A stretch of 36,004 nt of DNA from an uncultured Ectothiorhodospiraceae bacterium (lineage in GTDB: Bacteria; Pseudomonadota; Gammaproteobacteria; UBA9214), in assembly GCA_947258845.1 (NCBI GenBank), contig CAMYJZ010000031.1, forward strand, positions 1 to 36,004, written 5' to 3'. Both the position numbers and the translations under genes were made by a program. Numbering within the stretch: position 1 is the stretch's first letter; the number at the start of each line of letters is the position of its first letter. A model generated the notes under the pieces. That model did no database searches. It was not told the DNA's origin and saw nothing but the letters and a program-made list of their open reading frames with translations. Of this stretch, positions 1 to 36,004 are shown in pieces.

Positions 1-1
1 C

Positions 2-172
2 AGCGGCCGCATCCTCGGCAATTGGGGCGTCTACCTCATGGACGCCGCCGCCATCCTGTTCCTGCTGCTGGCCGCCACCGGCGTCTGGCTGTGGGGCAAG
101 CGCCGTGTCACTGCAAAGGAACACCAGCGCCGCAAGCAGGCACACGAAAAACACGTGAAACGTGAAACGTGA
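2..172 (+). CDS. PepSY-associated membrane protein, C-terminal fragment (partial)
   Basis: This is the 3' end of a gene that begins before the window; it is open from base 2 and stops at TGA 170-172. The 56 visible residues hold one hydrophobic helix (MDAAAILFLLLAATGVWLWG) followed by a basic cytoplasmic tail (KRRVTAKEHQRRKQ). A GRILGNWG-like lead-in, a membrane helix ending in GVWLWG and an Arg/Lys stop-transfer tail are typical of the last segment of PepSY-TM proteins (iron-uptake or reductase-like membrane proteins), but too little is visible for certainty. The last codons (HVKRET) and the stop are encoded by the first units of a perfect heptamer array, so the repeat has become the C-terminus of the protein. 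Confidence 0.6.
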   Translation, partial: SGRILGNWGVYLMDAAAILFLLLAATGVWLWGKRRVTAKEHQRRKQAHEKHVKRET

Positions 173-223
173 AACGTGAAACGTGAAACGTGAAACGTGA
201 AACGTGAAACGTGAAACGTGAAA
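154..223 (+). repeat. Perfect 10-unit CGTGAAA heptamer array (module F)
   Basis: Ten consecutive exact copies of the 7-bp unit CGTGAAA run from 154 to 223. The array starts inside the preceding reading frame and supplies its TGA stop. Shorter or degenerate arrays in the same family occur at 1661-1693, 5422-5463, 5591-5622, 17385-17421, 34019-34050 and 34127-34160. There are no spacers, so this is not a CRISPR. Confidence 0.95.
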
Positions 224-893
224 AATATACTGTGGGAGCGCCTTCAGGCGCGATCACATATTTTCAATGCGCCACGGAATCCACGGAAGAACACGGAAAT
301 ATACTGACCCGTAAGATGAGCAAAGGCCGACAGGCCGTGCCCGTCATTGACCTGTAGCGTGATATATTCGTTGTAGGAGCGCCTCGTTTATGCCCGGCGC
401 CTAATCGGGTGCAGGCGCGATCAACCATCATCAAATAGCCACGGAACCACACGGAATTACACGGAAATAAATAACCCGTAGGATGGGCAAAGGCCGACAG
501 GCCGTGCCCGTCGAAATCCTCCATATCGGGCACGCTGCACTGCCCAACTTACCCATCCACGCGCCACCCGGAATAACAGCCTCGTACACACACCACAAAT
601 CCAACGGTGCGTAAAACACACCCTACGGTGGAAACATTTATCGCGCCCTCGGGGCGCTCCTACAACGCTATATTCAGGTCCCCGCCTTTTCCGTTTTGTT
701 CGCAATTTATTCCTTTGCGCTTGCTTTGCGCCCTTTCGGTAACTGCTCCATGCGTTACTCTACCTCCTGCATCCCTGCAGTCGTGCGTCTTTGCGGTGAA
801 TATTTTTAGAACATCCAATGTCGGGCACGCTTCGCTTAGCCCAACCTACCTATCAAAACCCTGTAGGAGCGCCCCGCGGGCGCGATAAATCAC
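173..893. repeat. Intergenic mosaic of dispersed repeat modules
   Basis: This gap of about 720 bases contains no convincing gene; the ORF-track entries in it are made of repeats. In order I see: B hairpin 231-254, A (CCACGGAA units) 271-300, C (GGCAAAGGCC type) 307-347, long B' 373-422, A 437-468, C 474-512, a C-like GGGCACGC...GCCCAAC stretch 524-555, D (GGTGCGTAAAACACACCCTA) 602-630, B 640-665, degenerate E 712-734, P50 element 733-787, E 784-805, a second C-like stretch 818-851 and B 862-887. The left half repeats the order B-A-C twice, which suggests a larger composite unit. Confidence 0.85.
733..787 (-). repeat. P50 dispersed element, copy 1
   Basis: Read on the minus strand, this stretch matches the elements at 3504-3557 and 35855-35909 almost base for base, including the core GATGCAGGAGGTAGAGTAAC and the ending GGAGCAGTTACCGA. 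It directly abuts an E-type CGCAAAGACGC unit. It encodes nothing recognisable. Confidence 0.9.
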
Positions 894-1622
894 TCACCGA
901 TCGCTCAAAATAATCCGATCATTCTCATCATCGATGGTCATCCTGAACCGCTGCAGGAAACTCATCCCCAGCAGCTTGCTGCCCCCGAGCCGGTAATCCT
1001 CCAGGAAGGTCACCTTCACGTCCTCCGCCACCGCCGTACCCACATCGACGGACGCCAGCGTACCGATCTTCGCCCGCACTCGGCCATTGGCTGTCTGGGT
1101 CCAGCCGTCGCGTAACTCGTCTGCATTGAAGCCCAATGGACTGATCATGGATCTCGGCAGCACCACCGTCGACGCCCCGGTATCCACCATCAGCGATACC
1201 GCGACCGGCGCCTGCCCCGGCCCCACCAGCACGGCATCGACCACCTGGTGCGCCCCCTGGCGCCGTGTCGGGATGATGTGTTCACCGGGCAGGCCGACGG
1301 TATTGACCGTGGAGATTCCCGCCTGTGGCAGCTGGCCCGCTTCCCCGACCGCGAGGATGATGACCTTGCCGATACCACCACGGTCATTGTCGACAACCAC
1401 GTAGTTGTAACCACTCAACAGGCGTTTGATCTGGTGACGCAGCTCGCCGCCAAGCGGTTTGGCCGGTTCATCACCCAGCAGTCCGCGCCCCTGGATCTCG
1501 AATCCATGCCTGGCTGAGAGTTCATCGAGCTGCCCACGCAGGTCGGCCACCACGTTGCCGGAAACAAGCAGCATCCCCGTCAAAGTAGCCAACAATATCA
1601 ACTTACGATAGAAACCTGTCAT
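894..1622 (-). CDS. Periplasmic retropepsin-like aspartic protease
   Basis: This 242-aa protein has an N-terminal hydrophobic signal sequence (about residues 8-26, LILLATLTGMLLVSGNVVA). The C-terminal half is a retroviral-type aspartic protease domain with the catalytic motif VDTGASTVVLP near residues 145-155. A hydrophobic-hydrophobic-Gly stretch (SKLLGMSFLQRF) near the C-terminus matches the conserved ILG-type end of the clan AA single-domain family. Such proteins act as dimers with one catalytic Asp per chain; the substrate is unknown. The start is an ATG preceded by a purine-rich GAGAGAG. It lies 64 bases downstream of the carboxypeptidase-regulatory-like gene on the same strand, so co-transcription is plausible. 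The N-terminal about 110 residues resemble nothing I can name. Confidence 0.8.
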   Translation of the reverse strand: MTGFYRKLILLATLTGMLLVSGNVVADLRGQLDELSARHGFEIQGRGLLGDEPAKPLGGELRHQIKRLLSGYNYVVVDNDRGGIGKVIILAVGEAGQLPQAGISTVNTVGLPGEHIIPTRRQGAHQVVDAVLVGPGQAPVAVSLMVDTGASTVVLPRSMISPLGFNADELRDGWTQTANGRVRAKIGTLASVDVGTAVAEDVKVTFLEDYRLGGSKLLGMSFLQRFRMTIDDENDRIILSDR

Positions 1623-1693
1623 ACGCTCTCTCTAATCAATGGAGTCTGACCCCATTGATTACGTCTCACGCTTCACTCTTTACTTCTCACTTT
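1623..1693. repeat. Degenerate GTGAAA-type array at gene end
   Basis: Bases 1661-1693 read on the minus strand as a degenerate run of GTGAGAAGTAAAGAGTGAAG-like units (module F). The TGA stop of the 1687-3474 gene lies inside it. Bases 1623-1660 hold only a short spacer before the retropepsin start. Confidence 0.7.
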
Positions 1694-3474
1694 GCCTCCA
1701 GCTTTATCACCAGCTCAGACCCCTGCAGCGCCACGTCGTGATTCACCGACACCGGCTTGTAGCCTGCCGCGTTCACACTCAGCCGGTGGCTACCCGGCCC
1801 AAGCTGGGTGAAGCGGAAGTTTCCCTGCTCGTCGGCCGCCGTGGTGCGCCGCGAGGTGCTGCGCATCCCGCTCGCCTGGTGTGACCAGATCAGGTTGATG
1901 TTGGTCACCGCCACCGGGTAGCCATCCTCGTTCACCACCTGGCCACGAATTTCATCATAGCCCCAGTCCAGCATCACCGGGATATGCAGCGCGCCGCCGG
2001 GAGGCATCTGGATGCCCTCTATAGTGTAGTACGGCGTCGACTTGGTCCGCAGGCGCAGCTCACCGGCCGGCGCACCCTCGACTTCGAAATTCCCCGCCCC
2101 GTCGCCGAGCACCCGCTGGTTGTAATAGGAGGTCTCCTTCGTTTGCAGCACCAGGCTGAAATCGGGCACCGGGTTCCCGAACAGGTTGACCATCTGCCCG
2201 CTCAGGGTCCCGGTGTCCAGGGCCTCCAGCTCGATGGCCAGCGTCTTACCCTGGTGCGTGACCTTGATGTTGCGCTGGAAGTAGTCCTTGAAGCCGGCCG
2301 CGGCATTGATGGACAGCATGTAGTCCTCGCCGGGCTCCACGTTGTTAATCGTGAACTTGCCATCCGCATCGGTCGTCGCCCGATAGTTCTGGCGCACCTT
2401 GGCAGAAGACAGCCCGATGCGCTGGCCGCTGACCGGGGCGCCCCGTGGCCCCTTCACCGTGCCGCTGACCTGGGCCAGCACCGTATCCGACTCCGGCTCC
2501 ATGACGATGTTCAGCTCGCGTACATTGTCGTCACCCAGTTCGGTGGTATCGAGCCGTGCATCCTGGTCCTGGTAGCCCTCGCGGCGGGCCCGCACAGTCA
2601 GCCCCTGGGCATTATCCAGCAGCTTGACCTCGAAGCTGTAACGGCCCTCCTTGTTCGTGCTGACCTCCTTGGTCGGATGGACCGCAGGCCGCAGCACCAC
2701 CCGGGCCAGCGGCTCGCCCGCCGGGTCCGTCACCAGCCCGTGCACCCGCAGGTCCTGCTGGCCCGTGACGATGAGGTCCGCGAAATCCACCCCGGCACGT
2801 ACCTGGATCAGCGCCCGGGCATAACTCGGGGTCGCGACCGTACTGACCTGGTACTCGCCATTGGCCAGGCCCTCAAAGGCATAGGCGCCGTCGTAACCAC
2901 TGGTGGTGCTGCGTTCGCTCGCGCCCCTCGGGATGTGCTTGCGCCGCCCCTCCTCGAACAGGTAACTCGCTCGGGCCGTCACCCGGATCCCCGGCACGGG
3001 CGTGCCGGAGCGGTCCAGCACCCGCCCGGAAATGGCGAGGTCACCCTCCGGTAATACGGGTTCGGGGATAGCAGGCTCTTCCGGGACGGCCTGCGGATCA
3101 CCGAGTTGCATGTCCAAATCAGGGGAGGATTCAGCCATCGGGCTCGCCGTTGCTTCAAGAGAAGACGATTCAACTCCCTCCGGGCCGGTTTCAGTCACGG
3201 CAGTTCGTGAAGCGGGACCCCGCGGTGTCTCAGGAGTTGGGGTAATAATTGCCTGTTTCGGCGCGGCAGGTCCGGGCGCGACGGCCTCACCCTGCACAAC
3301 GATGACCGTGGCCTCCGGAGGGTAGGTGTATTTGAACCACAGGATGCCGGTATAGGCCGCCAGAAACACCAGCACTGCGGCCATAAGAAGCCGGTTCGAG
3401 CGTAACCAATGGCGCAAGGAGTTTATTGCCGCCTCGCCTCTGTTTGGAGGTTCTATGTCCTGTCGCGTTTTCAT
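1687..3474 (-). CDS. Membrane-anchored protein with five carboxypeptidase-regulatory-like repeats
   Basis: I start this 595-aa protein at MKTRQDIEPP (ATG 3472-3474) rather than at the ORF-track start. The upstream extension runs through a repeat element and has no homology-like character, while the chosen ATG has a GAGGGGG purine run 13 bases upstream. Residues about 27-47 form one membrane helix (LLMAAVLVFLAAYTGILWF), then a Pro/Ala/Glu-rich linker to about residue 140. Five beta-sandwich repeats follow, each opening with a GxVxDxxGxPVxG-type signature: GRVLDRSGTPVPG, GLVTDPAGEPLAR, GTVKGPRGAPVSG, GQMVNLFGNPVPD and GQVVNEDGYPVAV. No catalytic domain is attached, so this is probably a periplasmic scaffold or adhesion module. 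The function is unknown. Confidence 0.75.
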   Translation of the reverse strand: MKTRQDIEPPNRGEAAINSLRHWLRSNRLLMAAVLVFLAAYTGILWFKYTYPPEATVIVVQGEAVAPGPAAPKQAIITPTPETPRGPASRTAVTETGPEGVESSSLEATASPMAESSPDLDMQLGDPQAVPEEPAIPEPVLPEGDLAISGRVLDRSGTPVPGIRVTARASYLFEEGRRKHIPRGASERSTTSGYDGAYAFEGLANGEYQVSTVATPSYARALIQVRAGVDFADLIVTGQQDLRVHGLVTDPAGEPLARVVLRPAVHPTKEVSTNKEGRYSFEVKLLDNAQGLTVRARREGYQDQDARLDTTELGDDNVRELNIVMEPESDTVLAQVSGTVKGPRGAPVSGQRIGLSSAKVRQNYRATTDADGKFTINNVEPGEDYMLSINAAAGFKDYFQRNIKVTHQGKTLAIELEALDTGTLSGQMVNLFGNPVPDFSLVLQTKETSYYNQRVLGDGAGNFEVEGAPAGELRLRTKSTPYYTIEGIQMPPGGALHIPVMLDWGYDEIRGQVVNEDGYPVAVTNINLIWSHQASGMRSTSRRTTAADEQGNFRFTQLGPGSHRLSVNAAGYKPVSVNHDVALQGSELVIKLEAK

Positions 3475-3487
3475 CTTTGCAATATTA

Positions 3488-3575
3488 CCCCCTCTCCCTC
3501 CGGGACGACTGCATGGATGCAGGAGGTAGAGCAACGCAGGGATGCAGTTGCCGAGAGGCCGGGGAGAGGGGAGTT
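3488..3575. repeat. P50 element (copy 2) inside a CCCTCTCC/GGAGAGGG inverted repeat
   Basis: Bases 3504-3557 carry the P50 core (GATGCAGGAGGTAGAGCAAC) on the plus strand. It is bracketed by CCCTCTCCCTCCGG on the left (from about 3491) and GGCCGGGGAGAGGG on the right, which are near-perfect reverse complements, so the element sits in the loop of a potential long hairpin. The gene on the minus strand starts at 3474, just beyond. Confidence 0.8.
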
Positions 3576-3708
3576 CAATAAGGCTGCCACGTATCCGATC
3601 AGATACAGCATAACCCAAACCTACCGTGGCTTATAAAACATAATGTTAACGACCAGACCTCAGATCATCATAATGACCGTACCCAGGGAGATTGCGCCGC
3701 GATGGGCG

Positions 3709-3714
3709 TATAAT
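3709..3714 (+). promoter_or_regulatory. Possible -10 box upstream of cytochrome b561 gene
   Basis: A perfect TATAAT lies 36 bases before the chosen ATG at 3751. No acceptable -35 hexamer is visible at 16-18 bases, so this is a weak call. Confidence 0.3.
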
Positions 3715-3750
3715 TCCTCTCCCCTGAGATCAATAAGTAGCTCCACCGAT

Positions 3751-4371
3751 ATGACAAACGAAGAACGCATCAAGGTCTGGGACATCGCGATCCGTATCTT
3801 CCACTGGTCGCTGGTGGTGCTGTACGTGGTCTCTTATTTGACCGGCGAGGATGAGAGTGACCTGCACAATTACGCGGGCTACGGCGTTCTGGCGCTGATC
3901 GTATTCCGGATCGCCTGGGGCGTGATCGGGACCCGCCACGCCCGTTTCAGCGATTTCATCTACGGCCCCGGCAAGACGCTGGCCTACGCGAAATCCATGT
4001 TCAGCCGGGAACCGATCCATTACCTCGGCCACAATCCCCTGGGCGGGTGGATGGCGGCAGCCCTGCTGGTCACCCTGTTCATCACCTGCTGGACCGGCAT
4101 GGAATACATCGGCTCCAAGGGCGAAGGCCCGCTGGCCGCCGACACCGGCATGGTCATCAGCGTTGCGCTAGCGAACGATGGCGAGGATGAAGACGAAGAG
4201 CACGAGGAAGGCGACGAGTTCTGGGAAGAGGTCCACGAGGTGTTCGCCAACCTGACGCTGTTCCTGGTGATCCTGCACATCGCCGGGGTGCTTGCCGCCA
4301 GCCTGGTGCATCGGGAGAACCTGGCGAAGTCCATGGTGAACGGTTACAAGCGGCCAGGGCCTGACGGGTAA
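3751..4371 (+). CDS. Cytochrome b561-type membrane protein
   Basis: Starting at MTNEERIKVWD (ATG 3751), this is a 206-aa four-helix membrane protein of the bacterial/Ni-Fe hydrogenase cytochrome b561 group. The N-terminal VWDIAIRIFHWSLV is the family signature. Candidate haem-ligand histidines are H18 (FHW), H39 (DLHNYAG), H176 (ILHIAG) and H187 (LVHREN). The family transfers electrons between the quinone pool and periplasmic partners. An unusual acidic patch (GEDEDEEHEEGDEFWEE, about residues 144-160) sits in the loop before the last helix and might bind a metal or a cationic partner; that is inference. The ORF-track start 108 bases upstream adds a non-conserved tail across the TATAAT box, so I reject it. 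No clear Shine-Dalgarno precedes the chosen ATG. Confidence 0.85.
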   Translation: MTNEERIKVWDIAIRIFHWSLVVLYVVSYLTGEDESDLHNYAGYGVLALIVFRIAWGVIGTRHARFSDFIYGPGKTLAYAKSMFSREPIHYLGHNPLGGWMAAALLVTLFITCWTGMEYIGSKGEGPLAADTGMVISVALANDGEDEDEEHEEGDEFWEEVHEVFANLTLFLVILHIAGVLAASLVHRENLAKSMVNGYKRPGPDG

Positions 4372-4573
4372 ATCTAGTGATATGACGGGCACGGCCTGCC
4401 GGCCTTTGCCATCCTACAATTCTCTCCGTGTGATTCTGTGGCGAAATACCGGTGCGTAAAACGCACGCTACACGGCTCTTCGCGCCTGCACCCGATTAAG
4501 CGCCGGGCATAAACGAGGCGCTCCTACAGCTACATTTCGTGGCTAATGATTGCCAGGCAATAAACCCACCGAC
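4372..4573. repeat. Repeat mosaic between convergent genes
   Basis: Between the cytochrome gene and the SYLF gene lie C (4384-4418), A (4424-4443), D (4450-4474) and the long B' hairpin form (4480-4530). Read from the minus-strand SYLF stop outward, the order is B', D, A, C. No gene is supported. Confidence 0.85.
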
Positions 4574-5143
4574 CTATTTATCTATTTTGGTGAACTTGGA
4601 GCCCTCGAGGGTGAGGTTGTACATCAGGCCCTTGTTGCTGAACACGAAACCGGCGATGGGGTCCTTGATGTCCACGGTGTTGATGTCCTCGCCGACGCCC
4701 CACTTGATCACCGCGACCGAGCCGTCCACGCCGGCCTTCCAGCCGTCGCTCTTCCTGAAGTCCTCCAGCGCCTTGCTGTCCAGGAACACCAGCACGACCG
4801 ACTTGGATTGCGCGCCCAGCTGGAATCCGATCGAGGCCGCGACGGTATTGTAGTACTGCACGGTCTTGCCGCCGATGCGCAGCGCGCCTTCACCATACTC
4901 CCCGCCGATGCCTATGCCGGCCTTGATGACGCTGGGAAACACCAGCACCGCCTTGGCGTTCTTGAGAAACAGCGATCCGCCGGTGATTTCCGTCTTGAAT
5001 CGCTCCATGGTGGCGTCGATGCCGATGTTGATCTCCTGGGCGGAGGCGGCCGCGGCATTGCCGCTGATGGCGAGGCCTGCGCATAGCCACAGGGTCATGG
5101 CGAACAGGGCACGGGCGCGTAAAAGTTTCCTGGGTAAATTCAT
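4574..5143 (-). CDS. SYLF-domain (Ysc84-like) lipid-binding protein
   Basis: I start at MNLPRKLLRAR (ATG 5141-5143), which has an AGGAG box 7 bases upstream; the longer ORF-track start reads through repeats. The 189-aa product has a signal peptide (LFAMTLWLCAGLAISGNAAA, cleavage near residue 33) and a complete SYLF/Ysc84 domain: LFLKNAKAVLVFPSV near residues 60-74, the glycine-rich GIGIGGEYGEGALR, QYYNTVAASIGFQLGAQSKS and a C-terminal KGLMYNLTLEGSKFTKI. The family binds phosphoinositides in eukaryotes; bacterial members are secreted or periplasmic with unknown roles. It stands alone between two repeat blocks. Confidence 0.88.
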   Translation of the reverse strand: MNLPRKLLRARALFAMTLWLCAGLAISGNAAAASAQEINIGIDATMERFKTEITGGSLFLKNAKAVLVFPSVIKAGIGIGGEYGEGALRIGGKTVQYYNTVAASIGFQLGAQSKSVVLVFLDSKALEDFRKSDGWKAGVDGSVAVIKWGVGEDINTVDIKDPIAGFVFSNKGLMYNLTLEGSKFTKIDK

Positions 5144-5616
5144 GTTGCTGCTCCTGTGAGGTTTCTGTTGGTACAAAAAAGGCAAACAATCGCGCCTGCG
5201 AGGCGCTCCCAGAATCATTTCATTCCGTGTTCTTCCGTGTGGTTCCGTGGCTAACAAATGTCCATTAACAAACAGGAAAGGTATCGACGGGCACGGCCTG
5301 CCGGCCTTTGCCCATCCTACGGATCTTATAAGCATTCTTATCCTTCCGTGGTTTCCGTGGATTCCGTGGCTATTCTTTCGCGCCCGCAAGGCGCTCTACA
5401 CTTTACTTCTTACTTTTCACACTTCACGTTTCACGTTTCACGTTTCACGTTTCACGTTTCACGTCTATTATACGTTTTTATCTTTCCGTGGTTTCCGTGG
5501 TTTCCGTGGCTATATCTTTGCGTTCTTTGCGTCTTTGCGGTGAAACGTTTTATCGCGCCTGCAAGGCGCTCCTACACTTTACTTCTTATTTTTCACGTTT
5601 CACGCTTCACGTTTCT
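5144..5616. repeat. Densest repeat mosaic in the window
   Basis: This 473-base gap contains no supported gene. Left to right: B 5189-5212, A 5223-5252, C 5284-5320, A 5342-5373, B 5379-5400, F array 5422-5463 (five perfect TTTCACG units plus one imperfect), A 5482-5510, E 5516-5545, B 5551-5576 and F 5591-5622. Read from the minus-strand gene that stops at 5617, the order is F-B-E-A, then again F-B-A-C-A-B, so the composite appears twice in tandem. The ORF-track frames here are built from these units. Confidence 0.88.
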
Positions 5617-7023
5617 TCACGCATCCTTGTGGCAACCGAACAGTTCGCGTTCGCGGATCATGCGGCCGACCTCGTCGGGGACCATGGTCTCCCAGCCCGG
5701 ATCCCCGCAGCGGATCTTTTCCAGGATGTCGCTGGACAAATAACCCAGGTAGTCCTGGTTGATGTCGGTCAGCGACTTGATCAGCCCGTTCTCGAGCAGG
5801 TATTCATACAAGTGACGCAGGTGGGGCGCCACCTCGAGGTCTTCGACCGTCACCAGATTACCCGTATCGGGATCCCTCCAGGGACAGACATAGAAGCGCA
5901 GGTTGTTCTTGAACAGCCGCCCGAATGCCTCGAGGATGCCGCCGGCGAGATCGGTGTAATAACGCTCGTCGAGAATCTCCTTCAGGGTGGGCACGCCCAT
6001 CGCGACGCCCACGGGCTTGTCGGTGTAGCGGTGCAGGTAACCGGCCAGCCGGTAGAAGGCGCCGTAGTTCGAGATCAGCACGTTCTTGCCCAGCATGCAG
6101 AGGATGTCCGCGCGCTGCAGGAAATCCTCGATCTGGATGTCGGTCCCGTCGGACAGGTTGTGCAGGGTCATTTCACTGAGCACCAGCGCACACTCGTCGC
6201 AGGCCTCGGGTTCCTTGACGAAGGCGGCATGCGCGCTGTCCAGCAGATTCATGGTCAGCTTGGTCGGCGGCTTGAAGCGGCTGCGCTCGATCAGGACCGC
6301 CTTCTTGTAGAGCATGTCACCCGGCTGCACCACCTTGCCGTCGGCCGTGAACATGGCCGCGTTGCAGGCGCCCTGCTGCACCAGCAGCAGCGCCATCAGG
6401 CGATTGTCCACATCGGCGAAGGCCGGGCCGCTGAAATCGAGCAGGTCGATTTCGAGGTTGTCCATGCTCAGGTTATCCAGCAGGGCCTCGAGCAGTTCAC
6501 GCGGGTCGCGGTACAGGTGGGTAGCGCCGTAGATCAGGTTCACGCCCAGCACCCCGAGCGTATCCTGGTCCTGCGTACTGTCCTTGCCGTGCAGGTACAC
6601 GTGCAGCACGATCTGCGAGGGCGTCTCGCGCGGCTGCGTCTGGAAGCGGATACCCAGCCAGCCGTGCCCTTCCTCGGCGTGACTGTAACTGTGGATGGTC
6701 ACGGTATTGGCGAAAGAAAAGAACGTGGTCACGGCGCCGCGCGTCTCGTCCAGGCGATCGATCAGCAGCTCGTATTCGTAATTAAGCATCGCCTCCAGGC
6801 GGTCGCGGCTGACATAGCGCTTGCAGGGCCCGTAGATGGAGTCGCTGAACTTCATGTCGTAGGCGGACATCGCCTTGGCGATGGTGCCCGCGGCACCGCC
6901 CACCTTGAAAAACCAGCGCGCCGTTTCCTGGCCCCCGCCGATCTCGGCAAGGGTGCCGTACTTGGTGGTGTCCCGGTTGACCATCAGGGCCTTCTCGTGG
7001 GCATCCGGCAACTTATTTACCAT
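5617..7023 (-). CDS. Conserved protein of unknown function (468 aa)
   Basis: The sequence has strong coding character. It resembles a conserved bacterial family that I recall under inconsistent automatic names (TonB-dependent receptor, nucleotide adenylyltransferase); none is supported by motifs visible here. There is no signal peptide, no beta-barrel pattern, and no HxGH or Rossmann signature. Distinctive stretches are GTLAEIGGGQETARWFF (about residues 23-39), MSAYDMKFSDSIYG, the acidic segment IEIDLLDFSGPAFADVDNRLM-like near the middle, and CPWRDPDTGNLVTVEDLEV toward the end. It is probably cytosolic. It follows ptsP on the same strand with 63 bases between, but a terminator-like hairpin lies in that gap. 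The final codons enter an F-type repeat that supplies the TGA. Confidence 0.7.
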   Translation of the reverse strand: MVNKLPDAHEKALMVNRDTTKYGTLAEIGGGQETARWFFKVGGAAGTIAKAMSAYDMKFSDSIYGPCKRYVSRDRLEAMLNYEYELLIDRLDETRGAVTTFFSFANTVTIHSYSHAEEGHGWLGIRFQTQPRETPSQIVLHVYLHGKDSTQDQDTLGVLGVNLIYGATHLYRDPRELLEALLDNLSMDNLEIDLLDFSGPAFADVDNRLMALLLVQQGACNAAMFTADGKVVQPGDMLYKKAVLIERSRFKPPTKLTMNLLDSAHAAFVKEPEACDECALVLSEMTLHNLSDGTDIQIEDFLQRADILCMLGKNVLISNYGAFYRLAGYLHRYTDKPVGVAMGVPTLKEILDERYYTDLAGGILEAFGRLFKNNLRFYVCPWRDPDTGNLVTVEDLEVAPHLRHLYEYLLENGLIKSLTDINQDYLGYLSSDILEKIRCGDPGWETMVPDEVGRMIRERELFGCHKDA

Positions 7024-7042
7024 GGAGTCTTCCTCCAGAAAT

Positions 7043-7071
7043 AAAGAAAAAAAGGGGACTGTCCCCTTTTA
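7043..7071 (-). terminator. Rho-independent terminator-like hairpin after ptsP
   Basis: On the minus strand the sequence reads AAAAGGGGACAGTCCCCTTT followed by a run of T. This is a nearly perfect 9-10 bp stem with a tiny loop and a U-tail, placed just after the ptsP stop (7087) and before the next gene start (7023). Related GGGGACA motifs occur after the stops at 10766 and 19163. Confidence 0.65.
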
Positions 7072-7086
7072 TGCTTCACAGGACGA

Positions 7087-9354
7087 TCAATTACCAGCAC
7101 GCACCAGGCCGCCCAGGCCACCCTGCTCGAGCACGCCGTTGTAGAGGTCCCGGATGGCACGCGGGTCCTCCATCTCCAGTGCCTGTGCCAGCAGGTCGCG
7201 CGCCTCGGTTTGGGTGAAGCTGCGGATCACCCACTTGATCCGCGGCAGGCTGCTGGCGGACATGCTCAGGCTGTCGACACCCAGCCCCAGCAGCGCCAGC
7301 ACCGCGGCGGGATCACCCGCCATTTCCCCGCACACGCTCACCGGCTTGCCAAGGCGGTGGGCATCGTCCACGACCTGCCTGATGGCCTGCAACACCGACG
7401 GATGCAGCGACTGGTAGAGGTTCGCAACCCGGGTATTGTTGCGGTCCACGGCCAGCAGGTACTGGGTCAGGTCGTTGGTGCCGATGGAGAAATAGTCCAC
7501 CCGCCTCGCCAGCGCCTTGATCTGGTAGACCGCCGAGGGCACCTCGATCATCATGCCGACGGGGGGGCGGTGCACGTCCTCCCCGTTCTCGACCAGCTCG
7601 AGCATGGCCTTGGAGATAAAGGTCATGGCCATATCCAGCTCGCTCACCGTCGAGATCATGGGCAGCAGGATGGTCAGATTGTCCAGCCCGATGCTGGCGC
7701 GCAGCATGGCGCGCAGCTGGGTCAGAAAGATCTCCGGGTGGTCCAGCGAGATGCGGATGCCGCGCCAGCCGAGGAAGGGGTTGTCCTCCTTGACCGGAAA
7801 ATAGGACAGCATCTTGTCACCCCCGACATCGAGGGTGCGCAGGGTAACCGGACGCGGCGCATAGGCCTCCAGGGTCTTGCGGTAGAGTCGCAGCTGCTCG
7901 TTTTCTCCCGGAAACTGTTCCCGCATGAGGAACGGGATTTCGGTACGGTACAACCCGACACCGTCACCCTGGCTGTACACCGGTGCGTTGATGTCCGAAA
8001 GCACCAACCCGGTATTGAGGTAAAGCGGCATCGATACGCCGTCCGGCGTCTGCGACGGCTGCCCGGCGATCTTCTTCAGGCCCTCGGTGAGTGCGGACTC
8101 CTCCGCCTGCAGGCGGACGAATTCCTTGCGCACCAGCATGGACGGGTTGACATACACATCGCCACGGTAGCCATCCGCGATCAGGGTCTGGCCTTCCATG
8201 CGGTTCACCGGCAGGTCCTCGACACCCATAACCGCCGCCACGCCCATGGACTGGGCCAGGATGGCCACGTGCGAGGAACTCGAACCGCTGGCTGAAACGA
8301 TCCCGACCAGCATCCCTGGCGGGATCTCGGCGAGCTGGCCGATGCTGATGTCCTCGCCCACCAGTACCGTACGGGTATAGGCCGTACGGCTGGCCGGCCG
8401 GTCGGACTGTATATGGGTGAGTATCCGGCGCCCCAGGTCACGGATATCGCTGGCCCGTTCGCGCAAATAGGCGTCTTCCATGCCCTCGAAGACCTGCACG
8501 TGTTCCGCGATGGTCGCGCGCAGGGCGCCCGGTGCCCAGTTGCCGGCCTGTATTCGTTCCACGGTCTCGCCCACGATGCTGTCACTGCCGAGCATCATCA
8601 CCAGGGCATCGAACAGGGCCAGCTCCTCGGGGGGCAGGCTGGCGGACATGCGGTTGGCATAGTCGCGCAAGTCGTCCTGCACAGCGACAACGGCCTCGTG
8701 AAAGGTCTGGACCTCGGTATCGATATCCACCGCCTTGCGGTCCGGGACGGCATCCAGGTTGGCCGGCGGGTACACCACCATGGCCTGGCCGATCGCCACG
8801 CCGGGTGCACCCGGCAACCCCTTGAGCGTGATCGACACCTCGTCGGTGGCCTCCAGCAGGTGGGCGATCTCGCCGCTGGCCCCGGCATGGGTGATGGCGC
8901 CGGCCAGCTGCGCCGCCAGCGTGACCAGGAAGGCCTCTTCCTCGTCATCGAACTTGCGTGATACGCGCTGCCGAACCACCAGCACACCGAGCACCTTGCC
9001 GTGCTGAATAATGGGTACGCCGAGAAAACCATGGTAGGGCTGCTCACCGGTCTCGACAATGAACCGGTAATTGGGATGGCTGGGGGCGTCGTCCAGGTTC
9101 AGGGGCTCCTCGCGCTCGGCCACCCTGCCGACCAGGCCCTCCCCCGGGTTGAGGCGCACCTTGCCGATGGCATCCTTGCGAAAGCCCTGCGTGGCCATCA
9201 GCACATGCTGTTGGTTTTCGGGATCGGTCAGGTAGACCGAGGCCACGTCCACGCCCACGTTCACACGCACGCGCTCGACAATGATATCCAGCGCCTGCTG
9301 GAGATCCCGGGCCGCATTGACCTCCTGGATGATGCGTCGAAGGATATCGAGCAT
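7087..9354 (-). CDS. ptsP: Phosphoenolpyruvate-protein phosphotransferase PtsP (enzyme I Ntr)
   Basis: This 755-aa protein is the nitrogen-related enzyme I. It transfers phosphate from PEP to NPr (PtsO) in the PTS-Ntr regulatory system in the cytoplasm. A GAF domain covers about residues 17-160, followed by the enzyme I N-terminal domain opening with LKGLPGAPGVAIGQA. The phosphorylatable histidine is in ASGSSSSHVAILAQSMG (about His362). The C-terminal PEP-binding barrel contains GVGLYRTEIPFLM, TLDVGGDKMLSYF, the metal-site region SIGTNDLTQYLLAVDRNN and SVCGEMAGDP. The length fits the family. The start ATG has an AAAGG box at good spacing. It lies 100 bases downstream of rppH, the classic gammaproteobacterial arrangement, so one transcript is likely. 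Confidence 0.96.
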   Translation of the reverse strand: MLDILRRIIQEVNAARDLQQALDIIVERVRVNVGVDVASVYLTDPENQQHVLMATQGFRKDAIGKVRLNPGEGLVGRVAEREEPLNLDDAPSHPNYRFIVETGEQPYHGFLGVPIIQHGKVLGVLVVRQRVSRKFDDEEEAFLVTLAAQLAGAITHAGASGEIAHLLEATDEVSITLKGLPGAPGVAIGQAMVVYPPANLDAVPDRKAVDIDTEVQTFHEAVVAVQDDLRDYANRMSASLPPEELALFDALVMMLGSDSIVGETVERIQAGNWAPGALRATIAEHVQVFEGMEDAYLRERASDIRDLGRRILTHIQSDRPASRTAYTRTVLVGEDISIGQLAEIPPGMLVGIVSASGSSSSHVAILAQSMGVAAVMGVEDLPVNRMEGQTLIADGYRGDVYVNPSMLVRKEFVRLQAEESALTEGLKKIAGQPSQTPDGVSMPLYLNTGLVLSDINAPVYSQGDGVGLYRTEIPFLMREQFPGENEQLRLYRKTLEAYAPRPVTLRTLDVGGDKMLSYFPVKEDNPFLGWRGIRISLDHPEIFLTQLRAMLRASIGLDNLTILLPMISTVSELDMAMTFISKAMLELVENGEDVHRPPVGMMIEVPSAVYQIKALARRVDYFSIGTNDLTQYLLAVDRNNTRVANLYQSLHPSVLQAIRQVVDDAHRLGKPVSVCGEMAGDPAAVLALLGLGVDSLSMSASSLPRIKWVIRSFTQTEARDLLAQALEMEDPRAIRDLYNGVLEQGGLGGLVRAGN

Positions 9355-9454
9355 GTACGCCTTTCCGCCTGTCAGTGGGTGGGCCGCGAGTTACACCGCC
9401 CCGGGTAGTACCCCGGGCCCGGGTGCCGTTTTGTGTGCGGTTGAAAACCTGCTG

Positions 9455-9952
9455 TTAACGGGAGGCGTTGGGTACCCCGTCGGGAAACAGCAGCGGTGCC
9501 AGTTCGTTCAGTGCCTTTTTATAGACACTGCGTTTGAAGGCGACCACCTCGTCCAGCGGCCGCCAGTAATCGACCCAGCGCCAGTGGTCGAATTCGGGCT
9601 GCTCGGCGCGATCCAGATGGACCTCGGCATCGTCACACAGCAGGCGCAACATGAACCAGACCTGCTTCTGGCCGATACACACCGGCCGGCTGCTGCGCCT
9701 GATGAAGCGGCGCGGCAGGCGGTAGCGCAGCCAGCCGCGGGTCGCACCCAGCAATTCGACATGATCGGGAAGCAGGCCGACCTCCTCGGCCAGTTCACGG
9801 TACATGGCCTCGGCCGGGGTCTCGTCACTGTGTATACCGCCCTGCGGGAACTGCCAGGCATCCTGACCGACACGGCGTGCCCATAGCAGCCGGCCCTGGC
9901 AGTTGGACAGGATGATGCCGACATTCGGCCTAAATCCATCCGGGTCAATCAC
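9455..9952 (-). CDS. rppH: RNA pyrophosphohydrolase RppH (Nudix)
   Basis: This 165-aa Nudix hydrolase removes pyrophosphate from the 5' triphosphate of mRNAs and so triggers 5'-dependent decay. The N-terminus [17 protein letters not shown] is the RppH signature. The Nudix box [20 protein letters not shown] begins near residue 38 and contains the REL-EE metal-binding core. [11 protein letters not shown] and the later [10 protein letters not shown] match the family, as does the full length. The start codon is GTG (9950-9952) with an AAGG about 8 bases upstream; the conserved MIDPDG start supports it. It heads the rppH-ptsP unit and is divergent from the HAD-IB phosphatase gene. Confidence 0.96.
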
Positions 9953-10109
9953 TTACGGAACCTTCAATGCGTAATCTCGATTAACGGTCATTCTCCCATA
10001 GGCAGGCAGGCGGAGCAAATGACCCCGGCCGATCAGCAAGGTGACGGTTTTACCTTTGCAGCCCCACCCACTATGCTTGGCGGCGTTTTTCATACGGAAC
10101 CGGCTGGCT

Positions 10110-10766
10110 GTGAGCATCGCACTCTTTGACCTCGACAACACCCTGATCGGCGGAGACAGCGACTACCTGTGGGGCTGTTTTCTGGCCGAGCGCGGCATCG
10201 TGGACGGCGACTATTACCAGCAGGAGAACCAGCGCTTCTATGACCAGTACAAGGCAGGCGAGCTGGACATCCACGAGTTTCTGCGCTTTCAGCTCAAGCC
10301 CCTGGCCGAACATGACATGGACTCCCTCCAGCAATGGCGGGATGCGTACATCGAGGAAAAGATCAGGCCGATCCTGCTGCCGAAGGCACAGACGCTGATC
10401 GATTCGCACCAGGCCCGGGGCGATACCCTGGTCATAATCACCGCCACCAACAGCTTCATTACCGCACCCATTGCCGGGCTCTACGGCATCGAACACCTGC
10501 TGGCCACCGAACCCGAGGTCAGCGCGGGCCGCTATACGGGGAGTGTCAGCGACGTGCCCTGCTTCCAGCAAGGCAAGGTGGAAAAACTGGCCGGCTGGCT
10601 CGCGGCGCATGACCAGAGCCTCGACACCAGCTGGTTCTACAGCGATTCCCACAACGACCTGCCGTTGCTGAACCGGGTCACCCACCCGATTGCCGTCGAC
10701 CCCGACGAGATTCTCCGCCAGCATGCCGCAGATCACGGCTGGCCGGTGATGAGCCTGCGGGACTGA
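10110..10766 (+). CDS. HAD-superfamily IB phosphatase (SerB/CicA-like)
   Basis: I start at GTG 10110 (VSIALFDLDNTLIGGDSD); the longer ORF-track start overlaps the rppH upstream region and adds a non-conserved leader. The 218-aa product has the HAD motifs in order: motif I FDLDNTLIGGDSD at residues 5-17, a cap with YYQQENQRFYDQYKAGELD, motif II in VIITATNSF, a lysine in QQGKVEKLAGWL and motif III YSDSHNDLPLL. This pattern fits the HAD-IB group, which includes phosphoserine phosphatase-like and CicA-like enzymes. The exact substrate cannot be read from sequence. It is divergent from rppH, a neighbourhood common in gammaproteobacteria. Confidence 0.88.
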   Translation: MSIALFDLDNTLIGGDSDYLWGCFLAERGIVDGDYYQQENQRFYDQYKAGELDIHEFLRFQLKPLAEHDMDSLQQWRDAYIEEKIRPILLPKAQTLIDSHQARGDTLVIITATNSFITAPIAGLYGIEHLLATEPEVSAGRYTGSVSDVPCFQQGKVEKLAGWLAAHDQSLDTSWFYSDSHNDLPLLNRVTHPIAVDPDEILRQHAADHGWPVMSLRD

Positions 10767-11003
10767 AAACAAGGGGACATTCTCATTGCTGCCCCGCTTA
10801 ATCCCTTCTCCTTTATGCCCGTCTTTTGGGTGCTCCGGCAGGTATCGAAAAAGTCCTCTCTCCCTCCAGGAAAGGCTAGGGTAAGGTGTGTGAAAGGTAG
10901 TTTCTTAACGGCATGATTTATCAACCCTCTCCCTCACCCTCTCCCTCACCCTCTCCCACTCATGGGAGAGGGGATTATTTTCTTAATGGCATAGACATCA
11001 TTC
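10767..11003. other. Intergenic region between HAD gene and btuC
   Basis: Just after the HAD stop is a truncated AAGGGGACATTCTC motif related to the hairpin at 7043-7071. The remainder is unremarkable until the CCCTCTCCCTCA repeat and hairpin at 10925-10973. I see no cobalamin riboswitch upstream of btuC. Confidence 0.6.
10925..10973. repeat. CCCTCTCCCTCA tandem repeat ending in a perfect hairpin
   Basis: About two and a half 12-bp CCCTCTCCCTCA units (10925-10949) run into a perfect 10-bp stem, CCCTCTCCCA (10949-10958) and TGGGAGAGGG (10963-10972), with a 4-base loop. A weak ATTATTTT tail follows, so it could end transcription from the HAD gene. The same CCCTCTCC/GGAGAGGG arms flank the P50 copy near 3500. 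Confidence 0.8.
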
Positions 11004-12014
11004 ATGTCTTTTCTGAAGACCGGTTCGATGCGTCCGCTGCTGCTGTTTAGCGGTCTACTGGCACTGGCGCTGGCCGGGTTTGCCTGGAGCCTCGCAAGCG
11101 GCAGTCTCGATGTCGGCTGGCGCGGGCTCATGGACGCCCTGTTCACCGACGACGCCGGGCTGCACGCCCGGGTGATACTCGAATTGCGCTGGCCCCGCGC
11201 GGCCGCGGCCTTTGTTACCGGCGCCCTGCTCGCACTGGCCGGGGCATTGATGCAGGTGCTGTTGCGCAACCCGCTGGCCGACCCCTACGTCCTCGGCATC
11301 TCCGGCGGTGCGGCCACCGGGGCGCTGCTGACCCTGTTGCTCGGGCTCGGCGGCCTGTGGCTGCACGGGGCCGCCTTCAGCGGCGCCCTGCTGTCGATGC
11401 TGATCGTGTTCGGCCTGGCGCACGGCCGCGGCAGCTGGACCATCAACCGCCTGCTGCTGACCGGCATCGTCATCGCCGCCGGCTGGGGCGCGGTCATCGG
11501 TTTCCTGCTGGCGATAAGCCCGGAGCAGAACCTGCGCGGCATGCTGTTCTGGCTGATGGGCGACCTGGCCTACTCCGGCACGCCGCTGGCCGGCCTCGTT
11601 GTCCTGCTGGCCGGGTTGCTGATCGCGCTGGCCATGGGCCGTATGCTCAACATCCTCGCGCACGGCGAGTTGGCCGCGGCGACCCTCGGCGTGCCGGTCG
11701 CGGCCGTGCGCCGCCTGATCTATGTACTGGCCTCCCTGCTCACCGCCGCCGCGGTGACCATGGCCGGCAGCATCGGTTTCGTCGGCCTGGTGGTCCCGCA
11801 CATGCTGCGCCTTGTGGGGGTGCGCGATCACCGCCTGCTGCTGCCGGCGGCGGCCCTGCTGGGCGGCAGCCTGCTGCTGATCGCCGACACCCTGGCGCGC
11901 ACCCTGCTGGCACCGCGCCAGTTACCGGTGGGCATCCTGACGGCACTGGTGGGCGTGCCGGTGTTCCTGCTGCTACTGTACCGCAGCCGCGAACTCCACG
12001 GCCGGGCGGGCTAA
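11004..12014 (+). CDS. btuC: Vitamin B12 ABC transporter permease BtuC (FecCD family)
   Basis: This 336-aa polytopic protein belongs to the FecCD/BtuC permease family, which forms the membrane channel for B12 or iron-chelate import. Family signatures include LELRWPRAAAAFVTGALLAL, MQVLLRNPLADPYVLGISGG (about residues 77-96) and GSIGFVGLVVPHMLRLVGVRDHR near the C-terminus. About ten hydrophobic helices are visible. The B12 assignment rests on context: the ATPase gene follows by 5 bases, and a cobalamin riboswitch with btuB, tonB and an adenosyltransferase gene come next. The start at 11004 lacks a clear Shine-Dalgarno; ATG 11028 is an alternative. Confidence 0.88.
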   Translation: MSFLKTGSMRPLLLFSGLLALALAGFAWSLASGSLDVGWRGLMDALFTDDAGLHARVILELRWPRAAAAFVTGALLALAGALMQVLLRNPLADPYVLGISGGAATGALLTLLLGLGGLWLHGAAFSGALLSMLIVFGLAHGRGSWTINRLLLTGIVIAAGWGAVIGFLLAISPEQNLRGMLFWLMGDLAYSGTPLAGLVVLLAGLLIALAMGRMLNILAHGELAAATLGVPVAAVRRLIYVLASLLTAAAVTMAGSIGFVGLVVPHMLRLVGVRDHRLLLPAAALLGGSLLLIADTLARTLLAPRQLPVGILTALVGVPVFLLLLYRSRELHGRAG

Positions 12015-12019
12015 CGGCG

Positions 12020-12787
12020 ATGGCGCTGCTGGAAATATCGGGACTCGACGTCCACATCGGCAGCGCTGACGTCTGCCAGCGGCTGGAACTGCAGGTCAAC
12101 GCCGGCGAACGCTGGGCCATCCTCGGCCGCAACGGCGCCGGCAAGACCACCCTGCTGCACACCCTGGCGGGCCTGCGGCGTCCCGACAGCGGCACGCTGC
12201 GACTGGATGGCGCGGCGCTGGACGCCCTGCCCCGGCGCCGCATCGCCCAACAGGTCGGTGTCCTGCTGCAGGACCACCTGGATGCCTTTCCCGCCAGCGT
12301 CATGGAGACCGTGCTGATCGGGCGCCACCCCTACCTGGGGGCGCTGCAGTGGGAGGGTCCGGATGACTACGCGCGGGCCCGCGCCGCCCTGCACGCCGTC
12401 GGACTGGACGGGCTGGAGGATCGCAACGTGGCCACGCTCTCCGGGGGCGAACGCCGGCGCCTGGGCATCGCCACCCTGCTGACCCAGGACCCGGCCCTGT
12501 GGCTGCTCGACGAACCCACCAACCACCTGGACGTCCACCAGCAGATCCGCATCCTGGACCTGTTGCAGGCCCGATCGCAGGCACAACACAAGACGCTGCT
12601 GCTGGTGATGCACGACCTCAACCTGGCCCTGCGCTATTGCGACCGCTTCCTGTTGCTGTTCGGGGAGGGCAAAACCGCCCAGGGCAGCGCGGAGGAGGTG
12701 CTGACCCGGGCGACCCTGGAACGCCTGTACGGGCACCCGATGCACACCCTGGACGGGCCGCGGGGCCCGGTCTGGCTGCCGGGATAA
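12020..12787 (+). CDS. btuD: Vitamin B12 ABC transporter ATP-binding protein BtuD
   Basis: This 255-aa ABC ATPase powers B12 import with BtuC. Walker A is GRNGAGKTT (about residues 36-44), the Q-loop lies in VGVLLQDHLDAF, the signature is LSGGERRRL, Walker B is WLLDEPTNHLD and the switch histidine is in LLVMHDLNLAL. The start ATG 12020 follows the btuC stop by 5 bases, so translation is coupled. The ORF-track start (11357) is a frame inside btuC. The ending is consistent with a complete gene. Confidence 0.92.
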   Translation: MALLEISGLDVHIGSADVCQRLELQVNAGERWAILGRNGAGKTTLLHTLAGLRRPDSGTLRLDGAALDALPRRRIAQQVGVLLQDHLDAFPASVMETVLIGRHPYLGALQWEGPDDYARARAALHAVGLDGLEDRNVATLSGGERRRLGIATLLTQDPALWLLDEPTNHLDVHQQIRILDLLQARSQAQHKTLLLVMHDLNLALRYCDRFLLLFGEGKTAQGSAEEVLTRATLERLYGHPMHTLDGPRGPVWLPG

Positions 12788-12809
12788 GCGCCGCTACCCA
12801 CTGCCCGCC

Positions 12810-12838
12810 TTGACACCCCTGCGGGCGGGACTTAAAGT
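12810..12838 (+). promoter_or_regulatory. Sigma70 promoter driving the riboswitch-btuB transcript
   Basis: A perfect -35 TTGACA (12810-12815), a 17-base spacer and a TAAAGT -10 (12833-12838) lie immediately before the riboswitch. The predicted start near 12845 coincides with the first riboswitch helix. A GC-rich CCCGCC/GGCGGG inverted repeat spans part of the promoter. Confidence 0.7.
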
Positions 12839-12847
12839 CGTCCGCGC

Positions 12848-13036
12848 TTACAGGTGTCCCGCGGACAGTCGTCCCCGGGATGAAACGGGAAGCCGGTGCG
12901 TCACCCCATGACAATTCCGGCGCTGCCCCCGCAACGGTAAGCGAGACAAGGTGGGCCAGCATGCCACTGCGCACAGCGCGGGAAGGCGGTCCACCGGGAT
13001 GATTCCTCTCGCGAGCCCGGAGACCGGCCTGGAGCC
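12848..13036 (+). ncRNA. Cobalamin (adenosylcobalamin) riboswitch
   Basis: The conserved blocks occur in order: the leader ACAGGTG, GGGAAGCCGGTG, the CTGCCCCCGCAACGGTAAGC core, CACTGCG, GCGGGAAGG and the B12-box region GAGCCCGGAGACCGGCC ending near 13036. This is the standard B12 aptamer, which binds cobalamin and represses the downstream gene. The likely expression platform is downstream: AGACAG (13066-13071) can pair with CTGTCT (13088-13093), and a C-rich run after it could pair with the GGGGAG ribosome-binding site of btuB. That switching mechanism is inference. Confidence 0.95.
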
Positions 13037-13139
13037 TGACTTGAACGTATCGCGGCGGGCGATGCAGACAGGATGCCCTCCGCCTCTCTGTCTTTCCCCC
13101 CGGTACCGCTACAGCGCGGGTGTGCGCAGGGGAGAACTG

Positions 13140-14999
13140 ATGGAACCGGGTCGACGCCCAATCATGGGTCTGCTGCTCTTCAGCTGCCTGTTTACCGGCC
13201 TGGTGCCGGAGGCCGCGAACGCACAGACCCCTGTCGTCGTCACCGCCACCCGCATGGCGCAGACCGCCGATGAAACCCTCGCCTCCGTCACCGTCATCAG
13301 CCGCGACCAGATCCAACGCAGCCAGGCGGGCAGCCTGACCGAATTGTTGCGCGGCGTGACCGGCATCGACATCGTCACCCAGGGGGGCGCGGGTCAGCTG
13401 AGCTCGATGTTCATGCGCGGCACCAATCCCGGCCATGTCGCCCTGCTGGTCGACGGCCTCCGCATGGGTTCGGTGACCGCGGGCAGGGTGTCCTGGGAAT
13501 TCATCCCGCTGCACCAGGTCGAGCGCATCGAGATCGTGCGCGGCCCCAACTCGGCCCTGTACGGCTCCGAGGCGATCGGCGGTGTCATCCAGATCTTCAC
13601 CCGGCGTGGCAGGGGCCCGCTGCAGTGGAGTGCAACGGCCGGCGGCGGGCGTTACAACAGCCGCGAGGCGACGCTGGACCTCAGCGGCTCCGCCGCCGAC
13701 AACTGGTTTTCCGGCCGGTTCTCCAGGCTGGAGACCGATGGTTTCGATGCCCGCGATCCCACTGTCGAGTTCAGCACCCCGATCGATGATCCGGACGACG
13801 ACGGTCACGCCAACACCGCCCTGAGCCTGAGGGCCGGGCACCGTTTCGCCGGCGGCAGCGAACTGGAATTCCACGGTCTGCACGCACAAGGCAACGTCGA
13901 GTTCGACAGCAGTGCCCCCTACCCCGATGAAGACGATTTCGTCGAGCAGGTGCTGGGGGTGTCGCTGCGCACACCGCTCACGGCATTCCTGGACCTCACC
14001 GCCACGGCGGGCCGCAGCCTGGACGAACGCGAGAGCTTCCGCTCCGGGGTGCCGGACTCGACGATACACTTCGATTCGGAACGTCGCAGCTTCTCCCTGC
14101 AGGGGGACTATGCGCCCTCTGATGAGGACATCGTCACCCTTGGCCTTGACTATCATGACGACCGGGTTGACAGCAGCACGCCCTACAACGAAACCGCGCG
14201 TTACACCCAGGCCGTGTTTGCCCAGTACCGCGGCGAGCGCGGCGGGTACACCCTGCTGGCGCGCATCCGGCCGCTGGATGACGAACAGTTCGGCAACCAC
14301 ACGACCGGCAACCTGGCCTGGGGATACCAGTTACACCCGACCACCCGCCTGGTGGCCTCCTGGGGCACGGCCTACCGGGCACCCACCTTCAACGACCTGT
14401 ACTTCCCGGACTTCATGGGCTTCCCCACCAGCAACCCGGACCTCAACCCCGAAGAATCGGAGACCCTCGAGTTCGGCGCCGAGGGCCGTGCCGGCGGACT
14501 CGACTGGGACCTGCGCATCTTCCGCACGCGCATCGATGACCTGATCGTATTCGACCTGGCCAGCTTCCTGCCGGCCAATGTGGATCAGGCCACCATCGAA
14601 GGACTGGAGGCCGCGCTGTCCGGTGACCTGTATGGCTGGACAACCAGCGCATCGGCAACCTTCCTCAACCCGACCGATGACAACACCGGCAATATCCTGC
14701 CGCGGCGCACCAAGCGCAGCCTCAAGCTGGATATCGACCGCCGCTTCGGAAAGGCCGGCATCGGCGCCTCATTCATTGCCCAGAGTGCCCGCTTTGACGA
14801 CCGGGACAATACGATCACGCTGGGTGGCTACGGCCTGCTCGATCTGCGCGCCGCCTGGCAGCTGGACCGCAACTGGCAACTGCAGGGCCGTCTGGAAAAC
14901 GCGCTCGACAAGGACTACCAGACGGTCGATACCTATAACACCGCAGGGCGCAGCCTGTTCGTGGCCCTGCGCTACCGCGCGGATGCACAGGCGCACTGA
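13140..14999 (+). CDS. btuB: TonB-dependent vitamin B12 outer-membrane receptor BtuB
   Basis: I start at ATG 13140, which has GGGGAG 5 bases upstream; the longer ORF-track start would translate the riboswitch. The 619-aa product has a signal peptide (LLLFSCLFTGLVPEAANA), a TonB box-like TPVVVTATR and a plug domain with DQIQRSQAGSLTELLRGVTG and RIEIVRGPNSALYGSEAIGG. A 22-strand-type barrel follows, with the ASWGTAYRAPTFNDLYFP motif typical of BtuB and a C-terminal GRSLFVALRYR strand. The size and the upstream B12 riboswitch support BtuB. An Asp-rich loop (DDPDDDGHANT) could bind calcium, as known for BtuB. Confidence 0.94.
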   Translation: MEPGRRPIMGLLLFSCLFTGLVPEAANAQTPVVVTATRMAQTADETLASVTVISRDQIQRSQAGSLTELLRGVTGIDIVTQGGAGQLSSMFMRGTNPGHVALLVDGLRMGSVTAGRVSWEFIPLHQVERIEIVRGPNSALYGSEAIGGVIQIFTRRGRGPLQWSATAGGGRYNSREATLDLSGSAADNWFSGRFSRLETDGFDARDPTVEFSTPIDDPDDDGHANTALSLRAGHRFAGGSELEFHGLHAQGNVEFDSSAPYPDEDDFVEQVLGVSLRTPLTAFLDLTATAGRSLDERESFRSGVPDSTIHFDSERRSFSLQGDYAPSDEDIVTLGLDYHDDRVDSSTPYNETARYTQAVFAQYRGERGGYTLLARIRPLDDEQFGNHTTGNLAWGYQLHPTTRLVASWGTAYRAPTFNDLYFPDFMGFPTSNPDLNPEESETLEFGAEGRAGGLDWDLRIFRTRIDDLIVFDLASFLPANVDQATIEGLEAALSGDLYGWTTSASATFLNPTDDNTGNILPRRTKRSLKLDIDRRFGKAGIGASFIAQSARFDDRDNTITLGGYGLLDLRAAWQLDRNWQLQGRLENALDKDYQTVDTYNTAGRSLFVALRYRADAQAH

Positions 15000-15000
15000 C

Positions 15001-15678
15001 ATGCTGCGTTTTATCGTCCTCTCGCTGGCACTGCACGGCCTGGCCGTCGGGGTCTGGTATCACCGGGAAACAGGTCCCGAGGAAATCAGTGGCAGCAGAA
15101 CCCTCGCGCTGGTCTTGCTACCGCCCGCTACGACTGCCACGGGCAGCCGCGTGAAACAGGCCGAACACCCCGCGCCGGACACGGCGCCTGCTGCACGCCT
15201 GGCCAGCCCGCCGGAACAGCACCGGAGCGTGCCGGTACCTGCCGAGCCCCCACCTCAACTGCATGCACCTACCCGCCGCACGGCAGCGACCGCACCCGCG
15301 GCAAGCGTGGAAACCCCTGATACAGCGGCCCGCGAACTGGCCAGCGCCGCACCCGCAACAACAACTCCGGCAGCCGATGACAGTCTGGCAAGGCAGGCCG
15401 TACAAACCGCTGTTTCCAGTGCGCTCAAGGCAAATTTCCGCTACCCGAGGATTGCCCGTCGCAATGGCTGGGAAGGGACGGTCATGCTCGCCCTGCGGGT
15501 GCTGCCGGACGGGCAGCTGACTGACATACTGGTCTCCAGCAGCTCCGGGCACGCGGTGCTTGACCGCGCTGCGCTGCACACCTTGCTGACCGCAAGTGTG
15601 CCCCAGGCAACACAGTGGCTGAGTGACCAGGCCATTGACCTGGTACTCCCGGTTGAATACCGTTTACTGGACAGCTGA
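15001..15678 (+). CDS. tonB: Energy transducer TonB (locus-dedicated)
   Basis: This 225-aa protein begins one base after the btuB stop. It has an N-terminal membrane anchor (FIVLSLALHGLAVGVW, residues 4-19), a long Pro/Ala-rich spacer to about residue 125 and a C-terminal TonB domain with FRYPRIARRNGWEGTVMLALRV-like sequence and SSSGHAVLDRAALHTL. It couples the proton-motive force to the outer-membrane receptor. The placement between btuB and pduO suggests it is dedicated to B12 uptake. The linker is low-complexity but in frame. ExbB and ExbD are not in this window. Confidence 0.9.
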   Translation: MLRFIVLSLALHGLAVGVWYHRETGPEEISGSRTLALVLLPPATTATGSRVKQAEHPAPDTAPAARLASPPEQHRSVPVPAEPPPQLHAPTRRTAATAPAASVETPDTAARELASAAPATTTPAADDSLARQAVQTAVSSALKANFRYPRIARRNGWEGTVMLALRVLPDGQLTDILVSSSSGHAVLDRAALHTLLTASVPQATQWLSDQAIDLVLPVEYRLLDS

Positions 15679-15679
15679 T

Positions 15680-16225
15680 ATGGGCAAACGACTCACGAAG
15701 ATCTACACCCGCACCGGGGATGACGGCACCACCGGCCTGGGCGACGGCGGGCGGGTCGACAAGGATGACCCGCGCATCGAGGCCATCGGCGCGGTGGACG
15801 AACTCAACAGCGCCATCGGTCTGTTGCTCAGCGACGAGGTTCTCGAAACCATCCGGTCGACTCTGACATCGGTCCAGCACCGCCTGTTCGACATCGGCGG
15901 TGAATTGAGCATGCCCGGCACAAACATCCTCGACCCCGGACGTGTCGAGGCCCTGGAGGAAGCCCTCGATGCACTCAACAGCGAGCTGCCGGCCCTGAAG
16001 GAATTCATCCTCCCGGGCGGGAGCAGGGCCGCGGCCAGCTGCCACCTGGCGCGGGCCATCTGCCGCCGCGCCGAGCGCCGCGTCTACCAGCTGGCCAGGA
16101 CCGCCGAGGTCAACCCGGCCACGCTCAAATACCTGAACCGCCTGTCCGACCTGCTGTTCGTGATGGCACGCAGCCTCAACAAGCAGGCAGGCCACCCGGA
16201 CGTGTTCTGGCAGCATGAAAGGTGA
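15680..16225 (+). CDS. Cob(I)alamin adenosyltransferase, PduO type
   Basis: This 181-aa enzyme transfers the adenosyl group of ATP to cob(I)alamin to make adenosylcobalamin. The N-terminus KIYTRTGDDGTTGLGDGGRV (residues 5-24) is the PduO/MMAB ATP-binding signature. EAIGAVDELNSAIGL and the later ILPGGSRAAASCHLARAICRRAER match the family, as does the length. The ATG follows the tonB stop by one base, completing a btuB-tonB-pduO transcript under the riboswitch. The last codons and TGA (ATGAAAGGTGAAACG) fall in a short GTGAAAC-type repeat, followed by an A module. Confidence 0.94.
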   Translation: MGKRLTKIYTRTGDDGTTGLGDGGRVDKDDPRIEAIGAVDELNSAIGLLLSDEVLETIRSTLTSVQHRLFDIGGELSMPGTNILDPGRVEALEEALDALNSELPALKEFILPGGSRAAASCHLARAICRRAERRVYQLARTAEVNPATLKYLNRLSDLLFVMARSLNKQAGHPDVFWQHER

Positions 16226-16482
16226 AACGCAGATCTGGCCACGGAATCCACGGAAAACACGGAAAAATAAATAATTAGGCTCGCCCCCAAATCGAGTGGG
16301 TAGATTGCCGTTGTAGGGCCGAATTCATTCGGCCAACAACCTTGCCATCAGAAGGAATGCTCGTCTGAATTGATGTGTTACCCACTCAATCAGGGTAAAC
16401 ACTATTTTGGTTTTTCCTCTGCGTCCTCTGCGTCTCCGCGGTAAGATTTAATATAGTTGACGGGAACAACCACCCACTATTT
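16226..16482. repeat. Repeat mosaic after pduO
   Basis: Contents: A module 16238-16266; a palindrome GGGCCGAATTCATTCGGCC at about 16316-16334 (8-bp stem, 2-base loop); a distant inverted pair GAGTGGGTA (about 16294) and TACCCACTC (about 16380) enclosing it; and an E module 16414-16446. No gene is supported. Confidence 0.75.
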
Positions 16483-17196
16483 CTAATAGCGGATCAGGAG
16501 CGGCTGGTAGGCATAGACGGCGTTCAGATGATGCAACACGGCATGCTGCCCCTCCTCTCTCCAGATACCGGTCACGTCGTCATGGACCTTTTTGTATTTG
16601 GCCTCAAGACCACCGATGCCGCTCTCATCAGCAGCCAGCACTGACACCAGGTCCAGCCACATCCGGCTGGCGCCCATAATCAGTGCCGGCCAGGTCTTCT
16701 GCACGGAAACCGGCCAGTTTTTATCGCTGGTATCCTCGATGTTCGGTCGTTTTATCGTGGCAACGTCATCAAGCGATAGTCGGGTCACGCGCCCGCTATC
16801 CAGCAGGGACTTCACCACTGTGTGATTTTCAATGGCATTGTAAATGCGTTGTGCGCCCTGCGGTGTACTGTAGAAAATGAAACTGAAGACATGCCCGTAA
16901 GCGTCGCGGCTTGCACGCCGGTGCACCCGCCAGATCAACACATCCTGGTAATACTCGTCAAAGATCGGCGCAATGACTTCACCACCAATCAGGGTGCCTA
17001 TATGCCAGCGGGTGTCCTCACCTTCAGGCCGGTCTATATGGAAGCGTGCGTACCACCACCCCTCTCCTTCAGGCAAAACGCCTGACTGCATCTGATCTTG
17101 CGCCCGGGTTTCGCTGCTATCCACGACCGGTGACAGTGAGGCACAGCCCCAGAGACTGAAGGCGAGCATGACAGTTACAAACAGTTTATAGAACAA
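16483..17196 (-). CDS. Putative lipoprotein of unknown function
   Basis: This 237-aa protein starts at TTG 17194-17196, which has a strong AAGGAG box 7 bases upstream. It carries a lipoprotein signal: MFYKLFVTVMLAFSLWGCAS, with the lipobox LWGC and Cys18 as the modified residue. The mature part is rich in aromatic residues (EGWWYARFHIDRPEGEDTRW, then GTLIGGEVIAPIFDEYYQD) and has no motif I recognise. The first half resembles a small beta-sheet fold and the last about 60 residues look helical. It lies between the B12 locus and btuF on the btuF strand, about 200 bases downstream of the btuF stop and beyond a repeat block. A link to B12 uptake is not supported by anything but position. Confidence 0.7.
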   Translation of the reverse strand: MFYKLFVTVMLAFSLWGCASLSPVVDSSETRAQDQMQSGVLPEGEGWWYARFHIDRPEGEDTRWHIGTLIGGEVIAPIFDEYYQDVLIWRVHRRASRDAYGHVFSFIFYSTPQGAQRIYNAIENHTVVKSLLDSGRVTRLSLDDVATIKRPNIEDTSDKNWPVSVQKTWPALIMGASRMWLDLVSVLAADESGIGGLEAKYKKVHDDVTGIWREEGQHAVLHHLNAVYAYQPLLIRY

Positions 17197-17399
17197 TTTA
17201 ACACTCCTTGGACTTTGGCAGCAGGAGCGCCCTGCGGGCGCGATCGTATATGATAACGAGGCGTATCTACATTTCTTTTTTCACGTTTGAATCTTTATCT
17301 TTCCGTGTCCTTCCGTGGATTCCGCGGCTATTCTTTCGCGCCTGTACCCGATTAAACGCAGGCATAAACGAGGCGCTCCTACATCTCACCTTTCACTTT
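17197..17399. repeat. Repeat mosaic between lipoprotein gene and btuF
   Basis: Contents: B hairpin 17221-17246 (opposite orientation to its neighbour), a TTTTTTCACG remnant near 17277, A 17299-17330, long B' 17336-17384 and an F run 17385-17421 that contains the btuF stop. From the btuF end outward the order is F-B'-A. Confidence 0.85.
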
Positions 17400-18299
17400 T
17401 CACTCTTTACTCCTTACTTTCTCGAGCAATTGACATAACTGCTCCGCACCGTCCAGTACGCGCGGTGAATGACGCACCATCAGGTCGCGCGGAATGGTGA
17501 ACAAATGTCCGTCCTTCACGGCCGTCAGTTCCAGCCAGGGTGTCCACATCGCGTGCAGCTCGGACAGCTCCTCCCTGCCGCCGCCGGCGATGATCACCTG
17601 CGGATCGGCGACCAGCACCGCCTCGATACCGATCTGTGGCGCCAGTCCCGGCAGTGCCTCGAAGACGTTGTGGCCACCGCACAGGCGGATGACATCGCTG
17701 ATCAGGTGTTCGCCGTTGACCGTCATCAGTGGCTGCTGCCAGATCGAATAGAATACCCTGACCGGTTCCCGTTTTGCGTAGCGCCTGACCAGCCCGGCAT
17801 GGCGTTGCCTGAAGGCCCCGGCCTGTTCCCGCGCCTGCTCAGGGCTGCCGGCCAGCAGGCCAAACCGTTCCATGTTGGTCATCACATCCTCCAGTCGGCT
17901 CGGCTCGGAGACAAACACCCTCAGACCCAGCTGGCGCAAGCGGCTGACCTGGTGGGCCGGATTGCCGCTTTGCCAGGCAATCACCAGGTCCGGCCGCAGC
18001 CCGAGGATGGCCTCCAGGTCCAGCCCGTTGCCGCCACTGATGCGCGGCAGATCGAGCGCCGCCGCGGGATAGTCGCTGTGTTCCGACACCCCGACCACGG
18101 CAGCGCCGGCACCTGCGGCGAACAGCAACTCGGTGATGTGTGGTGCCAGGCTGACGATGCGCTGCACGGGCCGCTCCAGCACCAGTTGGTTGCCGGCATC
18201 ATCCGTCACCCGGATCTCCGGCCATGCCGGTGTCAGCGGCAAGGCCCACAGCAGCAGCAGGCCGAGTCGCCGGGAAAGGACTGGTATTGATGTCGCCAT
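17400..18299 (-). CDS. btuF: Vitamin B12 periplasmic binding protein BtuF
   Basis: This 299-aa protein is the substrate-binding component for B12 import, in the helical-backbone metal/cobalamin-binding family. It has a signal peptide (LGLLLLWALPLTPAWPE, cleavage near residue 28), then VTDDAGNQLVLERPVQRIVSL, ELLFAAGAGAAVVGVSEHSDYP, the interdomain helix in DLEAILGLRPDLVIAW and a C-terminal half with LISDVIRLCGGHNVF and PQVIIAGG. The EHSDYP and GGHNVF segments are typical of BtuF. It is encoded on the strand opposite btuCD, over 4.6 kb from btuD. The C-terminal VRSKE and the stop fall within an F-type repeat. Confidence 0.9.
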   Translation of the reverse strand: MATSIPVLSRRLGLLLLWALPLTPAWPEIRVTDDAGNQLVLERPVQRIVSLAPHITELLFAAGAGAAVVGVSEHSDYPAAALDLPRISGGNGLDLEAILGLRPDLVIAWQSGNPAHQVSRLRQLGLRVFVSEPSRLEDVMTNMERFGLLAGSPEQAREQAGAFRQRHAGLVRRYAKREPVRVFYSIWQQPLMTVNGEHLISDVIRLCGGHNVFEALPGLAPQIGIEAVLVADPQVIIAGGGREELSELHAMWTPWLELTAVKDGHLFTIPRDLMVRHSPRVLDGAEQLCQLLEKVRSKE

Positions 18300-18392
18300 G
18301 CGCAGGATTCAGGTCTCAGGATGCACCGGACCGACAACCGGTTGCGTTATACTCTCGCGTCCATCGAGCAGATACAAGACGGAAACACGCAC

Positions 18393-19163
18393 ATGAAATC
18401 GCCCGTAGTACTGATAGGCGCCGGTGAAATGGGCGGGGTGTTTGCCCGCGGCCTGCTGCGCGCCGGTTACCCCGTCTACCCCGTCACCCGCGAGGATGAT
18501 ATCGCCGCCGCGGCACAGGAACTGCCGGCACCGGAGCTGGTACTGGTTGCGGTTGCCGAGAAGGACCTGCACCCGGTACTGGAACAGATTCCCCCGGCCT
18601 GGCAGGCGCGCCTGGGGCTGCTGCAGAACGAACTGCTGCCGCGCGACTGGGAACAGTACGGCTTCATCAACCCGACCGTGATCTCGGTGTGGTTCGAGAA
18701 AAAACCCGGCCAGGATGCCAAGGTCCTGATTCCCTCGCCGGCCTTCGGACCGCAGGCCGGGCTGCTGGTGGAGGCGCTTGGCGCCATCAACATCCCGGCC
18801 CGGGTGGTGGACAGCGCCGCCGACATGCTGAATGAGCTCGTCATCAAGAACGTCTACATCGTCACCACCAACTGCGCCGGCCTGGTCACCGGCGGCACGG
18901 TGAACGAGTTGTGGACGAAGCACCGCAAGCTGGCGGAGGCCGTGGCCCTTGAAGTCATCCAGATCCAGGAGGCCCTCACCGGCCAGTCATTGCCTCCCGC
19001 CGAACTGATCCAGGGCATGCTGACCGCCTTTGAGGGCGATCCCGATCACGGCTGCATGGGGAGGAGCGCACCGGCCCGCCTGCAACGTGCCCTGGAACAG
19101 GCCGATGCCGCCGGACTGGCAGTGCCCCACTTGCGGGAGATCGCCGCCCGACACGCGCAGTGA
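18393..19163 (+). CDS. NAD(P)-binding oxidoreductase of unknown specificity
   Basis: I start at MKSPVVLIGAGEMGG (ATG 18393); the ORF-track start adds 24 residues that run over a TATACT-like box. The 256-aa product has an N-terminal Rossmann motif (VVLIGAGEMGGVFARGLLRAG, GxGxxG type) and a C-terminal helical region around ELVIKNVYIVTTNCAGLVTGGTVNELW. The organisation is like the pyrroline-5-carboxylate reductase, F420-dependent and ketopantoate reductase superfamily (6-phosphogluconate dehydrogenase-like C-terminus). The KNVYIVTTN context recalls the ketopantoate reductase lysine but I cannot assign a substrate. It is convergent with the phosphatase gene at 19191. Confidence 0.7.
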   Translation: MKSPVVLIGAGEMGGVFARGLLRAGYPVYPVTREDDIAAAAQELPAPELVLVAVAEKDLHPVLEQIPPAWQARLGLLQNELLPRDWEQYGFINPTVISVWFEKKPGQDAKVLIPSPAFGPQAGLLVEALGAINIPARVVDSAADMLNELVIKNVYIVTTNCAGLVTGGTVNELWTKHRKLAEAVALEVIQIQEALTGQSLPPAELIQGMLTAFEGDPDHGCMGRSAPARLQRALEQADAAGLAVPHLREIAARHAQ

Positions 19164-19190
19164 GAAAAAGGGGACATTCCACTTTTTTCT
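19164..19190. terminator. Possible bidirectional terminator between convergent genes
   Basis: AAAAAGGGGACATTCCACTT followed by TTTTC forms an imperfect hairpin with A-rich and T-rich flanks. It fills the whole gap between the plus-strand oxidoreductase stop and the minus-strand phosphatase stop. It is a relative of the hairpin at 7043-7071. Confidence 0.5.
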
Positions 19191-19796
19191 TCAATCCTTG
19201 CCGTGGAAGATCAGGTTGAATCGCCGCTCGCGGTCGGTGCGGATGCGGCTGACACCGGCATTGGCCACGTGGATACGGTACATGCTGGCCAGCGGGACAT
19301 CGAGGGCATGTGCCATGATGGCGCGGATGACCCCGGCATGCGCCACCACCAGCACCGACTGCCCGGCAAAGCGCTCCACCAGCTCGACAAACCCGGACTG
19401 CACCCGCTCACCGAAGGCCTCCAGCGGCTCGGCGCCTGCCGGGCGGTTGTTGACCGGGTCCTGGTAGAAGCGCGCGACCTGGCCGGGCGTGATTTGCTCC
19501 AGTTCGGCGCGGGTCCTGCCCTCCCATTCACCGAAACCGACCTCCCGGAAGCGCGGTTCCCGGTGTACCGGCAGCCGGTGGCGCTCACCCAGGGAATCGG
19601 CAAACTCGCAACAGCGCAACAAGGGTGAAGTGACGATCTGCTGCCAGTCGGTCGTGTCACCCACGGCAGCCCACATCTGTTCCCAGCCCTTCTCGCTCAG
19701 CGCATCATCGACCTGGCCACGGTAGCGTCGACCACCGACCGGCTCGCCGTGGCGCAGGAGATCAATCCGGGTCTCTCGATGCGGGTCTGAAGCCAT
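19191..19796 (-). CDS. Histidine phosphatase family protein (possible alpha-ribazole phosphatase)
   Basis: I choose ATG 19794-19796 (MASDPHRETRIDLLRHGEP), preceded by GGGGTGG; the ORF-track start is an upstream GTG. The 201-aa enzyme has the phosphoglycerate-mutase-type catalytic motif LLRHGEP (about residues 13-19), PLLRCCEFA, REVGFGEWEG with the proton-donor Glu and the second histidine in VVAHAGVIRAIMAHAL. GRRYRGQVDDALSEKGWEQM and PAGAEPLEAFGERV resemble CobC alpha-ribazole-5'-phosphate phosphatases used in B12 nucleotide-loop assembly. That reading is attractive near a B12 uptake locus but not proven. It is the third gene of a minus-strand group with ampD. Confidence 0.8.
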   Translation of the reverse strand: MASDPHRETRIDLLRHGEPVGGRRYRGQVDDALSEKGWEQMWAAVGDTTDWQQIVTSPLLRCCEFADSLGERHRLPVHREPRFREVGFGEWEGRTRAELEQITPGQVARFYQDPVNNRPAGAEPLEAFGERVQSGFVELVERFAGQSVLVVAHAGVIRAIMAHALDVPLASMYRIHVANAGVSRIRTDRERRFNLIFHGKD

Positions 19797-19810
19797 TATC
19801 ACCACCCCGT

Positions 19811-20371
19811 TCAGGCAGAGTCGTCCTGCAGCCGCTGCCTGAGGTACGGCCAGTCGAAGGCCGGCCCCGGGTCCGTCTTGCGCCCGGGCGCGATATCGGC
19901 GTGTCCGGCGACGCGCTCGTATGACAGGCCCGGAAAGGCCTGCACCAGCGCCCGAATGACCGCCACCAGCCGGTCGTACTGGACGGGGGCATAGGGCTCG
20001 TCATCCAGGCCCTCTAGCTCGATGCCGATGGAAAAGTCATTGCAGGCACTGCAACCCTGGAAGCAGGACTCGCCGGCATGCCAGGCGCGTTTATTAAACG
20101 GTACATATTGCACGATTTCGCCATCGCGCCGGATCAGCAGGTGGCTGGATACGCACACCCCCTCCAGCTCCGAGAAGTAGGGATGGGCCTTGGTATCGAG
20201 CCGGTTGGTGAACAGGTCATCGATCCAGTGACCGCCGAACTCCCCCGGGGGCAGGCTGATACCGTGAATCACGATCAGGCTGATGTCATCACAATCGGGG
20301 CGCTCGTCACAATTTGGCGACACCACCTGCCGCGCAGCGGATAACAGCCCGTCGCTCACTTCGAGCTTCAC
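19811..20371 (-). CDS. ampD: 1,6-anhydro-N-acetylmuramyl-L-alanine amidase AmpD
   Basis: This 186-aa cytosolic zinc amidase splits anhydro-muropeptides during peptidoglycan recycling. Zinc ligands fit LIVIHGISLPPGEFGG (first His, about residue 35), GHADIAPGRKTDPGPAFDW (second His and the Asp) and the substrate-contacting KRAWHAGESCF. FSIGIELEGLDDEPY is the usual AmpD glutamate segment. No signal peptide is present, which supports AmpD rather than AmiD. The start overlaps the stop of the upstream thioredoxin-like gene by an ATGA, indicating translational coupling. Confidence 0.95.
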   Translation of the reverse strand: MKLEVSDGLLSAARQVVSPNCDERPDCDDISLIVIHGISLPPGEFGGHWIDDLFTNRLDTKAHPYFSELEGVCVSSHLLIRRDGEIVQYVPFNKRAWHAGESCFQGCSACNDFSIGIELEGLDDEPYAPVQYDRLVAVIRALVQAFPGLSYERVAGHADIAPGRKTDPGPAFDWPYLRQRLQDDSA

Positions 20372-20712
20372 GGTGCTTCCTGCGGGGGTGCCTGCAGCGC
20401 CTCATGCAGCGCCGCATCAAACAGCTCGGGTCGGGCCTCGGACTGCAACTCGCAGTGAAAGCGCCCGTCCAGGTAGAGGTATACGGCCGGCAGGTGGAAC
20501 ACGCCGAACTCGTGCGCCAGGGCCATATCCTGCTGCACGTTGACCTGGTAGAGGGCAAGCCCGGCATGCATGCCGGCGTAGTCGAGCAAAAAACGCTTCC
20601 AGTGCCGGCAGGAGGCACAACCCGGGGCCGAAAACAGGACCACCACCGCCCCCCGTGTATCCTCAAGACGGCCATGGAAATCGAACTGGTCAAGCGCGGT
20701 CATATCTGCCAT
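20368..20712 (-). CDS. Thioredoxin-fold protein
   Basis: I start at MADMTALDQFDF (ATG 20710-20712); the ORF-track leader (VELRPGRDRAG...) reads through the intergenic region. The 114-aa product is a complete thioredoxin fold with the redox motif FSAPGCASCRHWKRF (Cys-Ala-Ser-Cys, residues about 30-33), VNVQQDMALAHEFGV and the cis-proline segment HLPAVYLYLDGRF. It is leaderless, hence probably cytosolic. The CASC centre differs from the usual CGPC, so its redox potential may differ. Its stop overlaps the ampD start (ATGA). Confidence 0.82.
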   Translation of the reverse strand: MADMTALDQFDFHGRLEDTRGAVVVLFSAPGCASCRHWKRFLLDYAGMHAGLALYQVNVQQDMALAHEFGVFHLPAVYLYLDGRFHCELQSEARPELFDAALHEALQAPPQEAP

Positions 20713-20815
20713 TACACCCGCGAGTATAACCCAGCAAATCGGCCCGGCGCGGTCCCTCCCAGGGCGCAATTCCACCACGACAGGGTGTTATTATTCGCCG
20801 CATCGCCCAATCGGC

Positions 20816-20821
20816 TACAAT
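20816..20821 (+). promoter_or_regulatory. Candidate -10 box upstream of SH3-domain gene
   Basis: TACAAT lies about 40 bases upstream of the ATG at 20860. The -35 region is poor, so confidence is low. Confidence 0.3.
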
Positions 20822-20859
20822 AGCGGCCGTTTGGATATAACACCCTGCCCGGGGAACAC

Positions 20860-21537
20860 ATGATGCTTGCAAGAATACTGTTAATCGCTGTCTGTTTGTC
20901 AGTCCTGGTCAGCGGCCATGCCCTGGCCGCGACCCACTATGTCAGCGACAGCCTGGAGATCACCATGCGCAGCGGCAAGAGCACCAGCCACGGGATCATC
21001 CGCATGCTGCGCAGCGGTACCCCGCTGAATGTACTCGAAACCGATAACGACACCGGCTACAGTCGCGTACGCACCCGGGACGGCAAGACGGGCTGGGTGT
21101 TGTCGCGTTTCCTGATGAAGGGCCAGGCCGCGCGCGACAAGCTGGCGGCAGCCGAGAAAAAACTCGCTGAGATCGAGATTGAAAACAACAAGATGGCAGC
21201 GACCATGGAGACGATGAAAGTGAAGCTGAGCTCCATCGAAAAAGACCGCACCAACCTCGACGGCGTCAACCGCAAGGTCAGCCAGGAACTGGCCGAGATC
21301 AAGCGCACGGCATCCAGCGCGCTGGCCATAGACAGCGAGAACAAGGAACTCAAGAGCCGTGTCGTGGCGCTGGAACGCAAGCTCCAGACCCTGCATCAGG
21401 AAAACGAAGGCCTCAAGGACCGCACCGACCGCGACTGGTTCATGGTCGGTGCCGGCGTGGTACTGCTGGGCATCATTGTCGGCCTGATCATCCCGCGCAT
21501 CCGCTGGCGCAAGAAATCCAGCTGGGATACGTTCTAG
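20860..21537 (+). CDS. SH3-domain coiled-coil membrane protein (TIGR04211/YgiM-like)
   Basis: This 225-aa protein has a signal peptide (ILLIAVCLSVLVSGHALA), a bacterial SH3 domain at about residues 25-85 (HYVSDSLEITMRSGKSTSHG ... TGWVLSRFL), a coiled coil at about 90-185 (KLAAAEKKLAEIEIENNKMA and heptad-like continuation) and a C-terminal membrane helix (FMVGAGVVLLGIIVGLIIP) ending in the basic IRWRKKSSWDTF. This is the exact architecture of the YgiM-like family of gammaproteobacteria: a periplasmic domain anchored at its C-terminus to the inner membrane. The molecular role is unknown, with cell-envelope function presumed. It is preceded by GGGGAACAC and stands as a single gene. Confidence 0.92.
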   Translation: MMLARILLIAVCLSVLVSGHALAATHYVSDSLEITMRSGKSTSHGIIRMLRSGTPLNVLETDNDTGYSRVRTRDGKTGWVLSRFLMKGQAARDKLAAAEKKLAEIEIENNKMAATMETMKVKLSSIEKDRTNLDGVNRKVSQELAEIKRTASSALAIDSENKELKSRVVALERKLQTLHQENEGLKDRTDRDWFMVGAGVVLLGIIVGLIIPRIRWRKKSSWDTF

Positions 21538-21771
21538 TGCTGGCAGCGAGCGTATCCGACTTGAACAGATGCAGTCACCCGGCTTTGCACCACTCCTGAT
21601 CAGTCTTCCGCTGACCTTACAGACAATCCCGTGGCACACCGGGATCCTGACAAATCAACATCATTCATCAATAACCCTCTGTTAGTTATACAGATAATTA
21701 TTATTCTGTGCGCTCGCGTAAATGTGGTTCGAGATAACTCTGTGTTATTCTTAGAAGTGATATAACAACAG
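21538..21771. other. Intergenic region, no gene seen
   Basis: The first half has a small inverted repeat, ATCCCG (21626-21631) and CGGGAT (21640-21645), with no T-tail. The second half is noticeably AT-rich and presumably holds the promoter of the TPR gene. It contains none of the dispersed modules. Confidence 0.6.
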
Positions 21772-22677
21772 ATGTCTCACCTTCGCATGTGCCGACTCAC
21801 TTCAACGCCCCTTACAGAGCGGCTTTACCCCGGACTGTTACTGGTTGTAACTGTTGCGCTGTACGGCTTTCTTTCTACAGCCGCAGCACATGTCGGTGTC
21901 CACGAGGAGATCGAGACCCTTTCCCGTCTCATCGAGCAGGATCCAGGCAACCCGGAGTTATACGTTTCACGTGGCAAGGCCTATCGCCTGCATCGCAGGT
22001 GGGACAGTGCTATCAAGGAGTTCAGCAAGGCTCTGGATATAGAACCGGACAATGTCGCTGCCACAATCGGCCTGGGCAGAACATACCTGGACAAGGGAAA
22101 CCCCTCGCGAGCCCTTACCATCCTGGATAAAACGCTAGCCCAGGAACCGGGTAATATACGGGCACTGATCTTGCGCGCCCAGGCCAACATGAAGACCGGA
22201 AAGCCTCTGAAGGCTGCTGCAGACTACTCAAGCGCCATTGAAAAATTCAGCGGGAAACGGAAACCACTGCCCGACTATTACCTTGACCGTGCACGTGCTT
22301 ATGCTGCCGCGGGCGAACCGTATCTTGACAGGGCATTGCAGGGTCTGGACGAAGGTATAACAGTTCTCGGCAATATTCGAACGCTGGAACTCTATGCCGT
22401 GGAACTCGAAATCATGCGCGGCAATTCAGATAGCGCACTTGAAAGACTCGACAGCATTCTCGCCCGCGCTACGCGCAAGGAATTCCTGTTACTCCAGCGC
22501 GGTGACATCCTGACTGCAGCGGATCGCACGACAGAAGCCATACAAAATTACCTGGCTGCAAAGACCGCCATTGAGAACCTGCCATCGCAACGCCGTCATA
22601 CACGCCCTGTTATGCAACTGCAAGCCGATTTGAATGACAGGCTCATATCACTCGGGAGCCCTGGTGATCATGATTAA
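21772..22677 (+). CDS. Secreted or anchored TPR protein
   Basis: This 301-aa protein has an N-terminal hydrophobic segment (LLLVVTVALYGFLSTAAAHV, about residues 24-43) that may be a signal peptide or anchor. Tetratricopeptide repeats follow from about residue 50: YVSRGKAYRLHRRWDSAIKE, IGLGRTYLDKGNPSRALTI, then the alanine-rich ILRAQANMKTGKPLKAAADY and further degenerate units. ATG 21772 has no convincing Shine-Dalgarno; ATG 21787 is possible. Its 3' end overlaps the start of the phosphatase gene by 8 bases, so the two are almost certainly co-translated and may interact in the envelope. Codon use looks slightly more relaxed than in the flanking core genes. Confidence 0.82.
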   Translation: MSHLRMCRLTSTPLTERLYPGLLLVVTVALYGFLSTAAAHVGVHEEIETLSRLIEQDPGNPELYVSRGKAYRLHRRWDSAIKEFSKALDIEPDNVAATIGLGRTYLDKGNPSRALTILDKTLAQEPGNIRALILRAQANMKTGKPLKAAADYSSAIEKFSGKRKPLPDYYLDRARAYAAAGEPYLDRALQGLDEGITVLGNIRTLELYAVELEIMRGNSDSALERLDSILARATRKEFLLLQRGDILTAADRTTEAIQNYLAAKTAIENLPSQRRHTRPVMQLQADLNDRLISLGSPGDHD

Positions 22678-24991
22678 CAGGGCTGTTGAAAACTCGATCC
22701 TGCTGCTGACGTTGCTGTTCTGGACTCTGTCAGCACTGGCAGCAACCCAGGTGTTGCTGGAAGCCGGATCAAGTAACAAATTTCTCGCCAATACCACCAA
22801 TCCCGGTTCCGGGAACAACTGGACTATGGAGGATTTTCCTGGTGAATCAGGCTGGACCAGCGGCACCTATGGCATAGGCTATGAAACCGGTACCGGCGCC
22901 CAGAATCTGTTTCAGACCACCATCCCCGCAGGCACTCATTCCATCTATACACGCGCAACATTTAATCTTGCCGATCCAGGGGCCATTACCGGTATGTTCC
23001 TTGGTGTTGATTATGATGATGGCTACGTGGCCTGGATCAATGGGACGGAGGTATCCCGTTCCGCCTCGATGCCGGCCGGCACACCCTCCTGGAATACGAC
23101 ACCGGCCTTGCACGAATCCAGTAATGCGACTAGCCCGGTTTACACCCCCCTGCAAGACATCACTTCCCTGGCGCTGCCTGTGCTGCATAGCGGGGAAAAT
23201 GTCCTGGCGATCGCCGCCTACAACAACTCAAGCAGCTCCAGCGACCTGGTACTGGTTCCGCAGCTCTCCATCACTACAACCGTCACTCGCGGGCCCTACC
23301 TGCAGCAGGGAACGCCCGACAGTATCATTGTCCGCTGGCGCACAGCGACGCCTACTGACAGTCGGGTTCGCTATGGCAATACCCCGGGCAATCTCAGCAG
23401 CTCGGTTGAAGATGCCGCCGCGACCACTGAACATGAAGTCACATTGACAGGGCTGGCCGCAGACACCACCTATTACTATTCCATTGGCAGCACGAGCGAA
23501 GTCTTCGCCGGCGATGACCCTGATCATTTCTTTCTGACATCACCTCCCGCCGGGTCTGTCAAACCCACCCGCTTGTGGGTGCTGGGGGATTCCGGTACGG
23601 CCAATGCCGATGCACAGGCCGTGGCCAATGCCTATGAAAACTTCACTGCTTCAACACACACCGACCTGTGGCTGATGCTGGGTGACAATGCCTATAACGA
23701 CGGCACCGACAATGAGTACCAGGCCGCCGTGTTCGATATGTATCCCGGGATGCTGCGCAAATCCGTGCTCTGGCCGACACTCGGCAACCACGACGGTCGT
23801 ACCGCGGATTCTGCAACCCAGACCGGTCCGTATTACGACATCTTTTCCCTGCCGACCAGTGGCGAGGCCGGCGGCCTGGCATCGGGCACCGAGGCCTACT
23901 ATTCATTCGATTATGGCAACATCCATTTCATCTGCCTGGATTCGCACGAGACCAACCGTTCACAGGGTGGGGCCATGATGAACTGGTTGACGCAGGATCT
24001 GGCCGCCACCTCGCAGGAATGGATCATTGCCTTCTGGCACCACCCCCCCTACTCCAAGGGCAGCCATAATTCCGATACCGAAACGCCGTTAATCGAGATG
24101 CGCGAGAATGCCCTCCCGATTCTCGAAGCAGCCGGCGTGGACCTGGTGCTATCAGGGCACAGCCACTCCTATGAGCGCTCCTATCTGATCGACGGCCATT
24201 ATGGAGTTTCAACGACACTGACACCGGGCATGCAGGTCGATTCAGGGGATGGCCAGGCTGACGGCGATGGCGCCTACAAGGCGGTGTTCAACGAGGCCGA
24301 TCCATACAGAGGGGCTGTTTATATCACCGCCGGGAGCTCGGGCAAAATCACCAGCGGCACACTGGATCATCCGGTGATGGTACATGCCTCATTACTGCAA
24401 CTCGGCTCGCTGGTGCTCGATATTGACGGTAACCGTCTGGATGCAAGATTCGTCAGGGAGAATGGTGCTATTGATGACTACTTCACCATTCTGAAGAACC
24501 CCGACAATTGCCCGGCCATCGCCAATCCCGATCAGCTGGACACCGATGGCGATGGCATGGGCAATGCCTGCGACATGGATGATGACAATGACGGCCTGAC
24601 AGACAGTTTTGAAGCGGGCATCGGCACCAATCCCTTGCTGGCCGATACCGACGGTGACACCCTGAGTGATTTCCAGGAAGTGAACTTTGACAATGACCCG
24701 GCCTACACACCGGGCGCAGACCTCAATCCGCTGTCAGCTGACACCGATGGCGACGGACTTCCGGACGCGACCGACCCGATTCCGCTCGACTTCAATTATG
24801 CAGACGGTGATGTGGTAACAGACGAAGATATCAACGCCGGTGATGCCGTTGTCATGTTGCGATTTGCATTTGATCTTGATCAGCCTGACAACACGCACCT
24901 GGCACACGGTGACCTGTATCCTCAAGGCAACCCGGACGGGATAATCAACCTTCAGGATCTGCTGCTGTTCTGGCAGTTGATGCTTCCCTGA
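22670..24991 (+). CDS. Secreted purple-acid-phosphatase-like metallophosphoesterase with calcium repeats and dockerin-like tail
   Basis: I start at MINRAVENSILLL (ATG 22670), which overlaps the TPR gene end. The 773-aa product has a signal peptide (LLLTLLFWTLSALAA), a beta-sandwich region to about residue 200, a fibronectin-like PAP N-domain (GPYLQQGTPDSIIVRWRT) and a metallophosphoesterase domain at about 305-600. Its motifs are WVLGDSGTANAD, LMLGDNAYNDG, TLGNHDGR, FWHHPPYSKG and LSGHSHSYERSY, so the binuclear metal ligands are all present. Asp-rich thrombospondin-type-3 repeats follow (DQLDTDGDGMGNACDMDDDN, LADTDGDTLSDFQE). The last about 65 residues have two EF-hand-like units (DGDVVTDEDINAGDAVVML, NPDGIINLQDLLLFWQLML) resembling a type I dockerin. 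It is probably a calcium-stabilised extracellular phosphatase. Confidence 0.88.
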   Translation: MINRAVENSILLLTLLFWTLSALAATQVLLEAGSSNKFLANTTNPGSGNNWTMEDFPGESGWTSGTYGIGYETGTGAQNLFQTTIPAGTHSIYTRATFNLADPGAITGMFLGVDYDDGYVAWINGTEVSRSASMPAGTPSWNTTPALHESSNATSPVYTPLQDITSLALPVLHSGENVLAIAAYNNSSSSSDLVLVPQLSITTTVTRGPYLQQGTPDSIIVRWRTATPTDSRVRYGNTPGNLSSSVEDAAATTEHEVTLTGLAADTTYYYSIGSTSEVFAGDDPDHFFLTSPPAGSVKPTRLWVLGDSGTANADAQAVANAYENFTASTHTDLWLMLGDNAYNDGTDNEYQAAVFDMYPGMLRKSVLWPTLGNHDGRTADSATQTGPYYDIFSLPTSGEAGGLASGTEAYYSFDYGNIHFICLDSHETNRSQGGAMMNWLTQDLAATSQEWIIAFWHHPPYSKGSHNSDTETPLIEMRENALPILEAAGVDLVLSGHSHSYERSYLIDGHYGVSTTLTPGMQVDSGDGQADGDGAYKAVFNEADPYRGAVYITAGSSGKITSGTLDHPVMVHASLLQLGSLVLDIDGNRLDARFVRENGAIDDYFTILKNPDNCPAIANPDQLDTDGDGMGNACDMDDDNDGLTDSFEAGIGTNPLLADTDGDTLSDFQEVNFDNDPAYTPGADLNPLSADTDGDGLPDATDPIPLDFNYADGDVVTDEDINAGDAVVMLRFAFDLDQPDNTHLAHGDLYPQGNPDGIINLQDLLLFWQLMLP

Positions 24992-25383
24992 TATCCTTCG
25001 TCAAGCAATCGACATAATCTGACAGGGATATAGCAGGTCACGATTCTGTGTAGCCAACCCGCGCCATGGTATTTATTGCCTGACTTTATTATCACCGCAG
25101 AGACGCAGAGGACGCAGAGGACGCAGAGGACAATTTTTCCACAAAGTCGTAGCATGGATGAAATGCAGTGGAATCCGGGGCAAGCATGGTTGCCTGTCCA
25201 GGATTCCGTTTCACTCCATCCTGGCTACGGTACTACATTCCATACCTAACGTTTCACGCAATTGACCTTTCCGTGACCTTACGTTGCCAGTAACAATCGA
25301 TAATCGCGCCTGCCGGGCGCTCCTTACAGATCCCCTTATCGGGATAATACTCTGCGCCTCTGCGGTGAAGACCGCCTCGGCAA
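24992..25383. repeat. Repeat mosaic between convergent genes
   Basis: Contents: an E module with four CGCAGAG units at 25092-25131, the long hairpin 25148-25229, a lone GTTTCACG at about 25250, B 25301-25328 and a short E-like CTCTGCGCCTCTGCGGTGAA at 25350-25370. The ilvD stop (25384) follows. No gene is supported. Confidence 0.85.
25148..25229. repeat. Long imperfect hairpin (about 32-bp arms)
   Basis: The left arm CGTAGCATGGATGAAATGCA... through GTGGAATCCGGGG and the right arm CCAGGATTCCGTTTCACTCC ... ATCCTGGCTACG are reverse complements with several mismatches, around a loop of about 20 bases. It lies between convergent genes and could end transcription from both sides. The arm type (GTAGC-GGATGGAGTGAAACGGAATCC) is one I recall as a dispersed element in several bacterial genomes; I cannot verify this here. 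Confidence 0.85.
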
Positions 25384-27063
25384 TCACTCGTCCGTCACGC
25401 AACCCTCGGAGGCGTTCTTCACCAGCTTGATGTACTTGTACAGGGTGCCACTGGTGGCCTTGTAGGGTGGCATGGTCCAGGCCTGGCGCCGCTGTTTCAT
25501 TTCCGTCTCACTGACATCGACCATCAGGCTGCAACTGTCGGCGTCGATGGTGATGATGTCACCGTCCCGGACCAGGGCGATCGGCCCACCCTCCTGGGCC
25601 TCCGGCACGATGTGGCCGATGATGAAACCGTGTGAGCCACCGGAGAAACGGCCATCGGTCAGCAGGGCCACGTCCTTGCCCAGCCCGGCCCCCATGATGG
25701 CCGAGGTCGGGGTGAGCATCTCCGGCATCCCGGGGCCGCCCTTGGGGCCCTCGTAGCGGATCACCACCACGTCGCCCTTCTGGATGCGGTCCTCCTCCAG
25801 CGCCTGCAGCATGTCCTCCTCGCTGTCGAACACCCGGGCCGGACCGCTGAACTGCAGACCCTCCTTGCCGGTGATCTTGGCGACCGAACCGCCGGGGGCC
25901 AGGTTGCCCTTGAGGATCTGGATATGACCGGTCTGCTTGATCGGGTCGTCCAGGGCGTGGAAGACATCCTGGCCCGCCGCCAGGCCCGGCAGCTCCTGCA
26001 GGTTCTCGGCCAGGGTCTTGCCGGTCACGGTAAGGCAGCTGCCGTCCAGCAGGTCCTGCTCCAGCAGGTACTTCATCACCCCCGGGGTGCCGCCCACCTT
26101 GTGCAGGTCCTCCATGACATAGCGGCCGCTTGGCTTGAGATCGGCAAGAAACGGAATGCGGTCGCTGACCTGCTGGATGTCGTCGATGGACAGCGGCACA
26201 TCAACGGCGCGGGCCATAGCCAGCAGGTGCAGCACGGCGTTGGTCGAACCGCCCAGCGCGATCACCACCACCAGGGCATTCTCGAAAGCCGTACGCGTCA
26301 TGATGTCACGTGGCTTGATATCCAGCTCCAGCAGCTTGCGGATCGCCGCTCCCGCCTGCAGGCACTCCTCGATCTTCAGGGGATCCACCGCGGGCGTCGA
26401 GGAACTGTAGGGCAGTGACATCCCCATCGCCTCGATAGCGGAGGCCATGGTATTGGCCGTGTACATGCCGCCGCAGGCGCCGGCACCCGGGCAGGAGTTC
26501 TCGATGATTTCCCGACGCGTCCTGTCGTCGATCTTGCCTGCGATAAATTCGCCGTAACTCTGGAAGGCGGACACCACGTCCAGGGTCTGGCTGCCGAGAT
26601 GGCCCGGCTTGATGGTGCCGCCGTAGACCATGAGCGCGGGCCGGTTGAGACGACCCATGGCGATCAGGCAACCGGGCATGTTCTTGTCGCAGCCGGGCAG
26701 GGAGATATTGGCGTCATACCACTGTGCGCTCATGACGGTCTCGATCGAATCGGCTATCAGATCGCGCGACTGCAGCGAGTAGCTCATGCCATCGGTGCCC
26801 ATGGAAATGCCGTCGCTGACACCGATGGTATTGAAACGCATCCCGACCAGGCCGGCCGCCTGCACCCCCTCGCGCACCTTCGCGGCCAGGTCGTTGAGGT
26901 GCATATTGCAGGTATTGCCCTCGTACCAGACGCTGGAGATACCGACCTGTGCCTTGTCCATGTCCTCGAGCGTCAGCCCGGTGCCGTGCAGCATGGCCTG
27001 GGAGGCACCCTGTGACTTGGGCTGGGTGATGCGCGAGCTGTAGCGGTTTAACTTGTTTGCCAT
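25384..27063 (-). CDS. ilvD: Dihydroxy-acid dehydratase IlvD
   Basis: This 559-aa iron-sulfur enzyme dehydrates 2,3-dihydroxy-isovalerate and its methylvalerate homologue to 2-keto acids in valine and isoleucine synthesis. Cluster cysteines are visible in [14 protein letters not shown] (about residue 54), [13 protein letters not shown] (about 124-131) and [19 protein letters not shown] (about 193-199). [10 protein letters not shown] and [22 protein letters not shown], carrying the active-site serine region, are full matches. The length is typical of the shorter bacterial form. The start [15 protein letters not shown] is preceded by AGAGG at a somewhat long spacing. It is monocistronic, flanked on both sides by repeats. 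Confidence 0.95.
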
Positions 27064-27600
27064 ATCCAGAGAACCTCTGATTAATTCACAAAATCACGTC
27101 GTTAAAGTACTGCATTGTCAGTAGAGTGTGCCATGCGCGCCATAAATCGACAGCTTGCCTATTCTTTCCGGTGCGCACGGCGCACCCTGGAATCAGCCAT
27201 AAAATAACCAGGCCATCCTTGGTTCTGAGAATATTTTACTTTGTGCCCTTTGGGCCTTTGCGGTGAATATTTTTTTCTCTGCGCCCTCGGCGTCTCAGCG
27301 GTGAAGAATCCCGTATCAATCAGAATCAACATCCGGACGATCGACCCAAATGGCCGGCCATTGTACCGACCCCGGCGACCCGCCATAAACACCCCCAGCA
27401 ACCATGTATCAGACGCCATGGGACGGGGGAGGCGGTTTATGGTCCCAAACAGGGAAAAAACGGCTTCCATGGGCCGGGGCCGGGGATGCGCCAAATAATT
27501 GGCTATTTAATCGCCATATTTATCATAATAAACATGGAGTTATATCGCACTTTGGGCGAATGGATCTGGGAACCAATATGACTTGCGTTTTGTCTTAATT
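27064..27600. repeat. Upstream region of ilvD and the sulfur cluster: repeats plus AT-rich stretch
   Basis: Between divergent genes, bases 27169-27190 carry a D-like GGTGCGCACGGCGCACCCTG palindrome and 27241-27306 carry two E-like units ending in GCGGTGAA. Bases 27310-27490 are GC-rich with no recognised feature. Bases 27490-27600 are AT-rich and include the small inverted repeat TTTATCATAATAAA (27519-27532). No gene is convincing here. Confidence 0.7.
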
Positions 27601-27610
27601 AGAGTACTAT
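27583..27610 (+). promoter_or_regulatory. Probable sigma70 promoter of the sulfur cluster
   Basis: TTGCGT (27583-27588), a 16-base spacer and TACTAT (27605-27610) lie about 50 bases upstream of the 49-aa gene, in an AT-rich stretch that contrasts with the rest of the window. Confidence 0.45.
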
Positions 27611-27628
27611 ATAAGCAGTTGCTTAAAT

Positions 27629-27649
27629 TATGATGTACTTATCATCATA
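27629..27649 (+). promoter_or_regulatory. Perfect inverted repeat abutting the ribosome-binding site
   Basis: TATGATG and CATCATA (7-bp arms, 7-base spacer TACTTAT) end at the first base of the AGGAGG Shine-Dalgarno (27649-27654). It may be a repressor operator just downstream of the promoter, or an mRNA hairpin controlling ribosome access. Confidence 0.55.
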
Positions 27650-27660
27650 GGAGGTGCGAC

Positions 27661-27810
27661 ATGTACTTTGACAGTCTGACTTGGGTTTCCCTGATTATTT
27701 TCGTTGGTGCGCTGGGCAGTTTCATCTATGCCTGCATCGTACACAACTGCATGACCAATGATCATGGAACACGCAGCGGGTCTTCTCGAAGCACACAGCC
27801 GAAGACCTGA
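27661..27810 (+). CDS. Small membrane protein (49 aa), first gene of sulfur cluster
   Basis: This gene is absent from the ORF track because of its length. ATG 27661 has a near-perfect AGGAGG 6 bases upstream, the best ribosome-binding site in the window, and the frame runs to TGA 27808-27810. The 49-residue product begins MYFDSLTWVSLIIFVGALGS and has one membrane helix at about residues 8-27. C25 and C30 lie at its end (ACIVHNC), then a polar tail rich in Ser, Thr and Arg. It is followed 28 bases later by the rhodanese gene. The two cysteines at the membrane face suggest a possible sulfur or redox role, which is inference; I know no family for it. Confidence 0.7.
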   Translation: MYFDSLTWVSLIIFVGALGSFIYACIVHNCMTNDHGTRSGSSRSTQPKT

Positions 27811-27838
27811 TAAGCAAACCAAATCCACAGGAGCTGAT

Positions 27839-28132
27839 ATGTACCAACCGACAATCAACGATGCTGAAGCAAGAGAGTTGATCGAGCTGGGCGCGCAACT
27901 GATCGATGTGCGGAACCCGCATGAATACCGGCACAGTCCCGTGCCTGGCTCGGTCAATATACCGTTACCCGTCATCCAGCAGGCGCTGAAGCAGCTGGAC
28001 AAGGAGACCCCGGTGCTGCTGTATTGCAACAGCGGGCAGCGTAGCGGCGTGGCCAAGCGCCTGCTCGATGCCTGCGGGTTTTCCATGGTCCACAACCTGG
28101 GCTCCTACACCACGCTGATCGGGCGCGGTTAG
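27839..28132 (+). CDS. Single-domain rhodanese (sulfurtransferase)
   Basis: I start at MYQPTINDAEARELIE (ATG 27839) with CAGGAG 5 bases upstream; the ORF-track start is inside the preceding small gene. The 97-aa product is a complete rhodanese domain with LIDVRNPHEYRHSPVPGSVN (residues about 22-41) and the active loop LLYCNSGQRSG, in which Cys carries the persulfide. It has no signal peptide and is probably cytosolic. Such proteins move sulfane sulfur between thiosulfate, glutathione persulfide and acceptor proteins. Its placement just before an ETHE1-like gene fits a persulfide detoxification or sulfide-oxidation unit. Confidence 0.92.
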   Translation: MYQPTINDAEARELIELGAQLIDVRNPHEYRHSPVPGSVNIPLPVIQQALKQLDKETPVLLYCNSGQRSGVAKRLLDACGFSMVHNLGSYTTLIGRG

Positions 28133-28180
28133 CCGCCCCGGGATTGTGCACCGTTAACCGCACTATTAACAAGGACCGAC

Positions 28181-28894
28181 ATGAATATACACCAGCTGTT
28201 CGATCCGGGAAGCAGCAGTTATTCCTACCTGCTGTGGGACGGCGCTTCGCGTGAAGCGGCGCTGATCGATCCTGTTCATGAACAGTTCTCACGTGATCTC
28301 CGGCTGATCAGGGAGCTCGATCTGAGACTGCTTTATACGCTTGAAACGCACATCCACGCCGACCGTATAACCGGCTCGAGTCTACTCAGAGAGGCTCTGA
28401 ACTCCATTGTGCTGGTGCATGGGGACTACGGTTCTAAATGCGCCGATTTTCTGCTAAGGGATGGTGACCAGGTTCCGCTGGGTTCAGCGAAGATCAACAT
28501 ATTGCACACCCCCGGCCACACCCAGGGCGACGTGTGCTATTTGATCCCGGGCATCGTATTCAGTGGCGAAACCCTTCTCATCCGGGGCTGCGGACGCACC
28601 GACTTCCAGTCCAGCGATCCCGGCACCCTCTACGATTCCATCACCCGGCGACTGTTTACACTGCCCGACGATACCATCGTCTATCCGGGCCATGACTACA
28701 ACGGCCACTCGTATACCACCATTGAAGAGGAAATGGCGTACAATCCGCGTATCGGCAAGGGGAAATCGCGCGACGAGTTTATCGCCATCATGAATGGCCT
28801 GAAGCTCGACCTACCGTCACACATGCACGAGGCCCTCCCCAGCAACCTGCATTGCGGCAGCACCGACTACGTCCCGAAGCAGCTGTCTTCCTAG
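28181..28894 (+). CDS. ETHE1-like MBL-fold protein (persulfide dioxygenase family) with altered metal motifs
   Basis: This 237-aa protein aligns by eye end to end with ETHE1-type persulfide dioxygenases, mononuclear iron enzymes that oxidise glutathione persulfide to sulfite. ETHE1 signatures are TLETHIHADRITGSSLL, LHTPGHTQGDV, LLIRGCGRTDFQ, VYPGHDYNGHSYTTIEEE and a C-terminal NLHCG. Two conserved positions differ. The HxHxDH motif reads HIHADR, with Arg for the last His. The iron-ligand aspartate of TGD (D154 in human ETHE1) is Glu in FSGETLLIRG. The first His and the PGHT His are kept. Whether iron binding and dioxygenase activity survive is open. An AAGGA box lies upstream. The gene follows the rhodanese by 48 bases. 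Confidence 0.88.
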   Translation: MNIHQLFDPGSSSYSYLLWDGASREAALIDPVHEQFSRDLRLIRELDLRLLYTLETHIHADRITGSSLLREALNSIVLVHGDYGSKCADFLLRDGDQVPLGSAKINILHTPGHTQGDVCYLIPGIVFSGETLLIRGCGRTDFQSSDPGTLYDSITRRLFTLPDDTIVYPGHDYNGHSYTTIEEEMAYNPRIGKGKSRDEFIAIMNGLKLDLPSHMHEALPSNLHCGSTDYVPKQLSS

Positions 28895-29065
28895 GCAGCG
28901 GCCCATAACGGGCCACGCCTCTGACTGATCACGATTTTCCCGCGGCATCCGGCCAGCCGCCCTGCCTGCCACGCCGGAACCCTATCAAGATTGCCCCCTC
29001 CCAGCCGATTATCTGTCTGATATCAGACCGTTTCGCACTCAAGCGGGAAACGGCAGGCAGCCGTC
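28895..29065. other. Intergenic region after the sulfur cluster
   Basis: A short hairpin, GGCCC (28900-28904) and GGGCC (28910-28914), follows the stop without a T-run. None of the dispersed repeat modules is seen in this gap. Confidence 0.5.
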
Positions 29066-31072
29066 ATGCCCCTCATACAGACTGGACCGAAACAGAATAT
29101 GAAGAACAACACCCGCCTGCTCACCAGCCTTGGCCTGCTGGCCCTGCCCATCCTGATCTTCATGCTGGTGTCGGTTTCACTGGTCCAGCTGCATGCCAGC
29201 ACCCAGAACATGACCCGGCTGGTCGAGGTCACCAATCTCAAGACCAAGGCCGCCAACGACATGCGCGATGCCATCCGTCTGCGCAACAACAGCCTCGACA
29301 TCATTCGCCTCACCGAGAGTCCGGACGAACGTGACAGCGAATACCGGGAATACATGCAGCACGAGGGGAAGTACTGGGCCGCGCGGGAGAAACTGGTCAG
29401 TCTCGGTATGGACACCACGGAATATGACATCCACCAGGAACTCACCCGGCTCGCCCTGGCAGCCCAACCCTACAATGACGACATCTCCGAAAAACTGCAG
29501 GAGAATACAGCCGCCGGGGATCTCACGGCCGCCATTGCAACGGCCGAACAACACCAGAACGACATCCTCGAGCAACTGGACAAACTGGTCGCTCTGGTAC
29601 AGACAAACTCACGCGCAGTACTGTCCGCCACCCGGCAACACTACCAGGGCACACGCAAGCTGCTGTTCACGCTGGTCGGGATTGCCCTGGCGTTCTGCAT
29701 CCTGGTCGCCAGGATCGTCATCCAGCGCGTCTCTGCAAAGAACCAGAAACTGAACTACGAGGCCTCACACGACACCCTTACGGGCCTGATCAACCGGCGC
29801 GGGTTCGAAAAACGGGTCAAGCGGGCCATGCTACAGGCCCGGACGCAATCACTCACCCACACGCTGCTGCACCTTGACCTGGACCAGTTCCGGCATATCA
29901 ACAACAGCTACGGCCACCAGGCGGGAGATGAACTTCTGCAGCAACTCGGTCAGCTGCTGCTCAGTTCGGTGCGCCAGCGCGACACCCTCAGCCGTCTCGG
30001 CGCCGATGAATTCGGCATTCTGCTGGAGAACTGCCCGCTGGAAAAAGCGGTACAGATCGCCAACAATCTGCTCAGTGCCGTTGAAAGATTCCAGTTCACC
30101 TGGGGTGACAGCTCGTTCACGCCGGGCATCTGCATCGGTATGGTGCCGATCAACCGCAACACCACCGGTCTCGAGAAGATCCTGAACGCGGCCGATTCCG
30201 CCTGTTATATCGCCAGGCAGGCCGGTCACAATCAGCTGCAGATCGCGCACCTCGGCGACCCGGACCTGCAGGAGCAGCACTCTCAGATGCAATGGGCATC
30301 ACGCCTGACCAGGGCGCTGGAAGAAGATCATTTCACCCTCTACTTCCAGCAGATCAATCCCTGCGACGGCAAAGCCAGGCATGACAAGCACGTCGAGATA
30401 CTGTTACGCATGGTTGACGATGATGGCCTGGCGGTCACTCCCGCGGCATTCCTGCCCGCAGGCGAGAAGCACCAGCTGGCCGCTGAAATCGATCGCTGGG
30501 TAATCAGGAATGCGCTGTCCTGGCTGGCACAGGAGAACGCGTGCAGTCACTGGCCTATCAGGATCACCATCAACCTGTCCGGACAATCGATAAACGATGC
30601 GGCCATGCAGAAATACATCATCGACCAGAAAAATGAACATGGAGTGAATCCGGAACAGGTCTGTTTCGAGATCACCGAATCGGCCGCCATTACCAACATC
30701 GCCACGGCCACGAGCTTCATGCTGACGCTGCGCGGCTGCGGCTTCCAGTTTTCACTCGACGACTTCGGCGGCGCCCTCTCCTCATTCGTCTACCTGAAGA
30801 AACTTCCGGTCGACTATATCAAGATCGACGGCACCTTCACGCGCGACATCATGACCGACCCTATCGACCGGGCCATGGTGAAGTCCATCAATATCATGGC
30901 GCACCTGCTCGGCAAACAGACCATTGCCGAGGGCATTGAAACCATGGACGTCGCCGATGAACTGAAACGCATGGGAGTCGACTATGTCGCCGGCTATGCC
31001 TACACCCAGCCCCGGCCCCTGGAAGACTTCTCCCTGGTCATGGGACCACGCCTGATGGTGGTCTCGTCGTGA
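29066..31072 (+). CDS. Membrane sensor with degenerate GGDEF and probable active EAL domain
   Basis: This 668-aa protein has a first membrane helix (LLALPILIFMLVSVSLVQL), a helical periplasmic sensor region at about residues 45-205, a second helix (LLFTLVGIALAFCILVARIVI), then GGDEF and EAL domains. The cyclase motif is GADEF instead of GGDEF, which probably weakens or removes activity, but the inhibitory RxxD site (RQRD, five residues before) is intact and could bind c-di-GMP. The phosphodiesterase motif is EIL (HVEILLRM) instead of EAL but keeps the glutamate. NLSGQS, FEITESA, SLDDFGG, YIKIDGTF and TIAEGIET are present. I infer a c-di-GMP phosphodiesterase tuned by its GGDEF-like domain. 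ATG 29066 has a weak AGG; ATG 29099 is an alternative. Confidence 0.9.
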   Translation: MPLIQTGPKQNMKNNTRLLTSLGLLALPILIFMLVSVSLVQLHASTQNMTRLVEVTNLKTKAANDMRDAIRLRNNSLDIIRLTESPDERDSEYREYMQHEGKYWAAREKLVSLGMDTTEYDIHQELTRLALAAQPYNDDISEKLQENTAAGDLTAAIATAEQHQNDILEQLDKLVALVQTNSRAVLSATRQHYQGTRKLLFTLVGIALAFCILVARIVIQRVSAKNQKLNYEASHDTLTGLINRRGFEKRVKRAMLQARTQSLTHTLLHLDLDQFRHINNSYGHQAGDELLQQLGQLLLSSVRQRDTLSRLGADEFGILLENCPLEKAVQIANNLLSAVERFQFTWGDSSFTPGICIGMVPINRNTTGLEKILNAADSACYIARQAGHNQLQIAHLGDPDLQEQHSQMQWASRLTRALEEDHFTLYFQQINPCDGKARHDKHVEILLRMVDDDGLAVTPAAFLPAGEKHQLAAEIDRWVIRNALSWLAQENACSHWPIRITINLSGQSINDAAMQKYIIDQKNEHGVNPEQVCFEITESAAITNIATATSFMLTLRGCGFQFSLDDFGGALSSFVYLKKLPVDYIKIDGTFTRDIMTDPIDRAMVKSINIMAHLLGKQTIAEGIETMDVADELKRMGVDYVAGYAYTQPRPLEDFSLVMGPRLMVVSS

Positions 31073-31203
31073 CCCGCGCTCGCCGCGGCGCAAACCAATT
31101 CCAGAAATCCCTTTTCTGCGCGACGTAAAACGTTATCCTTGCAGGGACAGCAGTACACCGGCACGGCCACGGCCGCCATCCAGAACCCTGAAGAATACCG
31201 ACA

Positions 31204-32352
31204 ATGAACACTGCACCTGCCCTGCTCGACATGATCGCGGCGCTGATCGGCACTCCTTCGATCAGCAGCGTCAACCCGGAACTGGACCAGGGAAACCGCA
31301 GGGTGATCGACCTGCTGGCCGGCTGGCTGGATGCCGCCGGCTTCAAGGTGGAACTGATGCCGCTGCCGGGGACGCCTGCCAGGGCCAACCTGATCGCCAC
31401 GCTGGGCCGCGGCCCCGGCGGACTGGTGCTCTCGGGGCATACCGATACCGTGCCCTTCGACACGGACCGCTGGACCCACGACCCGTTCACCCTCACCCGG
31501 GCCGACGCGCGCCTCTACGGCCTGGGCACCTCCGACATGAAGGCCTTCCTGGCCCTGGCCATCGAGGCGCTGCGTGACGTCCGGCCCGCCGAGCTGCGCG
31601 AACCGGTCATCCTGCTGGCGACGGCCGACGAGGAGACCAGCATGGCAGGCGCCAGGGCACTGGTCGAGCGCGGTATCCCGCGGGCGCGCCACGCGCTGAT
31701 CGGCGAACCCACCGGGTTGCGCCCGGTGAGAATGCACAAGGGCATCCTGATGGAAGCGATCCGGCTGCAGGGCCGCTCGGGGCATTCCAGCGATCCGGCA
31801 CTCGGCAACAGCGCGCTGGAGGCAATGCACACGGTCATCGGTGCCCTGCTGGCCTGGCGTGCACAATTGCAGGAGGGCAACCGCAATCCCCTGTTCGCGG
31901 TCCCGGTCCCCACGCTCAACCTCGGGCATATCCACGGCGGCGATAACCCGAACCGCATCTGTGCAGACTGTGAACTGCATATCGACCTGCGCCCGCTACC
32001 CGGCATGGCACTGGAGGAACTGCGCGCGGATATCCACAGCTGCGTCAACCGCAGCCTGCAGGATTCAGGCATCCGGGTGACGTTCGAGTCGCTGTTCGAA
32101 GGCATCCCGGCCATGGAGACCGGTAGCGATGCCGAGATCATCCGCGTGACCGAGAAACTGACCGGTTATGCCGCCGGCGCCGTGGCCTTCGGCACCGAGG
32201 CCCCCTACCTGCAGCAGCTGGGCATGAACACGGTGGTACTCGGCCCGGGTGACATCGAGCAGGCACATCAACCGGACGAGTATCTCGCGCTGGATCGCCT
32301 GGAACCGACCATCAGGCTGATCCGTGACCTGGTCAAAAGCGTTTGTACCTGA
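31204..32352 (+). CDS. argE: Acetylornithine deacetylase ArgE
   Basis: This 382-aa M20-family metalloenzyme releases ornithine from N-acetylornithine in linear arginine synthesis. Metal ligands and catalytic residues are visible in VLSGHTDTVPFDTDRW (His and Asp, about residues 80-84), YGLGTSDMKAFLA (bridging Asp), LATADEETSMAGA (general-base and ligand Glu) and ALIGEPTGLRPVRMHKG. The dimerisation domain has GRSGHSSDPALGNSALEAM. The size and motifs favour ArgE over DapE or succinyl-desuccinylases. It is followed 42 bases later by argA, so the first and a later step of the acetyl cycle are probably transcribed together. Confidence 0.92.
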   Translation: MNTAPALLDMIAALIGTPSISSVNPELDQGNRRVIDLLAGWLDAAGFKVELMPLPGTPARANLIATLGRGPGGLVLSGHTDTVPFDTDRWTHDPFTLTRADARLYGLGTSDMKAFLALAIEALRDVRPAELREPVILLATADEETSMAGARALVERGIPRARHALIGEPTGLRPVRMHKGILMEAIRLQGRSGHSSDPALGNSALEAMHTVIGALLAWRAQLQEGNRNPLFAVPVPTLNLGHIHGGDNPNRICADCELHIDLRPLPGMALEELRADIHSCVNRSLQDSGIRVTFESLFEGIPAMETGSDAEIIRVTEKLTGYAAGAVAFGTEAPYLQQLGMNTVVLGPGDIEQAHQPDEYLALDRLEPTIRLIRDLVKSVCT

Positions 32353-32394
32353 AGCGTGCACTTGCTATAAACGTTGAAACAGGAACGTTTGATC

Positions 32395-33720
32395 ATGGCT
32401 GCAAAAGACTGGCATAAAAACTTCATCGACGGCTTTCGTCTCTCGGCGCCCTATATTCATGCGCACCGCGGACGCACCTTTGTGATTGCCTTCGGCGGCG
32501 AGGCAGTCGCTGACCCGCAGTTTGCCGGCCTGGTACATGACATCGCGCTGCTGCACAGCCTGGGGATCCGGCTGGTGCTGGTGCACGGCGCGCGTCCGCA
32601 GATCGAATCCCGGCTGAAGGCGCGCGGTGTGCAGCTGGAATATGTCAGGGGCCTGCGCATAACCGACGACGCGGCGCTCGAATGCGTCAAGGAGGCCGTC
32701 GGCACGGTGCGTGTCGAGATCGAGGCGCTGCTGTCCATGGGGCTTGCCAACACGCCCATGGCCGGTGCCCGCATCGGCGCCAGCTCGGGAAACTTTGTCA
32801 CCGCCAGGCCACTCGGAATCCGTGACGGCATCGACTATTGCCACACCGGCGAGGTCCGGCGCATCGATGCTGCAGCCATCAGGCACCACCTCGACGACCG
32901 CCGGATCGTCCTGCTCTCGCCCCTGGGCTACTCGCCCACCGGCGAGGTCTTCAATATCAGCGCGGAAGATGTCGCCACCGCCGCGGCAACCGGGCTGCAG
33001 GCCGACAAGCTGATCCTGATTACCGAGGGGCCCGAGCTGCGCGATGGCCGGCGGCGTCTGCTATCCCAGCTGACCTTGACCGAGGCCAGCGACCTGCTGA
33101 AATCACGCCGGCGCCTGCCGGAAGACACCACCCGGCACCTGGAACACGCCCTCCATGCCAGTCGTCATGGGGTCGGGCGCATCCACCTGGTCAGCCGGCA
33201 CAGGGACGGTGCCCTGTTGCTGGAACTGTTCACGCGTGACGGCAGCGGCACCCTGATCACGGCGCAGACCTATGAAGGCCTGCGTCAGGCCGCCATCGAG
33301 GATGTCGGCGGCATCCTCGAGCTGATCAAGCCACTGGAAGAGGATGGCATCCTGGTCAAGCGTTCCCGGGAGCTGCTGGAGATGGAGATCGATCACTTCC
33401 TGGTCATCGAACGGGACGGGACCATCATCGCCTGTGCCGCGCTCTATCCCGCGGCACGGGGCCGCTACGCCGAGCTGGCCTGCCTGGCAGTGCATGCAGA
33501 CTACCGCAACCAGGGTCGTGGCGATGCCCTGCTGGAGGCCATCGAGGACAAGGCAGTGCGCACCGGGGTGAAGACCCTGTTCGTGCTGACCACGCGCACC
33601 GCGCACTGGTTCAGGGAACGCGGTTTCGTGCCAGGCGACGTCGGCCAGCTGCCGGGACGCAGAAAAGACCTGTACAACTACCAACGCAAGTCCCGGGTCT
33701 ACCTGAAGACGCTGGACTGA
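32395..33720 (+). CDS. argA: N-acetylglutamate synthase ArgA (amino-acid N-acetyltransferase)
   Basis: I start at MAAKDWHKNFIDGFR (ATG 32395) with AGGAA 9 bases upstream; the ORF-track start is a TTG seven codons earlier. The 441-aa product has the classical ArgA fusion: an amino-acid-kinase-like regulatory domain at about residues 10-285 (YIHAHRGRTFVIAFGGEAV, LVLVHGARPQIE, EGPELRDGRRR) and a C-terminal GNAT acetyltransferase at about 295-441 (ACAALYPAARGRYAELACLA, HADYRNQGRGDALLEA). It makes N-acetylglutamate, the first step of arginine synthesis, and in this class is feedback-inhibited by arginine through the kinase-like domain. Having both argE and argA fits the linear pathway of gammaproteobacteria. 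Confidence 0.95.
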   Translation: MAAKDWHKNFIDGFRLSAPYIHAHRGRTFVIAFGGEAVADPQFAGLVHDIALLHSLGIRLVLVHGARPQIESRLKARGVQLEYVRGLRITDDAALECVKEAVGTVRVEIEALLSMGLANTPMAGARIGASSGNFVTARPLGIRDGIDYCHTGEVRRIDAAAIRHHLDDRRIVLLSPLGYSPTGEVFNISAEDVATAAATGLQADKLILITEGPELRDGRRRLLSQLTLTEASDLLKSRRRLPEDTTRHLEHALHASRHGVGRIHLVSRHRDGALLLELFTRDGSGTLITAQTYEGLRQAAIEDVGGILELIKPLEEDGILVKRSRELLEMEIDHFLVIERDGTIIACAALYPAARGRYAELACLAVHADYRNQGRGDALLEAIEDKAVRTGVKTLFVLTTRTAHWFRERGFVPGDVGQLPGRRKDLYNYQRKSRVYLKTLD

Positions 33721-34139
33721 AATCGGCCGCGATGGCCTGGACATGCCCGCTTTAACAACTGGCCACGGAAACACACAGAATTACACGGAAAAAAAGCGTG
33801 AGAAGTAAGGAGTGAAATGACTTATCTGCGATAATAGCGACGCCCCCTCATCCGGACCTTTGCACGTGAGGGGCAGGGACAAAACCGGTTCAACGCCAGC
33901 GTATTCGGACACCGTTATTTTGCTCTGCTCTGCGTTCTTTGCGTCTCTACAGTAAGATTCTTTATTTCTTATATTTGTTTTTTCCGTCTGATTCCGTGTG
34001 TTTCCGTGGCGAGTTATTTTTCTTCTCACTCTTTACTTTTTACTTTTTAATTTTGTTTTAATCTTTCCGTGTTCTTCCGTGGATTCCGTGGCTATTTAAT
34101 CGCGCCTGCGAGGCGCTCCTACACCTCATATTTCACTTT
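33721..34139. repeat. Repeat mosaic between argA and the methyltransferase gene
   Basis: This 419-base gap has no supported gene. From the argA side: A 33761-33790 and F 33797-33820 (GTGAGAAGTAAGGAGTGAAA), then a 7-bp stem CCCCTCA/TGAGGGG (33844-33873). From the methyltransferase side: F 34127-34160, B 34097-34123, A 34063-34092, F 34019-34050, A 33981-34012 and E 33921-33958. Each gene thus has its own outward-reading set. Confidence 0.85.
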
Positions 34140-34814
34140 TCACACTTCACTCTTCACCTTTAATGCCAGCGTCAGGCCGTCCGCAACCGGGAGCAGGCTC
34201 ATCGCCACCCGCTCATCCGCGTGCACCTGGCGGTTCAGCTCGCGTATTGCACGGGTATCGGCATCCTGTTTGTCCGGGTCGGCGACATCCCCCGACCACA
34301 GGGTATTGTCGATGGCCATCAGTCCGCCCGGGCGCAGCAACTGCAGAACCGCCTCGTAGTAATTGGCGTAGTTTTCCTTGTCCGCATCGATAAAGGCGAA
34401 ATCAAAACTCCCGGCCTGCCCCGCGTCGATCAGCCCCTGCAGGGTCGCCAGGGCGGGTGCCAGGCGCAAATCGATCCGCCCGGCCACCCCGGCCTCGGCC
34501 CAGTAACGTCGGGCAATTGACGTCCATTCCTCGCTGGTATCACAGGCGACGATCCGGCCATCCGGTGGCAGGGCCTGCGCCACCCAGAGTGCGCTGTAGC
34601 CGGTATAGACCCCCACCTCCAGGCAGCGGCGGGCGCCAATCAGCTGCACCAAGAGCGCCATGAACTGGCCCTGCTCGGGGGCCGACTGCATCCTGGCCAT
34701 GGCGTCAGTAGCAGTCTCGGCACGCAGCCGACGCATTACCTCCGTCTCCCGCAGGGACACCGACAGGAGGTACTCGTAGAGCGCATCGTTCATGGAAAGC
34801 GTCTTGTTTGTCAT
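34140..34814 (-). CDS. Class I SAM-dependent O-methyltransferase (CCoAOMT-like)
   Basis: I start at MTNKTLSMNDALYEYLL (ATG 34812-34814); the ORF-track start 14 codons earlier has a leader unlike the family. The 224-aa product has the caffeoyl-CoA O-methyltransferase pattern: APEQGQFMALLVQL, motif I ARRCLEVGVYTGYSALWVAQ (about residues 60-79), RIVACDTSEEW, the metal-binding FDFAFIDADKENYANYYE and GGLMAIDNTLWSGDVADP. It probably methylates a small catechol-like hydroxyl using a divalent metal, but the substrate is unknown. The last codons (KVKSEV) and TGA lie in an F-type repeat. It is divergent from cpdA. Confidence 0.9.
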   Translation of the reverse strand: MTNKTLSMNDALYEYLLSVSLRETEVMRRLRAETATDAMARMQSAPEQGQFMALLVQLIGARRCLEVGVYTGYSALWVAQALPPDGRIVACDTSEEWTSIARRYWAEAGVAGRIDLRLAPALATLQGLIDAGQAGSFDFAFIDADKENYANYYEAVLQLLRPGGLMAIDNTLWSGDVADPDKQDADTRAIRELNRQVHADERVAMSLLPVADGLTLALKVKSEV

Positions 34815-34967
34815 AACAGATCCGTCTCTCGAAAAACCCGGTCCCGGCGAAAACACCGGATTACCAGGACTGATTTCGCACGGGCAGCGGAAATCGAATA
34901 CACTTCACACAGCCGGTGTACATGGCAGGGTAGTATAGCGTTCAGGCAATCACTTCAAATTGGGAAA

Positions 34968-35777
34968 ATGACCGCTTCAGTACCGGGTAAGCCAATCACT
35001 GTATTACAGATCACGGATACTCACCTGTATGCGAGTGGTGACGGCTGCCTGCTTGGGCTGAATACGGAACAATCGCTGCAGGCCGTCACGGCCGAGGCCC
35101 GCCAGACGCATCTGCCCGCCGAGCTTGTGCTGGCGACCGGCGACCTGGTGCATGATGGCTCGGCGGGCGCCTACCAGCGCACCTTCAACCATCTCGGCAG
35201 CCTGGGCATACCGGTCTACTGCCTGCCTGGCAACCACGACGAGGCGGGGGCCCTGCGGGACAACATCGGCAATGACCTTATCCGCTACACCGACCACGTC
35301 CTGCACGGCAACTGGCATATTATTCTGCTGGATTCCACGCAGCCCGGCAGCGAAGGCGGGCATCTCGCCCCGGCCGCTCTGGAAACCCTGGAAACCCGCC
35401 TGCAGGCCTCCCCCGACACCCACACCCTGGTCTGCCTGCACCACCAGCCGGTACCGATGGGCAGTCGCTGGCTGGATACCATGGCGGTCGACAACCCGGA
35501 CGATTTCTTTGCCCTCATCGACCGGCATCCCCAGGTGCGCGCCATCCTCTGGGGGCATGTCCACCAGGAATTCGACCGGATGCGCAATACGGTCAGATTA
35601 CTGTCCACACCCTCCACCTGCATCCAGTTCAAGCCGGGCAGTTCCGAGTTTGCCCTGGATGACACGGCACCGGGCTACCGCTGGCTGACCCTGCACGCGG
35701 ATGGCCGCATCGATACCGGCATCCAGCGCCTGGCCGAGATCCCCGGCAGCATTGATCTCGAGTCGGCCGGCTATTGA
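34968..35777 (+). CDS. cpdA: 3',5'-cyclic-AMP phosphodiesterase CpdA
   Basis: This 269-aa calcineurin-like phosphoesterase hydrolyses cAMP (CpdA/Icc family) and tunes CRP-type regulation in the cytoplasm. The metal-binding motifs are in order: VLQITDTHLYA (D and H, about residues 15-18), LATGDLVHDGS, YCLPGNHDEAG, LVCLHHQPVPMGSRWLD and ILWGHVHQEFDR. The LHHQPVPMGSRWLDT segment is characteristic of CpdA. No signal peptide is present. The ATG has a poor Shine-Dalgarno; the N-terminus is otherwise consistent with family length. It is divergent from the O-methyltransferase. Confidence 0.93.
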   Translation: MTASVPGKPITVLQITDTHLYASGDGCLLGLNTEQSLQAVTAEARQTHLPAELVLATGDLVHDGSAGAYQRTFNHLGSLGIPVYCLPGNHDEAGALRDNIGNDLIRYTDHVLHGNWHIILLDSTQPGSEGGHLAPAALETLETRLQASPDTHTLVCLHHQPVPMGSRWLDTMAVDNPDDFFALIDRHPQVRAILWGHVHQEFDRMRNTVRLLSTPSTCIQFKPGSSEFALDDTAPGYRWLTLHADGRIDTGIQRLAEIPGSIDLESAGY

Positions 35778-36004
35778 ACGGCAGGGATCAATTAGCCACG
35801 GAATCCACGGAATCCACGGAAGAACACGAAAATATTTTTAACAATACAACTCACCGCACGACTGCATGGATGCAGGAGGTAGAGTAACGCATGGAGCAGT
35901 TACCGAGAGACGCAAAGGACGCAGAGCAGGCCTTTGTGAAACTCACATCAAACTAACGGCCACGGAAGGACACGGAAAGATTTAAGGTAAATCTGATCAA
36001 GCCG
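35778..36004. repeat. Repeat mosaic at the right edge
   Basis: After cpdA come A 35794-35830, P50 copy 3 (35855-35909), an E module fused to its end (35906-35928) and another A 35958-35980. The window ends inside intergenic sequence. Confidence 0.85.
35855..35909 (+). repeat. P50 dispersed element, copy 3
   Basis: This plus-strand copy shares the core GATGCAGGAGGTAGAGTAAC and ending GGAGCAGTTACCGAGAG with copies 1 and 2. Its left edge (CACCGCACGACTGC) and right edge (GAGACGCAAAGGACGC) are E-module sequence, as if P50 interrupts an E module. Confidence 0.9.

Follow-up and report, generated by a model that had tools for sequence, protein, structure and literature searches.

Organization of the locus

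The window, that is, the whole stretch of 36,004 nucleotides that was analysed, carries a gene for an orthologue of the persulfide dioxygenase (PDO) ETHE1, which lies between a single-domain rhodanese gene and a gene for a GGDEF-EAL-type protein (Table 1). The ETHE1 reading frame runs uninterrupted from ATG to TAG over its full length, with AAGGA about 8 bases 5' of the ATG, and the rhodanese and ETHE1 are probably on one transcript. The gene order ilvD (minus strand), rhodanese, ETHE1, GGDEF-EAL gene, argE and argA is shared by G002, G001 and G012 and, in part, by other genomes of the family. Rhodanese adjoins a normal ETHE1 in both G001 and G002, and this adjacency is ancestral in the genus. 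Elsewhere in the window, at 22634-24991, a large protein resembles a secreted calcineurin-type phosphoesterase, with a C-terminus that looks calcium-binding-repeat-like and dockerin-like, as read by eye.

Table 1. Features of the ETHE1 locus and of the corresponding remnant in a congener. Positions refer to the window unless another locus is given.
Feature	Position	Strand	Basis or remark
ilvD (dihydroxy-acid dehydratase), conserved left neighbour for synteny	25384..27063	-	name by sequence recognition, not family search
Single-domain rhodanese, ~97 aa, CNSGQRS active-site loop intact, 48 bases upstream of ETHE1	27839..28132	+	locus comparison
ETHE1/PDO orthologue, 237 aa, predicted catalytically crippled	28181..28894	+	sequence searches, alignment, AlphaFold model
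HIHADR motif (H57-I-H59-A-D61-R62), iron ligand H57 retained, Arg for His62	28349..28366	+	codons, alignment; residue roles PMC6060420
H113, second His iron ligand, retained	28517..28519	+	alignment
SGE (S128-G129-E130), Glu for iron-ligand Asp130	28562..28570	+	codons, alignment, motif scans; D130E mutant PMC6060420
GGDEF-EAL-type protein, conserved right neighbour for synteny	29066..31072	+	name by sequence recognition
ETHE1 remnant of G004	L035 (G004:C12:25000-37000), 5850-6260		between intact rhodanese and intact GGDEF gene

A type I persulfide dioxygenase with an altered active site

Type I PDOs convert glutathione persulfide, O2 and H2O to sulfite and glutathione at a mononuclear 2-His-1-Asp iron centre. 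In a phmmer search of solved structures, the best relative of the window protein is Myxococcus ETHE1 (4ysb, E = 1.7e-71), while human ETHE1 (4chl) and a PDO-rhodanese fusion (5ve3) each match with E = 4e-60. An AlphaFold model computed from 39 input sequences reaches a mean pLDDT of 90.5 and superposes on 4ysb with TM scores of 0.92/0.97 and an rmsd of 1.1. The ETHE1 fold signatures that the earlier note had recognized are borne out by these matches. Judged by full-length similarity to solved PDOs and by the motifs GCGRTDFQ, P-x-H-D-Y and NxxCG, the reading frame is a type I PDO (ETHE1) as a sequence family, and chance similarity is ruled out.

The numbering of the window protein equals that of Acidithiobacillus caldus PDO at all residues compared, from T56 to Y173, so that published mutants can be transferred directly. 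The motifs read T-H57-I-H59-A-D61-R62, S128-G129-E130-TLLIRGCGRTDFQ and NLHC225G. Residues H57, H59, D61, H113, R139, D141, H171, Y173 and R190 are all present; R139, D141, Y173 and R190 among them belong to the glutathione-persulfide site.

The readings HIHADR and SGE, first given in the earlier note, were confirmed from the reading frame and its codons. R62 is encoded by CGT (28364-28366), S128 by AGT (28562-28564) and E130 by GAA (28568-28570), and the sister genomes have CAT, ACC and GAC at the same positions. The iron ligands of human ETHE1, His79, His135 and Asp154, correspond to H57, H113 and D130 here (PMC4383860). Of the iron triad, H57 and H113 are thus kept, and the Asp ligand has indeed become Glu, as had been proposed. 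The description of both substitutions as lying at metal-site positions holds for E130 and not for R62, which belongs to the second sphere: the equivalent human His84 is present in the structure and binds no metal (PMC4383860). In A. caldus PDO, H171 bonds D130 and D61, and D61 in turn pairs with H62 (PMC6060420). The THxHADH motif with this D61-H62-H171 hydrogen-bond network is broken in the window protein by Arg at position 62. The first residue of SGE is less odd than it seems, since Ser128 occurs in 17 of the 106 aligned sequences, the window's included.

Rarity of the two substitutions

Of 106 aligned homologues, 105 have His at position 62, and the window protein alone has Arg. Position 130 is Asp in 104 of them and Glu in the window protein only; the single Lys is that of G007, which belongs to the same family. 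A scan for the Glu form with a degenerate DNA pattern for G-E-x-L-L-[IMV]-x3-G-R-T-D-F-Q gave no match in contigs of 84,980 species, represented by one genome each, a set from which the window's own genome is possibly absent. Within the class, 369 genomes were scanned: 110 matched the Asp form, and the window's genome was the only one to match the Glu form. No clade that combines HIHADR with SGETLLIRG, the check suggested in the earlier note, exists in any of the three collections. The same-genus orthologues of G002 (79% identity) and G001 (76%) have HVHADH and TGD and are normal, which places the origin of both changes on the branch that leads to the window's genome.

Expected effect on enzyme activity

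Both positions have been probed by mutagenesis in A. caldus PDO. Replacement of D130 by Glu, as well as by Ala or His, leaves 0.5-2% of the activity with variable iron loading, and the H62A mutant has undetectable activity and an unchanged melting point (PMC6060420). The window protein carries the exact D130E change plus the loss of His62. By analogy it is predicted to fold, may bind some iron, and would be at best a very weak dioxygenase; the analogy is drawn from two published single mutants, and the forms measured include neither the double mutant nor Arg62. The earlier suggestion that a 2-His-1-Glu site might hold iron is compatible with the variable iron content of the D130E mutant, yet the activity that accompanied it was low. 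On the other hand, the third His, at position 62, is replaced by Phe or Tyr in type III PDOs (PMC6060420) and is therefore not required in every PDO.

Erosion of the gene across the family

Evidence from related genomes suggests that the window's gene is not an isolated case. In G004, a genome of the same genus that is 100% complete, all that is left in the ETHE1 slot is a short stretch interrupted by stops and frameshifts, whereas the rhodanese, the GGDEF gene and other neighbours are intact; a search of that genome found no other close PDO. In G005 and G014, ilvD adjoins the GGDEF gene, and neither ETHE1 nor rhodanese was matched in the space between the two. Furthermore, six orthologues with open frames have lost catalytic or substrate-binding residues: D130K in G007 (G007:C215; L053 / L006), where TGK replaces TGD and the same iron ligand is lost; R139W and R190H in G006 (L057 / L017); Y173D in G012 (L007); Y173H in G013 (L012); and R190Q in G020 and G016 (L015-L016). 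In A. caldus PDO, R139A keeps 0.4% of the activity and Y173A about 10% (PMC6060420). All key residues are kept in eight family genomes (G001, G002, G010, G011, G015, G017, G019 and G021). Counted over 42 positions with a conservation of 97% or more, departures average 0.17 in 88 homologues outside the family versus 2.0 in the family orthologues.

The rhodanese neighbour does not follow this pattern. It accompanies ETHE1 genes whether they are normal, altered or dead, and the substitutions are thus not explained by it; no rhodanese match was found beside ETHE1 in G006, G016, G019, G020 and G021. The proposal of the earlier note that the protein may now serve the rhodanese as a partner sulfurtransferase or hydrolase is therefore unsupported, and a coupling of the substitutions to this neighbour was rejected by synteny.

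An alternative route of sulfur oxidation may make the PDO dispensable in the family, as DsrA was found in 13 of the 17 family genomes searched. The argument could extend to the window's genome by analogy: that genome (94% complete) gave no DsrA match, owing to an assembly gap or a real loss. A back-up PDO was also sought there. The other matches were only those on contigs C10 and C125, which by motif resemble glyoxalase II-type genes, so redundancy does not explain the damage to ETHE1. Contig C125 (L044 of G000) is over its whole 3.6 kb 85-89% identical to part of C10 (L043), with a glyoxalase-II-like gene on both, and probably represents DNA from a second, related genome within the bin.

Selection on the branch

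Under a codon model with 17 orthologues, dN/dS was 0.19 (about 0.12-0.31) on the window's branch, 0.20 on those of the two intact sisters and 0.11 on the rest. Neutral evolution of the window's branch was rejected (2dlnL = 33.5, p = 7e-9), and once the sisters were given their own rate, no acceleration specific to the window's genome was detected (2dlnL = 0.01). The gene thus shows neither the frame disruption nor the neutral dN/dS of a pseudogene, and an old pseudogene is ruled out. Recent inactivation is possible despite the open frame and low dN/dS; the neutral share of the branch is at most about 14%, a rough estimate from the upper bound that assumes the sisters' rate for the remainder. 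Because dN/dS lies far below 1, either the loss of constraint was late and brief on the branch or the protein retains a selected role. Where measured, dN/dS is about 0.14-0.16, with neutrality rejected, in further orthologues of the family that have lost catalytic residues.

The 25 private residues of the window protein are more radical than those of its sisters (mean BLOSUM62 -0.04 versus 0.80 and 1.11, p = 0.01), and private changes at the 42 highly conserved positions number 3, against 0/29 in the sisters (p = 0.09). These radical changes fit a loss of constraint late on the branch, and are also compatible with a protein kept for another role. In ETHE1, dN and dS are both raised on the window's branch only, with an excess of about 2 standard errors by rough estimate, and gene replacement by recombination was considered on this account.

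Interpretation and significance

The window ETHE1 is probably a PDO that mutation has crippled in nature and that selection ceased to maintain only recently; its family repeatedly loses or damages the gene. Its ancestor would have been a normal type I PDO in the ilvD-rhodanese-ETHE1-GGDEF locus of this gammaproteobacterial family. The change D130E would lengthen the sole carboxylate ligand and so misplace the iron, and H62R would disrupt the D61-H62-H171-D130 hydrogen-bond network. With the fold, both His ligands and most glutathione-binding residues retained, the protein likely folds and may hold some iron, leaving a poor or dead dioxygenase that would be the natural counterpart of two inactivating laboratory mutants. 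Its release from selection would be recent, in a setting where relatives lost or damaged the same locus again and again.

The low dN/dS, the rejection of neutrality and the intact frame are what one would expect if the protein had been maintained, either as a pseudoenzyme or with changed chemistry, so that R62 and E130 are co-adapted in a 2-His-1-Glu site for iron or another metal, or in a non-oxidising persulfide binder, with a new role perhaps shared with the rhodanese. The low dN/dS of the other damaged family orthologues points the same way, as do the confidently predicted fold and the residual iron loading of A. caldus D130E (PMC6060420). However, neither change appears in any second genome searched, and the residues lost differ from one lineage of the family to the next, which resembles decay more than a shared new function. 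Moreover, the congener G004 keeps an intact rhodanese but only a remnant of ETHE1, and the private changes of the window protein are more radical than those of its sisters. A maintained protein of this kind is possible on the strength of its intact, conserved frame, and we consider it unlikely. Its more specific form, in which a selected PDO-fold protein with co-adapted Arg62 and Glu130 (2-His-1-Glu iron or a persulfide-binding pseudoenzyme) serves a non-dioxygenase role and the other altered family orthologues are parallel conversions, seems improbable.

That the enzyme still works, Glu130 and Arg62 being tolerated in this background with activity normal or usefully lowered, would agree with a strength of selection equal to that on the intact sisters, with the presence of every other key residue from H57 to R190, and with the absence of the third His from type III PDOs (PMC6060420). 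It is at odds with the near-complete loss of activity in D130E and H62A of a close type I relative (PMC6060420) and with the lack of any further Glu130 form in the scan of species' contigs, and we hold it to be rather unlikely. An error of sequence or assembly in this metagenome-assembled genome is very improbable. R62 and E130 are each one base away from the sister codons, and the bin seems to include some DNA of a second related genome (contig C125); yet S128 lies two changes away from the sisters' codon, the private residues occur throughout the gene and synonymous divergence matches them, as in real evolution, the frame is intact over 237 codons, and a search of the genome turned up the locus only once.

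If the preferred reading of a recently crippled PDO is right, annotation of persulfide dioxygenase by homology would mislead on activity in the window's genome and in several of its relatives. The window ETHE1 is a natural double variant at positions earlier probed by mutagenesis only, and its ortholog group has repeatedly and independently lost catalytic residues and the gene as a whole. The group thereby offers a small natural test set for asking which residues go first once activity is unneeded, or how pseudoenzymes form. The window ETHE1 opens no new mechanism in itself; the open-frame family orthologues with other residues lost make up a family-wide pattern that is perhaps worth its own study.

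Relation to known systems

The window protein shares length, fold and the residues H57, H113, R139, D141, H171, Y173, R190, C87 and C225 with type I PDOs, represented by Myxococcus xanthus MxPDO (4ysb), A. caldus AcPDO, human ETHE1 (4chl) and Beggiatoa PDO (8zbd). It departs from them by Glu for Asp130, Arg for the second-sphere His62 and Ser for the conserved Gly145. With the laboratory mutants D130E and H62A of AcPDO it has in common the same ligand change and the loss of the same second-sphere His (PMC6060420), but here both changes occur together and in nature, and His62 has become Arg instead of Ala.

In the PDO-rhodanese fusions (Paraburkholderia phytofirmans PRF, 5ve3-5ve5; S. aureus CstB), the PDO fold is linked genetically to a rhodanese, as it is here. 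The PDO domain of the fusions has an intact iron site, whereas the window has separate genes, and several relatives have no rhodanese neighbour; the pairing is thus not constant. Glyoxalase II (hydroxyacylglutathione hydrolase) shares with the window protein the metallo-beta-lactamase fold, an HxHxDH-type motif and chemistry on a glutathione thioester or persulfide. The human enzyme needs a dinuclear site formed by Asp58, His59, His173 and the bridging Asp134 (PMC4383860). Two positions of that site, His62 and the bridging Asp130, are missing from the window protein, and its score of 101 bits with the glyoxalase II model TIGR03413 is half the curated cut-off of 200.8, which places it outside that family. 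The glyoxalase-II-like gene on contig C125 contains a short internal duplication.
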